A model generated the notes under the pieces. The model made no database searches and was not told the DNA's origin. It saw only the letters and a list, made by a program, of their open reading frames with translations. Positions 1 to 57,274 of a stretch of 57,274 nucleotides of DNA are shown here, one piece after another; within the stretch, counting starts at the first letter, position 1; the number at the start of each line of letters is the position of its first letter. The DNA is from Clostridiaceae bacterium (GTDB taxonomy: Bacteria > Bacillota > Clostridia > Oscillospirales > Acutalibacteraceae). Where the stretch lies: NCBI GenBank assembly GCA_016282855.1, contig JAEELT010000015.1:1-57274 (forward strand), written 5' to 3'. The position numbers and the translations under genes are program-made.

Positions 1-122
1 ACTATCTTTCCCTTCACGACCCTGTTCGAACAGATCGACGCGGCCCAGGTCGAGGATCTTATGGAGATGCGGCTCCACGCGCTCGTGGACTGCCAGGGGC
101 ACGCCGGCTATGTGAAGCACGT
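1..122 (+). other. Foreign or chimeric GTPase-like fragment at the left edge
   Basis: Read in frame 1, this stretch encodes a peptide that ends in [12 protein letters not shown] and then stops at 148-150. That peptide resembles the switch II/G3 region of an EF-Tu-like GTPase (normally [12 protein letters not shown]). The same region is encoded again, correctly and in another frame, about 98 bases downstream (183-218) inside tuf. GC is about 61% by hand count (73 of 120), apparently above the sequence that follows. Two G3 motifs 98 bases apart in different frames do not fit a functional gene. The likeliest explanation is an assembly join of a different elongation-factor-like GTPase onto tuf at a conserved patch. 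A decayed duplicate is the alternative. Confidence 0.55.
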
Positions 123-1145
123 GGTATCACCATTTCTACTGCTCACGTAGAATACGAAACAGCTACTCGCCACTATGCTCACGTTGACTGCCCGGGCCAC
201 GCCGACTATATTAAGAACATGATCCCCGGCGCTGCTCAGATGGACGGTTCAATCCTTGTTATTGCCGCTACCGACGGCCCCATGGCTCAGACCAAAGAGC
301 ACCTTCTCCTTGCCCGTCAGGTTGGCGTTCCCAAGATTATCGTTTTCCTCAACAAAGTTGACCAGGTTGACGACCCCGAGCTCCTTGAGCTTGTTGAAAT
401 GGAAGTCAGAGAGACTCTTGCTGAGTACGGCTTCGATGAGGATGCTCCCATCATCAAGGGCTCCGCTCTTAAGGCACTCGAATATGACGGCGGCGATGTA
501 AACGCCCCCGAAATCGCTTGCATCTGGGAGCTCATGGATGCTGTTGACTCCTACATTCCCACTCCCGACCGTAAAGCTGACCTTCCCTTCCTTATGCCCG
601 TTGAGGACGTATTCACCATCACAGGCCGCGGCACCGTTGCCACCGGCAGAGTTGAGCGTGGACAGCTTAAGACCGGCGAAGAAGTTGAAATCGTTGGCCT
701 TACCGAGGAGAAGAGAAAGACAGTTGTTACCGGTATCGAGATGTTCAGAAAGATTCTCGACTACGCAGAGGCAGGCGACAACATCGGCGCACTCCTTCGC
801 GGTGTTCAGAGAACAGAAATCGAGCGCGGTCAGGTTCTCTCCAAGCCCGGTTCAATCCATCCCCACACCAAGTTCGTTGGCCAGGTTTACGTTCTGACCA
901 AGGATGAAGGCGGCCGTCATACTCCGTTCTTCAACAACTATCGTCCTCAGTTCTATTTCAGAACCACCGACGTTACCGGCGTTATCACCCTTCCCGAAGG
1001 CACAGAGATGTGCATGCCCGGCGACAACGTTGACATGAAGGTTGAGCTCATCACCCCCATCGCTATCGAAAAGGGTCTTCGTTTCGCTATCCGTGAAGGC
1101 GGCAGAACCGTTGGTTCAGGCGTTGTTATCGAGATCGACGAATAA
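123..1145 (+). CDS. tuf: Elongation factor Tu, 5'-truncated
   Basis: EF-Tu delivers aminoacyl-tRNA to the ribosomal A site using GTP. The 340 visible residues begin at GITI in switch I. They contain the G3 motif DCPGH, the G4 motif NKVD and the SAL motif of the GTPase domain, then the two beta-barrel domains, ending in the family's usual VVIEIDE-type tail. About 60 N-terminal residues, including the P-loop, are missing. The frame stays open upstream of 123, but the residues there no longer match EF-Tu, so the authentic sequence appears to begin near 118-123. The ATG at 219 is an internal methionine and not the start. A strong terminator follows directly. The identity is certain; the 5' end is unreliable. 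Confidence 0.96.
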
Positions 1146-1166
1146 TTAACACCACAGCATAATTAA

Positions 1167-1200
1167 CCGGCGAGGTCTTATGGCCCCGCCGGCTTTTTTT
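1167..1200 (+). terminator. Rho-independent terminator of tuf
   Basis: A GC-rich stem pairs CCGGCG (1167-1172) with CGCCGG (1187-1192), with further pairing inside. It is followed by a run of seven T residues ending at 1200. It lies 21 bases after the tuf stop codon. Confidence 0.9.
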
Positions 1201-1263
1201 GTCTGATTTGCGGCGCATGAGAAAAGCTGACAAAAAACGTTACTGCTCCCGCCGGTTTTAATC

Positions 1264-1303
1264 AGAATATAAAAGGAGTACGGGCTGTTGACCCGTACTC
1301 CTT
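1264..1303 (-). terminator. Rho-independent terminator of the minus-strand hydrolase
   Basis: A perfect 12-bp stem (1273-1284 with 1292-1303) has a 7-base loop. On the minus strand it is followed by a T-rich run, TTTTATATT, at about 1272-1264. It sits 36 bases beyond the stop of the gene at 1339-2205. A hairpin with the same GTACGGG core lies at 27317-27350. Confidence 0.8.
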
Positions 1304-1338
1304 ATCTGTCTTTGGCCGCTTGTCTTTTATGCGGCTGA

Positions 1339-2205
1339 TTAATCCGAGAGAAACATTGAAATATCTTTATATATTTCGTCAACATACATATCGTGCAGCA
1401 CCGCGTGCTTTACTCCGGGGTAATGCACGGTGAAAATATGGCAGTAACCGTCACGGTTCAGCTGATTGAGGGTGCGTCTTAAGGGCGAAACTCTTCCGTT
1501 AGGGTCATGCGCGCCGTAGGCAAGCAGTATTCTCAGCTCCTCATTGAGGCACTTGTGAACAGGCACCTGCTTCATAAGGCAGGCTGCGTCAGCCATTGAG
1601 TAAATCGCGCCGTTTGTAAGGCGGCAGCCGTGAACAAGAGGATCGCGGCTGTATTCGAGCGCCGATGTATAGTTGTTGAAAATCCGCTTTTCATCGGGGG
1701 AGTTGACATATGAGGCGATAAGCCCGGTTACGGTGTTTGCGTGATTCCTGTTTTGAGAAAAAGAGCAGATGCCGCGAATAAGCGATGAAGAAGCAGTCGG
1801 GGCGAAGGCGCCGGTCATAATCAGCTTTTTAATGCGCGTGTCATTGTTTTTAAGATACAGACGCGCTATTGAAGCTCCCTGAGAGTGGGCAATCATATAT
1901 ACAGGAATGCCCGGGCAGGTTTGCTCAATGCAGGCGGTAACAGCCGACTGGTCATCAACTAGCTCACCGCAGCTTTCAAAATGGCCGAGGAAATACCTTG
2001 CGTTTACGCTCTGACCGTGACCGCGCAGGTCGGATATAAATACAGCGTAGCCGATTCCGGACAGAAACTCAGCCAGGGGATAGTATCTCTCTTTATGCTC
2101 TCTGAGACCGTGAATTATCTGAACAGCCCCTCTCGGGTTTTCAGGCTCAAAAGCTGCTGCTGAAATGATAAGCCCGTCTCTGGCGGTTATGGTGAATTCT
2201 CTCAT
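1339..2205 (-). CDS. Alpha/beta hydrolase, monoacylglycerol-lipase/lysophospholipase type
   Basis: This is a 288-residue serine hydrolase without a signal peptide, so probably cytoplasmic. The fold markers appear in order: the oxyanion HG at residues 32-33, the GHGQS loop at 62-66, the nucleophile elbow AHSQG with Ser108 (Ala replaces the first Gly of GxSxG), the acid Asp234 in GAHDPN, and His267 in VKHAVLHD. The layout matches the serine aminopeptidase S33/monoacylglycerol lipase group, which cleaves acyl esters; the substrate cannot be read from sequence. A GGAGG site lies about 8 bases upstream of the ATG. It is a single gene with its own terminator, convergent with tuf. Confidence 0.88.
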   Translation of the reverse strand: MREFTITARDGLIISAAAFEPENPRGAVQIIHGLREHKERYYPLAEFLSGIGYAVFISDLRGHGQSVNARYFLGHFESCGELVDDQSAVTACIEQTCPGIPVYMIAHSQGASIARLYLKNNDTRIKKLIMTGAFAPTASSSLIRGICSFSQNRNHANTVTGLIASYVNSPDEKRIFNNYTSALEYSRDPLVHGCRLTNGAIYSMADAACLMKQVPVHKCLNEELRILLAYGAHDPNGRVSPLRRTLNQLNRDGYCHIFTVHYPGVKHAVLHDMYVDEIYKDISMFLSD

Positions 2206-2433
2206 TGCGAGTGCCTCCGCGGTGGAAATTTAAAAAATTCGCGTAAAAACATTCTAACATATAATGAAAAAAAATAAAAGTGTACAGCGGCACTTTTTTC
2301 ACCCGGTAAAGGAAAAAACGGCAAAACAGCTCTGAAAAAAGGCGAAAATCGCAATATATATGTAACGAAATGATAAGAAGGAGAAAAAAAGCACAATATT
2401 TTGTGAATTTTTTTAGATTTTTTAAAAAAATAC

Positions 2434-2462
2434 TTGATTTTAGTGTTTATTCGTATTAAAAT
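2434..2462 (+). promoter_or_regulatory. Probable sigma-A promoter of the anchored zinc-finger-like protein
   Basis: TTGATT at 2434-2439 and TAAAAT at 2457-2462 are separated by 17 bases and preceded by A/T tracts. It lies about 290 bases upstream of the next start codon, which implies a long 5' leader. The stretch 2206-2433 between the two genes is very AT-rich and I see no gene in it. Confidence 0.55.
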
Positions 2463-2469
2463 ACAAAGG

Positions 2470-2749
2470 ACAACAGTATATATTGTGTGATGGTATATAC
2501 ATAAGTCACTACAGATTGTAGAAAGGAGATGAACCGGTCAACCATTCAGCCGTTAGAAAGCATATAACTCATTTACTATCGGTTTTGCTTAAATGATAAC
2601 ACTTCTGAAGAAAGTTACCATCTAAGCAGCTGAACAGGCTGCGTTCATTATTGCTCACAAACGGGTGGTCGTGGAACACCATCCAAGTTTTTCCGATATC
2701 GATATCAGGAAACATTCGTAACTCGGATATACGAAAGGGTATGATTATC
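2470..2749 (+). other. Long non-coding leader, possibly structured
   Basis: About 280 bases separate the probable transcription start from the start codon at 2750. Local inverted repeats are visible: GCAGC/GCTGC around 2625-2643, GGTG/CACC around 2665-2682, and a strong one around 2691-2713 built on the palindrome GATATCGATATC flanked by TTTCC and GGAAA. A GAAAGGAG sequence at 2521-2528 abuts an ATG with a 12-codon frame; the spacing is too short for it to be a convincing gene. No known riboswitch class was recognised. Confidence 0.35.
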
Positions 2750-3493
2750 ATGAGAAAACTACTTGCAGTTGTCTTAGCACTTGTTTTAGCCTTTTCATGT
2801 ACTGCAATAGCTTTTGCTGCGGATACAGTCGCTAACGATTCCTGGAGCTGCCCATATTGCAACCAGAAGTTTGAAGGTTACAAAAACGATCCAACTTCTC
2901 AGAAGTTGCACATGGACGCCTGCGACAAGAATCCATCCAACAAGACTGCAGACAACGACGAGATTTATACGTGTCCTGGTTGCGGAAAGAAGTACACTAA
3001 CCTTGCTGATTACAATGCGTGCCTTGCGAGTCACAACTACGGTGTTGACATGCATTACGATGACTACATCGGTAAGACCCTTCCGCAGCTCTTTGAGACA
3101 CTCATGACCTATTTTGTAGGAAGCCAGTCACAGACTCTCATCTTTGACATCCTTTATAAGATCTTCGATTATATTACGGCGTTTATCGATGCTCGAGTAG
3201 GCGGTGGAACAGGTGATGTTGAAGGTGTTAACGGCGCAGTAGCCGAGCTTGACAGTGCTCTTGCCGGTATAGATCTTTCGCTGCCTGAGTTTGACGGAGT
3301 AACAGATATTGTTACCTCCATCAAGCAGGAGATTAAAAGAATCTATGCCAGCGACATCGAGACATCTGTAGAAGAAACCGAAGCAGAAGCACTTCCGGAT
3401 ACCGGCTCCGCAGACGCAGGGATTGCGGTCTTCGCGGCTGTTTCCGTACTTGCTGCGGTTGCGTTTATTTGCACGAAAAAAAAGGCTGAATAA
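2750..3493 (+). CDS. LPXTG-anchored surface protein with two zinc-finger-like modules
   Basis: This is a 247-residue secreted protein of unknown function. Residues 1-24 form a signal peptide ending in AFA. Two zinc-finger-like modules follow: CPYC...H...C, then CPGC...C...H. After a middle region with amphipathic segments comes a C-terminal sorting signal: LPDTG, a hydrophobic stretch, and a KKKAE tail. That is the canonical substrate of a sortase, which would attach the protein to peptidoglycan. The start was chosen because AAAGGG at 2734-2739 is 10 bases from the ATG at 2750; the in-frame ATG at 2741 is only one base away. No sortase gene is in the window. Codon usage is more AT-rich than in its neighbours. 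Zinc binding is inferred from Cys/His spacing only. Confidence 0.8.
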   Translation: MRKLLAVVLALVLAFSCTAIAFAADTVANDSWSCPYCNQKFEGYKNDPTSQKLHMDACDKNPSNKTADNDEIYTCPGCGKKYTNLADYNACLASHNYGVDMHYDDYIGKTLPQLFETLMTYFVGSQSQTLIFDILYKIFDYITAFIDARVGGGTGDVEGVNGAVAELDSALAGIDLSLPEFDGVTDIVTSIKQEIKRIYASDIETSVEETEAEALPDTGSADAGIAVFAAVSVLAAVAFICTKKKAE

Positions 3494-3569
3494 TTCTATT
3501 TGATACGCCTGAGCGTAATCATGCAAGGGGTGTTATCATTTAAATAAAGCTGATAGTAATTTTTATAAA

Positions 3570-3599
3570 CCCGCAGGAGCAATCCTGCGGGATTTTTTT
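3570..3599 (+). terminator. Rho-independent terminator
   Basis: A 9-bp GC-rich stem (3570-3578 with 3583-3591) with loop GCAA is followed by ATTTTTTT. It ends the transcript of the anchored protein. Confidence 0.92.
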
Positions 3600-3622
3600 G
3601 TTCTGAGCAAACGAGATATTTC

Positions 3623-3651
3623 TTGACTTTCCTGCCGGGCGGTAGTATGAT
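3623..3651 (+). promoter_or_regulatory. Sigma-A promoter of the AbrB-ABC operon
   Basis: TTGACT at 3623-3628 and TATGAT at 3646-3651 are spaced by exactly 17 bases. The first gene starts 35 bases later. The regulator it encodes may act on this promoter. Confidence 0.75.
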
Positions 3652-3685
3652 TTGTATAACAAAACATACCACGGAGGGATGCTTT

Positions 3686-3916
3686 ATGAAAACGCCTGCG
3701 GGTAAACAGGCATGGAGCGTAACTGTAGGCACAAAAGGTCAGATTGTAATACCGAAAGAAGCGAGAGAAATGTTTGACATCAGACCCGGCGATACGCTTA
3801 TTCTGCTCGGTGACAAAAATCGCGGTATCGCAATCCCGCCGAAGTCCGAATTTTCATCTTTCTTTTTAAAAATATTCGGCCGGGGTATGGCGGCAGAAGA
3901 GGAGGGTGAGCAATGA
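3686..3916 (+). CDS. AbrB/SpoVT-type swapped-hairpin DNA-binding regulator
   Basis: This 76-residue protein has one AbrB-like domain at about residues 12-50, recognisable from GTKGQIVIPKEARE and RPGDTLILLGD. Such domains dimerise as swapped hairpins and bind DNA. The C-terminal tail is acidic (AAEEEGEQ). The start at 3686 follows GGAGGG with a 7-base gap; an in-frame upstream ATG has no such site. The stop overlaps the next start by 4 bases (ATGA), so it is translationally coupled to the ABC transporter and probably controls it. Comparable small ABC-2 operons usually carry a GntR (YtrA-like) regulator instead. Confidence 0.88.
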   Translation: MKTPAGKQAWSVTVGTKGQIVIPKEAREMFDIRPGDTLILLGDKNRGIAIPPKSEFSSFFLKIFGRGMAAEEEGEQ

Positions 3917-4653
3917 GTGTTCTCGAAGTAAGAGGCCTCGTCAAGAGCTATCCAGGCTTCATTCTCGATAATATATCTTTTTCGCTTGAAAAAGGCAGAA
4001 TTATGGGCCTGATAGGCCGTAACGGAGCAGGCAAGACAACCACGCTGAAATCGATTTTCAACCTTGTCCATCCCGATAAAGGGGAGGTCAGTGTGTTCGG
4101 GCTTGATATGCCTGAAAATGAGCGTGCAATCAAGCAGCGCATCGGCTATGCCGGGGGCGCGGTTGATTACTATAAAAGGAAAAAGCTCGGCGAGATTTCA
4201 TCGGTAACAAGCGCTTTTTATGAAAACTGGGACAGTGACGCTTACAGAAAATACATGAAGGCGTTTTCGCTTGACGAAAGCAAGACTCCCTCGGAGCTTT
4301 CTGAGGGTATGCGAGTTAAATTCAGCCTTACACTTGCTCTCTCGCACGGCGCCGAGCTGCTTATTCTTGATGAGCCGACAAGCGGTCTTGACCCTGTTTC
4401 GCGCGCTGAGCTGCTTGACACTTTTATTTATCTTAAAGATGCCGGCACAAGTATTCTGTTTTCCACACACATTACCACCGACCTTGAAAAATGCGCCGAC
4501 GATATAACCTACCTGGCGTCGGGCAGGCTGATAGCATCAAAGACGATGGACGGTTTTATGAGAGAGAGCGCCCTGGCCGGTCACGGTGAAACACTTGAGG
4601 AAATAATGGTGTATTACGAAAAGGAGTCGCTTTATGAAAAACTTGCTGATTAA
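3913..4653 (+). CDS. ABC transporter ATP-binding protein (ABC-2 export type)
   Basis: This 246-residue nucleotide-binding subunit has a Walker A motif GRNGAGKT at about 35-42, a degenerate signature SELSEGMR in place of LSGGQ, a Walker B motif LLILDEPTSGLDP, and an H-loop STH. It resembles the BcrA/YtrB group of small exporters acting on peptide antibiotics or envelope stress, but the substrate is unknown. It overlaps the regulator by 4 bases and the permease by 20 bases, indicating a tightly coupled three-gene unit. Confidence 0.93.
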   Translation: MSVLEVRGLVKSYPGFILDNISFSLEKGRIMGLIGRNGAGKTTTLKSIFNLVHPDKGEVSVFGLDMPENERAIKQRIGYAGGAVDYYKRKKLGEISSVTSAFYENWDSDAYRKYMKAFSLDESKTPSELSEGMRVKFSLTLALSHGAELLILDEPTSGLDPVSRAELLDTFIYLKDAGTSILFSTHITTDLEKCADDITYLASGRLIASKTMDGFMRESALAGHGETLEEIMVYYEKESLYEKLAD

Positions 4654-5287
4654 AGAGTTCCGCCTGGCGGCATCGCCTATGTCGTTTATTTTTATTTTTG
4701 CGGCGTTTATGACCATGATTCCCGGTTACCCGATACTTATGAGCGCATTTTTTATCTGCTTCGGCATTTTTCATTCTTTTCAGAGCGCCCGCGAGGCGAA
4801 TGACACGCTCTACTCTGTACTGCTCCCGGTGCGCAAAAGCGACATTGTAAAAGCTAAATTTGCTTTTATATGTATTATACAGATTGCGGGTTTTATTATC
4901 TGCTCCGCACTGACGACGCTGCGTATGACAGCTCTCAGCGACGCAAAGCCTTACACCGGTAACGCGCTTATGAATGCCACTCCGGTTTATCTTGCTTTTG
5001 TGCTGCTGATTTTCTGCGCGTTCAATGTGATTTTTGCCGGGGGATTTTTCAGGACGGCATATAAAACAGGCATACCTTTTCTGAGCTTCGGCATATCGGT
5101 TTTTCTGCTTGTAACAGCGGCTGAAGTGTTGCCTCATCTGCCGGGGCTTGAATTTCTGCATTCGCCGTCCGGCGAAAAACCGGCAGTGCAGTTTACGGCT
5201 CTTGCTGTCTGCGCGGCTGTATATTGCGCGGGTACCGCGGCAGCCTGCGTAAAATCTCAGCGAAGATTTGAGAAAATCGATTTATAA
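4634..5287 (+). CDS. ABC-2 type membrane permease
   Basis: This 217-residue polytopic membrane protein has about six hydrophobic segments and no large extracellular domain. Its position directly after the ATPase identifies it as that protein's membrane partner. AAGGAG lies 9 bases before the ATG, inside the end of the ATPase gene. The motif NDTLYSVLLPVRK, in the loop after the second segment, is typical of the ABC-2 permeases found beside YtrA/AbrB-type regulators. No clear terminator follows. Confidence 0.85.
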   Translation: MKNLLIKEFRLAASPMSFIFIFAAFMTMIPGYPILMSAFFICFGIFHSFQSAREANDTLYSVLLPVRKSDIVKAKFAFICIIQIAGFIICSALTTLRMTALSDAKPYTGNALMNATPVYLAFVLLIFCAFNVIFAGGFFRTAYKTGIPFLSFGISVFLLVTAAEVLPHLPGLEFLHSPSGEKPAVQFTALAVCAAVYCAGTAAACVKSQRRFEKIDL

Positions 5288-5434
5288 GGCTTATAACAGT
5301 AATAATTGTATGAAGCGTCATAACATTATAATAAAAAAAGGCGGTGTCGCATACGGCCCTGTAACCTTCGGCTTCCTCGGCGCCTGAAAAGCGGCGGGAA
5401 GCGCTTAAAAACGATTCTTCTGCGTGTATCACCC
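5288..5434. other. Intergenic region without a recognisable gene
   Basis: From the permease stop to the metal-operon control region I see no reading frame with a ribosome binding site, and no terminator with a T-run on the plus strand. GC-rich and A-rich patches alternate. Transcription from the ABC operon may run through. Confidence 0.5.
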
Positions 5435-5490
5435 GAAAAAAAGCACCCTGAAAACCCGTCTGTAACTTGACAAGCGGGAAACAGGGTGCT
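5435..5490 (-). terminator. Minus-strand terminator-like hairpin over the metal-operon promoter
   Basis: AGCACCCTG (5442-5450) pairs perfectly with CAGGGTGCT (5482-5490), with an inner CCCG/CGGG stem (5455-5458 with 5475-5478). On the minus strand the stem is followed directly by seven T residues (5441-5435), the layout of an intrinsic terminator. It encloses the -35 box and spacer of the plus-strand promoter. Confidence 0.6.
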
Positions 5491-5495
5491 ATAAT
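5467..5495 (+). promoter_or_regulatory. Consensus sigma-A promoter of the metal-resistance operon
   Basis: TTGACA at 5467-5472 and TATAAT at 5490-5495 match the consensus perfectly with a 17-base spacer. Such a strong promoter fits an operon held off by a repressor. Confidence 0.93.
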
Positions 5496-5501
5496 CATAT
5501 C

Positions 5502-5527
5502 AACATATGAACAGTTGTTCATATGTT
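5502..5527. promoter_or_regulatory. 12-2-12 operator for the ArsR/SmtB-family repressor
   Basis: The arms AACATATGAACA (5502-5513) and TGTTCATATGTT (5516-5527) are a perfect inverted repeat around GT. The 12-2-12 layout and the TGAACA/TGTTCA core are the classical form of ArsR/SmtB-family sites. It lies 6 bases downstream of the -10 box, over the start of transcription, and 84 bases before the ArsR-type gene. Confidence 0.9.
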
Positions 5528-5611
5528 CAGCCGAAATTCTGCGGTCCGTCCGGTTAAACCGGCGCCGATTGTATATACCGGCACAAATAATACGAAAGGG
5601 AAGAAAAGAGC

Positions 5612-5947
5612 ATGGATCAGATTGATGAGGCGAAAATAAATCCCGAAGAAAAAGACCTTATAGATTTATATAATCTTTCTGAGCTTTATAAAGTGTTTGC
5701 GGATTTTACCCGCGTGCGCATTCTTTCGGCTCTCACGGGCGGTGAGATGTGTGTTTACAATCTTGCCGAGGCACTTGAAATGGGTCAGAGCGCGGTTTCG
5801 CATCAGCTCAGAGTGCTGAGAGCTTCAGGGCTTGTACGCCCGCGCCGTGAAGGCAAAACAGTTTATTATTCTCTTGATGATGAGCATGTTAACGAGATAC
5901 TTGAGGCGGGCCTTGAGCACGTAATACACAAGAGAAAGGGGTTATAA
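5612..5947 (+). CDS. ArsR/SmtB-family metal-sensing repressor, CzrA-like
   Basis: This 111-residue winged-helix repressor releases DNA when it binds metal. The recognition helix region is MGQSAVSHQLRVLRASGLV. The C-terminal helix carries Asp90, His92, His103 and His106, the D-x-H-x10-H-x2-H pattern of the alpha-5 zinc/cobalt site of CzrA. The alpha-3 region (EMCVYNLA) has one Cys but lacks the Cys pair of arsenic or cadmium sensors. This points to Zn(II)/Co(II) sensing. It is transcribed from the promoter at 5467 past its own operator, and its stop is 2 bases before the ATPase start, so it autoregulates a two-gene operon. Confidence 0.93.
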   Translation: MDQIDEAKINPEEKDLIDLYNLSELYKVFADFTRVRILSALTGGEMCVYNLAEALEMGQSAVSHQLRVLRASGLVRPRREGKTVYYSLDDEHVNEILEAGLEHVIHKRKGL

Positions 5948-5949
5948 AA

Positions 5950-7872
5950 ATGAGTAATCGGGAAGAAAAACACAACCACTGCTGCGAAGAAGCTCACGGA
6001 TGCTGCGATGAGCACGATGAAAAAGGCGAAAAGCTTGAAAAAATCCTCCTTATTGCAGGCTTTGTTCTTCTTGCCCTGTCATTTATCCCGTTTCTGGGCA
6101 GCTTTGTCAGAGACGCGCTTCGTATTTCCTGCGCGGTAATCTGCGGATATCCGACAGCTGTCTCGGCTTTTTCAGGTATTAAAAAATTCCGCATCAACGA
6201 AGCGTTTCTTATGACACTTGCGGTGATTGCGGCTATGATAATAAGAGAGTTTTTTGAGGCTGCTGCCGTTGCTTTTCTTTTCAGGCTGGGCGAAGCGCTC
6301 GAGGATTACGCGAGCGAAAGAAGCAAGCGCTCCCTTGAAGCCGTATTCTCAATAGTGCCCGATAAAGGGCATATTATCCTTGAGGACGGGTCATTGAGTG
6401 AAATAGACGGGGATGATATTGAAGCGGGAATGAAGCTCGCCGTGCTTCCGCACGAAAAGGTGCCTGTTGACGGCGTGATAATTCACGGGGCCGGCACTGT
6501 TGACACTTCCGCTCTTACGGGAGAAGGTATCCCCGTTGAGGTTGCCGAGGGTTCAAAAATAATAAGCGGCAGCATAAACGGCAACACAACTCTGTTTTAT
6601 GAGGCCGCGGCCGGCAAAAACGAGAGCGGAGCCGCAAGGATAGTATCAATGGTTGAGCAGGCCGCCGCCAAAAAAGGCAGAAGTCAGCATCTGACCGACA
6701 GATTTGCCGCGTTATACACCCCGATAGTTATAGGGCTCTCGCTTGTCTATTTTGTAATCTGCGCTTTTGTTCTTAAGGATGTTTCGGCGAGCCTTCACAG
6801 GGCTCTTGTGCTCGTGGTTGCTTCCTGCCCCTGCGCTGTTATACTCAGCGTGCCTCTGGCTTTCCTTTCGTCGATGGGCGCCTGCGCGAAAAAGGGCATA
6901 ATAATAAAAGGCAGCGACTATATAGAGGCGCTTTCAAAGGCTGACGTGACCGTGCTTGATAAAACGGGCACTCTTACCTCTTCAGTTCCTTCCGTGGGCG
7001 ATATTCACCCGGTTGACGGTGTTAAGGCAGAGGATGTGCTGCGCCTTGCAGCCGTGTGCGAAAAGCACTCTGCCCATCCACTCGCTCAGGCGGTGCTTAA
7101 TGCCTGCGAAGACATTCCCGACGTGAAAACAGAGGATTATGAAGAGCTCCCCGGAGGCGGCACGGCCGTTAACACATCTGCGGGCAGAATCTGCACAGGC
7201 GGAGCAATGCTTATGCAGAGAGAGGGCGTCGATATTTCCGCTCTTCCCGAGGCGAGCATTTATGTTTCCCTTTCGGGCAGGGCCGTTGGCTGCATTGAGG
7301 TCGTAAATGAGATGAGAAATACCGTAAACAACTCAATCTGTGTATTGAAAAAACTCGGAATGAAGGATATAATAATGCTTACAGGCGATACCGAAAAGAA
7401 CGCTGCCGCCGTGAGCGAAAAAGCGGGCATAACCGATTACAGAAGCCGGCTGACTCCCGCAGGCAAGGTTGAAGAAATGGAAAAGATAATGAGCGGCACC
7501 CAAAAGGGAGCCATCTATGTCGGCGACGGTATCAATGATGCTCCAGTGCTTGCCCTTGCGAGCGCAGGCGTTGCCATGGGCCTCGGCACGGAGGCTGCCT
7601 GCGAGGCGGCGGATGTGATACTCGCCGATTCTGAGCTGCTCAAACTCGGCGAGGCGGTCAGACAAAGCAAAAACACGATGAATATCCTTAAGGAAAACAT
7701 CGTGTTTGCGTTAGCAGTCAAACTTATTGTAATAGTACTCGGCCTTATCGGTATCGCTCCGCTATGGCTTGCCGTTGCGGCGGATGTGGGCACTATGATA
7801 ATCTGCGTGCTCAACTCCGCAAGGCTCGGCATAAAAAAGAGTATGGAGCTTATTTCAAAGCCGCAAGAGTAA
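5950..7872 (+). CDS. P1B-type heavy-metal-exporting ATPase (Zn/Cd/Pb class)
   Basis: This 640-residue membrane pump exports divalent metal. Residues 8-25 are rich in His and Cys (HNHCCEEAHGCC). There is no separate HMA/GMxCxxC domain, so this short tail may be the only N-terminal metal-binding element. Markers in order: TGE in the actuator domain, CPC at residues 293-295, the phosphorylated Asp337 in DKTGT, the HP motif in SAHPLA, GDGIND in the hinge, and Asp612 in the last membrane helix (ADVGT), the residue typical of the ZntA/CadA class. With the CzrA-like sensor, zinc export is the best guess. Its 3' end overlaps the convergent gene by 23 bases. Confidence 0.94.
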   Translation: MSNREEKHNHCCEEAHGCCDEHDEKGEKLEKILLIAGFVLLALSFIPFLGSFVRDALRISCAVICGYPTAVSAFSGIKKFRINEAFLMTLAVIAAMIIREFFEAAAVAFLFRLGEALEDYASERSKRSLEAVFSIVPDKGHIILEDGSLSEIDGDDIEAGMKLAVLPHEKVPVDGVIIHGAGTVDTSALTGEGIPVEVAEGSKIISGSINGNTTLFYEAAAGKNESGAARIVSMVEQAAAKKGRSQHLTDRFAALYTPIVIGLSLVYFVICAFVLKDVSASLHRALVLVVASCPCAVILSVPLAFLSSMGACAKKGIIIKGSDYIEALSKADVTVLDKTGTLTSSVPSVGDIHPVDGVKAEDVLRLAAVCEKHSAHPLAQAVLNACEDIPDVKTEDYEELPGGGTAVNTSAGRICTGGAMLMQREGVDISALPEASIYVSLSGRAVGCIEVVNEMRNTVNNSICVLKKLGMKDIIMLTGDTEKNAAAVSEKAGITDYRSRLTPAGKVEEMEKIMSGTQKGAIYVGDGINDAPVLALASAGVAMGLGTEAACEAADVILADSELLKLGEAVRQSKNTMNILKENIVFALAVKLIVIVLGLIGIAPLWLAVAADVGTMIICVLNSARLGIKKSMELISKPQE

Positions 7873-8803
7873 CAAGGGAGATAAGCACCTGCACAATGCA
7901 GTATCTGTAAATAACCTGTGTGTTGCTCCAGCCTTTGTTTTTACGGGAGTGGTCGTGCAGAGGTGTGCGGATTTTTTTCATTACATTTATATGAAGAAAT
8001 CTTATAATCGAAACCTTGGCTATTCCGAGAAGGCCGTCAACGCAGATAACGAAGCACAGGGGAATCACAAGCAGCGCGTTGCCGCTCTTCATGGCGAGAA
8101 TTGCCATAAAGAGGCCGAGCGCTCTTGAGCCGGCGTCGCCCATCATCATTGTGCTCGGCTGGGAGTTTTTCCAGAGATAGGGCAAGAGGGTGAGAATCAT
8201 AAGGGCTGTCATATAAACTGAGTTTATGTCGCCCTTTTTTATAAGAATGACGGCTGCAAAAGATAAGAAAGATATGCCCGAGAGTGTCGCGCAGTAGCCG
8301 TCAATTCCGTCAGAGCAGTTCACTGCGTTTATAAGCATCCACACGAGCACAATACCGAGCAGCAGGTAAACAACCGGGTGAATGTGAATGCCGAAGCCGA
8401 AAAAGCTTATATTGAGCAGTTCTCTGTTGAAATAAACGAAGCAGCCCGAAACACCCGCTGAAATAACAAGGTCTATTATGCCCTTTTTGTACTCGCCCCA
8501 GGGCTTGTCAGAGCGGTCGTCAAGGTAGCCGGAAAGCATACCGAGAAACAGCAGGAAATAATAAACCGAGTATTCAATGCTTACGGGAATAAGCAGCAGC
8601 GCGCATATAATAAAAGAGGGGATGAGCACCACGCCCGCGCCTCTGATTTTGCCGGCGGATTTCTCTCCGTCAACGGCAAATTCCCTGCCGTGATCCTTGG
8701 GAAGTTTCCCTGAAAAAAGCTTAAGAAGCACCGCGCAGAGCAGGGGAGTAAACACGCAGGCTGCAATATAAATCGGTTTTATCGGTATAAAAGCGGAAAG
8801 CAT
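7850..8803 (-). CDS. MraY/WecA-family phospho-sugar transferase
   Basis: This 317-residue protein has about ten membrane segments. It belongs to the family that transfers a phospho-amino-sugar from a UDP-sugar to undecaprenyl phosphate. Visible motifs are the cytoplasmic DDR near residue 95, NAVNCSDGIDG in the middle, GDAGSRALG, and the His-rich HDHSRKNKGWS near the C-terminus. These fit a divergent MraY-like enzyme of Clostridia more than WecA, but the acceptor and sugar are not decidable here. It stands alone, outside any division/cell-wall cluster. A GGAGGT site precedes the ATG. Confidence 0.85.
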   Translation of the reverse strand: MLSAFIPIKPIYIAACVFTPLLCAVLLKLFSGKLPKDHGREFAVDGEKSAGKIRGAGVVLIPSFIICALLLIPVSIEYSVYYFLLFLGMLSGYLDDRSDKPWGEYKKGIIDLVISAGVSGCFVYFNRELLNISFFGFGIHIHPVVYLLLGIVLVWMLINAVNCSDGIDGYCATLSGISFLSFAAVILIKKGDINSVYMTALMILTLLPYLWKNSQPSTMMMGDAGSRALGLFMAILAMKSGNALLVIPLCFVICVDGLLGIAKVSIIRFLHINVMKKIRTPLHDHSRKNKGWSNTQVIYRYCIVQVLISLVTLAALK

Positions 8804-8837
8804 CGGCCGGACCTCCGTTTAATTCTTAGTCAAAAAC

Positions 8838-8866
8838 AGCATATCACATATACGGCATTTTTTCAA
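8838..8866 (-). promoter_or_regulatory. Probable promoter of the MraY-like gene
   Basis: On the minus strand, TTGAAA (8866-8861) and TATGCT (8843-8838) are 17 bases apart, about 35 bases upstream of the start codon at 8803. Confidence 0.5.
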
Positions 8867-8904
8867 GAGAAAACAAAAATGAAAACGGAAAGAGAGGATT
8901 AAAA

Positions 8905-9465
8905 ATGGCAAAGAACACAAATGTACAGATTATACGGGCGTTTGAGCAGCTTCTGGGCAAGAAGCAGTTTGAAAAAATCACCGTAAAAGATCTGTCGGAA
9001 AGCTGCGGAATCAACAGAAAAACATTCTACTATTACTTCTCTGATATGGATGATCTGCTCCGCAAGGCGTTTGACTGGGAGATTACAAGCTATATCGATT
9101 CCCTGCCTCAGGATATGGGGGTTGAGGAAGCGGTGGAAAAGTTCTTCGGAATGCTCAATGAATACAAGGAAGTTGTGTACCATGTTTACAATTCCTCCCG
9201 AAGTGAGCAGATGAAGGGCTACATACGCTCCTCGATGATTTCAATGATAGGGGATGGCATGACAAAAGAGCTTGACCGGTATAATATAAGCGCAGAAAAA
9301 AAGAGTATAATAATCAGTATGTATGCTTTTATTTTTGTAGGCTTCATCGTTGACTGGCTCGACAGTGATATGGGTTACAATCTGCCCGACTGTGTCAGGC
9401 AGATACGCGAAATGCTTAAAGGAACTCAGGATGTTATACTTAACAACGCCGGAAAACAGCCGTAA
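8905..9465 (+). CDS. TetR-family transcriptional regulator
   Basis: This 186-residue regulator has a typical TetR N-terminal helix-turn-helix at about residues 21-48 (ITVKDLSESCGINRKTFYYYF) and a helical C-terminal ligand/dimer domain of the DhaS/TetR_C_33-like type. AGAGAGGA precedes the ATG. It is divergent from the MraY-like gene and is followed by its own terminator and then a promoter with a palindrome (9544-9572), making the secreted GH5 gene downstream a candidate target. The effector is unknown. Confidence 0.88.
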   Translation: MAKNTNVQIIRAFEQLLGKKQFEKITVKDLSESCGINRKTFYYYFSDMDDLLRKAFDWEITSYIDSLPQDMGVEEAVEKFFGMLNEYKEVVYHVYNSSRSEQMKGYIRSSMISMIGDGMTKELDRYNISAEKKSIIISMYAFIFVGFIVDWLDSDMGYNLPDCVRQIREMLKGTQDVILNNAGKQP

Positions 9466-9483
9466 TTAAATACCGCATTATTC

Positions 9484-9510
9484 CCGCCTGCACACCGCAG
9501 GCGGTTTTTT
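9484..9510 (+). terminator. Rho-independent terminator of the TetR gene
   Basis: CCGCCTGC (9484-9491) pairs perfectly with GCAGGCGG (9497-9504) around a 5-base loop, followed by six T residues. Confidence 0.92.
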
Positions 9511-9535
9511 ATTTGCGACGGCTGAAAATTCAGTA

Positions 9536-9572
9536 TGGACTTTTTAGTTATATAATTATATAATATAACTAA
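9536..9572 (+). promoter_or_regulatory. Promoter with an overlapping palindromic site upstream of GH5
   Basis: TGGACT (9536-9541) and TATAAT (9559-9564) are 17 bases apart. A perfect inverted repeat with arms TTAGTTATAT (9544-9553) and ATATAACTAA (9563-9572) and a 9-base spacer covers the spacer and the -10 box. A protein bound there would block polymerase. The 13-base string TATAATTATATAA (9551-9563) recurs at 18481-18493. Confidence 0.6.
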
Positions 9573-9611
9573 TAATACCCTTTTATCACAATTCCGGAAG
9601 GGGAGATTGCT

Positions 9612-10991
9612 TTGAAAAAAATCATTGCTCTTTTTATCGCGGTTATTCTCGCGGCGCTTGTGTGTCAGCCCGCTTTCGCGGCAAGAGACGCAAAGGCTAT
9701 GCCTATGCTTCATACGCAGGGCGAAAAGATTGTCACCGCAAAAGGCGAGGAGGTTGTTCTCAGAGGCACCAACTTCGGCGGCTGGGGAATAATGGAGGAC
9801 TGGTTCTGCCCCTATACCAACCCCGCGGGGGAGGAGCCTGTTTATCAGACCCTTGTCTCCAGATTCGGTGCCGAAAAAGTTCACGAACTTTTCAAGATTT
9901 ACAGAAGCAACTGGATTACCGAAACGGATTATAATAATGTGGCACAGCTCGGTATGAATGTAATCCGCCTGCCTGTATGGTACCGCAATTTCCAGAAGGA
10001 TGACAACGGCACCTGGTACAGGAAGCCGGACGGCACGATTGATTTCAGCGAGCTTGACGGGGCGGTGGCTCTTTGCAAAAAGTACGGAATCTACCTGATT
10101 ATAGACCTGCACGGCCTGCCGGGATTTCAGAATGATTACGATCACTGCGGGCAGTCAAAGTCAATGTCGCTGTTTGACGATACCGAAAAGGGCAAGCGCT
10201 ACAGGGAGGTCGTAATTGATTTCTGGGTGCAGCTCGCAAAACATTACAAGGGCGAAAGCACCATAGCGATGTATGACCTTATGAACGAGCCGCTCGGCAC
10301 AAACATCACAAGAGACGGCAGTTTTCAGCAGACCTTCTGGGACTTCAGCGATGAATTATACCGCGCTGTGCGCAAGGTTGACCCGGATCATATAATCTGC
10401 ATGGAGGCAATCTGGGATCCTTCCGCCATCGCGTCTCCCGACGTTTACGGCTGGGAGAATATAGTTTATCAGGAGCATCTTTACGATATAACCAATTTCA
10501 CTATTCTCAGAAAGCTCAATGAGATAAAGAACTCGGGCTACAACGCCCCGTTTTATATCGGCGAATTCTACCCGAGAGGGCTCACCACATTCGGCTATAT
10601 GCTCTCCATGTTCAATGAGAGAAATCTCAGCTGGACCACCTGGACATATAAGGGCGCGGGGCCAGATGCCGATAAATCCCCGTGGTTCCTTTACGGCTCG
10701 TCAACTGTTGAGAAGATAGATTATGAAAATGACAGTTATGATACGCTGAAAGAGAAATTCGGCAGATGCCTGCGCACTGACGGTGAAAAATTCTCAAGGA
10801 ATGATTTCGCTGATTATGTTGCAAACTTCACCGGAGGATATGCCGACAAGGCATCGGTTTACACTTTCGGCACGCTTGACAACGCAGGCACCCTGCAGCA
10901 GAGAGCGAGCATGTTTGAACAGAAACTGACTGCGATAAAGACCACTATACTTGACTGGATAAGAAAGCTCAGGACGGGCGACCTGCTGTAA
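9612..10991 (+). CDS. Secreted glycoside hydrolase family 5 enzyme (BglC/exo-glucanase-like)
   Basis: This 459-residue enzyme has a signal peptide (residues 1-23, ending AFA) and a GH5 TIM barrel. The acid/base is Glu226 in LMNEPLG and the nucleophile Glu318 in YIGEFYP. The motif GTNFGGWGIMEDWF at the barrel entrance and DLHGLPGFQN on an inner strand resemble the exo-beta-1,3-glucanase/BglC branch, so a beta-glucan is a reasonable but unproven substrate. Translation starts at TTG (9612-9614) behind AAGGGGAG. There is no anchor motif; the last 90 residues are helical and of unknown role. It heads a cluster with a lipoprotein, a GH2 enzyme and a binding lipoprotein, mostly with short gaps. Confidence 0.9.
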   Translation: MKKIIALFIAVILAALVCQPAFAARDAKAMPMLHTQGEKIVTAKGEEVVLRGTNFGGWGIMEDWFCPYTNPAGEEPVYQTLVSRFGAEKVHELFKIYRSNWITETDYNNVAQLGMNVIRLPVWYRNFQKDDNGTWYRKPDGTIDFSELDGAVALCKKYGIYLIIDLHGLPGFQNDYDHCGQSKSMSLFDDTEKGKRYREVVIDFWVQLAKHYKGESTIAMYDLMNEPLGTNITRDGSFQQTFWDFSDELYRAVRKVDPDHIICMEAIWDPSAIASPDVYGWENIVYQEHLYDITNFTILRKLNEIKNSGYNAPFYIGEFYPRGLTTFGYMLSMFNERNLSWTTWTYKGAGPDADKSPWFLYGSSTVEKIDYENDSYDTLKEKFGRCLRTDGEKFSRNDFADYVANFTGGYADKASVYTFGTLDNAGTLQQRASMFEQKLTAIKTTILDWIRKLRTGDLL

Positions 10992-11034
10992 GCAAAAAAC
11001 GCTTTACTGACGATAACGCACGGAGGTGTTCCGC

Positions 11035-11598
11035 TTGAAAAAAAGACTTGTTATACCGCTGCTGCTGTGCCTTGCCGCGGTGCTTTGCAGCTGCGAAGCC
11101 GACGAATTCAACCCCGATAAATATGTAGGCGACGGAGTGCTTGCTGTTTTCGGAGTGCTCGTTGACCAGAATCAGATATACTACAATGATGTGTTTGTGC
11201 TCGGCCATCTTGAAATTGACGAGAGCAAAACAGTTGAGAAAGACGGCAGGACCTACGCTCTTGTAACAGATAAAAAGTACACTTCTTACGAGGAGCTCAA
11301 AAGCAGAATGCTTGCCACCTACACGGAAGACTGCGTAAATGACATACTTGAAAACTATGATATTTACAGAGATATAGACGGCAAACTTTACTATGACCTT
11401 TCCGATAAGGACAATGTGCGCAAAGGTTATAAGTGGGAGAGAGTCCGTGAGCAGGCTCCCGAGTTTGAAGGAAAAACGGAAAAATCATACACTATGGAAT
11501 ACAAATTTGTCTGCGGCAAAAAAGACGAGTTAACTGAGTTCACTTTCCTGAGAGTAAACCAGGGCTACCGCCTGACAAAACTGCAATATGTTGATTAA
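11035..11598 (+). CDS. Lipoprotein of unknown function
   Basis: This protein of about 187 residues has a lipoprotein signal: a KKR start, a hydrophobic core, and the lipobox LCSC. The start is TTG at 11035, 8 bases after GGAGG (11022-11026); the in-frame GTG at 11026 overlaps that site and cannot be used with it. The mature part is acidic and mixed alpha/beta, with EELKSRMLATYTEDC and an aromatic DGKLYYDLSD stretch that vaguely recalls IseA/YoeB-type inhibitors of wall endopeptidases; I cannot confirm this. It lies between the secreted GH5 and the GH2 genes and probably belongs to the same transcript. Confidence 0.8.
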   Translation: MKKRLVIPLLLCLAAVLCSCEADEFNPDKYVGDGVLAVFGVLVDQNQIYYNDVFVLGHLEIDESKTVEKDGRTYALVTDKKYTSYEELKSRMLATYTEDCVNDILENYDIYRDIDGKLYYDLSDKDNVRKGYKWERVREQAPEFEGKTEKSYTMEYKFVCGKKDELTEFTFLRVNQGYRLTKLQYVD

Positions 11599-11611
11599 CG
11601 GAGGAAACACA

Positions 11612-13369
11612 ATGGAAAAAATGAGAACCCCCTGGTTTGACAAGGTTGACAGAGACTGCCCGCTGAGCGAATATCCGAGACCTCAGCTCGTAAGAGAAAA
11701 GTGGCAGTGCCTAAACGGCAGTTATGACTATGCCGTTACGGATGAAAATGCCGGGGCTCCCGCCTCGTATGACGGCAGGATTCTTGTTCCGTTTGCGATT
11801 GAGAGCGAGCTCAGCGGCGTGCAGAAGGCATTTCTGCCCAATCAGCGCCTCTGGTACCGCAGGTATTTCAATATCGGTGATGAATATGCCGGCAAACGAG
11901 CCCTGCTCCATTTCACGAGCGTTGATTATCAGTGCACTGTCTGGGTAAACGGGAAGCAGGCCGGCAGCCACACAGGCGGCTACAATCCCTTCACCTTCGA
12001 CATCACCGCGCTTATAGTGCCGGGCGAAAACGAGCTTGTCGTTAAGGTATATGACCCCACGGACGAGGGTCACCAGCAGAGAGGCAAGCAGATTATCAAG
12101 CCCTGGGGCTTCTGGTACACGGCCACCTCGGGAATCTGGCAGACAGTGTGGATTGAGCCGGTGGAAAAGGACTATATCGAGTCGCTTAAAATACTGCCGG
12201 ATATAGACTCCGGCAAGGTGCATATAGATGTTAAGCACAGCGGCACATACAAAAAAATCAGCATTTCCGTTTTTGAAGACGGCAGAGAAATATTTTCCTC
12301 AGAGACGGGGGAGAGCGCTGATATTCCCATAGAAAACGCCCGCCTCTGGAGCCCCGAAGACCCGTTCCTCTACACCTTCACCGTGAAGCTTGAGAGCGAT
12401 GAAGGCACGGATGAGGTGAGCAGCTATTTCGGAATGCGCAAGTTTTCAATAGTAAAGGATGATAAGGGCATACCCCGTCTCGGTCTCAACAACAAGCCGT
12501 ATTTCCAGAGAGGTCTGCTCGACCAGGGCTACTGGCCCGAGAGCGGCCTTACAGCGCCTACGGATGAGGCTATGATATTTGACATTTCCGAGATGAAACG
12601 CCTGGGATTCAATATGCTCAGGAAGCATATCAAGCTTGAGCCTCCCAGATGGTATTACCACTGCGACCGTCTCGGAATGCTTGTCTGGCAGGATATGATA
12701 AGCGGCGGCAAGCCCCTTAACCCGATATATGCCGGGGTTTATCCCAATTTCAATATCCATGTCAAAGATAATCAGTATAAAGTTTTCCACAGGGATAAAC
12801 CCGAGTGGAGAGAAGAGTTCAAGGCTGAGCTCTTTGAAATGATAGACCATCTTTACAGCAGCGTTTCAATCTGCTGCTGGGTGCCCTTCAATGAAGGCTG
12901 GGGTCAGTTTGACGCCAAGGAAATAGGCGAGAAGGTTAAAGCCTATGACCCGTCGAGGTTTGTTGACCACGCAAGCGGCTGGCACGACCAGAAAGGCCCG
13001 GATTTCAAGAGCATACACAAATATGTGCTGCCGGTGAATCCGCCTACCGCGAGAAGAGTGCGCGGCAGACCCATTGTGCTGAGCGAATACGGCGGATATC
13101 AGAACAGTGTGCCCGGTCACCTTTGGAAAGAGGGCAAGACCTTTGGTATGTATCTTAAATATCCCGATAAGGATTCCCTTTCCGAGCACTACAGACGCCT
13201 GCATTTCAACCAGCTTAAATCATTCATTCCCAAGGGGCTGAGCGCTACGGTATATACTCAGGTAAGCGATGTGGAATGTGAGCTTAACGGCATATTCACT
13301 TATGACCGCAAGGTGCTCAAGATACACGAAAATGTGCTTCAGGAAGTAAACAGGATGCTCAGCTACTGA
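11612..13369 (+). CDS. Glycoside hydrolase family 2 enzyme (beta-galactosidase/glucuronidase type)
   Basis: This 585-residue GH2 protein has the usual order: a sugar-binding jelly roll (about 1-180), an immunoglobulin-like domain (about 180-275) and a TIM barrel. The acid/base is Glu428 in PFNEGWGQ and the nucleophile Glu492 in LSEYGG. There is no signal peptide, so it probably works in the cytoplasm on oligosaccharides released outside by the preceding GH5. The ATG at 11612 has GGAGG 7 bases before it; the upstream in-frame ATG at 11588 lies inside the lipoprotein gene and has no site. The specificity cannot be fixed from these motifs. Confidence 0.92.
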   Translation: MEKMRTPWFDKVDRDCPLSEYPRPQLVREKWQCLNGSYDYAVTDENAGAPASYDGRILVPFAIESELSGVQKAFLPNQRLWYRRYFNIGDEYAGKRALLHFTSVDYQCTVWVNGKQAGSHTGGYNPFTFDITALIVPGENELVVKVYDPTDEGHQQRGKQIIKPWGFWYTATSGIWQTVWIEPVEKDYIESLKILPDIDSGKVHIDVKHSGTYKKISISVFEDGREIFSSETGESADIPIENARLWSPEDPFLYTFTVKLESDEGTDEVSSYFGMRKFSIVKDDKGIPRLGLNNKPYFQRGLLDQGYWPESGLTAPTDEAMIFDISEMKRLGFNMLRKHIKLEPPRWYYHCDRLGMLVWQDMISGGKPLNPIYAGVYPNFNIHVKDNQYKVFHRDKPEWREEFKAELFEMIDHLYSSVSICCWVPFNEGWGQFDAKEIGEKVKAYDPSRFVDHASGWHDQKGPDFKSIHKYVLPVNPPTARRVRGRPIVLSEYGGYQNSVPGHLWKEGKTFGMYLKYPDKDSLSEHYRRLHFNQLKSFIPKGLSATVYTQVSDVECELNGIFTYDRKVLKIHENVLQEVNRMLSY

Positions 13370-13384
13370 TACCGAGGTAATACC

Positions 13385-14527
13385 ATGAAAAAAATCGTAT
13401 CCCTTGCACTTGCTTTGCTTATGCTCTTTTCGCTCGCTTCGTGCGGCGGGAGAAAGGTGAAGATTCAGGTGCCGAAAAATAAAAAAATCGCAATTCTTCT
13501 CACATCCGAGGAGCAGTATCCCGAGGATGCCGCCGCGGCGAAGGCTCTCAAGGAAAGATTCCCCGATAAAATAGTTATCACTCAGCTCGGAGACTCGAGA
13601 GTGCTCACCGCCGGCAATCCGGAAATAGTCACAGCCGCCCGCGAAGCGGCAGAGGACTCAAGCATAGGCGCGATTATTTTTGACCGCGCCACTCAGTTTA
13701 CGGATTCTGCAATATCCGAGGCAAAGAAGATAAATCCCAATCTTTTGACCTTTGCCGTTGAGCCCGAAAGAGAGTACAAGAAAATACGCAAGAGCGTCAA
13801 CGCTGAGTTTGTCACTCACTGGCAGAAGTACGCGCGCGACATAGTGACTGCAGCCGGTCAGCAGGGCGCGGAATATTTTGTCCTGTTCTCTTTCCCCGCT
13901 CACGTTGAGGAAGGGCTCTATTTCTCCGCGCGTAAGAATATTGAGGACTTCTGCAGGGAGCAGGAGATTGAGTTCATTTATTCCGAAAGCACGGACCCCA
14001 CATATTCGGGCGGCATTAAGGCGGCTCAGGACAGCGTCAGGCAAAATCTGCAGGCGCTTTATGAAGACGGCAGTATCAAGGGCGAAAATGTCGCTCTGTT
14101 TTCCACGGACAGCTCTGTTCAGTCAGCGCTCGTCGGGCTTGCCGACAGAGAAGGGCTTATCTATATCGCGCCGTCATTCCCCACTCCCTTTAACGGAGTA
14201 TGCGAATATTTTGAAATAGCTATGCCCGGCGACTACACGGATATGGAGTCATATACCGAAACGCTTAAAGAAGCGGTTAAAGACAGCAAGGGCAGATTCT
14301 GCGCTTTCACGTATCCTCTCGCGGGCGTTATGCTCACAGCCGCGGTCTATACGGCTTTCGATACGGTTATTTCGCCGTCGTCGGCAGATGATTACTACGC
14401 TTATATGGACAAAGCCGTCGAAAGGGCGCTTGACGCCGCGCAGGATAAAAAGTTCGAGGCGAATACAATAGAGAATATTTCCAACACCGTCTATTGCTAT
14501 GAGCCGTCGCTCATAACGCTCAACTGA
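13385..14527 (+). CDS. DUF3798-like lipoprotein with a periplasmic-binding-protein fold
   Basis: This 380-residue lipoprotein has signal peptide and lipobox LASC (Cys20 region, followed by GG). The mature part alternates strands and helices like a type I solute-binding protein. Segments such as KKIAILLTSEEQYPED, GAIIFDRATQF and YFVLFSFPAH match what I recall of the DUF3798 family. No ABC permease is adjacent, so its role as a transport receptor or sensor is open. It follows GH2 by 15 bases, with GAGGT before the ATG, in the same direction. Confidence 0.75.
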   Translation: MKKIVSLALALLMLFSLASCGGRKVKIQVPKNKKIAILLTSEEQYPEDAAAAKALKERFPDKIVITQLGDSRVLTAGNPEIVTAAREAAEDSSIGAIIFDRATQFTDSAISEAKKINPNLLTFAVEPEREYKKIRKSVNAEFVTHWQKYARDIVTAAGQQGAEYFVLFSFPAHVEEGLYFSARKNIEDFCREQEIEFIYSESTDPTYSGGIKAAQDSVRQNLQALYEDGSIKGENVALFSTDSSVQSALVGLADREGLIYIAPSFPTPFNGVCEYFEIAMPGDYTDMESYTETLKEAVKDSKGRFCAFTYPLAGVMLTAAVYTAFDTVISPSSADDYYAYMDKAVERALDAAQDKKFEANTIENISNTVYCYEPSLITLN

Positions 14528-14576
14528 CGGAATATAATATAACCGGGTAACGGAATAACCGCGCGGAGGTGATTTG

Positions 14577-16106
14577 ATGTTTGCCCGCATAAACAGTATG
14601 GGCCTTTTCGGGCTTGAAAGCTATATGGTAGGTGTCGAGGTGGATTTCGGCACCGGTCTTTCACGGGTGGATGTTGTTGGGCTTCCCGACCTTGCCGTTA
14701 ATGAGAGTAAAAACAGAGTTCGCTCCGCTATGAAAAACAGCGGCTACACCTTCCCTCAGGGCAGGGTGACCGTGAACCTCTCACCCGGTGACATACGTAA
14801 AGAAGGCTCCCTTTATGACCTGCCTATTTTTATTGCCCTGCTAAAAGCGGGGCACCAGCTCGAGGCAGAGCTTGACGATTACGCCTTCATAGGCGAGCTG
14901 TCGCTTGACGGGCTTGTGCGCCATGTGAAGGGCGCTCTCTCAATGGTCATAAGAGCGCGCGAGAGCGGAATCAAAAAAGTTATTGTACCCGCTGCGAACG
15001 CCTGCGAAAGCTCCGTGGTTGAGGGCATAGAGGTATATGCTGTTGAAAACGTCAGGCAGGTGGTTGACCATCTTACCGGCGCCTGCCCTCTTGAAAGGGC
15101 GGTCTATGACCCGGCACTCGAAACCGCGGCCGCCGTTCCTCTGCCCGATTTCAGAGATGTAATGGGTCAGCAGGAGGCGAGATACGCGCTTGAGATTGCC
15201 GCGGCAGGCGGTCACAATATTCTTATGGTCGGCCCTCCCGGCTCGGGCAAGAGTATGCTTGCCAAGCGCCTGCCGTCCATACTGCCGGATATGACTTTTG
15301 AAGAGTCGCTGTGTACTACCGAGATTTACTCGGTTGCGGGCGCGCTGCCGTCGGGAGTTTCTCTTATAAGAAACAGGCCTTTCAGGTCGCCGCATCATAC
15401 GGTGTCGCCTGCCGGTCTTTCGGGCGGAGGAGTTATACCGAGGCCGGGCGAAATTTCGCTTGCACACAACGGAGTGCTTTTCCTCGACGAGTTTCCGGAG
15501 TTTTCAAGGCAGTCGATGGAGGTGCTGCGTCAGCCGATAGAGGATAACAAAATCACTATTTCCAGGGTGAACGCTTCCGTCACCTATCCCTGCTCGGCTA
15601 TGATAGTCTGCGCCATGAATCCCTGCCCCTGCGGCTACTACGGCCATCCGAAGAGGCAGTGTACCTGCCCCGCGGGAGCGGCGCAGAGATACCTTGCAAA
15701 AATCTCCGGGCCTATGCTTGACAGGATAGATATTCATATTGAAGTGCCTCCCGTTGATTTTGAGAAGCTGTCTTCCAAAGTGCAGGGCGAGTGCTCCGCT
15801 GATATAAAAAAGAGGGTGAACGCCGCGCGTAAGATTCAGCAGGAACGCCTCGCAGGCACGGGAATAACCTGCAACGCAAAAATGGATTCCGCCATGACGA
15901 AGCTCTACTGCAACCCGACACCCAAGGCGATGGTGCTGCTCGAGCAGGTGTTTGAGCGGCTTGATTTCTCGGCGAGAGCTTATGACAAAGTGCTCAAGGT
16001 CGCCAGAACAATCGCGGACCTTGAGGGCAGCGAAGCTATTGAGGCGCCTCACATTGCGCAGGCTGTGCAGTTCAGAAGCCTTGACCGAAAACTGTGGCAC
16101 TCGTAA
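14577..16106 (+). CDS. YifB/ComM-family Mg-chelatase-like AAA+ ATPase
   Basis: This 509-residue AAA+ protein has an N-terminal Lon-protease-like ChlI domain (about 1-170), a Walker A motif GPPGSGKS from residue 219, a Walker B region VLFLDEFPEF, the zinc-type cysteine cluster CAMNPCPCGYYG...CTC, and the C-terminal Mg-chelatase domain. ComM from this family is a hexameric branch-migration helicase acting in transformation; many homologues have no tested role. The ATG at 14577 lies 6 bases after GGAGGT. Confidence 0.92.
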   Translation: MFARINSMGLFGLESYMVGVEVDFGTGLSRVDVVGLPDLAVNESKNRVRSAMKNSGYTFPQGRVTVNLSPGDIRKEGSLYDLPIFIALLKAGHQLEAELDDYAFIGELSLDGLVRHVKGALSMVIRARESGIKKVIVPAANACESSVVEGIEVYAVENVRQVVDHLTGACPLERAVYDPALETAAAVPLPDFRDVMGQQEARYALEIAAAGGHNILMVGPPGSGKSMLAKRLPSILPDMTFEESLCTTEIYSVAGALPSGVSLIRNRPFRSPHHTVSPAGLSGGGVIPRPGEISLAHNGVLFLDEFPEFSRQSMEVLRQPIEDNKITISRVNASVTYPCSAMIVCAMNPCPCGYYGHPKRQCTCPAGAAQRYLAKISGPMLDRIDIHIEVPPVDFEKLSSKVQGECSADIKKRVNAARKIQQERLAGTGITCNAKMDSAMTKLYCNPTPKAMVLLEQVFERLDFSARAYDKVLKVARTIADLEGSEAIEAPHIAQAVQFRSLDRKLWHS

Positions 16107-16202
16107 AATAAATGTGAATTATTCCGCGCCGGATTGCATTTACGGCTTTATAATGATAAAATAACATAGTTAATAAATCCCCGTAAAGAAAGGGTGAAAC
16201 CG

Positions 16203-17750
16203 TTGATAAAAGAAGAATTTGACCCTAACGCAACCGAAATAATCGACGAAAACGGCGTTTTATCGGAAGACATTATTGACCCCTCCGAAGAGACGGCTGT
16301 GCAGTCTGACGGTGAAACAGAGCAGGAAGCTGCCGACGCTCCTGAAGAAACAGGCAAAGTCCTCTGCCCGAGATGCGGTGAACGCAACACTTCAAAAGGG
16401 CACGAATTCTGCTACCGCTGCGAGGAGGCACTCAGCCGCACACGTCTGCCGGTAACAGGCATAATTGCGGCGGTAATAGCTCTCGCTGCATCCGTATTCT
16501 GTTTCGTTGTGGTTTCGCTTGACGCTTCCCCCGCTGTTCAGGCAGTCAAGGGCGACATAGCTATGGCTGACAATAATGTTTATGCCGCTTATGACGCTTA
16601 TAACAAGGTTGATACCGCCGCCAAGGAAATAGCCGGAATCATCGGCGAAAAATCCCCGCTCAACAACTTTGTCAAGAGCGGTCTCGGTCTCAAGCTCAGG
16701 ATATTCAAGGCAATAGCCGGCAACTATAATCCGCTTCTCACCTATCAGAGAAGAGACTCAATTTTCGGCGATTCGCTCAATGAAAAATATCTTGAAAAAG
16801 ACAAGGATTACCGCCTTGCCAAAGAGCACTATGAGCGCTTTGAGAGCACCTATAAAATACTCCAGGAGCCCATCGATATGATGGAGCAGTCCGACGACAA
16901 CTCCCGTGAAAACGGCGAAACCATTCTCGCGCTTATCGAAGAAAAGCGCGGGCAGGAAGGCGTGGACGATGTTATACTTGATTTCTTCATTTACAATGTT
17001 TATGCCTTTTATGATTTTGACAAGGAAGAACTGCTTGACAGCCTGAAGAAGCTTGATGAAGACGCCGATAAAACGGGGCTTGATTATTCCTGGCTTTACT
17101 ATAAGGAGTACGTGAAGGTACTCATATCAATGAATAAGCCCGATGAGGCAATGAAGTATATAGATGTGCTTGCCGAAAAAGATATCAGCGCTTATGACCC
17201 CGTTTTATACAAGATGCAGGCTTATCTTCTCAAAGGTGACAAGGACTCAGCGAAGAAGCTGGTGGAGGAATACCGCGAAAACAACAAGACTCAGGATAAC
17301 AAGGACTCCGACTCAAGCTACAGCCTGCTTATCAATATGGCAAGGGTAGAAGGGGATTACGATAAAGCTACGGCTCTTATCAAGGAGGCTCAGGAGATTT
17401 ATTCAACAGTGCCTGAGTACAACCGTCAGGTTGCCCTGATATATCTTGCGCAGGGTAAGTATGACGAGGCTTATGAAGCGGCTTACGCCTGTGAGCAGAT
17501 GGCGTATTATCTTGCCAGCTATTACGGAGAGACCGATTATTACACCTCCAATATGCTTATGACCACGGTTTATCTCTCGGCTAAGCTCTGTGAAAAATAC
17601 GGTGAGAAAAACACCGAAAACATTGAGCACCTTCAGGAAGTTATCGATTCGTTTGAAACGGTTACCTGGGACAAGGAAATCACCGATATAGTTGAAGGTA
17701 AAGCGGATGTCAAGGATTATCTTACGAAGGGAGTGTGTGACTTTATATGA
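16203..17750 (+). CDS. Membrane protein with N-terminal zinc ribbon and TPR-like repeats
   Basis: This protein of about 515 residues has an acidic N-terminus, a CPRC...CYRC zinc ribbon near residues 57-77, one transmembrane helix at about 85-107, and then more than 380 residues of helical TPR-like pairs on the far side of the membrane. The likely start is TTG at 16203, 8 bases after GAAAGGG; the in-frame GTG at 16194 overlaps that site. The stop overlaps the next start by 4 bases, so the two products are made together and probably interact. The function is unknown; such ribbon-TM-TPR layouts suggest a scaffold. Confidence 0.82.
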   Translation: MIKEEFDPNATEIIDENGVLSEDIIDPSEETAVQSDGETEQEAADAPEETGKVLCPRCGERNTSKGHEFCYRCEEALSRTRLPVTGIIAAVIALAASVFCFVVVSLDASPAVQAVKGDIAMADNNVYAAYDAYNKVDTAAKEIAGIIGEKSPLNNFVKSGLGLKLRIFKAIAGNYNPLLTYQRRDSIFGDSLNEKYLEKDKDYRLAKEHYERFESTYKILQEPIDMMEQSDDNSRENGETILALIEEKRGQEGVDDVILDFFIYNVYAFYDFDKEELLDSLKKLDEDADKTGLDYSWLYYKEYVKVLISMNKPDEAMKYIDVLAEKDISAYDPVLYKMQAYLLKGDKDSAKKLVEEYRENNKTQDNKDSDSSYSLLINMARVEGDYDKATALIKEAQEIYSTVPEYNRQVALIYLAQGKYDEAYEAAYACEQMAYYLASYYGETDYYTSNMLMTTVYLSAKLCEKYGEKNTENIEHLQEVIDSFETVTWDKEITDIVEGKADVKDYLTKGVCDFI

Positions 17751-18310
17751 GAATTCTTTATGTAATCACTAAATTCATACTTTTCCCCGGAGCGTATCTC
17801 AGAGGTTTCTGGGAGCACCTCACCTGCCGCATACTCAAGCTTATGGTGGAGCCGGGCGGCTACCTCAGGCCCGATGAAGCGTGCGGCCATGTGGAGCATT
17901 CCCTTGCAAAAAGCCAGTTTGCCGCCTACCTTATTTCAACGGGTCCGGGCTTTATGAATTTCAATATGGGCCTGTTTTTCTTCCTCTTCGGGTTTGTCAA
18001 TATCAAAACTCTCGGCATTACTTTTTATGACGGCGCAGTGCTTTACATAGTTTATGTTATCGCTATGTATATCGGCATTTCAATGCTGAACTGCCTTTTC
18101 CCTCTCACAGAGGATATACTCAATTTCTGGGAAATTGCTTACGGAAAGTCAGAGGACAAGTCAATTATCCGCAAAGCGGCCGACGGCGTGGGCAAGGTGC
18201 TCGGGTTCCCCTTTGCCCTGATTACCCGCGCAGGTGCTTTCCTCGAGAAAAACTGCATAATCTTTATCCTTTGGGTCGCGTTTATCGTGTGGCAGTTTAT
18301 AATCGCGTAA
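17747..18310 (+). CDS. Membrane protein, possibly an inactive M50-like metalloprotease relative
   Basis: This 187-residue protein has about four to five hydrophobic segments. The pattern LFPGAYLRGFWEH, then GHVEH, then ISTGPGFMNFNMGL follows the layout of membrane metalloprotease relatives (PG..(H)E..H, GYV.H, PFF(V)N), but the HExxH site is replaced by RGFWE. If this alignment is right the protein cannot cleave in the usual way. It is translationally coupled to the zinc-ribbon/TPR protein (ATGA overlap) and followed by a terminator. The relationship is my inference; without it this is simply an unknown membrane protein. Confidence 0.7.
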   Translation: MRILYVITKFILFPGAYLRGFWEHLTCRILKLMVEPGGYLRPDEACGHVEHSLAKSQFAAYLISTGPGFMNFNMGLFFFLFGFVNIKTLGITFYDGAVLYIVYVIAMYIGISMLNCLFPLTEDILNFWEIAYGKSEDKSIIRKAADGVGKVLGFPFALITRAGAFLEKNCIIFILWVAFIVWQFIIA

Positions 18311-18341
18311 GAGCCGGAATTGATAATTAAATAATAACCTG

Positions 18342-18382
18342 AAACGGTACGCGGATTGATAAATCCGTGTACCGTTTTATTT
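18342..18382 (+). terminator. Terminator-like hairpin
   Basis: A 16-bp stem (18342-18357 with 18362-18377, one G-T pair) with loop GATA and a short T-rich tail follows the membrane-protein pair. Confidence 0.75.
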
Positions 18383-18458
18383 ATCCATGCGCGAGAGAAA
18401 TTATAATTCTTTTCGGACATATTGGCTGATTTGTGCGACATTTTGCCTTTTTTGACTG

Positions 18459-18493
18459 TTGACTTATAATAATTAAACACTATAATTATATAA
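18459..18493 (+). promoter_or_regulatory. Promoter of the LCAT-like hydrolase
   Basis: TTGACT at 18459-18464 and TATAAT at 18481-18486 are 16 bases apart. The -10 box is part of TATAATTATATAA (18481-18493), which also occurs at the GH5 promoter (9551-9563). Confidence 0.65.
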
Positions 18494-18541
18494 CCAAACG
18501 AAAACTTGCTTGTTCTTACAATGCTTTTACGGAGATATTTT

Positions 18542-20161
18542 ATGAAAGTTCTTAAAAAAATAATATGCCCGGTGCTTGCGCTGATGCTTACATTATCGTC
18601 GGCTGTTGTTTTCGCGGATAAAGCCTGCGCGGTTTATCCGAGTGACATACCCATTATTTACATTCACGGTGAGGGCTCACCCATAGGCACATTCGATGAA
18701 AACGGCGAGTTTCACCAGGTTTCAAATATGGCGGTTGATACCGAAAAAATTACAGCTCTTCTTTCCGATAACAAGGAAATGCTCATGAAATCGTTTGTCA
18801 CTCAGGATTGGTCCGATTTCTGCGTTCTTATAGAGGATTTCATGGTGGATTCTTTCGGGGCAATGGCTCTCGGGCCCGACGGCTTCCCCGTTGACGATAC
18901 CGTCAGTATTATGAAATGCACTGAGGAGTTTGTTACTGGCAGATACAACTGCGATGACAACTCTCTCAACAAATATTATTTCTGGTATGACTGGCGCCTT
19001 GACCCTACGGATAATATGCAGCGCCTTCACGATTACGCAGATCTGATTCTCAAGGTTACGGGCAGCAGTAAGTACGCCGTAATCGGCAGATGCGAGGGCG
19101 CCTGCCTTGCGCTGACTTACTGGGAAACCTATCACGACCCACGAATCAGCGACCTGATTTTTTATGCCTCTGCCGCGCAGGGTGCAATCCCCGTGGGTGA
19201 GGCTTTCAGCGGAAGCTTATATGTTGACCCGGATTCTGTTGAAAGATTTGTCTATGAAGCGGACCTTGATATCAATTATGAGCTGACAGACGATATCACC
19301 TTTACCACTCAGACGCTCAACACAATACTGAAAATCGCCAGCGATATGTACGGCCTTGATTATGCCTGCTGGGCGGTAAACAATGTATATCAGCAGATTT
19401 ACGACACCGTTACTCCATACGCACTGAAAAAGACCTTTGCCACCTTCCCCGGTTTCTGGGCGATGTGCGAGGATCAGTATTATGAAAAAGCAAAGGATGT
19501 TTTGTTTGCCGGCGAAGAGGATTATTATAAAGCATTTATCGAAAAGATAGATAATTATCATTACAATATAATGAACCGTGCTCAGGATATAATCAAAAAC
19601 GCCGCCGAAAGCGGAGTGGAAGTGTCAAATGTTGTGAAATACGGCTTCCAGAGCTATCCACTGTCAAAGGATTCCGATATACAGTCGGACCAGATGTGCC
19701 GCGTTGATTTAGCAGGTTTCGGCACCACCTGCACAAAAATAGGCGAAACTATCCCCGGCGAGCAGATACACCAGGCTATTATAAGCGGAAATGTGAAGCA
19801 CATATCGCCCGATATGGCAATTGACGCCTCAACATCCATACTGAAAGACACCACCTGGTATGTAAAAAACATAAAGCATCAGAATTTCACTGATGCGATG
19901 AACGAATTATTCTTTGAAATCGTCAGAACACCGGGTATGACGGTGCGTACAAATCCCGATTATCCGCAGTTTCTTTTCTATGAACCCGACAGCGACACTT
20001 TCCATCCTTATAATATTGAGGAGGATAAAACGGATTCGGATGATTTCAACGAGGAAAACAGCAACAGCTTTGCCCGCAAAATCAAACCTCTGTTCAGAAT
20101 TCTGTTCAGAATACTGACTTTCATCACCAGGATGTTTACCCTTCCCGCCAGAGTCAAATAA
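18542..20161 (+). CDS. Secreted LCAT-like alpha/beta hydrolase with a cysteine nucleophile
   Basis: This is a 539-residue protein with a signal peptide (about residues 1-30). IYIHGEGSP forms the oxyanion region, and FWYDWRLDP followed by LHDYADLI is the hallmark of lecithin:cholesterol-acyltransferase-like lipases. The nucleophile elbow reads IGRCEGAC, so Cys184 stands where Ser is expected in GxSxG. Candidate acid and base residues are Asp424 or Asp428 and His446. The substrate could be a lipid ester or a wall component. The ATG at 18542 follows GGAG by 7 bases. A basic helical tail ends the protein. It is a single gene with its own promoter. Confidence 0.78.
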   Translation: MKVLKKIICPVLALMLTLSSAVVFADKACAVYPSDIPIIYIHGEGSPIGTFDENGEFHQVSNMAVDTEKITALLSDNKEMLMKSFVTQDWSDFCVLIEDFMVDSFGAMALGPDGFPVDDTVSIMKCTEEFVTGRYNCDDNSLNKYYFWYDWRLDPTDNMQRLHDYADLILKVTGSSKYAVIGRCEGACLALTYWETYHDPRISDLIFYASAAQGAIPVGEAFSGSLYVDPDSVERFVYEADLDINYELTDDITFTTQTLNTILKIASDMYGLDYACWAVNNVYQQIYDTVTPYALKKTFATFPGFWAMCEDQYYEKAKDVLFAGEEDYYKAFIEKIDNYHYNIMNRAQDIIKNAAESGVEVSNVVKYGFQSYPLSKDSDIQSDQMCRVDLAGFGTTCTKIGETIPGEQIHQAIISGNVKHISPDMAIDASTSILKDTTWYVKNIKHQNFTDAMNELFFEIVRTPGMTVRTNPDYPQFLFYEPDSDTFHPYNIEEDKTDSDDFNEENSNSFARKIKPLFRILFRILTFITRMFTLPARVK

Positions 20162-20172
20162 AACGTTTATTA

Positions 20173-20204
20173 AAGCGGCTCACCCATTGCCGGGTGAGCC
20201 GCTT
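20173..20204. repeat. Hairpin without a T-run
   Basis: AAGCGGCTCACCC (20173-20185) pairs with GGGTGAGCCGCTT (20192-20204). No T-run follows on the plus strand. It may stabilise the 3' end of the upstream transcript next to the terminator at 20215-20255. Confidence 0.6.
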
Positions 20205-20214
20205 GGCTTATGAT

Positions 20215-20255
20215 AAAAAACACCGGCACAGCTACGCTGTGCCGGTACTTTTTTT
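20215..20255. terminator. Bidirectional Rho-independent terminator
   Basis: ACCGGCACAGC (20222-20232) pairs with GCTGTGCCGGT (20236-20246). Seven T residues follow on the plus strand (20249-20255) and an A-run at 20215-20220 provides Ts on the minus strand. It serves both the hydrolase and rpsU. Confidence 0.9.
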
Positions 20256-20272
20256 GTTGAGATTCACGCTGA

Positions 20273-20449
20273 TTATTTATACTTTCTCTTGCGTGCTGCC
20301 TCTGACTTTAATTTCTTTTTTACAGAGGGCTTCTCGTAGTGTTCTCTTTTACGAACTTCCTGGATGACGCCGTCTCTTGAAGTCTGTCTCTTGAATCTTC
20401 TGAGTGCGCTCTCGAGGGATTCGCCTTCCTTAACCTTTACGGTGCTCAA
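20273..20449 (-). CDS. rpsU: 30S ribosomal protein S21
   Basis: This 58-residue basic protein has the S21 signature: [17 protein letters not shown], then [16 protein letters not shown] and a lysine/arginine-rich tail. It is a component of the small subunit platform. The start is TTG at 20449, giving the family's usual MSTV N-terminus, with GGGAG 8 bases upstream; the in-frame GTG at 20458 overlaps that site. It has its own consensus promoter (20530-20502) although it lies just downstream of leuS. Confidence 0.95.
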
Positions 20450-20501
20450 TATATTCACTCCCTTCTTGTATCACAGGGATTTTTCCCGATTATTCCGGTA
20501 C

Positions 20502-20530
20502 ATTATACTAAAATATCCGGCTGATGTCAA
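20502..20530 (-). promoter_or_regulatory. Consensus sigma-A promoter of rpsU
   Basis: On the minus strand TTGACA (20530-20525) and TATAAT (20507-20502) match the consensus perfectly at 17-base spacing. It sits between the leuS stop and rpsU. Confidence 0.93.
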
Positions 20531-20538
20531 CTGTTTTT

Positions 20539-22953
20539 TTACGCGGGTTTTACGACTATATTAACAAGCCTGCCCTTGACGTAAAGCTCTTTGACTATGC
20601 TCATTCCTTCAAGCGCCGCGGCGACTTTTTCGCTTCCCTTGGCGGCGGCTATTGCGTCTTCGGCTGAAATATCCGAAGGAAGCATAATCTTATCCTTGAT
20701 TTTTCCGTTTACCTGAACAGCTATCTCAACCTCATCGTCAACGCATTTGCTCTCATCGTATGAGGGCCACTGAGTCTGGTTGAGCATGCCCTCAAAGCCC
20801 GCAACCTGCCATACTTCTTCAGTCACATGAGGCACAAACGGATTAAGCAGGGTTATAAATGTTCTCAGCTCGGCGCGGGTGATGCTGCCTTTGTCATAAA
20901 TCTGATTGAGCAGAGTCATCATTGCAGCGATTGCGGTGTTATACTTGAGGGTCTCAATATCCTCAGAAACCTTTTTGACCGCCTTGTGCATGCTGCTTTC
21001 AAGCTCGGGGGAGTATTCGTCTGAATCGGTGAGAATATCGCACAGGCCGTATATTCTGTCCACAAAACGTTTGCATCCCTTTACGGCGCTCTCGCTCCAC
21101 GGCGCGGCCTTTTCATAGTCGCCCATAAACAGCACATATGACCTGAGAACATCGGCTCCGTAGATGTCAACCACTTCGTTCGGGTCAACGACATTGCCCT
21201 TGGATTTGCTCATTTTGTCACCGTCGGGGCCGAGAATCAGGCCCTGAGCGGTCCTCTTTGCGTACGGCTCGGGTACGGGCACTTCGCCGAGGTCATAGAG
21301 GAATTTATACCAGAATCTTGAATAGATAAGGTGCCTTGTAACGTGCTCCATACCGCCGTTGTACCAGTCAACCGGCATCCAGTATTTAAGCTTGTCTTTG
21401 CCGGCGAATGCCTCAGTGTTGTGCGGGTCAATATATCTGAGGAAATACCAGGACGAGCCTGCCCACTGGGGCATGGTGTCGGTTTCTCTCCTCGCGTCGC
21501 CGCCGCACTTGGGGCATTTGCAGTTGACAAAGGAGTCAATTTTAGCAAGCGGGCTTTCGCCGTCTGTGCCCGGCTCAAAGTTTTCAACCGGGGGAAGGCG
21601 CAGAGGCAACTCATCATAGGGCACCGCTACCATACCGCAATGCGGGCAGTGAACGATGGGAATGGGTTCACCCCAGTATCTCTGACGGTTGAACGCCCAG
21701 TCATTCATTTTGTACTGAACGCCCTTTTCGCCAAGGCCCTTTTCCTGAAGATAGGCAGCCATCTTCTCAATGGAATCCTTCTTGTTTGTAAGGCCGTTGA
21801 GGAAGGAGCTGTTGACCATTTCGCCGTCTCCGGTGTAGGCTTCTTTTTCAATATCGCCGCCCTTTATGACTTCGATAATGTCTATGCCGAATTTTTTTGC
21901 GAATTCATAGTCTCTCTGATCGTGGGCAGGCACCGCCATAATGGCGCCTGTACCGTAGCCCATCATAACATAGTCGGAAATGTAAACGGGGATCTCTTTT
22001 CCGTTTACGGGGTTCACGGCGCTGAAGCCGTCAAGCTTGACTCCGGTCTTGTCCTTGACAAGCTGTGTTCTCTCAAAAGCGGATTTCTTTGAGCAGAAGT
22101 CTCTGTATTTTTCAACCTCGTCCATGTTGGCAATTTTGCCGCTGTATTTGTCAATAAGAGGATGCTCCGGAGCCATAACCATAAATGTGACGCCGAAGAG
22201 TGTGTCCGGTCTGGTGGTGTAAATACGCAGCTTTTCATCTGTGCCGGTAACGGTGAAGTTTACAAAGGCGCCTGTTGAGCGGCCTATCCAGTTTTCCTGC
22301 TGGAGTTTTATATTAGGCAGGTAATCAACGTCCTTGAGACCTTCAAGGAGTTTGTCGGCATATTCCGTTATGCGCAGGTACCACACATCCTTGCTCTTTT
22401 GCACGATGTCGCTGTGGCAGATGTCGCACTTGCCGCCCTGAGAGTCCTCATTGCTGAGCACAACCTTGCAGCTCGGGCAGTAATTCACAAGAGTCTTGTC
22501 ACGGAACGCAAGGCCGTTTTCGAACATTTTGAGGAAAATCCACTGTGTCCATTTGTAGTAATCCTCTTCCGTTGTGTCAATCACTCTTGACCAGTCAAAC
22601 GAAAAGCCCACGCGGCGAAGCTGCGAGGTGAACTTCTCTATGTTCATATCCGTGACTTTGCGCGGATGAATGCCTGTTTTTATGGCATAGTTTTCGGTCG
22701 GAAGGCCGAAAGCGTCAAATCCGATGGGGAAAAGAACATTGTAGCCCTGCAGCCTTCTTTTTCTTGAAACAACCTCAAGGCCTGAGTACGCTTTTATATG
22801 ACCCACGTGCATGCCCGCTCCGCTCGGATAGGGAAACTCCACAAGAGCGTAAAACTTGGGCTTGTCTGAGTTATCCTGCGCCTCAAAGGTTTTGTTTTTA
22901 TCCCAGATATCCTGCCACTTTTTTTCTGTGGCTTTAAAATCATACTGTGCCAT
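20539..22953 (-). CDS. leuS: Leucyl-tRNA synthetase
   Basis: This 804-residue class I synthetase charges tRNA-Leu. The HIGH-type motif HVGH is at residues 49-52, the CP1 editing domain carries TTRPDTLFG, zinc-type CPSC/CDIC and CPHC/CPKC pairs are present, and KMSKS lies near residue 579. A C-terminal anticodon-binding domain follows. The length fits the bacterial alpha subunit fused form. AAAGGA precedes the ATG. There are only 37 bases between it and rsfS, so it is co-transcribed with the upstream genes and has no room for a T-box leader. Confidence 0.97.
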   Translation of the reverse strand: MAQYDFKATEKKWQDIWDKNKTFEAQDNSDKPKFYALVEFPYPSGAGMHVGHIKAYSGLEVVSRKRRLQGYNVLFPIGFDAFGLPTENYAIKTGIHPRKVTDMNIEKFTSQLRRVGFSFDWSRVIDTTEEDYYKWTQWIFLKMFENGLAFRDKTLVNYCPSCKVVLSNEDSQGGKCDICHSDIVQKSKDVWYLRITEYADKLLEGLKDVDYLPNIKLQQENWIGRSTGAFVNFTVTGTDEKLRIYTTRPDTLFGVTFMVMAPEHPLIDKYSGKIANMDEVEKYRDFCSKKSAFERTQLVKDKTGVKLDGFSAVNPVNGKEIPVYISDYVMMGYGTGAIMAVPAHDQRDYEFAKKFGIDIIEVIKGGDIEKEAYTGDGEMVNSSFLNGLTNKKDSIEKMAAYLQEKGLGEKGVQYKMNDWAFNRQRYWGEPIPIVHCPHCGMVAVPYDELPLRLPPVENFEPGTDGESPLAKIDSFVNCKCPKCGGDARRETDTMPQWAGSSWYFLRYIDPHNTEAFAGKDKLKYWMPVDWYNGGMEHVTRHLIYSRFWYKFLYDLGEVPVPEPYAKRTAQGLILGPDGDKMSKSKGNVVDPNEVVDIYGADVLRSYVLFMGDYEKAAPWSESAVKGCKRFVDRIYGLCDILTDSDEYSPELESSMHKAVKKVSEDIETLKYNTAIAAMMTLLNQIYDKGSITRAELRTFITLLNPFVPHVTEEVWQVAGFEGMLNQTQWPSYDESKCVDDEVEIAVQVNGKIKDKIMLPSDISAEDAIAAAKGSEKVAAALEGMSIVKELYVKGRLVNIVVKPA

Positions 22954-22990
22954 TGCAATATCCTTTCAATTCAACTTTATTGAAATTTAA

Positions 22991-23353
22991 TCAGTCTGCT
23001 GTGATAACGTCTGATAAATCGAGCCTGCTCGCGTCGGTCCACAGGCGCTCAAGGTTGTAGTATTCTCTGCTCTCGGCATCAAAGATATGCACAAGCACGG
23101 TGCCATAGTCAATAAGAATCCAGCCGGTGGCTCTGCCCTCAATATGGTCGGGTTCGATATTCATACGCTTTTTGATTTCGTACTCCACCTCTTCGGCAAG
23201 TGACTTCGTATGAGTGCTTGATGTGCCGTTTGCAATGATGAAGATATCGGAAACGATTGTCACCTCTTCTGTTTCTATGGCGACAATGTCAACTGCTTTC
23301 TTCTCATCAAGAACCTTTGCTATTTCTCTTGCGAGAGCTTTGGGGTCTGTCAT
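22991..23353 (-). CDS. rsfS: Ribosomal silencing factor RsfS
   Basis: This 120-residue protein of the Iojap/RsfS family binds ribosomal protein uL14 and blocks subunit joining under starvation. Characteristic stretches are DIVAIETEEVTIVSDIFIIANG, IEGRATGWILIDYG and YYNLERLW. AGGAGA precedes the ATG. It lies between nadD/yqeK and leuS, the conserved nadD-yqeK-rsfS order of Bacillota. Confidence 0.95.
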   Translation of the reverse strand: MTDPKALAREIAKVLDEKKAVDIVAIETEEVTIVSDIFIIANGTSSTHTKSLAEEVEYEIKKRMNIEPDHIEGRATGWILIDYGTVLVHIFDAESREYYNLERLWTDASRLDLSDVITAD

Positions 23354-23371
23354 ATATCATTCTCCTCTTTG

Positions 23372-24511
23372 TTATATACCGAAATGTCTGAGCATATCAT
23401 TGTAGCAGTCAAGAGTGGCGGGGTGAACGGGTCTGTCGCGCGATGCGAGGGCGTTCACCGTGTAGCGGCTCGTGTAGAGAATCGCGTGCTCAAGGCTCAA
23501 GGAGGCGAGCTTGCGCACCGTTTCCACATCCGGGTAGTCGCGCTCAGCGGAAATGAAATCCGCAACATACACGATTTTTGAGAGAAGCGTCATGCCCGCT
23601 TTACCCGTAGTGTGCCACCTGATGGCTTCAAGTATTTCTTCGTCCGTTATTATCTCTCTGCTTCTTAAGAATACAGGGGCGGACATCTGATGCCACACCT
23701 TGGGGCTTGATTTTTCGAGGGGAGTCATTTCACCAATCAAATCAGTCTGCTCATCGGAGTGCAGACGCTTTGTGATGTCGTGAAGCAGGCCGGCGAGCTT
23801 GGCCTTTTCGGGGTCTGCTCCGTACTTCTCGGCGAGTATGCCGGCACTCTCACTCACGCACTCGGAGTGATACACTCTCGCGTTGTCGAGCATGCCGGCA
23901 ACGAGCTCGTGATAAATGTCGAAGCCGTCATCGTAAAGATTGCGCTCTCTTATGTAGTCAAGAAGCACGGGTGAAACAACATCTGCGCAGTCACGGTTGC
24001 TTTTGATAAAGAACCTTACCTGCGTGGAGCTGAGCTCGTAGGGCTCAATGGGCATAAAGACAATCTTTTTTCTCTGCTCCGGCGTAAAGCGCGAAAGATC
24101 GGGTTTGTAATCGTTTTTGCGCGAAGCGGCGCAGACAGTACACAGGGTGAGTATTTCTTCCCAGCGGTACCACTGGGTGAAGGTCTCGAGCATATCCGAG
24201 CCTATTATGAAATAAAACTCATCGCGCGGGTACATATCGTGCAGAATGCGCAGCGTTTCAACCGTGTAGCTTCTGTCGCCTCTGTTGATTTCAATATCGG
24301 AAATCTCAAAAAACGGCTCACAGAACTGAAGGGAGCACATCTTTATTCTGTCTTCGGCGCTTGCAAGTGCCGCTGCCGCCTTATGGGGCGGAATGCAGGA
24401 CGGCATTATGATAACTTTGTCAAGTTCAAGGCGGCGGTAAGCCTCGAGCGCAAGCCGTCTGTGACCGTTGTGCGGAGGGTTGAATGTGCCGCCGAATACA
24501 CCGATTTTCAT
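23372..24511 (-). CDS. nadD: Fused NadD nicotinate-nucleotide adenylyltransferase and YqeK-like HD hydrolase
   Basis: This 379-residue protein has two enzymes in one chain. Residues 1-195 are NadD, with the nucleotidyltransferase motif GGTFNPPHNGH at 7-17 and the distal SSTQVR at 161-166; it makes deamido-NAD. Residues 205-379 are an HD-domain hydrolase of the YqeK type with metal ligands His215, His244-Asp245, His274, His300 and Asp318; YqeK proteins cleave Ap4A. In most Bacillota these are two adjacent genes. I see no stop or frameshift at the junction. The ATG immediately follows the permease stop, with only a distant GAGGA, so translation is probably coupled. Confidence 0.93.
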   Translation of the reverse strand: MKIGVFGGTFNPPHNGHRRLALEAYRRLELDKVIIMPSCIPPHKAAAALASAEDRIKMCSLQFCEPFFEISDIEINRGDRSYTVETLRILHDMYPRDEFYFIIGSDMLETFTQWYRWEEILTLCTVCAASRKNDYKPDLSRFTPEQRKKIVFMPIEPYELSSTQVRFFIKSNRDCADVVSPVLLDYIRERNLYDDGFDIYHELVAGMLDNARVYHSECVSESAGILAEKYGADPEKAKLAGLLHDITKRLHSDEQTDLIGEMTPLEKSSPKVWHQMSAPVFLRSREIITDEEILEAIRWHTTGKAGMTLLSKIVYVADFISAERDYPDVETVRKLASLSLEHAILYTSRYTVNALASRDRPVHPATLDCYNDMLRHFGI

Positions 24512-25348
24512 TTATTTGATATTTATCCTCTTATGCATAATATGGGCCGTAACAAAGAAATAGATAATATCCTGGATTATCATAAACAGATACGGCATCA
24601 GGGTGAGCTGCATACCCTGCGAGGTCGGGTCACCGAAATCGAAGGTGAACGATTTGTCATCGCCGAGCACAAGGTAAACGCCGAAGAATTTCTCAAGATA
24701 ATAAATGCACACAAGGCCTATGATTATTGCCGCGGCTGAGATGATAACCGCCCATATTATATTGGTCTTCTGGAACTGCCTTATATGGGAAAGCGCGATA
24801 GCGAAATAGACGATTATCGTGCAGGAAAGAATTATGGTGAAAAATTCAAGTATGTAATAAATCGCGTAGGTAACAATCTGCGCCTTTGAGGGGAAGTTTG
24901 CGAAGGCGGAGAGAAGGCTTGAAGCGGTGTCGATGGTTTCGCCGTATTCTTTTTGTATGTAAACGGCAAGTATATCAAGCACAAGCACAAAGTTTACAAA
25001 GGAAACAACCATCCACATACCGTAAACAATCACTTTGGAGCCGAGAAGCTGCTTGCTGTTTACGGGGAGGGTGAAGCTCAGGTAGCCCTGCTGGCCGAAG
25101 AGCGATTTCTGGTAGTCATAAATAACAAAGAAAAGAGAAACGAAAACCAGAAGGAAGGAAACGATAACGCTGACTATTACGCCGGCGGTGAGTATCTTGG
25201 GCTTTTCGGCATAGCGGCCGATGAAGAATGCGCACAGAGCGGCAATCTCAATAAGATAAAACAGGGGAATGACTCTTGCACTTGCAAGAAAGTCGTTTTT
25301 GAGAAGCTTGAGCATCTTGCCTTTAACTTTATCAGAATTGCCAGTCAC
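24512..25348 (-). CDS. ABC transporter membrane permease
   Basis: This protein of about 278 residues has six hydrophobic segments, and FGQQGYLSFTLPVNSKQLL after the second is typical of clostridial ABC-2 permeases. It is paired with the ATPase immediately upstream, overlapping its end. Start choice: GTG at 25348 is 9 bases from AGGAGG; an ATG at 25315 with AAAGG gives the more usual MLKLLKNDF beginning and is a real alternative. It is the second gene of the minus-strand operon that continues into nadD. The substrate is unknown. Confidence 0.83.
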   Translation of the reverse strand: MTGNSDKVKGKMLKLLKNDFLASARVIPLFYLIEIAALCAFFIGRYAEKPKILTAGVIVSVIVSFLLVFVSLFFVIYDYQKSLFGQQGYLSFTLPVNSKQLLGSKVIVYGMWMVVSFVNFVLVLDILAVYIQKEYGETIDTASSLLSAFANFPSKAQIVTYAIYYILEFFTIILSCTIIVYFAIALSHIRQFQKTNIIWAVIISAAAIIIGLVCIYYLEKFFGVYLVLGDDKSFTFDFGDPTSQGMQLTLMPYLFMIIQDIIYFFVTAHIMHKRINIK

Positions 25349-26039
25349 TTGCAAACACCTCCTTGAATACTTCGTTTACGGTTTTGCCCGTGCTTGTCAG
25401 ATGGGCAACGGTATCCTGCATAAGCAGCTTGCCTCTGCCTATCATTACTATGGAGTCAAGCACGCCCTCTATATCGTGGATAAGATGGGTGGACATCATA
25501 AGAGTGGAGCCCTCGGGGCGGTTCTTGATGATTGAAGCGAGAATGAAATCTCTTGCGGCGGGGTCAACGCCGCCCATCGGCTCGTCAAGAATATAGATTT
25601 TTGCGTTGCGGCACATAACAAGTATGAGCTGCAGTTTTTCCTGCTGACCTTTTGACATGGTTCTTGCCTTCTGCTTGTGGGGAAGCTGGAAGGTGTCGAG
25701 CATTTTCATCGCCTTGTCAAGATCGAAATCATCATAGAAATCGGCAATGTATTTTACCGCGTCGTCCGCGGTCATCCAGCTGGCAAGGTAAGTCTTTTCG
25801 GGCAGGTAGGCGACCATGGACTTGGTCTTTGCTCCGGGCTTGAGCCCGTCCACAAGCACCTCGCCGCTGTAGTCGTTGATAAGCCCTGTCAGGATTTTGA
25901 TAAGAGAGGTCTTGCCGCTGCCGTTGGGGCCGAGCAGACCGATTATCTGACCGTCTTCAAGACTGAAAGACACATTGTTAAGCACCCGGTTGCTGCCGTA
26001 TGATTTGGTCAGACCGTTGATTTTTATAATTTCGGACAA
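25332..26039 (-). CDS. ABC transporter ATP-binding protein
   Basis: This 235-residue nucleotide-binding subunit has Walker A GPNGSGKT at about residues 37-44, the signature MSKGQQEK in place of LSGGQ, Walker B IYILDEPMGGVDP and H-loop STH. It starts at TTG (26039) 7 bases after AGGAGG. It is the first gene of an operon with the permease, nadD/yqeK, rsfS and leuS, an unusual partner for these housekeeping genes. It is probably exported-substrate or bacteriocin-type, but that is not supported by any specific residue. Confidence 0.9.
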   Translation of the reverse strand: MSEIIKINGLTKSYGSNRVLNNVSFSLEDGQIIGLLGPNGSGKTSLIKILTGLINDYSGEVLVDGLKPGAKTKSMVAYLPEKTYLASWMTADDAVKYIADFYDDFDLDKAMKMLDTFQLPHKQKARTMSKGQQEKLQLILVMCRNAKIYILDEPMGGVDPAARDFILASIIKNRPEGSTLMMSTHLIHDIEGVLDSIVMIGRGKLLMQDTVAHLTSTGKTVNEVFKEVFASDWQF

Positions 26040-26077
26040 ATGAAGCCCTCCTTTTCTGTTATCCGTAGTCTTAATCC

Positions 26078-26092
26078 GTGATATTATATCAC
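26078..26092. promoter_or_regulatory. Palindrome over the -10 region of the ABC-nadD-leuS operon
   Basis: GTGATAT (26078-26084) and ATATCAC (26086-26092) form a perfect 7-1-7 inverted repeat. On the minus strand it contains TATAAT, so it probably overlaps the -10 box about 45 bases upstream of the ATPase start. No good -35 box was found. A repressor site is likely; its owner is not in the window. Confidence 0.45.
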
Positions 26093-26190
26093 CGTTTTAC
26101 ATAAAATAAAAGAATTATTTTTCTTTTTATGGCAATATAAGTTAATTTTCTGTAAACACGGCAAAATAATGCATAAAATACATGGGGTAC

Positions 26191-26219
26191 TTGATAAAAG
26201 AGCCATTATATTGTAAAAT
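26191..26219 (+). promoter_or_regulatory. Promoter of the CorA-like gene
   Basis: TTGATA at 26191-26196 and TAAAAT at 26214-26219 are 17 bases apart, 31 bases before the start codon. Confidence 0.65.
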
Positions 26220-26249
26220 ATTGTTACTTACTGATTCCGGAGGCGCGAT

Positions 26250-27176
26250 ATGTTTTACAAAGCCGAAAACGAACTCAAGGAAATAGCTATTGAGGATATC
26301 AGCGATTCTTTTCTTACCGTTGGAATAGTGTCGGGCGACGAGCTTGCCGAGATAAAGGACAGGTTCGGTTTTTCAGCCTCATCCGTTGAAAGGTGCAGAA
26401 GGGCAAACTCTCTGTTCAGGACCGAGGTCGAGGTTTACGGCGGCTACAGTTTCACTGAGCTGCGCGTGCCTAACGGCAGCGGGGATGATGATTATATAGC
26501 GCTCTTCCTGAAGAAAAACCTGATACTCATAATTGATATTTTTGACCGTGACGGCTCCACAATGGATATATTCCGCCGTGTGGTTGACAGATTCCCCGCC
26601 GAAAAAATCAACGCCGCCAAGGTTGTATGCTCCTTTATGGAATCTCTCGTTTCCGACAGCGGCGCAATAATAGAAAACGCGCGCAACAATCTTGTGGAAA
26701 TGGAAGAGAAAATAGTAAATGACGATGCCGGCGAGGATTTCAATATAGAGCTGCTCGATATAAAGAAAGACCTTCTCAAATTCAACAATTACTATGAGCA
26801 GCTGCTCGACATTTCCGAAACGCTCAGTGACAATGACAATGATATTTTTCCCGAGGAGGATGTAATCTATATCTCCAACCTGCAGAGTAAAATGCAGAGA
26901 ATAGTCAACGACATAGATTCCCTCGAAAACTCCGCCGACCATTTGGGCGACGCCTATTCCTCCTCTCTGGACCTCAAGCTCAATCACTCAATGAAATTCT
27001 TCACGGTTCTCACCACAATCTTTTTCCCCATTACCATCATAGTCGGATGGTACGGTATGAACTTTGACAGTATGGCTGAGTTTCACTGGAAGTACGGCTA
27101 TGTTTTTGTGATTGCGCTGTCTGTGCTCGTGGTAACGGTTATGATGCTTATCGGCAAGAAGCGCAGATGGTTTTAA
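26250..27176 (+). CDS. CorA-family divalent cation transporter
   Basis: This 308-residue protein has a large cytoplasmic N-terminal domain rich in helices and two C-terminal membrane helices. The signature YGMNF, with GMN at residues 269-271, lies at the end of the first helix, and a KKRRWF tail follows the second. CorA proteins form pentameric channels for Mg2+ (some for Co2+, Ni2+ or Zn2+). GGAGG precedes the ATG. It is convergent with mgtE, another magnesium transporter of a different family. Confidence 0.93.
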   Translation: MFYKAENELKEIAIEDISDSFLTVGIVSGDELAEIKDRFGFSASSVERCRRANSLFRTEVEVYGGYSFTELRVPNGSGDDDYIALFLKKNLILIIDIFDRDGSTMDIFRRVVDRFPAEKINAAKVVCSFMESLVSDSGAIIENARNNLVEMEEKIVNDDAGEDFNIELLDIKKDLLKFNNYYEQLLDISETLSDNDNDIFPEEDVIYISNLQSKMQRIVNDIDSLENSADHLGDAYSSSLDLKLNHSMKFFTVLTTIFFPITIIVGWYGMNFDSMAEFHWKYGYVFVIALSVLVVTVMMLIGKKRRWF

Positions 27177-27203
27177 GCTTTAAAAAGCATAATAAAAGCA
27201 ATG

Positions 27204-27229
27204 GCGCGGGCGCAATGCCCGCGCTTTTT
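27204..27229 (+). terminator. Rho-independent terminator of the CorA-like gene
   Basis: GCGCGGGC (27204-27211) pairs with GCCCGCGC (27217-27224), followed by TTTTT. Confidence 0.9.
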
Positions 27230-27313
27230 ATTTGTAATCTGAAATTGTTCGGTCTGTTTTACACACCCGGTCTGACAATCATAAACTGTTAATTATTAAG
27301 GTGTCATCACGGT

Positions 27314-27350
27314 AAAAAAAGAAGTACGGGTTAAACACCGTACTTCTTTT
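27314..27350 (-). terminator. Rho-independent terminator of mgtE
   Basis: GAAGTACGG (27321-27329) pairs with CCGTACTTC (27338-27346), extended by A/T pairs. On the minus strand a T-run (27320-27314) follows. It lies 40 bases beyond the mgtE stop. Confidence 0.88.
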
Positions 27351-27389
27351 AAAATCGGATTGTCTTTCGGTTTTTCGCCTTTTACGGAA

Positions 27390-28781
27390 TCAGCCGGCCA
27401 TGGGCAGAGCCCCGTTGGCAATAAACAGTGTCGCTATGCCGAAATATATAAGCAGCGAGAGCGCGTCGACTATAGTTGTAATCATAGGGCCTGCCATAAG
27501 TGCGGGGTCAAGGTGAAGCACTTTGGCGAGTATGGGCAGTGAGCAGCCGATTGTTTTAGCGATTATTACGGTCAGCACCATCGAGATGCAGACCACAAAG
27601 AACACGGGGGTGGTGGTGTCCGAGTGAAACACCATGCGCATAACCCACATTCTCACAAAGTTAGCCACAGACAGAGTGAGGCCGCACATCACGGCAACCC
27701 GTATCTCTTTCCACAGCACCAGAAAATAGTCTTTGACTTTTATGTTGCCCAGGGCAAGTCCGCGGATGATAAGGGTGGATACCTGGTTGCCGGAGTTACC
27801 GCCGGTGTCCATGAGCATAGGGATGCAGGCGGTGAGACCCGCTATGAGGGCGAGCTTATCCTCAAAGCTTTCGATTATCATGCCGGTGAATGTGGCCGAA
27901 ACCATAAGTATGAGAAGCCAGACAATTCTGTTTTTGAAAAGTCTGAGAACACCCGTTTTCAGGTAGTTGTCTTCCGATGGCAACAGCAAAGCCATCTTTT
28001 CAAAGTCCTCGGTGTTCTCTTCCTGGATAACGTCGACGATATCGTCGATGGTGATAATGCCTACAAGGCGGTTTTCGTTATCCACCACGGGAACGGAGAG
28101 GAGGTCGTATTTGCGCACTATTTCGGCTACTGTTTCCTGGTCGTCGAGGGTGTTCACGCTTATCAGGCGGTCATCGTCAACCATTATTGATTCAAGCACC
28201 GTGCCGCGCCTGGCAACTATCAGCTTGCGCAGGGGAAGCACACCCACGAGCTTGCGCTTTTCGTCAATGCAGTAGCAGGTTTCTATTGATTCCTTATCCT
28301 GCGCGGTGCGCCTGAGCTCGTCAATGGCTTCGTCCACAGTCAGCTTTGAGTGGAACGCGGCCATCTCAACCGTCATTATGCTGCCGGCGGAATCTTCGGG
28401 ATAGCGCAGAAACTTGTTGATTATTTCCCTCGTTTCGCGGCTTGTCTGGGCAAGCACTCTTGTTACAACGTTTGCCGGTACTTCTTCAAGGAAGTCAACG
28501 GCGTCATCGATGAACATATCCTCGACGAGGTTATGGATTTCAACGTTTGTGATTGAGTTGATTACCGCTTCCTGAGTTTCGGGCTCAAGATAGGAAAAAA
28601 CGTCGGCGGATGAGTTCTTGGGGAGCAGACGGAAAATTTTGACCTGGTCCTCGAGATCCGCGTCGGATATGATCTGAGCGATATCAACCATATTCATTTC
28701 ATTGAGAATGTCCTTTATGGTGGAGAACTTATTCTCATGAAGCATATTGGTTATAAGATTGAGTAATACTTCATTTTCCAA
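27390..28781 (-). CDS. mgtE: MgtE-family magnesium transporter
   Basis: This 463-residue protein has an MgtE N-terminal helical domain (about 1-120), two CBS domains (about 120-240, with DDRLISVNTLDDQETVAEIV and VGIITIDDIVDVIQEEN) and five C-terminal membrane helices containing ACIPMLMDTGGNSGNQ, which lines the Mg2+ pore. In this family the cytoplasmic domains sense Mg2+ and gate the channel. The start is TTG at 28781, 9 bases after GAAAGGG; an in-frame upstream ATG lacks a site and falls within the hairpin region. The ribosome binding site lies in a hairpin (28788-28816). Confidence 0.93.
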   Translation of the reverse strand: MENEVLLNLITNMLHENKFSTIKDILNEMNMVDIAQIISDADLEDQVKIFRLLPKNSSADVFSYLEPETQEAVINSITNVEIHNLVEDMFIDDAVDFLEEVPANVVTRVLAQTSRETREIINKFLRYPEDSAGSIMTVEMAAFHSKLTVDEAIDELRRTAQDKESIETCYCIDEKRKLVGVLPLRKLIVARRGTVLESIMVDDDRLISVNTLDDQETVAEIVRKYDLLSVPVVDNENRLVGIITIDDIVDVIQEENTEDFEKMALLLPSEDNYLKTGVLRLFKNRIVWLLILMVSATFTGMIIESFEDKLALIAGLTACIPMLMDTGGNSGNQVSTLIIRGLALGNIKVKDYFLVLWKEIRVAVMCGLTLSVANFVRMWVMRMVFHSDTTTPVFFVVCISMVLTVIIAKTIGCSLPILAKVLHLDPALMAGPMITTIVDALSLLIYFGIATLFIANGALPMAG

Positions 28782-28787
28782 AATAAA

Positions 28788-28816
28788 ACGCCCTTTCCGC
28801 ATAAGCGCAAGGGCGT
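28788..28816 (-). promoter_or_regulatory. Hairpin enclosing the mgtE ribosome binding site
   Basis: On the minus strand ACGCCCTT (28816-28809) pairs with AAGGGCGT (28795-28788), and the second arm contains the AAGGG of the mgtE Shine-Dalgarno site. A T-rich stretch follows directly and then the TTG start at 28781. Formed, the hairpin would hide the site or act as a weak terminator. The remaining leader, 28817-28945, shows no M-box consensus. Confidence 0.55.
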
Positions 28817-28945
28817 AAAGCAATTATCACCGTATGAGAACTCAAACCGATTGAAAATTCCTCAACAGCCTCAGCGCAAATGCATTATGTAATTTTAAGT
28901 TGCATAATCGACCGTGACTACTGTCGCTGTTCAAGAAATTTCACC

Positions 28946-29806
28946 TCACTGTTTCTGTGCCTGTTTTTTCTTTTTGCTTTTGGATTTATAGCTCATAAGA
29001 GCTTTTACCGAATCCTCCGGGGTAATCACATCGCCTACGCACAGCGCTTTTTCGGAATACATTCCTCTGAACTCTGTGCCGCCGATGGTGAGCAGACCGT
29101 TTGCTTTGGCAGTTTTGAGAAGGGCTTTTTGCTGGTCTTCGGTGTTACCGGGATGCCAGACCTCAACGCCGTCAAGCCCCGCTGCGATGAGCTCCTCAAG
29201 CAGCTCAAAGCTGTTTCTGGAGCCGGGGTGGGCGAGCACGGCAATGCCGCCCGCTTCGTGAATTGCCTCAACTATTTCGGAGGGCTCGGGATACTGCGCG
29301 ATTGCGATAACGTTTCCACTGCTTTCGGGAGAGAAGAGCTCATCGTAGATTTCGCCGTAAATTCCGTCCGAAATGCCGCACTCCATAAGAGCGTGCATTA
29401 TGTGCTGCTCAAACACGGCTGTGGAGCCGGTGGCGCACTTGGTGACAAGCTCGGGGGAGATGGGATATTTACGGGCGACCTTCAGAGTCATAATCTGACT
29501 TGCCCTTTTTCTGGCGGCGATGTTTCTGTGGCAAAGACCCTCGAGCCGGTCGGGGCTGTCGGGAAGGTAGCACAGAATGTCGGCATACGCTTTTCTCTTG
29601 GAGTCGTAAGCCGAAAGCTCAACTCCGGGAATAACCGTAACGCCCTTTCTTTCGCCGATAATTTTGCCTCTTACAGTGCCTGCCTGACAGTCTCTGTCAG
29701 TGATGGCAATCGCCTCAAGACCTCTCTTCTGTGCAAGGACGATAAGGTCGTCTATGCCCATTGAGCTGTCGGAAAGGCGTGTATGGCAGTGTAAATCTCC
29801 TGTCAT
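28946..29806 (-). CDS. PHP-domain phosphoesterase (RNase AM/YciV type)
   Basis: This 286-residue protein begins GDLHCHTRLSDSS, where His6 and His8 are metal ligands of the PHP fold. Further metal-binding motifs are ITDRD, GVELSA, AHPGSRN and GGTEF. Relatives hydrolyse 3',5'-bisphosphonucleotides or trim 5' ends of RNA. The ATG at 29806 follows GAAAGAGG; an upstream in-frame ATG at 29836 has no site. The C-terminus is lysine-rich. It has its own promoter (29887-29859). Confidence 0.87.
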   Translation of the reverse strand: MTGDLHCHTRLSDSSMGIDDLIVLAQKRGLEAIAITDRDCQAGTVRGKIIGERKGVTVIPGVELSAYDSKRKAYADILCYLPDSPDRLEGLCHRNIAARKRASQIMTLKVARKYPISPELVTKCATGSTAVFEQHIMHALMECGISDGIYGEIYDELFSPESSGNVIAIAQYPEPSEIVEAIHEAGGIAVLAHPGSRNSFELLEELIAAGLDGVEVWHPGNTEDQQKALLKTAKANGLLTIGGTEFRGMYSEKALCVGDVITPEDSVKALMSYKSKSKKKKQAQKQ

Positions 29807-29858
29807 AAATGAAAAACCTCTTTCAAAAAATCGCACAAAACCCGCAATATACTACTAT

Positions 29859-29887
29859 AGTATAGTACAATAAAAATTTGATTGCAA
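29859..29887 (-). promoter_or_regulatory. Promoter of the PHP-domain gene
   Basis: On the minus strand TTGCAA (29887-29882) and TATACT (29864-29859) are 17 bases apart. TACTATAGTA around the -10 is a short palindrome. Confidence 0.55.
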
Positions 29888-29986
29888 GCCTTTTTTAAAT
29901 TTTTTATTAAAAATACTTGAATAATAGTCTTTTTTGTTTTTAATATGATATAATAGCAGGAAATATAAGCAGGAAGGAGGGATACT

Positions 29987-31270
29987 GTGGCAAAAGCAGC
30001 CGGCGAAAGCAGATTCAGGCAGACCACCGTTATGGTGCTTATTACTTTTTTTCAGGTTATCTGCGCCGCGGAAGTGATTCTTGCGCAGGATGAAATCAGC
30101 CCTGTTCTGGTATATATCTTTGCGGGATATATAGTTTCTGAGTGGCTCTATATGATGTTCGGTGTTATTTTTACCGGGAGCGATTATTTTGAGCTTGAGG
30201 CCATAGCATTTTTCCTTTCCGGCATCGGGCTCACGGTGTGCGCCACAATCAGTGAGGATTACGCGCTCAAGCAGGTTGTGGCCATAGCTCTGGGGCTTGC
30301 GGTTTATCTGGTTCTCCTGCTTCTTATTAAGAATATGAGAGTCGCGATGTTTCTCAGGTATCCTGCCGCTGTCGCGTCTCTCCTGCTGCTTGCGGCAAAC
30401 CTCATACTTGCAAAGGCTACCAACGGCGCACTCAACTGGATTACGCTCGGCTCGTTTTCGTTCCAGCCTTCTGAACTTGTAAAAATAGCCTTTGTGCTTG
30501 TGGGGGCTGTTTCGCTCGACAAGCTCCTTTCCAACACAAATCTCATAAGGTACATTGTCTTTTCGCTTGCGTGTGTCGGGGCGCTGTTTCTTATGCGCGA
30601 TTTCGGCACTGCGCTCATTTTCTTTTTCACCTTTATCCTTATCGCTTATATGCGCTCGGGCGATGTGCGCACGATAGCGCTTATCTGCACCGCTGCCCTG
30701 ATGGGCGCTTTGCTTATTATTTATTTCAAGCCCTATGTGGCAAACCGCTTTGCCGCCTACCGCCATGTGTGGGAAAATATGGACTCTACCGGCTATCAGC
30801 AGACAAGGGTGCTTATTTACTCCGCTTCAGGCGGCCTGTTCGGGCTGGGTCTGGGCGAAGGAAAACTCAGAGATGTTTTTGCCGCTTCCACCGACCTTGT
30901 TTTCGGGCTGGTATGTGAGGAGCTCGGCTTAATTACCGGTATTGCGGTGTGCGTGTCATTTGCGTTTATAGTGGTTTTTGCCATAAGGGCGGCGAAGGGC
31001 GCCAAGTCCTCTTTTTATGTAATTGCTTCCGTTGCTGCGGCGGGTATGCTGCTTTTCCAGCTTATGCTGAATGTGTTCGGCATCACGGATCTGCTCCCGC
31101 TCACGGGCGTCACCCTTCCGTTTGTATCAAGGGGCGGCTCGAGTGTAATCTGTTCCTGGGGTCTGCTCGCTTATATCAAGGCGGCGGGTGCGCCGTTCAG
31201 GCTCCCGTCTCCGGATGTTGATATGTCACGCAAGTCTGTTCCCTCTAAGAAAGGGGGCAGAGCGGCATGA
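29987..31270 (+). CDS. FtsW/RodA/SpoVE-family peptidoglycan polymerase
   Basis: This 427-residue SEDS protein has about ten membrane helices and polymerises lipid II into glycan strands. Signatures are NWITLGSFSFQPSELVKI, the conserved Asp region RDFGTALIF, and the C-terminal PFVSRGGSS. It starts at GTG (29987) after AAGGAGGG. Its stop overlaps the PBP start by 4 bases, matching the usual SEDS polymerase/class B PBP partnership. The longer hydrophobic N-terminus resembles the clostridial FtsW/RodA-PBP pair more than the division-cluster FtsW. Confidence 0.92.
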   Translation: MAKAAGESRFRQTTVMVLITFFQVICAAEVILAQDEISPVLVYIFAGYIVSEWLYMMFGVIFTGSDYFELEAIAFFLSGIGLTVCATISEDYALKQVVAIALGLAVYLVLLLLIKNMRVAMFLRYPAAVASLLLLAANLILAKATNGALNWITLGSFSFQPSELVKIAFVLVGAVSLDKLLSNTNLIRYIVFSLACVGALFLMRDFGTALIFFFTFILIAYMRSGDVRTIALICTAALMGALLIIYFKPYVANRFAAYRHVWENMDSTGYQQTRVLIYSASGGLFGLGLGEGKLRDVFAASTDLVFGLVCEELGLITGIAVCVSFAFIVVFAIRAAKGAKSSFYVIASVAAAGMLLFQLMLNVFGITDLLPLTGVTLPFVSRGGSSVICSWGLLAYIKAAGAPFRLPSPDVDMSRKSVPSKKGGRAA

Positions 31271-32631
31271 AAAAGACAGTGAAGAGAGCCGCCGTTCTCT
31301 ATGCCTTGGTCGCAATTTTCCTTGCCGGGATAATTCTGCTCGCCGTGCAGTTTGCTCTGAACGGCTCCAAATGGGCAAATAACAAGGCAAACCGTCATAT
31401 ATATTCATCGGGCAGTGTCGCTAACGCTGGCACGATTTATGACAGAAACGGCACTGTGCTTGCCCGGAGCGAAAACGGCAAGAGAATATTCGCAAAGTCC
31501 GCGGCGGTAAGAAAAGCCGTGCTCCACACAGTAGGCGATACAAGCGGAGTTATTTCAACCGGCACTCACTATCTTTACAGGAGCACCCTTTCGGGCTACA
31601 GCCTTTTCAACGGCATTTATTCCCTCAAGTCAAAGGGGGCCGGCAACGATATTACCCTGAATATAGATTCCGGCGCGTGCCGCGCGGCATACGAGGCCCT
31701 CGGGGATTATAAGGGCACCGTTGCCGTATGCAATTATAAAACGGGCGAGCTTCTGGTCTCGGTTTCAAAGCCGTCATACGATGTGAACGATGTGCCCCGG
31801 AATCTGCGCACAAGCGAATACTACGAGGGTGTGTTCCTGGATAAAGCCTGCTCGGGTATTTACACCCCGGGCTCAATAATGAAAATAATAACCGCCGCCT
31901 GCGCAATAGAAAATATACCCGATATATATACGCGCACCTTTGAGTGCAAAGGGGAGTACAAGACGGGCGACGGAACAGTGGTGTGCAACGGAACGCACGG
32001 CACAATCTCATTTCAGCAGGCGCTCAACGAATCCTGTAACTGCGCTTTTGCCCGCATTGCCATAGAACTCGGCGCGCAGAAGCTCAGGGCGACGGCCGAA
32101 TCTCTCGGCTTCAACAAACAGCTTTACGCAAAGGAAGTGCCTCTTGTAAAAAGCAGGTTCAACCCTTCGCGTAGCAGCAAAACGGAGCTCGGATGGGCGG
32201 GCATAGGTCAGTCCACAACCTATGTGAACCCGATTCATTTTCTCGGCATTATGAACGCAATAGCGAACTCCGGCACGGGCTATGCTCCCGACAGAATTAA
32301 ACAGACCGGCACTCTCACCGGAATAATCGGAAGAATGCCGGAGGTTATGGTAAGGATGAATCCGGACACTGCCGCGCAGCTTAAACGCCTTCTGCGTTCC
32401 AATGTTACGGACAAATACGGCGAGAGCAGGTTTCCGGGGCTCGTGATGTGCGGAAAAACCGGCACGGCGGAGCTTGATGACGCTCCCAGCCACAGCGTAT
32501 TCGCGGGATTTTGCGCAAGAGAGGACCTGCCGCTGTGCGTAGTTGTAATCGCTGAGAATGCCGGCTGGGGCAGCGGAGTTGCCGCAAATACGGCAAACAG
32601 AGTGCTGCAGTATCTTGACAATAATGACTGA
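31267..32631 (+). CDS. Class B penicillin-binding protein (PBP2-type transpeptidase)
   Basis: This 454-residue protein has one N-terminal membrane anchor, a short dimerisation region beginning GTIYDRNG, and a transpeptidase domain. Active-site motifs are Ser203-x-x-Lys206 in TPGSIMK, SCN in NESCNCAF, and KTG in CGKTGTAE. It crosslinks peptidoglycan outside the membrane and should work with the SEDS polymerase encoded just before it. It is shorter than typical PBP2 proteins and resembles the PbpA of clostridial FtsW-PbpA pairs. Confidence 0.93.
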   Translation: MKKTVKRAAVLYALVAIFLAGIILLAVQFALNGSKWANNKANRHIYSSGSVANAGTIYDRNGTVLARSENGKRIFAKSAAVRKAVLHTVGDTSGVISTGTHYLYRSTLSGYSLFNGIYSLKSKGAGNDITLNIDSGACRAAYEALGDYKGTVAVCNYKTGELLVSVSKPSYDVNDVPRNLRTSEYYEGVFLDKACSGIYTPGSIMKIITAACAIENIPDIYTRTFECKGEYKTGDGTVVCNGTHGTISFQQALNESCNCAFARIAIELGAQKLRATAESLGFNKQLYAKEVPLVKSRFNPSRSSKTELGWAGIGQSTTYVNPIHFLGIMNAIANSGTGYAPDRIKQTGTLTGIIGRMPEVMVRMNPDTAAQLKRLLRSNVTDKYGESRFPGLVMCGKTGTAELDDAPSHSVFAGFCAREDLPLCVVVIAENAGWGSGVAANTANRVLQYLDNND

Positions 32632-32647
32632 TTGAGGGTATGAGATT

Positions 32648-34213
32648 ATGAAAAAAGCTGTTTCATTGATTGCGGCGGCAACGCTGTGCTTTATCTGCTG
32701 CGCTCCGGGCTTTGCCGAGTTGCTTTCGGGAAAATACAACTCAATACAGTGCCACAGCCAAAATGACGGTCTGACGGAGATTTATATTGTAACCGAAAAG
32801 GATGGTCGGCAAGTCTGCGAAGAAAAATTCCTGAAGCCGGGCACGGACCTTATATTTTCATATGAGGAAATCAATCCCGAGCCCATGGTCGCAAGCGGAT
32901 TTGACACTCAGGGCAGATACTATGCCTATGTTGCCTGCGACCTCGGCTCCGGCTATGTTGAAACAAGGTACATAGTACCTGAAAACGACGAATATGATCA
33001 GAGCACGGCATTTTTCAATTCATATAAATATACATATTATGTCATTGACCCCGAAGGGACAGCGCTCAGGAAGGGTCCTTCACTCATCTACGGAGTTTCC
33101 GCGGTTATTCCTCAGGGGGCGACTTTCACCGTGGAGGCGTTTGATACGGACGCCGCCTCTCCCGGTTACGGCTATGTTTCGTATGAGGGCAAAGAAGGCT
33201 GGGTTTATATTTATGATTTTGCTCCGAAGCACTCGGTGTGCTATTGCGTTGACAGCAGCTCATATTTTGCCGGCAGGCTTGAAGTGCTTGAGGACGGAGT
33301 GTATCTGGCAGATATAAATACCGCCGACGCAGGCAAATACAAGCGTCTCTCCGGTGATATTCCCGCCGGCACCGAGCTCAGTTATAAGTATTACTGTTTC
33401 CTCGGCGGCGATAATGTCGCGGCTTACACCGGGTATGGCGGCAAAAAGGGCTGGGTGATTTTTAACGCAGGCACATCCACAACCCGCTCCTCGTCTGTAA
33501 TGCCTTATGTTTTTGATGTGGCTTATCTGGGAGAAGAAACAAAGCTTTATTCAAAAAAAGGAAACCTTTCATCGGATACCGGCAGGACCGTACCTGCGGA
33601 TACTCCGGTGAATGTGCAGGCTTTTTATGCCGAAATAAATAACAATTCAAGGCTTTTCTGGATAAATACAGACTATGGCGGAGAAAACTGCTGGATAGCC
33701 GCTGATGACAAAACCGTTATCGGCCTGAGCATGGGGCTTTACGCTATTGCCTATGTCGGCACAGATACCGTTAATATGTATGATACTCTTGATATTGGCA
33801 AAGGGCCGTCGCAGGTGCTTTACTACGGCGAGCGCATGTCACTTTTCAGCACTATACACTACAGAGGACTTGACTGGTATTATGTTAACACCGAGAATGG
33901 CTCAGGCATAATAAGAAACAGCGAAGAGGCAATCAGGGTTTTCGCTCCCTCAGGGCAGCACGCGCTGCGTGTGGATAAAGACGGCAGAACCATACTCGGA
34001 ATAAGTGAATACTTTGATGACCCGGGCGTATATACGACCGCCCCCGCTGCGTCTGAGGAGGAAACGGCAGCGGAGCCGGAGAAGGAGTTCCCAGCAATGA
34101 ATGTCGCGGCAGGCGCGGGAGCGGCGCTCATCGTGCTCGCGGCGCTGGCGGTTTCAACGGTGACAACGCTCAGAAAGCAAAAGAAAGAAAAAGAGGAAGA
34201 AGACGCCGGATAA
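32648..34213 (+). CDS. Secreted membrane-anchored protein with SH3-like modules
   Basis: This 521-residue protein has a signal peptide (about 1-23, ending GFA), about four bacterial SH3-like modules (first at about 128-195 with ALRKGPSLIYG...GWVYI, later ones marked by GWVIF, CWIAADD and WYYVN), an acidic linker, and a C-terminal membrane helix at about 485-505 followed by a charged tail. SH3-like domains bind peptidoglycan peptides. It follows the SEDS-PBP pair by 16 bases and may position or sense the wall they build. A terminator follows. Confidence 0.83.
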   Translation: MKKAVSLIAAATLCFICCAPGFAELLSGKYNSIQCHSQNDGLTEIYIVTEKDGRQVCEEKFLKPGTDLIFSYEEINPEPMVASGFDTQGRYYAYVACDLGSGYVETRYIVPENDEYDQSTAFFNSYKYTYYVIDPEGTALRKGPSLIYGVSAVIPQGATFTVEAFDTDAASPGYGYVSYEGKEGWVYIYDFAPKHSVCYCVDSSSYFAGRLEVLEDGVYLADINTADAGKYKRLSGDIPAGTELSYKYYCFLGGDNVAAYTGYGGKKGWVIFNAGTSTTRSSSVMPYVFDVAYLGEETKLYSKKGNLSSDTGRTVPADTPVNVQAFYAEINNNSRLFWINTDYGGENCWIAADDKTVIGLSMGLYAIAYVGTDTVNMYDTLDIGKGPSQVLYYGERMSLFSTIHYRGLDWYYVNTENGSGIIRNSEEAIRVFAPSGQHALRVDKDGRTILGISEYFDDPGVYTTAPAASEEETAAEPEKEFPAMNVAAGAGAALIVLAALAVSTVTTLRKQKKEKEEEDAG

Positions 34214-34224
34214 TACGGATATAA

Positions 34225-34264
34225 ATAAAGCAGCCCAGATGCACCGCATCGGGGCTGCTGTTTT
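34225..34264. terminator. Bidirectional terminator
   Basis: GCAGCCC (34230-34236) pairs with GGGCTGC (34252-34258) with an inner GATGC/GCATC stem. TTTT follows on the plus strand, and a T-rich stretch on the minus strand. Confidence 0.78.
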
Positions 34265-34272
34265 GATGCTTA

Positions 34273-35049
34273 TCAAAGTATTTCTCCGTTCCAGGGAACA
34301 TATACATCAAAGAAACTCACAAGATTATAATCTGCTATTCTGGGAAGATATTGCTTGTTGTATTCCTCAACAATCAAAGCTTCCACAGCATCTTCACCGT
34401 ATTTATCAATGTCATAACGGGGATCGGGATTATCATAGTCAAAATCATACACTTCTTTCCAGATCCCTTCGGCTTTGGTTCCCTCAATTTTATATGCCTG
34501 AGCCTGACGATAGTAAATTGTCCCCGTAGTATGACCGTCATAACGCACAACAACAATCCCTTTATCGGAATCTATGAAATAGCCGCCTTCGTTTCCGCTT
34601 GGGAAGAGAGAACCGCCGAGCACTTCAAAATCTTCTTCTCCGAGACAGGTTACAAATTCACCGCTGTTATTATCATAAACAGCGAGTATGGGGAACCACC
34701 AAAAGCAGTCATAATCCATATAGAAAATATCCTTGTAGCCATCGGAGTTTATATCTGTCATATAAACCATTGTTTGGTGTTCCGGTTCTTCTCCCTCGAG
34801 ACGCTCAGTTTTGATTTCATTTATCTCTTTATAAAGGTTTGCTACAGCAGTTTCATACCTTGTATCGGAAAGTTTTTCGGTTTTCGACTCGGTTTCGGTT
34901 GGAACTTCTTCAGTGCTTGTCTCCTCAGTGATTGTCACTTTGGAAACCTGATTATCTGTTACGGACTCATCGGTATTTTGCTTTTTACCACATGATGAAA
35001 AAGCAAGAATGGTTGCAAACGCAACAATCAGTGCAAAAACTTTTTTCAT
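34273..35049 (-). CDS. Lipoprotein with a calcium-loop-like motif
   Basis: This 258-residue lipoprotein has lipobox FSSC, then a Thr/Glu-rich linker and a globular acidic domain. DINSDGYKDIFYMD resembles an FG-GAP or EF-hand-like calcium loop, and similar proteins report on extracellular matter. The function is unknown. The ATG at 35049 follows AAGGAG by 8 bases. It is the last gene of the glgP operon, 16 bases after the phosphoesterase. Confidence 0.8.
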   Translation of the reverse strand: MKKVFALIVAFATILAFSSCGKKQNTDESVTDNQVSKVTITEETSTEEVPTETESKTEKLSDTRYETAVANLYKEINEIKTERLEGEEPEHQTMVYMTDINSDGYKDIFYMDYDCFWWFPILAVYDNNSGEFVTCLGEEDFEVLGGSLFPSGNEGGYFIDSDKGIVVVRYDGHTTGTIYYRQAQAYKIEGTKAEGIWKEVYDFDYDNPDPRYDIDKYGEDAVEALIVEEYNKQYLPRIADYNLVSFFDVYVPWNGEIL

Positions 35050-35065
35050 TTCGTACACTCCTTTT

Positions 35066-36400
35066 TTACTGCGCGGTAAACTCCATCTTCACCGTGTCGG
35101 ATTTCTTCTGATAAGCGCTCTCGGCTCTTACGGAAAGAGTATAAGTTTTGCTGGATTCGAGAGTATCGGTTCCTATGCGGAAGTCAGCCGTGTCGTCATC
35201 ATCAATCACGTAGTAATCGTTTATGAAGGTGTCGGAGCATACGGTCTTTCCGTTTTCATCCTTTACGGTTACCTTATAATTATGCACAATGTATCCGTCT
35301 GCCGCTTGTGCCTCGTCAAATGAAAGCACCCATTCGCCGTTGTCGTTTTTGTAAGCGGTCGCTTTTGCGTCATCGGCAAATACGGGAGCGGCATCCCTTG
35401 CCTTCATGCTGTTATATGTATATGCGTAAGTGCTCTTGTCATTTACATTGTCTGTGTAATAATCAAAAAGATAGGTTCCTGACAGCAGGTCATAACCGCG
35501 AAGGCGGACGCTGCCGTCGTTATCTGCCTCCACAATGCACATCTGTGCGGCGGGGTCATAGCCGTCGGGATGCTGACCGGGAATGTAATTCTTATCAAGC
35601 TCAAATGTTGCCATAGCTCCGCAGCCGAGGGCGGTATATGAGCCCTGGAATATGCTTCTCGGGTCGTTCATCGGGAAGTGCGAATGGCCTGAAAAATCAA
35701 CAACACCGGGGTGCTTGTTGAGCACGGCGTTAATCTGCGGGTCGCCCCAGTAGCTGCTGCCGTAAACGGTGCCCCAGGGATGGGGATGCTGGAAGACGAA
35801 AACAGCCTTGCCGTCTGCCTTCTTCTGTGCTTCGCCTATCGCGTTGTCAAGCCAGGTGAGGCTTGAGGGAGTAAAGGTCCACTCGGTCTGTGAGCGCTCT
35901 CCCGAAAAAGCGACAAAGGAAAAGCCGTTGATTTCGGTTACGGTATCGGGCTCATGGCCGAAATACTTTACAAAATACTCTTTGTAATTATCGTTCTTGA
36001 ATTCGTGATTGCCGTGAATATTTATGAGAACCGTATCCTCGCGCACGTGCTCGTGCAGGGTTCTCGCGTAATTTTCATAGTCGCCCTCGCCGCCTACGCT
36101 TGAAAAATCGCCCAGGCCGAAAAAGGCGTCAACGCCGGGGTAAACGCTGTCGTTGTCAAAAAGGTTATAGGCGGTATCAACCGCAAGAGCGACGTGGTCG
36201 TTTTGGTTATGAGAATCGGTAAATACCACGAAACGGACTGCAGGCACAAAATCCTCGGGAGTAACGGGCGCGGCAACTGTTTTCGCCCCGCCTATTACCT
36301 GTATGAGCTGACCGGGCAGCGCGAAACTGAACACGGCAAAAAGGCCGAAAATAACGCCTATCACCCAGTTCTTGATTTCAATAAGTGTACCTCTGTCCAT
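35066..36400 (-). CDS. Secreted calcineurin-like metallophosphoesterase with a C-terminal beta domain
   Basis: This 444-residue protein has an N-terminal signal anchor (about 12-36). Metal-binding motifs appear in order: Asp62-x-His64 (TDSHN), GD at 97-98, GNHE, HPHPW and GHSH. These define the calcineurin-like fold, which hydrolyses phosphoesters outside the membrane. A C-terminal Fn3/Ig-like domain of about 90 residues follows. The start follows the nucleoside phosphorylase stop without a gap (TAAATG), with GGAGG upstream. The adjacency to a nucleoside phosphorylase suggests nucleotide salvage: dephosphorylation outside, then phosphorolysis inside. Confidence 0.88.
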   Translation of the reverse strand: MDRGTLIEIKNWVIGVIFGLFAVFSFALPGQLIQVIGGAKTVAAPVTPEDFVPAVRFVVFTDSHNQNDHVALAVDTAYNLFDNDSVYPGVDAFFGLGDFSSVGGEGDYENYARTLHEHVREDTVLINIHGNHEFKNDNYKEYFVKYFGHEPDTVTEINGFSFVAFSGERSQTEWTFTPSSLTWLDNAIGEAQKKADGKAVFVFQHPHPWGTVYGSSYWGDPQINAVLNKHPGVVDFSGHSHFPMNDPRSIFQGSYTALGCGAMATFELDKNYIPGQHPDGYDPAAQMCIVEADNDGSVRLRGYDLLSGTYLFDYYTDNVNDKSTYAYTYNSMKARDAAPVFADDAKATAYKNDNGEWVLSFDEAQAADGYIVHNYKVTVKDENGKTVCSDTFINDYYVIDDDDTADFRIGTDTLESSKTYTLSVRAESAYQKKSDTVKMEFTAQ

Positions 36401-37165
36401 TTACTGTGCCTCCTTTTTATCTTCTGCAATAAGAGTCTTCAGTGCTTCAACCGCGGCCTTTACAGCAGCGTTTGTGTCTGTGTTCCTTTCCTCGGGCATA
36501 CCGCTTTGGGCGAGCTCCTGATTCCATACGCAGTGGAATACGGCTCCCGCTCTGACTGAGCGTACACTCGCGAGCACAAACATTGCGGCGCTCTCCATTT
36601 CGGAGGCAAGACACCCGCCTTTTATCCACGCAGCCCACTTGCTTTTCAGCTCCTGCGCGCAGCCCATTGAATCGGGGCTGTGTTGGCCGTAAAAGCTGTC
36701 TTTTGCCTGCACTATGCCTGTGTGGAAGGGGTAGCCGAGTCTGCCGCACGCTCCGGCAAGAGCGTTTGTAACGGTTAAATCCGCCACCGCCGGAAACTCT
36801 ATGGGCATATATTCCTTTGATGTGCCTTCCATCCTGATGCTGCCCGTGGCAATGACCAGGTCGCCCGGAAACACATTTCTCTGCATTCCGCCGCAGGTGC
36901 CTACGCGTATAAATGTGTCAACCCCTATATGAATAAGCTCCTCCATGCAGATAGCCGCGGAAGGCCCGCCTATGCCCGTGGAGACCACAAGCACAGGCTC
37001 CCCGCTCAGAAAACCTCTGAATGAGCGGAATTCCCTGTTGAATGCGATTTCTTCGGGGCTGTCAAAGTATGATGCTATCTGCTCCGTCCTTGCCGGGTCG
37101 CCGGGAAGAATGGCGTACTTTGCGCCGTTTTCTTTTGTGAGATTGATGTGATACTCTGGATTCAT
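36401..37165 (-). CDS. udp: Nucleoside phosphorylase (uridine phosphorylase type)
   Basis: This 254-residue cytoplasmic enzyme of the NP-1 family has the phosphate loop ILPGDPAR near 19-26, IRVGTCGGMQ in the middle and ASEMESAA, whose Glu binds ribose. It splits nucleosides with phosphate to base and ribose-1-phosphate. The sequence fits uridine phosphorylase best, but purine forms share these motifs. It is in the operon between tadA (6 bases away) and the phosphoesterase. Confidence 0.88.
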   Translation of the reverse strand: MNPEYHINLTKENGAKYAILPGDPARTEQIASYFDSPEEIAFNREFRSFRGFLSGEPVLVVSTGIGGPSAAICMEELIHIGVDTFIRVGTCGGMQRNVFPGDLVIATGSIRMEGTSKEYMPIEFPAVADLTVTNALAGACGRLGYPFHTGIVQAKDSFYGQHSPDSMGCAQELKSKWAAWIKGGCLASEMESAAMFVLASVRSVRAGAVFHCVWNQELAQSGMPEERNTDTNAAVKAAVEALKTLIAEDKKEAQ

Positions 37166-37171
37166 CCGGGT

Positions 37172-37633
37172 TTAACCTTCTTTCTTTTCGCTTCTCAGCT
37201 TTTCGAAAAAATCGGATAAAAGCGCTGAGCATTCCTCCCGCATAAAGCCGCCGGTCACTTCGGGCCTGTGGTTATACGGCAGGTCAAAAAGGTTGATTAC
37301 TGAGGAGCATGAGCCGGCCTTGGGGTCATAAGCGCCGTAAACCAGCCGCCTTATGCGCGAGTTGATAACCGCTCCGGCGCACATGGGGCAGGGCTCGAGG
37401 GTCACATACAGGTCGCATTCCCAAAGCCGCCAGCCTCCGAGCTTTTTGCATGCGAGGTCAATCGCTTCTATCTCAGCGTGAGAGAGCGCGTTTCGCCCGC
37501 TTTCGCGTCTGTTTCTGCCGAAGGAAACCGGCTCTCCGTTTTTTGCCACCACGGCGCCCACGGGCACTTCACCCACAGCCGCAGCGGCTTTCGCCTGCTC
37601 TATGGCAAGCGCCATAAGCATTTCATCGGTCAT
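37172..37633 (-). CDS. tadA: tRNA-specific adenosine deaminase
   Basis: This 153-residue zinc deaminase converts A34 of tRNA-Arg to inosine. Zinc and catalytic residues are His52-Ala-Glu54 and Cys82...Cys85 in PCPMCAG. The AYDPKAGSC stretch is typical of TadA. The ATG shares a base with the glgP stop (TAATG), showing coupling to the preceding gene. Confidence 0.95.
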   Translation of the reverse strand: MTDEMLMALAIEQAKAAAAVGEVPVGAVVAKNGEPVSFGRNRRESGRNALSHAEIEAIDLACKKLGGWRLWECDLYVTLEPCPMCAGAVINSRIRRLVYGAYDPKAGSCSSVINLFDLPYNHRPEVTGGFMREECSALLSDFFEKLRSEKKEG

Positions 37634-40029
37634 TATTTAAGACCCCAGATATTGTTTGCATATTCGCTTATTGCTCTGTCCGCGCTGAATATGCCGGCGC
37701 CGGAAATGTTCATAAGTGACATTCTGTTCCAGCGCTCCTTGTCAAGCCAGATTTGCTCCACGTTTCTCTGAGCCTGTCTGTAATCCGCAAAGTCGGCAAG
37801 CACCATATACGGGTCGTGGTGGATGATAGTGCCGCCTATTTCACCGAACTGTTTGCCGCAGATGCCTCTGTTTATAAATTCGACTATATCGTGGATTTCG
37901 GGGCTGTTGATATAGTAATTGTTGGGATTGTAGCCGTCTCTCCTGAGCTTGTTGACCTCATCGGTTCTCATACCGAAAATGAAGATGTTGTCCTCTCCCA
38001 CAGCGTCGTAGATTTCAACATTCGCACCGTCCATTGTGCCGAGGGTGAGAGCGCCGTTTATCATAAGCTTCATATTGCCGGTGCCGCTCGCTTCGGTGCC
38101 TGCGAGGGAAATCTGCTCGCTTATCTCGGCGGCGGGCATAAGAGCTTCCGCCTTGCTCACGCAGTAATTCTCCACAAAGAGCACTCTGAGCTTGTCGTTT
38201 ACCTGCGGATCCTCGTTGATAAGCTTGCCGAGATAGCAGATAAATTCAATTATCTTTTTCGCTACGAAGTAGCCGGAGGCCGCCTTCGCGCCGAAAATAT
38301 AGGTGTGAGGCACATAGTTGCCGTTGGGATTGTTTTTGATTTCGAGATACTTCGCAAGAATGTTGAAAGCATTGAGCTCCTGTCTCTTGTACTCGTGAAG
38401 GCGCTTGACCTGAACGTCGAAAATCGAATCGGGGTCAATTATCTCGCCCGTTGATTTCTTAATCATTTTTGCAAAGTCGGCTTTGTTTGCGGCTTTGATT
38501 TTGCCGAGTTCCTCAAGCACAGATTTGTCATCGGCATAATTCCTCAGCTTGATAAGCTCGCCCGCGTCGTGCACGTATTTCTTGCCGATTGTGTCGGTGA
38601 TGAGCGCCGAGAGGCGGGGGTTCGCCTGGCAAAGCCAGCGGCGGTACGCTATGCCGTTGGTTACGTTGGTGAATTTATCGGGCTCGAGGGTATAGAAATC
38701 GTTGAATGTGCTGTCCTTGAGAATCTGGCTGTGAAGAGCGGAAACGCCGTTTACCTTGTGGCACACGGCAACGCACAGGTTAGCCATACGCACCGCGCCG
38801 CCGGAGATAATCGCCATTCTCTCCACTCTTGCGGCGTCGCCTGTAAGATCCCAGATTTTTTTCCTGAATCTGTTGTCTATCTCTTTTACTATCTGGTAAA
38901 TTCTGGGCAGAAGGCGCTCAAAGAGCTCCTCGCTCCAGCATTCGAGAGCCTCGGACATAACCGTGTGGTTGGTGTAGGCGCAGACCTTCTGAACGAGTGA
39001 GAAGGCATCGTCCCAGCCGAAGCCGCACTCGTCAAGCAGGATTCTCATAAGCTCGGGTATTGCCATTGTGGGGTGGGTATCGTTTATGTGAATAGCGCAC
39101 TTTTCGGCAAGATTGTCAAATGAGCCGAAGTTGCGAAGATGCCAGGAGATAATATCCTGAACGGAGGCACTCACAAGGAAATACTGCTGCCTCAGACGCA
39201 GGCTCTTGCCTTCGGGGTGGTTGTCGGCAGGGTAGAGCACCTTGCTTATAACCTCAGCCATAGCCTTTTCTTCCATGGCTCTGATATAGTTGCCCTCATT
39301 GAATGAGGTCATATCGATGCTGTCGGCCTTCGCGCTCCACAGGCGGAGCACCGCGACACCCTTTCCGTCCTTTGACGGCACCATCATATCATAGGGCACA
39401 GCCTTGACTGTTTTGCAGTCTGCAAGCTCCACATAGTGGAAACCGTCGCTCCAGCTGTCCTCAACCCGTCCTTCAAATTTAACATCAACTGTTTTTTCTT
39501 CTCTGGGCACGAGCCATACATTTCCGCCCGGGAGCCAGAATTCGGGCATCTCCGTCTGCCAGCCGTCTATGAGCTTCTGCTTGAAAATGCCGTATTCGTA
39601 CAGTATGGAATATCCTATACCGTGATAGCCCTCATTTGCCATGGCGTCAAGGTAGCAGGCGGCAAGTCTGCCGAGACCGCCGTTGCCCAGACCCGCGTCG
39701 GGCTCAAGTTCATAGAGCTTATCGAGCGAAACGCCGAAGCTCTTGAGAGCGGCAGCCACCGTGTCGGTAAGGCTGAGGTTGTAAAGAGTGTTCTTAAGGC
39801 TTCTGCCCATAAGGAACTCCATACTCATATAGTATATCCTTTTGCTTCCGGCTTTCTTGCCCTCGTCGTCAAACTTGCGGCGGATATTTCTTGCAAGATC
39901 GCGCGAAAGCCCTGCTATAACCTCATAGAATTGCTCATCGGTTGACTGAGCGGGAGTAATTCCGTAGAGGTGTGACAGGCGGGTGGCTATCATTTCTTTC
40001 ATTTCGGTTACTGTAATTTTCTTTGCCAT
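37633..40029 (-). CDS. glgP: Glycogen/maltodextrin phosphorylase
   Basis: This 798-residue enzyme releases glucose-1-phosphate from alpha-1,4-glucan ends. Motifs are the N-terminal YYMSMEFLMGRSLKNTL, DAGLGNGGLGRLAACYLD, and the PLP-binding Lys654 in EASGTGNMKLM. Length and motifs match bacterial GlgP/MalP. AGGAG precedes the ATG. It heads a five-gene minus-strand operon (glgP, tadA, nucleoside phosphorylase, phosphoesterase, lipoprotein). Confidence 0.96.
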   Translation of the reverse strand: MAKKITVTEMKEMIATRLSHLYGITPAQSTDEQFYEVIAGLSRDLARNIRRKFDDEGKKAGSKRIYYMSMEFLMGRSLKNTLYNLSLTDTVAAALKSFGVSLDKLYELEPDAGLGNGGLGRLAACYLDAMANEGYHGIGYSILYEYGIFKQKLIDGWQTEMPEFWLPGGNVWLVPREEKTVDVKFEGRVEDSWSDGFHYVELADCKTVKAVPYDMMVPSKDGKGVAVLRLWSAKADSIDMTSFNEGNYIRAMEEKAMAEVISKVLYPADNHPEGKSLRLRQQYFLVSASVQDIISWHLRNFGSFDNLAEKCAIHINDTHPTMAIPELMRILLDECGFGWDDAFSLVQKVCAYTNHTVMSEALECWSEELFERLLPRIYQIVKEIDNRFRKKIWDLTGDAARVERMAIISGGAVRMANLCVAVCHKVNGVSALHSQILKDSTFNDFYTLEPDKFTNVTNGIAYRRWLCQANPRLSALITDTIGKKYVHDAGELIKLRNYADDKSVLEELGKIKAANKADFAKMIKKSTGEIIDPDSIFDVQVKRLHEYKRQELNAFNILAKYLEIKNNPNGNYVPHTYIFGAKAASGYFVAKKIIEFICYLGKLINEDPQVNDKLRVLFVENYCVSKAEALMPAAEISEQISLAGTEASGTGNMKLMINGALTLGTMDGANVEIYDAVGEDNIFIFGMRTDEVNKLRRDGYNPNNYYINSPEIHDIVEFINRGICGKQFGEIGGTIIHHDPYMVLADFADYRQAQRNVEQIWLDKERWNRMSLMNISGAGIFSADRAISEYANNIWGLK

Positions 40030-40073
40030 AAATAATCTCCTGTGGTAAACAATTTATTTGCATCCGATATTGA

Positions 40074-40102
40074 ATTATATCCCAAATTGTCTGCTCATAC
40101 AA
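40074..40102 (-). promoter_or_regulatory. Promoter of the glgP operon
   Basis: On the minus strand TTGTAT (40102-40097) and TATAAT (40079-40074) are 17 bases apart, 45 bases from the ATG. Confidence 0.75.
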
Positions 40103-40133
40103 TAAAAATTTCCATTTTTGTAAATTTATATAC

Positions 40134-40162
40134 TTGTCAGGGGTATGTATTTGCATTATAAT
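40134..40162 (+). promoter_or_regulatory. Promoter of the CPBP-rlmD-GH5-transporter operon
   Basis: TTGTCA at 40134-40139 and TATAAT at 40157-40162 are 17 bases apart, about 58 bases before the start codon. It is divergent from the glgP promoter. Confidence 0.75.
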
Positions 40163-40220
40163 GTATAAAATAACTAAGTAAATGCCGCGACAAGCGGTAT
40201 TTCCCCGAGGAATGCATATT

Positions 40221-41201
40221 ATGAACAGCTATGATTACGCTTTTTCCGCGCAGAGCCTTGCGCGCAGAACATTTGAAAAGAAAGAAATACGCGCCGCAGG
40301 CACTGTAGCGGGGCTTTGCATTATTGCTTATATTATACTGCAAAAGGTGCTGACCCTGCCTATTCTGATAGAGCCTGTTCGCAGCTTATATCTTGAAAAC
40401 ACCGTTTTTCAGGACTGCGTGGGAATCATACTCACCGTTACGGGCCTGATAATTCCGTTTGTTGTCGGCGGGGCCTACCTCAGAAAACGCACCGGCGCCG
40501 ATGTTGCTCCGCTCGGAAAGCCTCTGAGCGGTGTCGCGGCTTTTCTGCTTATACTTGTAGGGCTGTTTTTCTGCGTTGCCGGCGACTACATTTCAAGCTG
40601 GTTTGTTTATTTTTTCAAGCTTATCGGTTTTGAGCTTACTCTGCCGGATACTCCCGTTGCGCAGGGCTTCCTTGCCCGCCTGACTTATGTTGTCTATGTC
40701 GCGATTGCGGCCCCTCTCTGTGAGGAAATTGCCATAAGAGGTGTCGTTATGCAGCCTCTCAGGCGCTTCGGAGATGTGTTCGCGATAATTGTCAGTTCTG
40801 TTGTTTTCGGCATTCTTCACTGCAATCTCGTGCAGGCCCCCTTCGCGTTTGTTGCAGGTCTCGGCATAGGTTATGCCGCGTGCATCACCGGCTCGCTCTG
40901 GCCCGGGATTATTATCCACGCGGTCAACAATCTTTTTGCCGCTTTTGCTCTTTTCGCTCAGAATGACCTTGCGCCCGAGAGATTTGAAACGTTTTACAAT
41001 ATTGTAACCTACGCATTTCTCGCCGCGGGCATTCTCGCGGCAATCGGTTACATTTTCCTGAAAAACCACTCAAAGCTGCGCAGGAGCGCCGCAGTTTCAG
41101 GAGCGGGCACAAAAACCGCCGCATATTTCATAAATGTGCCCATGATTATTGCCCTGCTGCTTGTGGCGTCTCTTACCGCTATGTTTATACACAGAAGCTG
41201 A
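40221..41201 (+). CDS. CPBP-family intramembrane glutamic metalloprotease
   Basis: This 326-residue polytopic protein has the CPBP/CAAX-protease signature in order: CEEIAIRG (EExxxR), FGILHCNL (FxxxH) and HAVNN (HxxxN). Bacterial relatives process peptides, act in bacteriocin self-immunity or have unknown substrates. The ATG at 40221 follows GAGG by 10 bases; the in-frame ATG at 40182 has no site. The rlmD start follows its stop directly. Confidence 0.9.
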   Translation: MNSYDYAFSAQSLARRTFEKKEIRAAGTVAGLCIIAYIILQKVLTLPILIEPVRSLYLENTVFQDCVGIILTVTGLIIPFVVGGAYLRKRTGADVAPLGKPLSGVAAFLLILVGLFFCVAGDYISSWFVYFFKLIGFELTLPDTPVAQGFLARLTYVVYVAIAAPLCEEIAIRGVVMQPLRRFGDVFAIIVSSVVFGILHCNLVQAPFAFVAGLGIGYAACITGSLWPGIIIHAVNNLFAAFALFAQNDLAPERFETFYNIVTYAFLAAGILAAIGYIFLKNHSKLRRSAAVSGAGTKTAAYFINVPMIIALLLVASLTAMFIHRS

Positions 41202-42557
41202 ATGGAAATAAAGAAGAACGACATAATAGAGCTCGATATAGATAATGTTGACCTCGCCGGCAGCGGGGTCGGCAGGCATGACGGTATGGCGGTTTTTGTG
41301 CCGCGCACGGCAAAGGGCGATAAAATCAAAGCCCGTGTGCTTAAGGTCAGGAAAACCTACGCCTACGCAAAAGCTGAGAGAATAATCACTCCTTCACCCG
41401 ACAGGCAGGAGAGCCTCTGCCCCGTTTACGGCAGGTGCGGCGGCTGTGTTTTCGGCCATATCAATTATGAAGCCGAGATTTCAATCAAGCAGGAGCATAT
41501 AAGAGAGTGCTTCCGCAGGATTGCGGGATTTGAGCCCCTGATAAATCCCGTTATTTACGGCGAAAAAATATACCGTTACCGCAACAAGGCACAGTACCCG
41601 GTTACCGCGAAGGACGGGGAAATACGCATAGGCTTTTACGCAAGCCACAGCCACCGGGTGACAGACTGCCCGGACTGCCTGCTTCAGCCCGCGGAATTTG
41701 CCCCGGTTGTGGAATCTGTAAGGGATTTCATCAGATCTTACGGTATTTCTGTTTATGATGAAACGACCGGCAAAGGGCTCCTGAGACATCTTTTTATCAG
41801 AAAAGCTCCCGGCACGGGGGAGATTGCCGTGTGCCCTGTCATAAACGGCACCGATTTGCCCCGCAGTGATGAGTTTGTGTCAAGAGTATTATCCGCCTGC
41901 CCCGGTGTGGTAAGCATAATGCTCAACATAAACACCGAAGACACAAATGTGGTTATGGGAGACAGATGCCTGCCTCTTTACGGAGACAGCCATATAACAG
42001 ACACGCTGTGCGGCCTGAGGTTCAGAATTTCTCCTCTGTCGTTTTATCAGGTGAATCACGATGTGGCTGAGCTGCTTTACGGCAAAGTGCTTGAGTATGC
42101 CTGCCTCGGCGGAAACGAAACCGTGCTTGACCTTTACTGCGGCACCGGCACGATAGGTCTCTCGCTTGCACACGCGGCCGGGGAGCTCATAGGGGTTGAA
42201 ATTGTGCCTCAGGCGGTTGAAGACGCGAAAATCAACGCGCAGGCAAACGGCATAAAAAACGCCCGCTTTATTTGCGCAGACGCTAAGACCGCCGCTCTCA
42301 CCCTGAAAGAGGACGGGACAAGACCCGATGTTATTATTCTTGACCCGCCGCGCAAGGGCTGCTCGCCCGACCTTATCAAAACAGCCGCGCAGATGAAGCC
42401 CGGCAGGATAGTATATGTTTCCTGCGACCCCGCCACAATGGCAAGGGACTGTGCCCTGTTTGCGGGGGAAGGTTATGAAACCCGTGAGGTCACACCGGCC
42501 GATATGTTCCCGCGCACCGGAAACTGCGAGACTGTCGCCTGCCTCACTGCGAAATAA
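41202..42557 (+). CDS. rlmD: 23S rRNA uracil-5 methyltransferase (RumA/RlmD type)
   Basis: This 451-residue methyltransferase of the TrmA/RlmCD family has an N-terminal TRAM domain (about 1-55), an iron-sulfur cluster region CPVYGRCGGC, the SAM-binding DLYCGTGTIGL, and catalytic VSCDPATMARD. It methylates C5 of specific uridines. The start follows the protease stop without a gap and has only a weak site, so coupled translation is likely. TrmA-type tRNA specificity is less likely given the cysteine cluster. Confidence 0.93.
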   Translation: MEIKKNDIIELDIDNVDLAGSGVGRHDGMAVFVPRTAKGDKIKARVLKVRKTYAYAKAERIITPSPDRQESLCPVYGRCGGCVFGHINYEAEISIKQEHIRECFRRIAGFEPLINPVIYGEKIYRYRNKAQYPVTAKDGEIRIGFYASHSHRVTDCPDCLLQPAEFAPVVESVRDFIRSYGISVYDETTGKGLLRHLFIRKAPGTGEIAVCPVINGTDLPRSDEFVSRVLSACPGVVSIMLNINTEDTNVVMGDRCLPLYGDSHITDTLCGLRFRISPLSFYQVNHDVAELLYGKVLEYACLGGNETVLDLYCGTGTIGLSLAHAAGELIGVEIVPQAVEDAKINAQANGIKNARFICADAKTAALTLKEDGTRPDVIILDPPRKGCSPDLIKTAAQMKPGRIVYVSCDPATMARDCALFAGEGYETREVTPADMFPRTGNCETVACLTAK

Positions 42558-42574
42558 ACGAAAGAGAGAATCAA

Positions 42575-44044
42575 ATGGAAAAGATTGCTGCCGAAGGGCT
42601 GAAATTTGTTGACGGCGAAGGCCGCGTGCGGCTTTTCAACGGCTTCAATATTGATGATAAGCTGCTGAACTGCGAGCGGTTCAGATATGAGCTTGATGAA
42701 GAATTTTTCAGAAAATACAGAGCTTACGGACTCAATTTCATCCGTCTTGCCGTAACCTGGCAAAATCTTGAGCCGCAGCCCGAAAAATATAACGAGAGCT
42801 ATCTCAGGTCAATTGACGGCATTTTTTCTCTTGCCGAAAAATACGGGGTATATATACTGCTTGATGTTCATCAGGATTTGTATTCGGGTTATGACGGCGA
42901 GGGTGTCGGTGACGGCGCTCCGATGTGGGCGACGCTCACGGACGGATACAAATCAAAAAAACCGCTGTTCGTATGGGCGGAGGGATACATTTTCGGCAAA
43001 TGGGTTCACCGCGCGTTTGACCATTTCTGGAACAATGACCCGGTTTTCGGCATGGGCCTGCAGGACAGATACGCAAGGCTCTGGCAGATGCTGGCGTCAC
43101 GCTACTGCGACAGCCCCGCCCTGTTCGGCTTCGACCTTATGAATGAGCCGTTCCCGGGCTCCGACGCAAAAAAGATGATGCTTCGGCTTGTGAGGAGCGT
43201 GCTTGCCGCTGTGCTTTTCAGCCGCAAAATCAAGCGCGGCAGAATTCTGAAATCTCTCATAACGCGCGATATGGCGGGCTTGCTCGACTCTGTGGGCGGC
43301 AACGCCGTGCGCGATATTATGAAGCATATAGATTCCCTTTCGGCTGAGTTTGACCTGAAAAAGTATTCGCCGTTTCTGAACAAGATTACCGCTGCGATAA
43401 GGGAAATAACAAAAAACGGTTTTATTATGATAGAGCAGGCGTATCTGTGCAACGGGGGAGTAAAGCAGAGCGTGCCGCCCATTACGGTAAACTCAGAGCG
43501 CGAAAAACTCCAGTGCTTCGGCCCCCACGCTTATGATATGACGGTTGACACTCCGCTTTACAAATACGCTAACGCCGACAGGGTTAAGGCGTTTTTCAGC
43601 GAAATGCGCCGCACTCAGCTTCGCCTTGATGTGCCCGTTGTGGTGGGCGAATGGGGCGGCTGCAGTGACAACAAAGACACATCCTGGTTCCCTCACGCGC
43701 TTGAGCTGCTTGATTTCTTTGATGAACAGCACTGGGGTCAGGCATACTGGGATTATCACGGCGACGATCTTGATTCCCCGCTGATGGGCCTGCTGTGCAG
43801 ACCGCATCCCGTGGCTGTAGCCGGGGAGATAGTCAGATACGGTTATGACAGGGAGAAAGAGATTTTTACGCTCCGCTTCACTTCGGACTCACCCGGAGAA
43901 AGCATTATTTATCTTCACAAAAAGTTTGAAATGTCCGGAGGAGTCGATTGCGAAACGCTCGAGCAGTATGACTCCGGTGCCGCTCTTGTAAAAATCAGAA
44001 CACAGGCGGGCGAGCACACAGTGGAAGCGCACTTTACAGATTGA
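42575..44044 (+). CDS. Glycoside hydrolase family 5, endoglycoceramidase-like
   Basis: This 489-residue enzyme has a GH5 barrel with Glu191 in DLMNEPFPG as acid/base and Glu359 in VVGEWGG as nucleophile. LLDVHQDLYSG and the long insertion before the acid/base resemble the endoglycoceramidase branch, which cleaves glycan from glycolipid. A C-terminal beta domain follows (about 415-489). There is no signal peptide, which is odd for a glycolipid-directed enzyme and suggests a cytoplasmic glycoside substrate such as a steryl or lipid glucoside taken up by the transporter encoded next. Confidence 0.87.
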   Translation: MEKIAAEGLKFVDGEGRVRLFNGFNIDDKLLNCERFRYELDEEFFRKYRAYGLNFIRLAVTWQNLEPQPEKYNESYLRSIDGIFSLAEKYGVYILLDVHQDLYSGYDGEGVGDGAPMWATLTDGYKSKKPLFVWAEGYIFGKWVHRAFDHFWNNDPVFGMGLQDRYARLWQMLASRYCDSPALFGFDLMNEPFPGSDAKKMMLRLVRSVLAAVLFSRKIKRGRILKSLITRDMAGLLDSVGGNAVRDIMKHIDSLSAEFDLKKYSPFLNKITAAIREITKNGFIMIEQAYLCNGGVKQSVPPITVNSEREKLQCFGPHAYDMTVDTPLYKYANADRVKAFFSEMRRTQLRLDVPVVVGEWGGCSDNKDTSWFPHALELLDFFDEQHWGQAYWDYHGDDLDSPLMGLLCRPHPVAVAGEIVRYGYDREKEIFTLRFTSDSPGESIIYLHKKFEMSGGVDCETLEQYDSGAALVKIRTQAGEHTVEAHFTD

Positions 44045-44058
44045 CGGAGGAACGGCGA

Positions 44059-46236
44059 ATGAATTATCTGAAGACAGGTGTTGAAAAGCTTAAGGAAGTC
44101 AAAACCTACTGGGTTTCTCCGCGCGAGGGCAACTATATGCCCTTCAGGGAGATATTTGCCTATTCCGTGGGCGGGTTTGGCGCCTATTCCATTTTCACAA
44201 TGGCTCAGGCACTCCTGCTTTCCACAACCAATGTCATCATAGGAAACACCATCGGCATTCAGCCGATGCACATGTATGTGATGTACCTGATCTCGGTTAT
44301 CACCAACATTCCTCTGACAATGGTCAGGGCAAATATGGTTGATAATGTTAAATATAAAGAGGGAAAGTACCGCCCCTACCTGCTGCGTATGGGAGTGCCC
44401 ACCGTTGCCGTGTCTATGCTCTTTGTGTTCACTCCATACACGAGAGTACCCTATATTGCGCGGTGTGTGCTTATTTTCATTTATAACTTCGGTCTGCAGT
44501 TTTTCTATAACTTCTTTTATGACGCTTACGAAAACCTGATTCACGTGCTTTCCCCCAATTCTCAGGAGCGCACGAATGTGACCGCAATCAAGAGCATGAT
44601 TTATTCGCTGTCTCCCACGGTCACCAATTTCATAACTCCGCTTATAGCAAATAAAGTTGCAGGCGGCAATATGTATGACCTGAGAGTTTACCGCTGGCTC
44701 TACCCCTTCATAGCGGTGGTCGGCGTTGCTCTTATAGTTCTTGTATATTCAAGGACGGAGGAAAAAATCGTTATTGCCCGCACTCATAAGATGAAGGTGA
44801 AATTCACCGACGCTCTGCGTGAGGTAGCAAAAAACAAATATTTCTGGATTATATCACTTGCGGGCTGGCTCGGCTTTCTTGAGACCTGCACCTATGTTAT
44901 ACTGCAGTGGCTGTATAACTACGCCCATCTCTGCACGGCGGAGCAATACGCGTTCATAACGCTCATAAGAGGCACCGCGTATTCATGGGGCATGATACTC
45001 GCGCCCTTTGCCATAAAGCGATGGGGCAAAAAGAAGGTGCTGATTGTTACCAACCTGTTCAATATTGCCTTCCTCGCCCTTGTTTATCCGCTTATGGGAT
45101 CAATCTGGACGGTGCTCCTTTGTATGTATATGAACTCCGTTGCGGATTCATTCATCCTTGTTCTCAACCCCGCTATTCAGGCGGATATAAGGGACTTCCA
45201 GCAGTATAAGAGCGGCGAGCGTATAGACGGTATGTTCGGCGCGGTGGCAATGATAGGCTCATTTGTCACAATGGCAACAAGCTCCGTGCTTCCGGCCGTC
45301 TATGAGAAATACGGCATCTTCAAAGGCAACGGCTACGAGAACATGTATGATGTGCTCTATGATACCGATGTGCTCTACAAGCTTGTCGGCGTGCTTGTGA
45401 TTCTTTCCGCTGTCGGCGCCGCGCTCAATGTTATTCCGTATTTCTTCTATGACCTTACCGAAACCAAGCAAAAGGCGATAATAAGAATTCTTAAAATCCG
45501 CGCGATGTTTGAGGACTACGGCAACGGAGTGCTCAAAGATGAGGATATGATTGAGACCATGGAGCTTATCCGCTCTTCTAAAGACAAAGCAGAAAACCCG
45601 CATATTGCGGATATAAAAGCGCTGAAGGCATCCGGGGCTGACAAGGCGGAGCTTAAGCGGGCGAAAAATGACAACGAGGAATACGAGATGTCCCTCGCCG
45701 TTGTGGATGAGCTTAAGCGATTCGGCACGCCCGAGGGCAAAGCAAGGCTCGAATGGGCAAAGAAAATCAGCGCCGGCGGCATAGAGGGCATTGTTTCGCT
45801 GACTCAGGAGGACCTTGAAAAAGCGAAGGCCATGCCTGCGGCAACTCACTCCGAGAGAGCGGCGCGCAAGCAGGCGGTTGCCGATGCGAAGCTCGGCCTG
45901 CGGTCAAAGAAGGCCTGCATGAAATATTATCCGGAGGGTATAAAGGCCTTTGATGTTGATGCCCTTCACGCCATGGAAAAGGAAGAAAACGAGCTTGATG
46001 AGAAAAAGGCGCAGATGCTCAGAGAAAAAGCCGGCAAGGATGAAATTGCCGCCGTCGCCGCAAGGCAGAAAGAGATCCTCGCCCGTATAAAGGAGCAGAC
46101 ACAGGAGTATCAGCGCTTTATTGAAAGCACAATGGTTTACTCCGAGGCGAAGAAATATATCACACAGGCAGAAAACTACGCAAGGTTCGGCGAGCTTGAC
46201 TCGCTCTACAGCGAAACTCTTGCGATTGAAGAGTAA
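44059..46236 (+). CDS. GPH-family sugar-cation symporter with a long C-terminal extension
   Basis: This 725-residue transporter has about twelve membrane helices in residues 1-470 with the major-facilitator/MelB-type layout (NMVDNVKYKEGKYRPYLL after the second helix resembles the GPH loop). About 250 charged residues follow, predicted helical or coiled-coil and cytoplasmic (ELDEKKAQML, AARQKEILARIKEQTQEYQ). Usual GPH proteins stop near 450-500 residues. The ATG at 44059 follows GGAGGA by 8 bases; an earlier in-frame TTG is inside the GH5 stop region. It likely imports the glycoside for the GH5 encoded before it. Confidence 0.88.
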   Translation: MNYLKTGVEKLKEVKTYWVSPREGNYMPFREIFAYSVGGFGAYSIFTMAQALLLSTTNVIIGNTIGIQPMHMYVMYLISVITNIPLTMVRANMVDNVKYKEGKYRPYLLRMGVPTVAVSMLFVFTPYTRVPYIARCVLIFIYNFGLQFFYNFFYDAYENLIHVLSPNSQERTNVTAIKSMIYSLSPTVTNFITPLIANKVAGGNMYDLRVYRWLYPFIAVVGVALIVLVYSRTEEKIVIARTHKMKVKFTDALREVAKNKYFWIISLAGWLGFLETCTYVILQWLYNYAHLCTAEQYAFITLIRGTAYSWGMILAPFAIKRWGKKKVLIVTNLFNIAFLALVYPLMGSIWTVLLCMYMNSVADSFILVLNPAIQADIRDFQQYKSGERIDGMFGAVAMIGSFVTMATSSVLPAVYEKYGIFKGNGYENMYDVLYDTDVLYKLVGVLVILSAVGAALNVIPYFFYDLTETKQKAIIRILKIRAMFEDYGNGVLKDEDMIETMELIRSSKDKAENPHIADIKALKASGADKAELKRAKNDNEEYEMSLAVVDELKRFGTPEGKARLEWAKKISAGGIEGIVSLTQEDLEKAKAMPAATHSERAARKQAVADAKLGLRSKKACMKYYPEGIKAFDVDALHAMEKEENELDEKKAQMLREKAGKDEIAAVAARQKEILARIKEQTQEYQRFIESTMVYSEAKKYITQAENYARFGELDSLYSETLAIEE

Positions 46237-46279
46237 CCGTCACGCGATATGATGTGAACATCACGAAAACGCATACAGC

Positions 46280-46320
46280 GCAGATTCATAAGACATTTCG
46301 TTTTATGAATCTGCTTTTTT
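46280..46320 (+). terminator. Rho-independent terminator of the transporter operon
   Basis: GCAGATTCATAA (46280-46291) pairs with TTATGAATCTGC (46303-46314), followed by six T residues. Confidence 0.93.
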
Positions 46321-46352
46321 ATTGTAAATTTTTATTTTTCCACGAAAAAATA

Positions 46353-46380
46353 TTGCGGTTTTTATTGTATATGTTATAAT
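46353..46380 (+). promoter_or_regulatory. Promoter of the giant surface-protein gene
   Basis: TTGCGG at 46353-46358 and TATAAT at 46375-46380 are 16 bases apart. A leader of about 100 bases with GC-rich repeats (46409-46440) follows, and GGAGG (46475-46479) precedes the ATG by 8 bases. Confidence 0.65.
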
Positions 46381-46487
46381 AAATTGGATTGATTTTATTT
46401 ATTGCTCTCGCGGGGCGGCTGTCTGCGTCGCCCGGGGGGCGTATTCTTTAATCAGGCCCTAGATTTTATGTAATGGAGGCAGTGAAA

Positions 46488-49400
46488 ATGAAAACAGGAA
46501 AAAAGGCGTTGTCGCTTATCCTCTCTCTTCTGCTTGTGCTCGGCACTGTTGCCGTGGGCGGTATGAGAGCGAAAGCCGACACATGGGGCGATTTTGAGTA
46601 CGGTACTTCTAGTCTTACCTGCGTTAATGCAATCACCGGCTACACGGGCGCGGGCGGCGCGGTTGTGATTCCCTCGGAGATTCAGGGTGAAACCATCAGA
46701 GGAATCGAGGATGATGCTTTTTCCCGTAATGACAGCATCACATCCGTTGTTATTCCGGACACCGTAGAGGAGATAGGAAGCAGTGCTTTCTTCAATTGTG
46801 ATAACCTTGAGAGCATCACCATCGGCCCGGGTCTGACTTCTGTCCGGGCTCAGGCGTTCGAAGGCTGCAACAAACTCTCCCGTGTCACCTTCACGGGCAC
46901 GCTCTCTCAGTGGGCGCAAATCGAATTTTGCGATGACCAGGCAAACCCGGTCAGGTTTTCACATAAGCTTATAATCGGCGGCAGGGAGCTGACCTCTGTC
47001 GATTCCGCAAGCCTCGCCGGGCTTACAAAGATTGGCGAAAATCAGTTTGTCTGGTCGGCGATTAAAAGCGCAGCCATCCCCTACGGCATTGAGATAATAG
47101 ATAAACACGCCTTCGAAGGCTGTGAAAAGCTTACCGCGGTTACTCTGCCGGACAGCGTTAGAGAAATAAATTTTCAGGCTTTTGGCGATTGCTCCGCACT
47201 CAGAACCGTAAACCTCGGCAGAGGTGTCACCTCAATCGATGCTGAAGCTTTTTCCGGCTGTGGCATTGAAAGCATATATATCCCCAAAAGCTTAACCTTA
47301 ATCAGAGATTTCACTTTTGCGAGCTGCGGCTCGCTCACCGATGTTTACTATGAGGGCACGGCCGATGAGTGGCGCGCGATATCCGTGGGCCACAGCAACG
47401 ATAATCTGCTCAACGCGAATATCCACTTTGAGGCCTCTTTTGACGGCATAGTTTGGAATGAAACGGACAGCCGCTATGAGATTTCGGATTATGCCGGCCT
47501 CAAGGCGTTTGCCGCGATAGTCAACGGCACTCATCCGGGTATTGTGCAGAATCAGTCTGCCTCTGCCGTGCTCACGGCGGATATTGACGCCTTCATCGCT
47601 CCGGCGAATGACTGGACGCCCATCGGGCTTGAGGGCAGCGCATACTCCGGCACCTTTGACGGCTGCGGCCATAAAATAACCGGCCTTGCGTTTGATGATT
47701 CCACCGCTTTTTACGCCGGCCTTTTCGGAGTTCTGAGCGGCGGCACGGTGAAAAACACCGGGGTTGAGAACAGCTCTTTTGAAGGCAAGTATGTCGGCGG
47801 CATAGTCGGAAAAATCGATAATAACGGCACCGTGACGAATTGCTACAATAACAGCTCGGTTTCCGGCAGCCTCCGTGGCGGCGGCATCGCGGGGTACATC
47901 AATGACGGCACCGTGCAGAGCTGTTACAATACGGGCGCTGTTTCGGGCCATGAAGATGCCGGCGGCATCACCGGAAGAATTGAAAATAACGGCACCGTGC
48001 AGAGCTGTTACAATACGGGCGCTGTTTCGGGCCAAGAAAATGCCGGCGGTCTGGTCGGCGCGGTTGAATACGGCACCTTGCAGAACTGCTACAATACGGG
48101 CGCTGTTTCGGGCCAAGAAAATGCCGGCGGCGTTGCCGGGCTGCTTCAGAGCGCCGGCGTCGTGAAATGCTGCTACTATGACGGTGGAATAGTAATAATG
48201 TCAGCTGCAGTCGGGAAAAACACCGGCGGAACAGCCATCTTTGACGAGGACAAAGGCACCTCGCTTATGACGGGCGAAGAAGCTTTTGGGGACAGCTCGG
48301 AAATATTGGATTTTGAATATGGTCCGAATGAAAGCAATCCCTGGATTCGCAGAGAGAATGACGAAGGCCTTTATTATTACTATCCGCATCTCAGGGGTTT
48401 CGCCTATGACACCACACAGTCCGAGGAGGACTGGCCCGCGCGCTTAATGGCATCGGGCGCGGTCGAGATTTCGACTTATGATGAGCTTGAGGCCTTTGCC
48501 TATGCGGTCAATTGCGGCCAAAACAGCAAATGCGCCGTGCTCACGGCGGATATATTAGCCGCAAATCATGTCTTGGATCCCATAGGTGAAGATGACAATG
48601 TCCCCTATCAGGGTACTTTTGACGGTCAGGGCCACACAATTTTCGTGCTCACAGGCGCTTCAGGCGGTGATTACGGCGGCCTTTTCGGCATTGTCGGCGG
48701 AAGCGGCAAGGTCAGGAATGTGGCAGTATCGGGCGGAAACATTCATGGCGATCTTTTTGCCGGCGGCATCGCGGGCTGCAATAACGGCTCAATAGTAAAC
48801 TGCAGCTACTCCGGCAGTGTAACTTCGGACGGCGGCGTCGCGGGAGGCATCGCGGGGAAAAACACCGATACTATATATAAATGTTACAACACCGGCAGTG
48901 TGCTGGCGGACGGCGGCGAGTCTGCCGGCGGCATCGCGGGCTGCAATGACGGCGAAGTGAAGTTCTGCTACAACACCGGCAGCGTAGAGTCGGGAGGTTA
49001 TTATGCCGGCGGCATTACCGGCGAAAACACCTACACAGTGGAGAACTGCTACAACACCGGCAGCGTTAAAGGTCTGAGGGCCGGAGGCATTTCCGGATAC
49101 TTTGACGGCGACAGTATCATCTCCTGTTACAGCGCAGGCAGCGTGACAACCTGGACCGACAACATACCGGCAGGAGGAGTTCTGGGCGAATACAGCAGCG
49201 GATTTATGAAAAACTGCTATTATGATTCCGCCAAAGCGGGTGTTAGCACAGCCATAGCTTCGGGAACCGCCCCTGCCAACTCAATAATCAATGTTAAGGC
49301 TCTCACCACCGCGCAGATGACCGAAGGCACATATACCTCGGGCGCGGTCACCGATATGCCCGGCTTCTCGTCAACAGACTGGCTTGTAAAAAAGAGCGAC

Positions 49401-52400
49401 GAAGAATATCTTTATTACCCGCATCTCAAGGGCTTTGCCTATGACACAAGCGGCGACACGGAAGACTGGCCGTCTGTCGCTGAGATAAAGACAAAAGATA
49501 TATATAACTATGATGATCTCAAGGATTTCGCCGATGCGGTAAACGCGGGCGAAACGAGCCTGCGCGCCTTTCTCTGGGCTGATATAAATGCCGAAGGGCA
49601 GACCTGGACCCCCATAGCCGCAGACAGCAACAAACCGTATGAGGGCACCTTTGACGGCCAGAGCCACATAATAACCGGCCTTGCGTTTAATGATTCCACC
49701 GCTTTTTACGCAGGCCTTTTCGGCGCGGTCGGCAGCAGCGGCAAGGTGAAGAATCTGGGCGTCACGAACGGCAGCATCAGCGGGCTGTCATTTATCGGCG
49801 GCATCGCCGGATTAAATGACGGCTTAATAGAAAACTGCTACAACACCTGCAGCATAACCGCAACCGATTCCGGAGCGGGCGGCATTGCAGGCTACAACAA
49901 CGAGGGCACAATAGTTCAATGCTACAACAGCGGCGTTATATCGTCAGCCACAAACCTGGCAGGCGGTATTGCCGGCGAAAACTACGGCAGCATAGATAAC
50001 TGCTACAATACGGGCGCTGTTTCGGGCCAAGAAAATGCCGGCGGCATCACCGGAAAAAATGACGGCAATTACGGCGGCGGCAAAATAGAAAACTGCTACA
50101 ACACCGCCGGTGTAACGGCGGTGCAGGACGATTGTGCCGGCGGCATTGCCGGCTATAATGATAAAGGCACAATAGTTCAATGCTACAACAGCGGCGTTAT
50201 ATCGTCAGCCACAAACCTGGCAGGCGGCATCGCCGGATTAAATGTCGGCACAATAGAAAACTGCTACAACACCGGGACCGTTACGGCGGCATACGGAGAA
50301 TCCGGCGGCATCGCCGGATTAAATGACGGCAATCTCGGCGGCGGCAAAATAGAAAACTGCTATAACACCGCCGGTGTAACGGCGGTGCAGGTCGATTGTG
50401 CCGGCGGCATTGCCGGAAACAGTAATAACGGCACAATAAAGAGATGTTACAACAAAGGCGCAATAACGGCACGTTCTATTGCCGGCGGCATTGCCGGAAC
50501 AATCCAAGAAGGCACAATAGAAAATTGCTACAACACCTGCAGCGTTACGGCGGAAGATGATTATGCCGGCGGCATTGCCGGAAGTGCTGCAGGCACAGTA
50601 GAAAAATGCTACAACACCGGCAGTATAACGGCAGGAGACAGTCATGCCGGCGGTATCGTAGGAAATGCAGATGAAAGCGCTGTGCTGAACTGCTATAACA
50701 CCGGCAGCGTTTCGGCGCAAAACAACAATGCTGGCGGTATCGTGGGAATAGCCCGTATGAGTGAGACAGAAGTGAAATACTGCTACAGCACCGGCAGCGT
50801 TACGGCAAACAGCAGCTGCGGCGCGATTATCGGAGTTAACTTCGGCACAGCTGAATACTGCTATTATGATTCCGCCAAAGTGGCGGCAAGCTCCGCAACA
50901 GGCGGAGGAAGCAGTGTAGACAATGACGGCAATTCCGCCGCTCTCACCACCGCGCAGATGACCGAAGGCACATATACCTCGGGCGCGGTCACCAACATGC
51001 CCGGCCTCTCGGAAGACAGCTGGCTTGCAAAAACGAGCGACGGTAATTACGCTTACTACCCGCATCTCAAGGGCTTCACCTATGACACCACACAGTCCTC
51101 GGAGGACTGGCCGCCTGCCAAACTGCTCAGGATGGAGATTGCGTCCTACAGCGACCTCAGGGCATTCGCCGACGCGGTAAACGCGGGCGATACGGGGCTC
51201 GGCGCCATCCTCACGGCGGATATAGACGCGAGCGCGTCAGATCCCTCAGCAGACGGCTATGACGCCGTAACCGGCGAATGGGCTCCGATAGGCTCATACT
51301 TCGACAGCATCGATTACACCGGAACCTTTGACGGCAACGGCCACACAATAACCGGGCTGGTTTACAATAAATCCACAGAGGGTTATATCGGCCTTTTCGG
51401 CTCTGTCGGCGCCGGCGGCACGGTGAAGAATCTGAGTCTCACGGGCGGCAGTATCAGCGGAAGCAACACTGTCGGCGGCATCGCCGGAACCAATGCCGGC
51501 ACAATAGAAAACTGCAGCTACACCGGCAGCGTAACGGCAAACGATAATAAAGCCGGCGGCATCGCGGGAAATAACAACGGCAGTGAAGGTAAAATAGTGA
51601 ACTGCAGCTTCAGCGGCACCGTAACGGCAGGCCGAAGCTATGCCGGCGGCATAGCGGCTGCGCTGTTTAACGGAGCCGAGGTCACAGGCTGCTTCAGCAC
51701 GGGCGCTGTTTCGGCAGATTCTATTGCCGGCGGCATTGCCGGAGGTATATTAAGCGGCACGGTGCAGAGATGCTACAATACAGGCAGTGTAATATGCACT
51801 GATGAAAACTCGGGTAACAGCGCCGGCGGCATCGCGGGATATCTGTCAAAAGGCAAAATCAAAAGCTGCTACAACACCGGCAGTGTCAAGGCGGTCAAAG
51901 ACGCCGGCGGCATTCTCGGCGTGATTGACGAAAGCAGCTCCGGTCAAGCTAAAGTTGAGGACTGCTACAATACCGGCAGCGTATCCGGGTTCGGCGAAAA
52001 CGGCAGCGGCACCAATCTCGGCGGCGTGCTGGGACGCTATGATAACGGCACTCTGATTGCATGTTACTATGACAAAAGCAGAATAACCTCGGCGGCTTCG
52101 GCTGTAGGCAATGATTATGGCTCAGGGATTGTGAATAATGTTTATGGCTATTCCACCCGTTATATGACCGGCGAACAAGCTTTTGCCGATCTTAGTGATT
52201 TCCAAGACAGCTCGGTCTGGCTCACCAAAGCCGGCGATTATACTGTTGACAGCGACACCGGCGAAATCACATACAATGTATATTACCCGCATCTCAAGGG
52301 CTTCAACCTTGACAACGGCGGCAATCAGATTAACGCGGCCGATATAGCTGCCGGAGACTGGCCCGCAAAGGCTGAGTATGCGGTGACGGTATCGTCGAAT

Positions 52401-55400
52401 ACATTCACATATAACGGTGGACATCAGAAACCGGCTTATACCGTAAAGTGCAACGGAGAGCCGGTTGGCGGCATCAACATCACTAAATACGAACGCTATA
52501 ACAGCGAAACAGGCAGTTATACCGATAATAGTTTTAATGTTCACGCGGGCAAGTATATCATGATCATATCCGGCGCGGGCATAGAGGACCTGCCGATAGA
52601 GTTTACAATAAACAAGCGCACGGCCACAATAGAAGTAAAAGAACAGACCTTAGCTTACAACGGCTCGCCTCAGGGCTTTGACGGCTCTGAGCTCACCTCG
52701 GAGCTTGATAAATATGTTACCGTTACGGGCTTTGCCACGCCCGACACGCTTACGGGCATAAAACTCAGCGGCAGCCAAACAGCCGCCGGCTCATACGCCG
52801 GCGCAATCACGGCAAGCGGCGCGGTTATTACCAACTCCCAATACGATGATGTGACCGCGGACTACGATATCACTTACACAGCAGGCACGCTGATTATCGG
52901 TGCGGGGACCCCCGCAATCACCGTAAGCGTTGCGGATATTGACCTGCTTGAGGCGGCTAAGGCAACCGTTACCCTGCCTTCGGACGCAACTGAGGGCTTC
53001 ACCCTGAGCATAGCCCTGCAGACGGGCACAGACCCCGGCACGGGCGAAGCAATCTGGACAGAGCTTGACTCCGTAAATCTGCCCGATTCCCCGGTAAGCG
53101 GAGAGGAGTTTGAAATCAGCGGCCTTGGCGCAGGCACATACAAGCTCACCGCGCATTACGCAGGCGACTCAAACTACGGCGCCTCAACCGCAGACGGAGT
53201 ATTCACCGTGAATATGATTTATTTCGCGGTAACCTTCGTTGACGAGGACGATACCGAGCTCAAGGCGGCAGAGAACTACGCCTACAACACTCCGGTTTCG
53301 GATATCGCTCAGCCCTCGGCTCCCACGAAGCAGTCAGACTCAACATATAACTACACCTTCGCAGGCTGGACTCCGGCTCTTGAACGCGTTACCCGTGAGA
53401 TTACATACAAAGCCACTTACACCGAAAGCCCCATAGAGTACCCCGTGGTGATTAAGGGCGTGCGCCTCACAACCCTCAATTACAGCGGCGACGGCTGGAG
53501 CTACTCCGGCACGCCCGAGCGCGGCACCCTCACCCTGACAAATGTATTGCTTGATACGGACGGTACCGATCTTGGCTCGCCTGTTAAGATACTCAACGGC
53601 TCCGAAGTGGATATTGTACTCGAAGGCGAAAATACAATCGCAGGCAATACGGCCAAGTCAAGCGCGGGCATCGAGGTTGAGGACGGCGCAACCGTAAACA
53701 TCTACGGCGACAGCGGCGCATCCCTGGAAGTCACCGGCGGCCTTTACGGCGCGGGCATCGGCGGCATAGGCTATGACAGCGCAGCCGCCGGTAACCCGAA
53801 GGCCGGCAATATAAACATATACAGCGGCATAATCAGAGCATACGGCGGCGGAACCAAAAATAAAAACGGCGGCGCGGCAATCGGCTCCGGCTATCACTCC
53901 TCGGCAAATGAGATAAACATCTCAGGCGGCGATATCACGGCCATAGGCGTATCCGGCGGCGCGGGCATCGGCTCCGGCTACGGCTCGAGCGGCGGGTCGG
54001 CAGCGGCAAAAGTCGGCTTCTACAGCGGCGGCAATATAACCATCAGCGGCGGCACCGTGCGCGCGGCAGCCATAAGCTATGAAGATCTGGGCACATTCAG
54101 CTTTGGCAGCTTCGATATTGACAGCCCCGAAACATATCCCTCCTTATCAAATGCAATGGCGGCAGGCATAGGCGGAGGCTACGGCGCCTCGGCCGGCACA
54201 ATAATCATTGAGGGCGATGCCGTTGTCACGGCAATCGGCACCTCAGGCGGCGCGGGCATCGGCTCCGGCAGGGGCACTTCAGCCGCAAACAAATTTGACA
54301 GCAATTACTACAACTGCAGCGTTACAATCAGAGACGATGCCAAAGTTACGGCTCTCGCCAAAGAAGATACAAGGAACAATCAAAAGCCGGTTTCCGGCGC
54401 GGGCATAGGCCTCGGAGCGGGCTGCACGCTTGAAGGCGAACCCAAGGGCAACATAGCGATAGCCGGCAATGCCAAAGTGAAAGCGGTTGCCGGAACTCAC
54501 GCGAACGGCGTGGGCACATCCTATGTTGTAGGCGGTGTCAGGGAAGACGTCGAAGGCAATCTCAGTTATCCCGCGAAAGCCCTGCTCACAAGCTTCGAAA
54601 TCGGCAGAGACACCGTTGTTGACGCGGTCTGCGTCGGCGGCGGAAGAACGGGCATTTACGAAGGTCCGAACAGCGATATATATATCCATTACGGCACCTA
54701 CCCGCAGTCCCTTGTGGACAGCACGCAGGAGGCGCTCATAAACAAGCTTGAGTCCAAGCTCACATCAAACTGCTGGAAGAGCTTCGGCTTCTACTCCGGC
54801 ACGGGCAATCAATTGGACGGCAAAATGGCGGCCGGCAGCTTCGGCCAGTACACCGACATCACGGTTGATTCCGTAAAATACAGAGGCGTTAAATTCTCCG
54901 GCTACAGACCGACCAACACGGGCTACGCCTCATCCGCGGCAAACTCAGTGCAGGATGAAAACGGCTTTGAGACAGACAAGATTTACTGGTTCAGATATGA
55001 GCCGGTGACATGGCATGTGCTCGACTCCGCAACAGGCCTCGTAATCTGCGACAGCGCGCTTGACGCGCAGGCGTTCAATAATTACTGCATCGAGCTCGGC
55101 GGCAGACACTACGGCGACGAGGGCGCGGACCCGCACTCGGCAGACGCAATAGATTACTCCGTCAGCAGCATAAAGCGCTGGCTCGCCGAAGATTTCGCGC
55201 AAACCGCCTTCTCAGACGAGCAGATAAACAATATAACGGTATCATCGGAGATTTCACTTTTCATCCCGGACAGAGATTTGCTCTCAAATGCGGACTACCG
55301 CTTCGGCAACGCAGGCGAAGTCGATGACACCAGAATCCGCGCAAGCTCCGATTACGCGAAAGCTATGGGCATCGACGACATCTCGGGCAAGTCAATATGG

Positions 55401-57274
55401 TGGACTGCTTCGGGAGAATGCGACCGGTTTGTTTACATCGTTGGTGAAACGGGCGCCATCGGCGGCTCCTTCCCGGTAAACGACTGCAGAGTGGGTGTTT
55501 GCCCCGCGATGTATATGAATGAGATAACCGACGAGCTCACGGGAGCTCCTCTCCAGAGAGACAACGATATAGAGCTGGAGGCAGAGGATATCCGCTACAC
55601 CGAAGATGAGGAAATCAACGCTACTCTTACATCTCCGGGAGCGACCGGCACAATGACGCTCTTAACAGACGGCGCCGAGTACACGGCCGATGTTGTTGAC
55701 GGCGTTGCGAAATTCACAGTCAGCGGCCTTGAAAGCGGCCATTATACCGTGGAAGCGCTGTATTCCGGCGACAGACAGAATAACCCCGCAAAGAGCACGC
55801 AAACCGTAACCTTCGATGTGGGCCAGGTGTATCCCGAAATCACAATCGAGCTTGATGACTACGAATACGGCGAAAGCAAGCAGGCGGCAATAACCCTGAG
55901 CGGCCCGCTTCCCTCAGCGCTGAATTCCGTAAAAGTATCCGTTGATGACGGCACCGAAACAGATGTTCAGCTTGATACCGACTTTGCGGGCTCTTTCACA
56001 ATGCCGCTTATTGACAAGGGCGACCACACAATCACGGTAAGAAGCACTTATGAAGACAGAAACATAACAGCAACAGATAAGAGCGAAGATTTCACCGTCA
56101 GCGCTGCTCCCGTTTCAATAGCCGTTACCGTGGACAACATAACATACGGCGGCACCGAGGCAATCGTTGTTACTGCTTCGGCTGACGGCGACTACGCTCT
56201 GACCGTTACCAAAGACGGCGAGCAGAGCGGCGCTTCATACACGGTTGCCGTGGCAAACGGCAGCGGCAGGGTGGAAGCGGAAGGCCTGAACGCGGGCCAA
56301 TACACCGCCGTGGTTAAAAACACAAACACCAATTACACCGGCGACGATGCAACGGGCTATTTCACCGTGGCAAAGAAGACGCCTTCAGTATCCGTCACGG
56401 CGCAGAATATCGCCTGCAACGAGCAGACGGCAATAACCGTTTCATCCGACTGCCCGGGCACCGTAACGCTTGCAATCGGCAGCGACATAAGCGAAGATAT
56501 AGTATTCACTCAGCAGGGCGATAAAGACGCCACCGCAGTCACCCTCGCGCCCGGCGATTACACGGTAACCGCGCATTACGCCGGCAGCGATAACTATAAT
56601 GATGCGGACGCTCAGAGCAGCTTCACCGTTGCGGCTCACAGCTGGAACGAGCCCGCCTGGAACTGGGATGATGTTGATCATCCCGTGTATTCGGCGGAAT
56701 GCTCCAAGTGCGGCGCGACGGCCTCCGGCACGGTTGATTCCGAAAAGGCAGATCCCGTACCGGCAACAGTTGAGGCAGAGGGCTACACAGATTACTCGGC
56801 TCAGGTTACTATTGACTCTCAGACATTCAGCGCAGACCACAGAGTAACCGACACCGGCTCAATGCTCGCCGCGAGAAAAGCCGCGTTTGAAGACTACAAA
56901 GAGCAAAAACAGGGCGAGGCAGACGCTTTGGCAAAAGAAGGTGACAGCGACGCAACAAAGGCGCTCATCACCGCGGCCAAGGAAGAAATCGGCTCTCTCA
57001 CCTATGACGAAACCAAGTCACTCGATGAGAACAAGGCTCTTGCAGACGCGATAACGGATGCTCTTCCCGCAAAACTTGCGGATCAGAGAGCGGCGGATAA
57101 GCTTGCCGCGGACAAAGCCGCGTTTGAAGACTACAAAGAGCAAAAACAGGGCGAGGCAGATACTTTGGCACAGGACGGTGACAGCGATGCAACGAAGGCG
57201 CTCATCACCGCCGCCAAGGAAGAAATCGGCTCTCTCACCTATGACGAAACCAAGTCACTTGACGAGAACAAAGC
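46488..57274 (+). CDS. Giant secreted modular surface protein (LRR, GLUG, Ig, DUF6273-like), 3'-truncated
   Basis: One frame of 3,595 codons is open from the ATG to the window edge; I read every codon and found no stop. Residues 1-30 are a signal peptide ending AKA. Domains, approximate residues: BspA-like leucine-rich repeats 55-318; four GLUG modules 325-655, 655-998, 1001-1543, 1545-1963; MBG/Ig-like domains 1965-2243; a B-repeat-like domain 2245-2315; a Gly-rich beta-helix with repeated GAGIGSG 2315-2735; a DUF6273-like domain (YGTYPQS, RYEPVTWHVL) 2735-3012; Ig domains 3025-3385; a CSKCG region near 3405; and a 79-residue helical repeat from 3465. The function is probably adhesion or matrix display. 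The end, and any anchor, lie beyond the window. Confidence 0.96.
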   Translation, partial: MKTGKKALSLILSLLLVLGTVAVGGMRAKADTWGDFEYGTSSLTCVNAITGYTGAGGAVVIPSEIQGETIRGIEDDAFSRNDSITSVVIPDTVEEIGSSAFFNCDNLESITIGPGLTSVRAQAFEGCNKLSRVTFTGTLSQWAQIEFCDDQANPVRFSHKLIIGGRELTSVDSASLAGLTKIGENQFVWSAIKSAAIPYGIEIIDKHAFEGCEKLTAVTLPDSVREINFQAFGDCSALRTVNLGRGVTSIDAEAFSGCGIESIYIPKSLTLIRDFTFASCGSLTDVYYEGTADEWRAISVGHSNDNLLNANIHFEASFDGIVWNETDSRYEISDYAGLKAFAAIVNGTHPGIVQNQSASAVLTADIDAFIAPANDWTPIGLEGSAYSGTFDGCGHKITGLAFDDSTAFYAGLFGVLSGGTVKNTGVENSSFEGKYVGGIVGKIDNNGTVTNCYNNSSVSGSLRGGGIAGYINDGTVQSCYNTGAVSGHEDAGGITGRIENNGTVQSCYNTGAVSGQENAGGLVGAVEYGTLQNCYNTGAVSGQENAGGVAGLLQSAGVVKCCYYDGGIVIMSAAVGKNTGGTAIFDEDKGTSLMTGEEAFGDSSEILDFEYGPNESNPWIRRENDEGLYYYYPHLRGFAYDTTQSEEDWPARLMASGAVEISTYDELEAFAYAVNCGQNSKCAVLTADILAANHVLDPIGEDDNVPYQGTFDGQGHTIFVLTGASGGDYGGLFGIVGGSGKVRNVAVSGGNIHGDLFAGGIAGCNNGSIVNCSYSGSVTSDGGVAGGIAGKNTDTIYKCYNTGSVLADGGESAGGIAGCNDGEVKFCYNTGSVESGGYYAGGITGENTYTVENCYNTGSVKGLRAGGISGYFDGDSIISCYSAGSVTTWTDNIPAGGVLGEYSSGFMKNCYYDSAKAGVSTAIASGTAPANSIINVKALTTAQMTEGTYTSGAVTDMPGFSSTDWLVKKSDEEYLYYPHLKGFAYDTSGDTEDWPSVAEIKTKDIYNYDDLKDFADAVNAGETSLRAFLWADINAEGQTWTPIAADSNKPYEGTFDGQSHIITGLAFNDSTAFYAGLFGAVGSSGKVKNLGVTNGSISGLSFIGGIAGLNDGLIENCYNTCSITATDSGAGGIAGYNNEGTIVQCYNSGVISSATNLAGGIAGENYGSIDNCYNTGAVSGQENAGGITGKNDGNYGGGKIENCYNTAGVTAVQDDCAGGIAGYNDKGTIVQCYNSGVISSATNLAGGIAGLNVGTIENCYNTGTVTAAYGESGGIAGLNDGNLGGGKIENCYNTAGVTAVQVDCAGGIAGNSNNGTIKRCYNKGAITARSIAGGIAGTIQEGTIENCYNTCSVTAEDDYAGGIAGSAAGTVEKCYNTGSITAGDSHAGGIVGNADESAVLNCYNTGSVSAQNNNAGGIVGIARMSETEVKYCYSTGSVTANSSCGAIIGVNFGTAEYCYYDSAKVAASSATGGGSSVDNDGNSAALTTAQMTEGTYTSGAVTNMPGLSEDSWLAKTSDGNYAYYPHLKGFTYDTTQSSEDWPPAKLLRMEIASYSDLRAFADAVNAGDTGLGAILTADIDASASDPSADGYDAVTGEWAPIGSYFDSIDYTGTFDGNGHTITGLVYNKSTEGYIGLFGSVGAGGTVKNLSLTGGSISGSNTVGGIAGTNAGTIENCSYTGSVTANDNKAGGIAGNNNGSEGKIVNCSFSGTVTAGRSYAGGIAAALFNGAEVTGCFSTGAVSADSIAGGIAGGILSGTVQRCYNTGSVICTDENSGNSAGGIAGYLSKGKIKSCYNTGSVKAVKDAGGILGVIDESSSGQAKVEDCYNTGSVSGFGENGSGTNLGGVLGRYDNGTLIACYYDKSRITSAASAVGNDYGSGIVNNVYGYSTRYMTGEQAFADLSDFQDSSVWLTKAGDYTVDSDTGEITYNVYYPHLKGFNLDNGGNQINAADIAAGDWPAKAEYAVTVSSNTFTYNGGHQKPAYTVKCNGEPVGGINITKYERYNSETGSYTDNSFNVHAGKYIMIISGAGIEDLPIEFTINKRTATIEVKEQTLAYNGSPQGFDGSELTSELDKYVTVTGFATPDTLTGIKLSGSQTAAGSYAGAITASGAVITNSQYDDVTADYDITYTAGTLIIGAGTPAITVSVADIDLLEAAKATVTLPSDATEGFTLSIALQTGTDPGTGEAIWTELDSVNLPDSPVSGEEFEISGLGAGTYKLTAHYAGDSNYGASTADGVFTVNMIYFAVTFVDEDDTELKAAENYAYNTPVSDIAQPSAPTKQSDSTYNYTFAGWTPALERVTREITYKATYTESPIEYPVVIKGVRLTTLNYSGDGWSYSGTPERGTLTLTNVLLDTDGTDLGSPVKILNGSEVDIVLEGENTIAGNTAKSSAGIEVEDGATVNIYGDSGASLEVTGGLYGAGIGGIGYDSAAAGNPKAGNINIYSGIIRAYGGGTKNKNGGAAIGSGYHSSANEINISGGDITAIGVSGGAGIGSGYGSSGGSAAAKVGFYSGGNITISGGTVRAAAISYEDLGTFSFGSFDIDSPETYPSLSNAMAAGIGGGYGASAGTIIIEGDAVVTAIGTSGGAGIGSGRGTSAANKFDSNYYNCSVTIRDDAKVTALAKEDTRNNQKPVSGAGIGLGAGCTLEGEPKGNIAIAGNAKVKAVAGTHANGVGTSYVVGGVREDVEGNLSYPAKALLTSFEIGRDTVVDAVCVGGGRTGIYEGPNSDIYIHYGTYPQSLVDSTQEALINKLESKLTSNCWKSFGFYSGTGNQLDGKMAAGSFGQYTDITVDSVKYRGVKFSGYRPTNTGYASSAANSVQDENGFETDKIYWFRYEPVTWHVLDSATGLVICDSALDAQAFNNYCIELGGRHYGDEGADPHSADAIDYSVSSIKRWLAEDFAQTAFSDEQINNITVSSEISLFIPDRDLLSNADYRFGNAGEVDDTRIRASSDYAKAMGIDDISGKSIWWTASGECDRFVYIVGETGAIGGSFPVNDCRVGVCPAMYMNEITDELTGAPLQRDNDIELEAEDIRYTEDEEINATLTSPGATGTMTLLTDGAEYTADVVDGVAKFTVSGLESGHYTVEALYSGDRQNNPAKSTQTVTFDVGQVYPEITIELDDYEYGESKQAAITLSGPLPSALNSVKVSVDDGTETDVQLDTDFAGSFTMPLIDKGDHTITVRSTYEDRNITATDKSEDFTVSAAPVSIAVTVDNITYGGTEAIVVTASADGDYALTVTKDGEQSGASYTVAVANGSGRVEAEGLNAGQYTAVVKNTNTNYTGDDATGYFTVAKKTPSVSVTAQNIACNEQTAITVSSDCPGTVTLAIGSDISEDIVFTQQGDKDATAVTLAPGDYTVTAHYAGSDNYNDADAQSSFTVAAHSWNEPAWNWDDVDHPVYSAECSKCGATASGTVDSEKADPVPATVEAEGYTDYSAQVTIDSQTFSADHRVTDTGSMLAARKAAFEDYKEQKQGEADALAKEGDSDATKALITAAKEEIGSLTYDETKSLDENKALADAITDALPAKLADQRAADKLAADKAAFEDYKEQKQGEADTLAQDGDSDATKALITAAKEEIGSLTYDETKSLDENK
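46650..47440 (+). repeat. BspA-like leucine-rich repeats (LRR_5)
   Basis: Units of about 23 residues with the pattern AFxxCxxLxxVxIPxxVxxIG recur: SAFFNCDNLESITI, HAFEGCEKLTAVTLP and EAFSGCGIESIYIP are examples. They form a solenoid, interrupted by two longer segments marked by W(A/R)xI. These repeats are within the giant gene. Confidence 0.9.
47460..52375 (+). repeat. Four GLUG-type beta-helix modules with about 27 GLUG units
   Basis: Each module opens with a strand like TFDGCGHKITGL...GLFG, continues with units of the type AGGIAGxxxGxIxNCYNTGSVTA, and closes with a CYYD line followed by YYPHL(K/R)GFxxD...DWP. I count about 4, 5, 12 and 6 units in the four modules. GLUG units are known from bacterial surface proteins and M26 peptidases. 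At the DNA level a unit built on ACAATACGGGCGCTGTTTCG occurs near-identically four times (about 47928, 48008, 48090, 50003). Confidence 0.93.
49905..50421 (+). repeat. Recent internal tandem duplication of about 261-264 bp
   Basis: The block from 49905 recurs from 50166. At least 60 bases beginning GGCACAATAGTTCAATGC are identical in both copies, and the later AATGACGGCAAT blocks (50058 and 50322) are nearly identical. Both spacings are multiples of three (87 and 88 codons), so the frame is kept. Confidence 0.9.
56880..57274 (+). repeat. Tandem 237-bp (79-residue) helical repeat, continuing past the edge
   Basis: GCCGCGTTTGAAGACTAC begins a unit at 56880 and again at 57117. Over the visible 158 bases the second copy differs at only a few positions. 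The encoded unit (AAFEDYKEQKQGEA..., then ALITAAKEEIGSLTYDETKS) is charged and helical. More copies probably lie to the right. Confidence 0.93.

Follow-up and report, generated by a model that had tools for sequence, protein, structure and literature searches.

An Ig-like domain followed by a short tail (together referred to here as the CTD) ends many exported proteins of an uncultured, ruminant-associated genus of Clostridia. We tentatively propose, at somewhat under even chances, that it is an undescribed, sortase-independent device anchoring proteins to the cell surface by their C-terminus, and that the giant and small exported proteins carrying it include cohesin-bearing and ubiquitin-displaying ones. 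The window analyzed, i.e., the whole stretch of DNA of 57,274 nucleotides, is the complete contig C13 of a 2.32-Mb genome (140 contigs, 85.6% complete), and a giant gene runs off its right-hand edge. What is new is the end of such proteins: their modules are already known and their size is normal.

Definition and distribution of the C-terminal domain

The CTD is common to four proteins of this genome (alignment A1). Among the 89 distinct copies present in the loci fetched up to then, 88 had a closed 3' end, and 87 of these 88, which are not independent since the loci were picked by profile match and some come from near-identical records, are located at the extreme C-terminus, the stop codon lying no more than 6 residues ahead of, or 31 residues beyond, the projected end of the model. 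The remaining copy is the first of a pair located in a single frame (L092).

The CTD is nearly restricted to the genus. The profile A3 (48 rows) matched 44 of the 45 genus genomes, including all 15 of good quality, at 0 to 42 places per genome (median 12; 2–42 in the positive ones); this genome has 21 such places, some of which are cut by contig ends. Profile A1 matched 24 of 40 relatives, corresponding to 24 of the 25 belonging to the genus (this genome included) and to none of the 15 from other families. Of 294 further genomes sampled across the order, 10 matched A3; in only one of these, G239, which belongs to the same family, does the match extend through the tail, the nine others ending by position 85 of 111. 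A scan of 84,980 named species, which detects close relatives only, yielded 37 CTD loci in nine assemblies named Clostridia, Clostridiaceae or Ruminococcaceae bacterium, and several of the assembly names indicate a goat omasum, reindeer or RUG (rumen) origin.

The CTD is covered by no model in Pfam (P0002, P0003, P0004, and P0006) or in NCBIfam (P0002–P0006); a BetaGal_gal-bd match within it reached only E 0.3. The many matches of its profile with the PDB are weak and Ig-like: the top row is a myosin-binding protein (2.2e-5 over 39 positions), and the best bacterial one, 9kvu (E 0.0012), ends before the tail. Among the papers listed in a literature search for such C-termini in rumen Clostridia, no title dealt with this CTD, and an amphipathic C-terminus was mentioned in none of them.

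The tail

The tail is 25–30 residues long, with a consensus of about V.VK..GFF.(R/K)LIAFF..LF. An earlier measure of amphipathicity used motif-selected segments; the later one, with controls, was made without any motif selection on the 73 distinct tails which scored at least 35 and had a closed 3' end, all others being left aside. Their maximal hydrophobic moment had a median of 0.577, versus 0.423 in shuffles, and the 95th percentile of the shuffles was exceeded by 24 of the 73 tails, versus 1 of the 34 other C-termini in the window. The tails are amphipathic on average, but taken one by one only those 24 stand out; the tail on contig C49, discussed below, has a moment of 0.66. The core motif occurs in 72/73 tails versus 1/34 controls and its stricter form in 49/73 versus 0/34, these motifs having been derived from the same tails. 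Since the mean hydrophobicity is modest (0.24 in the motif-selected segments), the tail is likelier to form a peripheral than a transmembrane helix. The very last residue is Cys in 28 and Gln in 12 of the 73 distinct tails.

A second type of tail, CP..G..H followed by an amphipathic GFF.KL..FFH helix, was also observed. It is C-terminal in this genome (L012, i.e., C107, and L156, i.e., C37), in G015 (L141) and in G018 (L146); in L141 it follows a repeat which resembles, by eye, the helical repeat family of the window gene. Five weak matches were obtained in other genera, four of which are not C-terminal tails: they contain an internal stop (L151 and L153) or lie at the start (L152) or in the middle (L155) of a frame. 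The fifth (L154) is located in a 132-aa frame, 9 residues short of its end.

Proteins carrying the CTD

A Sec-type start was detected heuristically in 42 of the 47 CTD rows closed at both ends, versus 12 of the 34 window genes, the start being sought over 60 residues in the former (leader included) and over 30 in the latter; some of the 12 scoring window frames are membrane proteins. The five remaining rows (L057, L114, L065, the frame of which contains N letters, and L092, counted twice) look like gene pieces. Sec starts were checked in part of the 21 CTD matches of this genome. Sec export and the common CTD of these proteins are well supported.

In the 42 complete CTD proteins passing the start heuristic (25 Pfam families shown), no family occurs in more than 17 proteins, so that the CTD itself is what they have in common. 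Their cargo includes GLUG (10 proteins), Big_3_5 (8), DUF6273 (7), LRR_5 (6), subtilase (2), ubiquitin (2), and CHAP (1) domains. The 2,572-aa frame L138:788-8503 (G021, minus strand), which combines cohesins, dockerins and Big_3 repeats with the CTD tail, looks scaffoldin-like. Giant size is normal in this genus: closed frames with a CTD tail reach 5,478 aa in G040, 4,963 aa in G023 (LRR_5, PKD, fn3, and DUF6273), and 3,322 aa in G017 (LRR_5 and Big_2). A single giant chain is thus a habit of the genus, and the order of modules in the window is one outcome.

One paralogue of the window gene, P0002 (L010:2909-7897, contig C66, minus strand), consists of a signal peptide, a ubiquitin, GLUG repeats and the same CTD. 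The ubiquitin directly follows the signal peptide, shares 70 of its 76 residues with PDB chain 8q7r and ends in RLRGG. The ubiquitin family (PF00240) was found in 7 of 31 genus genomes and in 3 of 245 genomes of the order, this one included. In the nine distinct copies compared and in a tenth (L157), the ubiquitin always starts right behind the signal peptide; three of the nine have a GG end. In the secreted ubiquitins of L142 (G042), L147 (G044), and L148 (G009), DUF6273-type sequence follows rather than GLUG, and the RLRGG end is absent. The terminal Gly is absent from BfUbb of B. fragilis (PMC5705921). No paper dealing with GLUG together with bacterial ubiquitin was found among those searched.

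The giant gene of the window

The sequence-only reading of the window had described a frame without any stop up to the window edge, and translation confirmed this: 3,595 stop-free codons run from the ATG at 46488 (46488-57274, plus strand), and the window stops there because contig C13 does. So long an open frame cannot be due to chance. The mechanically determined ORF begins further upstream, at the ATG at 46473; by eye, the GGAGG at 46475-46479 suits the ribosome site of the ATG at 46488. Since an intrinsic terminator-like site lies behind the upstream genes, which encode a GH5 enzyme and an MFS_2 transporter (three such sites were found in 46180-46560, versus 0.4 expected from shuffles), the giant gene probably begins a separate transcription unit.

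The MFS gene (44041-46236) has relatives in 44 of the 45 genus genomes. In seven relatives (L160, L162, L163, L164, L166, L170, and L171), it shows 72-85% identity and no CTD gene beside it, and for this reason the giant gene looks like a lineage-specific accessory insertion.

The modules (Table 1) belong to known families. The signal peptide is of the start type seen in other CTD proteins of the genus. Two of the models that had been suggested for checking, PF13306 and PF07581, scored above their cut-offs: LRR_5 with E 3.5e-41 (140.5 bits vs. 27.7; best stretch 180-291), as required for BspA-like LRR_5 surface proteins, and Glug with E 4e-40 across the protein (133.9 bits vs. 20.5), which establishes the GLUG motif. 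Local alignments between the four GLUG blocks give 36-48% identity, and a regular expression counts 23 units in them. The match between the GLUG region and PDB 3n6z (E 2.2e-10), which its depositors labelled a putative IgA1 protease, points to a solved relative of the GLUG repeats and gives no sign of protease activity.

Table 1. Features of the giant gene, its upstream region and its probable continuation.
Feature	Position	Strand	Basis or remark
Intrinsic terminator-like site	46280..46314	+	15-pair stem then T-run, after the GH5/MFS_2 genes
Sec signal peptide, aa 1-30, ..MRAKA/D cleavage	46488..46577	+	Sequence; cleavage site by eye
BspA-type leucine-rich repeats (LRR_5), aa 33-300	46584..47387	+	PF13306; outer borders by eye
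GLUG beta-helix block 1, aa 332-655	47481..48452	+	PF07581 and block comparison; borders by eye
GLUG beta-helix block 2, aa 661-1000	48468..49487	+	PF07581 and block comparison
GLUG beta-helix block 3, aa 1005-1546, longest	49500..51125	+	PF07581; regular expression counts 11 units
GLUG beta-helix block 4, aa 1551-1956	51138..52355	+	PF07581 and block comparison
MBG-like beta domains, aa 1962-2160, weak	52371..52967	+	PF18676, E 0.022, 15.8 vs. 25 bits, under cut-off
Ig-like Big_3_5 and List_Bact-type repeat, aa 2161-2313	52968..53426	+	PF16640, PF09479
Gly-rich beta-helix, aa 2316-2730	53433..54677	+	PF18889 (Beta_helix_3), below cut-off
DUF6273 domain, aa 2733-3022	54684..55553	+	P0004 homology; alignment A7
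Ig-like Big_3_5 domain series, aa 3027-3385	55566..56642	+	PF16640, three stretches in the whole protein, best 3031-3108
First copy of the helical tandem repeat and part of the second	56883..57272	+	DNA matches to C49
Five more helical copies on C49	L009:2-1150		Probable continuation of the window gene

The piece spanning aa 2161-2313 matched PF16640 (2.3e-07, 31.7 vs. 35.5 bits) and PF09479 (0.016), both under the cut-off; over the whole protein, Big_3_5 reached E 9.6e-16. The Gly-rich block matched Beta_helix_3 with E 0.0011 (19.7 bits, cut-off 27), had strong matches at 47-60% identity in six further genus genomes and, as a sequence profile, gave no match with the PDB. The DUF6273 piece alone scored 16.0 bits with PF19789 (cut-off 23.5); it is 36% identical over approximately 290 aa (E 1e-55) to the paralogue P0004, which itself matches PF19789 at 2.7e-21. 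Against the PDB, the DUF6273 profile gave a single match (E 0.6), and that of the helical stalk, the repeat unit of which is 75-79 aa long, gave short partial matches with designed helical repeats. Contig C13 breaks off within this tandem array.

The idea that separate genes were fused by misassembly was rejected at the joint between the Gly-rich helix and DUF6273, as the same joint is present in G013:C13, which was assembled independently (47% identity over 679 residues of the query), and is made unlikely overall by the intact giant frames in other genomes. The earlier description of one giant modular exported protein, with the modules it named and in the order it gave, was right. That order had been called unusual, which may hold for its exact form; it does not apply to the kind of protein, since the genus is rich in large mosaics.

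The probable 3' end of the gene

Among the 24 matches listed in its own genome (40 of 62 candidates scored), the helical-repeat DNA was found only on C13 and C49, between which it gave four overlapping DNA matches with 78-89% identity. An 80-base exact repeat, present at the end of C13 and inside the first repeat of C49, accounts for the contig break. Contig C49 opens inside a helical repeat, in the same kind of frame as the end of C13; the helical copies, of which there are seven over both contigs (one being cut), are followed by two beta repeats, an Ig-like domain, the short amphipathic tail and a stop codon ending at L009:1846. The paralogue P0005 (C42) likewise has a helical repeat, several beta repeats of the C49 kind and the CTD, in that order. 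From this identity of the repeats and the order of the modules we infer that the C13 frame very probably continues into C49. The 3,595 and 614 residues joined in this way would probably give a whole protein of no fewer than about 4,200 aa.

Downstream of the C49 end lies a thiN-like gene, relatives of which occur in 40 of the 45 genus genomes. No frame matching the CTD profile was picked in 12 fetched regions of relatives with the MFS or thiN-like flank, L171 being cut by a contig end approximately 2.5 kb past the MFS gene and the thiN-like gene of L161 being among those that the frame picking missed. These CTD-less flanks again suggest that the gene is accessory, and they say nothing for or against the join. 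That C49 carries the end of a different gene, the true end of the giant being elsewhere, is improbable: the assembly gap, the presence in this genome of further CTD ends truncated on the 5' side (C75 and C109) and the lack of support from the flanks leave room for it, but among the DNA matches listed only C49 shares the helical repeat with C13, and its module order agrees with that of P0005.

An LPXTG, SLH, dockerin or T9SS-like end had been envisaged for the protein; the likely end on C49 is instead the Ig-like domain with its amphipathic tail. Neither inspection by eye nor the anchor models (P0003) revealed an LPXTG motif with a transmembrane helix and a basic tail at the C49 end, and no match was obtained in P0001 or P0003 with SLH domains or the dockerin repeat (Pfam) or with the T9SS CTD models (Pfam and NCBIfam), all of which, as far as the C-terminal part is concerned, depends on the join. 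The C49 piece had no match in plasmid records. Its one Pfam match over the cut-off, SegE_GIY-YIG (26.9 bits, cut-off 25), includes no single stretch that passes and stems from the helical repeats; like LTI65_PGEED, which is below the cut-off, it was taken to be a repeat-composition match.

Possible role of the CTD

On balance, we favor the view that the giant is a Sec-exported, stalked surface protein tethered by its CTD, with its modules forming the outer, ligand-binding part. Once exported by the Sec system, the protein would expose its leucine-rich repeats, GLUG and Gly-rich beta-helices, DUF6273 and Ig domains as a long outer part binding ligands; the helical repeats would form a stalk, which could span the wall; and the Ig-like domain and 25-30-residue amphipathic helix of the CTD would serve as a non-covalent tether to the cytoplasmic membrane, on its outer face, or to a wall polymer associated with it. 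Up to 20 further proteins of this genome might be tethered by the same CTD. We infer from these features that the proteins are retained at the surface, that the membrane is the partner and that adhesion is the role. The cohesins of L138 make most sense if that protein is held at the cell, which supports a tether. Since sortase-family genes are present in 29 of 31 genomes (7 matches here) and the genus has a separate LPXTG-like end made up of PHTGG, a hydrophobic stretch and a basic terminus (G018, L166), the CTD would add a second surface route to that of sortase. The hold of a lone peripheral helix on a 4,200-aa protein may be weak, and the Cys at the end of 28 of the 73 tails is not accounted for by the tether.

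The CTD might otherwise be a recognition signal for dedicated processing or transpeptidation, being cut off while the protein is attached covalently or released. Being C-terminal, conserved and present on many different cargos per genome, it shows the pattern of a sorting signal, its Ig-like fold resembles the layout of T9SS CTDs, and sortase-family genes are plentiful. This reading is nevertheless rather unlikely: inspection by eye of the last 45 residues of the 89 copies revealed nothing like an LPXTG motif, the LPXTG-like end of the genus is found apart from the CTD, and T9SS requires an outer membrane. Less likely still, the protein would be secreted into an extracellular matrix, the tail serving for self-assembly instead of cell anchoring; mosaics of beta-helix and Ig domains do suit matrix proteins, and GLUG and Big_3_5 are among the cargo (10 and 8 of the 42 proteins), but the cohesin-bearing L138 and the enzyme-like subtilase and CHAP cargo better suit a tether to the cell.

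If the CTD does act as an anchor, it would assign a place to dozens of otherwise unlabelled large proteins of this lineage and would allow the surface proteome of the genus to be recognized by a simple sequence tag. Clostridia would then have a further means of holding proteins at the surface without sortase, SLH domains or wall-binding repeats.

Comparison with known systems

The BspA-like gut surface proteins with LRR_5 and GLUG/List_Bact likewise unite LRR_5, Glug and Big_3_5 modules with List_Bact-type repeats in a single protein. The window protein differs from these mosaics in its size, in its CTD end, and in having four blocks of GLUG, a Gly-rich helix, DUF6273 and a helical stalk in one chain. 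The NCBIfam model of the LRR adhesin HupY/LrrG matched through the leucine-rich repeats only (43.7 bits, cut-off 1250).

The C-terminal domain of T9SS, a secretion system of Bacteroidota, is also Ig-like and borne by many cargos; the present CTD differs in belonging to another lineage's proteins, with which no T9SS model matched. MinD/FtsA-type proteins end in a similarly short amphipathic membrane-targeting helix with aromatic and basic residues, which acts inside the cell, whereas the proteins described here begin with a Sec-type start.

Another taxon-restricted module borne by many proteins is CBM37 of Ruminococcus albus. Its description reports 64 CBM37 proteins in strain 7, leucine-rich repeats in nearly half of those without catalytic domains, and a proposed role as coordinator of an extracellular complex (PMC4300822). 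CBM37, however, is a carbohydrate-binding module.

Each gut methanogen genome encodes over 40 adhesin-like proteins that are rich in repeats; their domains include a beta-helical type and archaeal Big domains, and terminal amphipathic helices have been proposed to be membrane anchors in them (PMC11532034). Most of these archaeal proteins have transmembrane helices and some have amphipathic ends (PMC11532034), whereas the Ig-like domain and the tail described here form one conserved unit.
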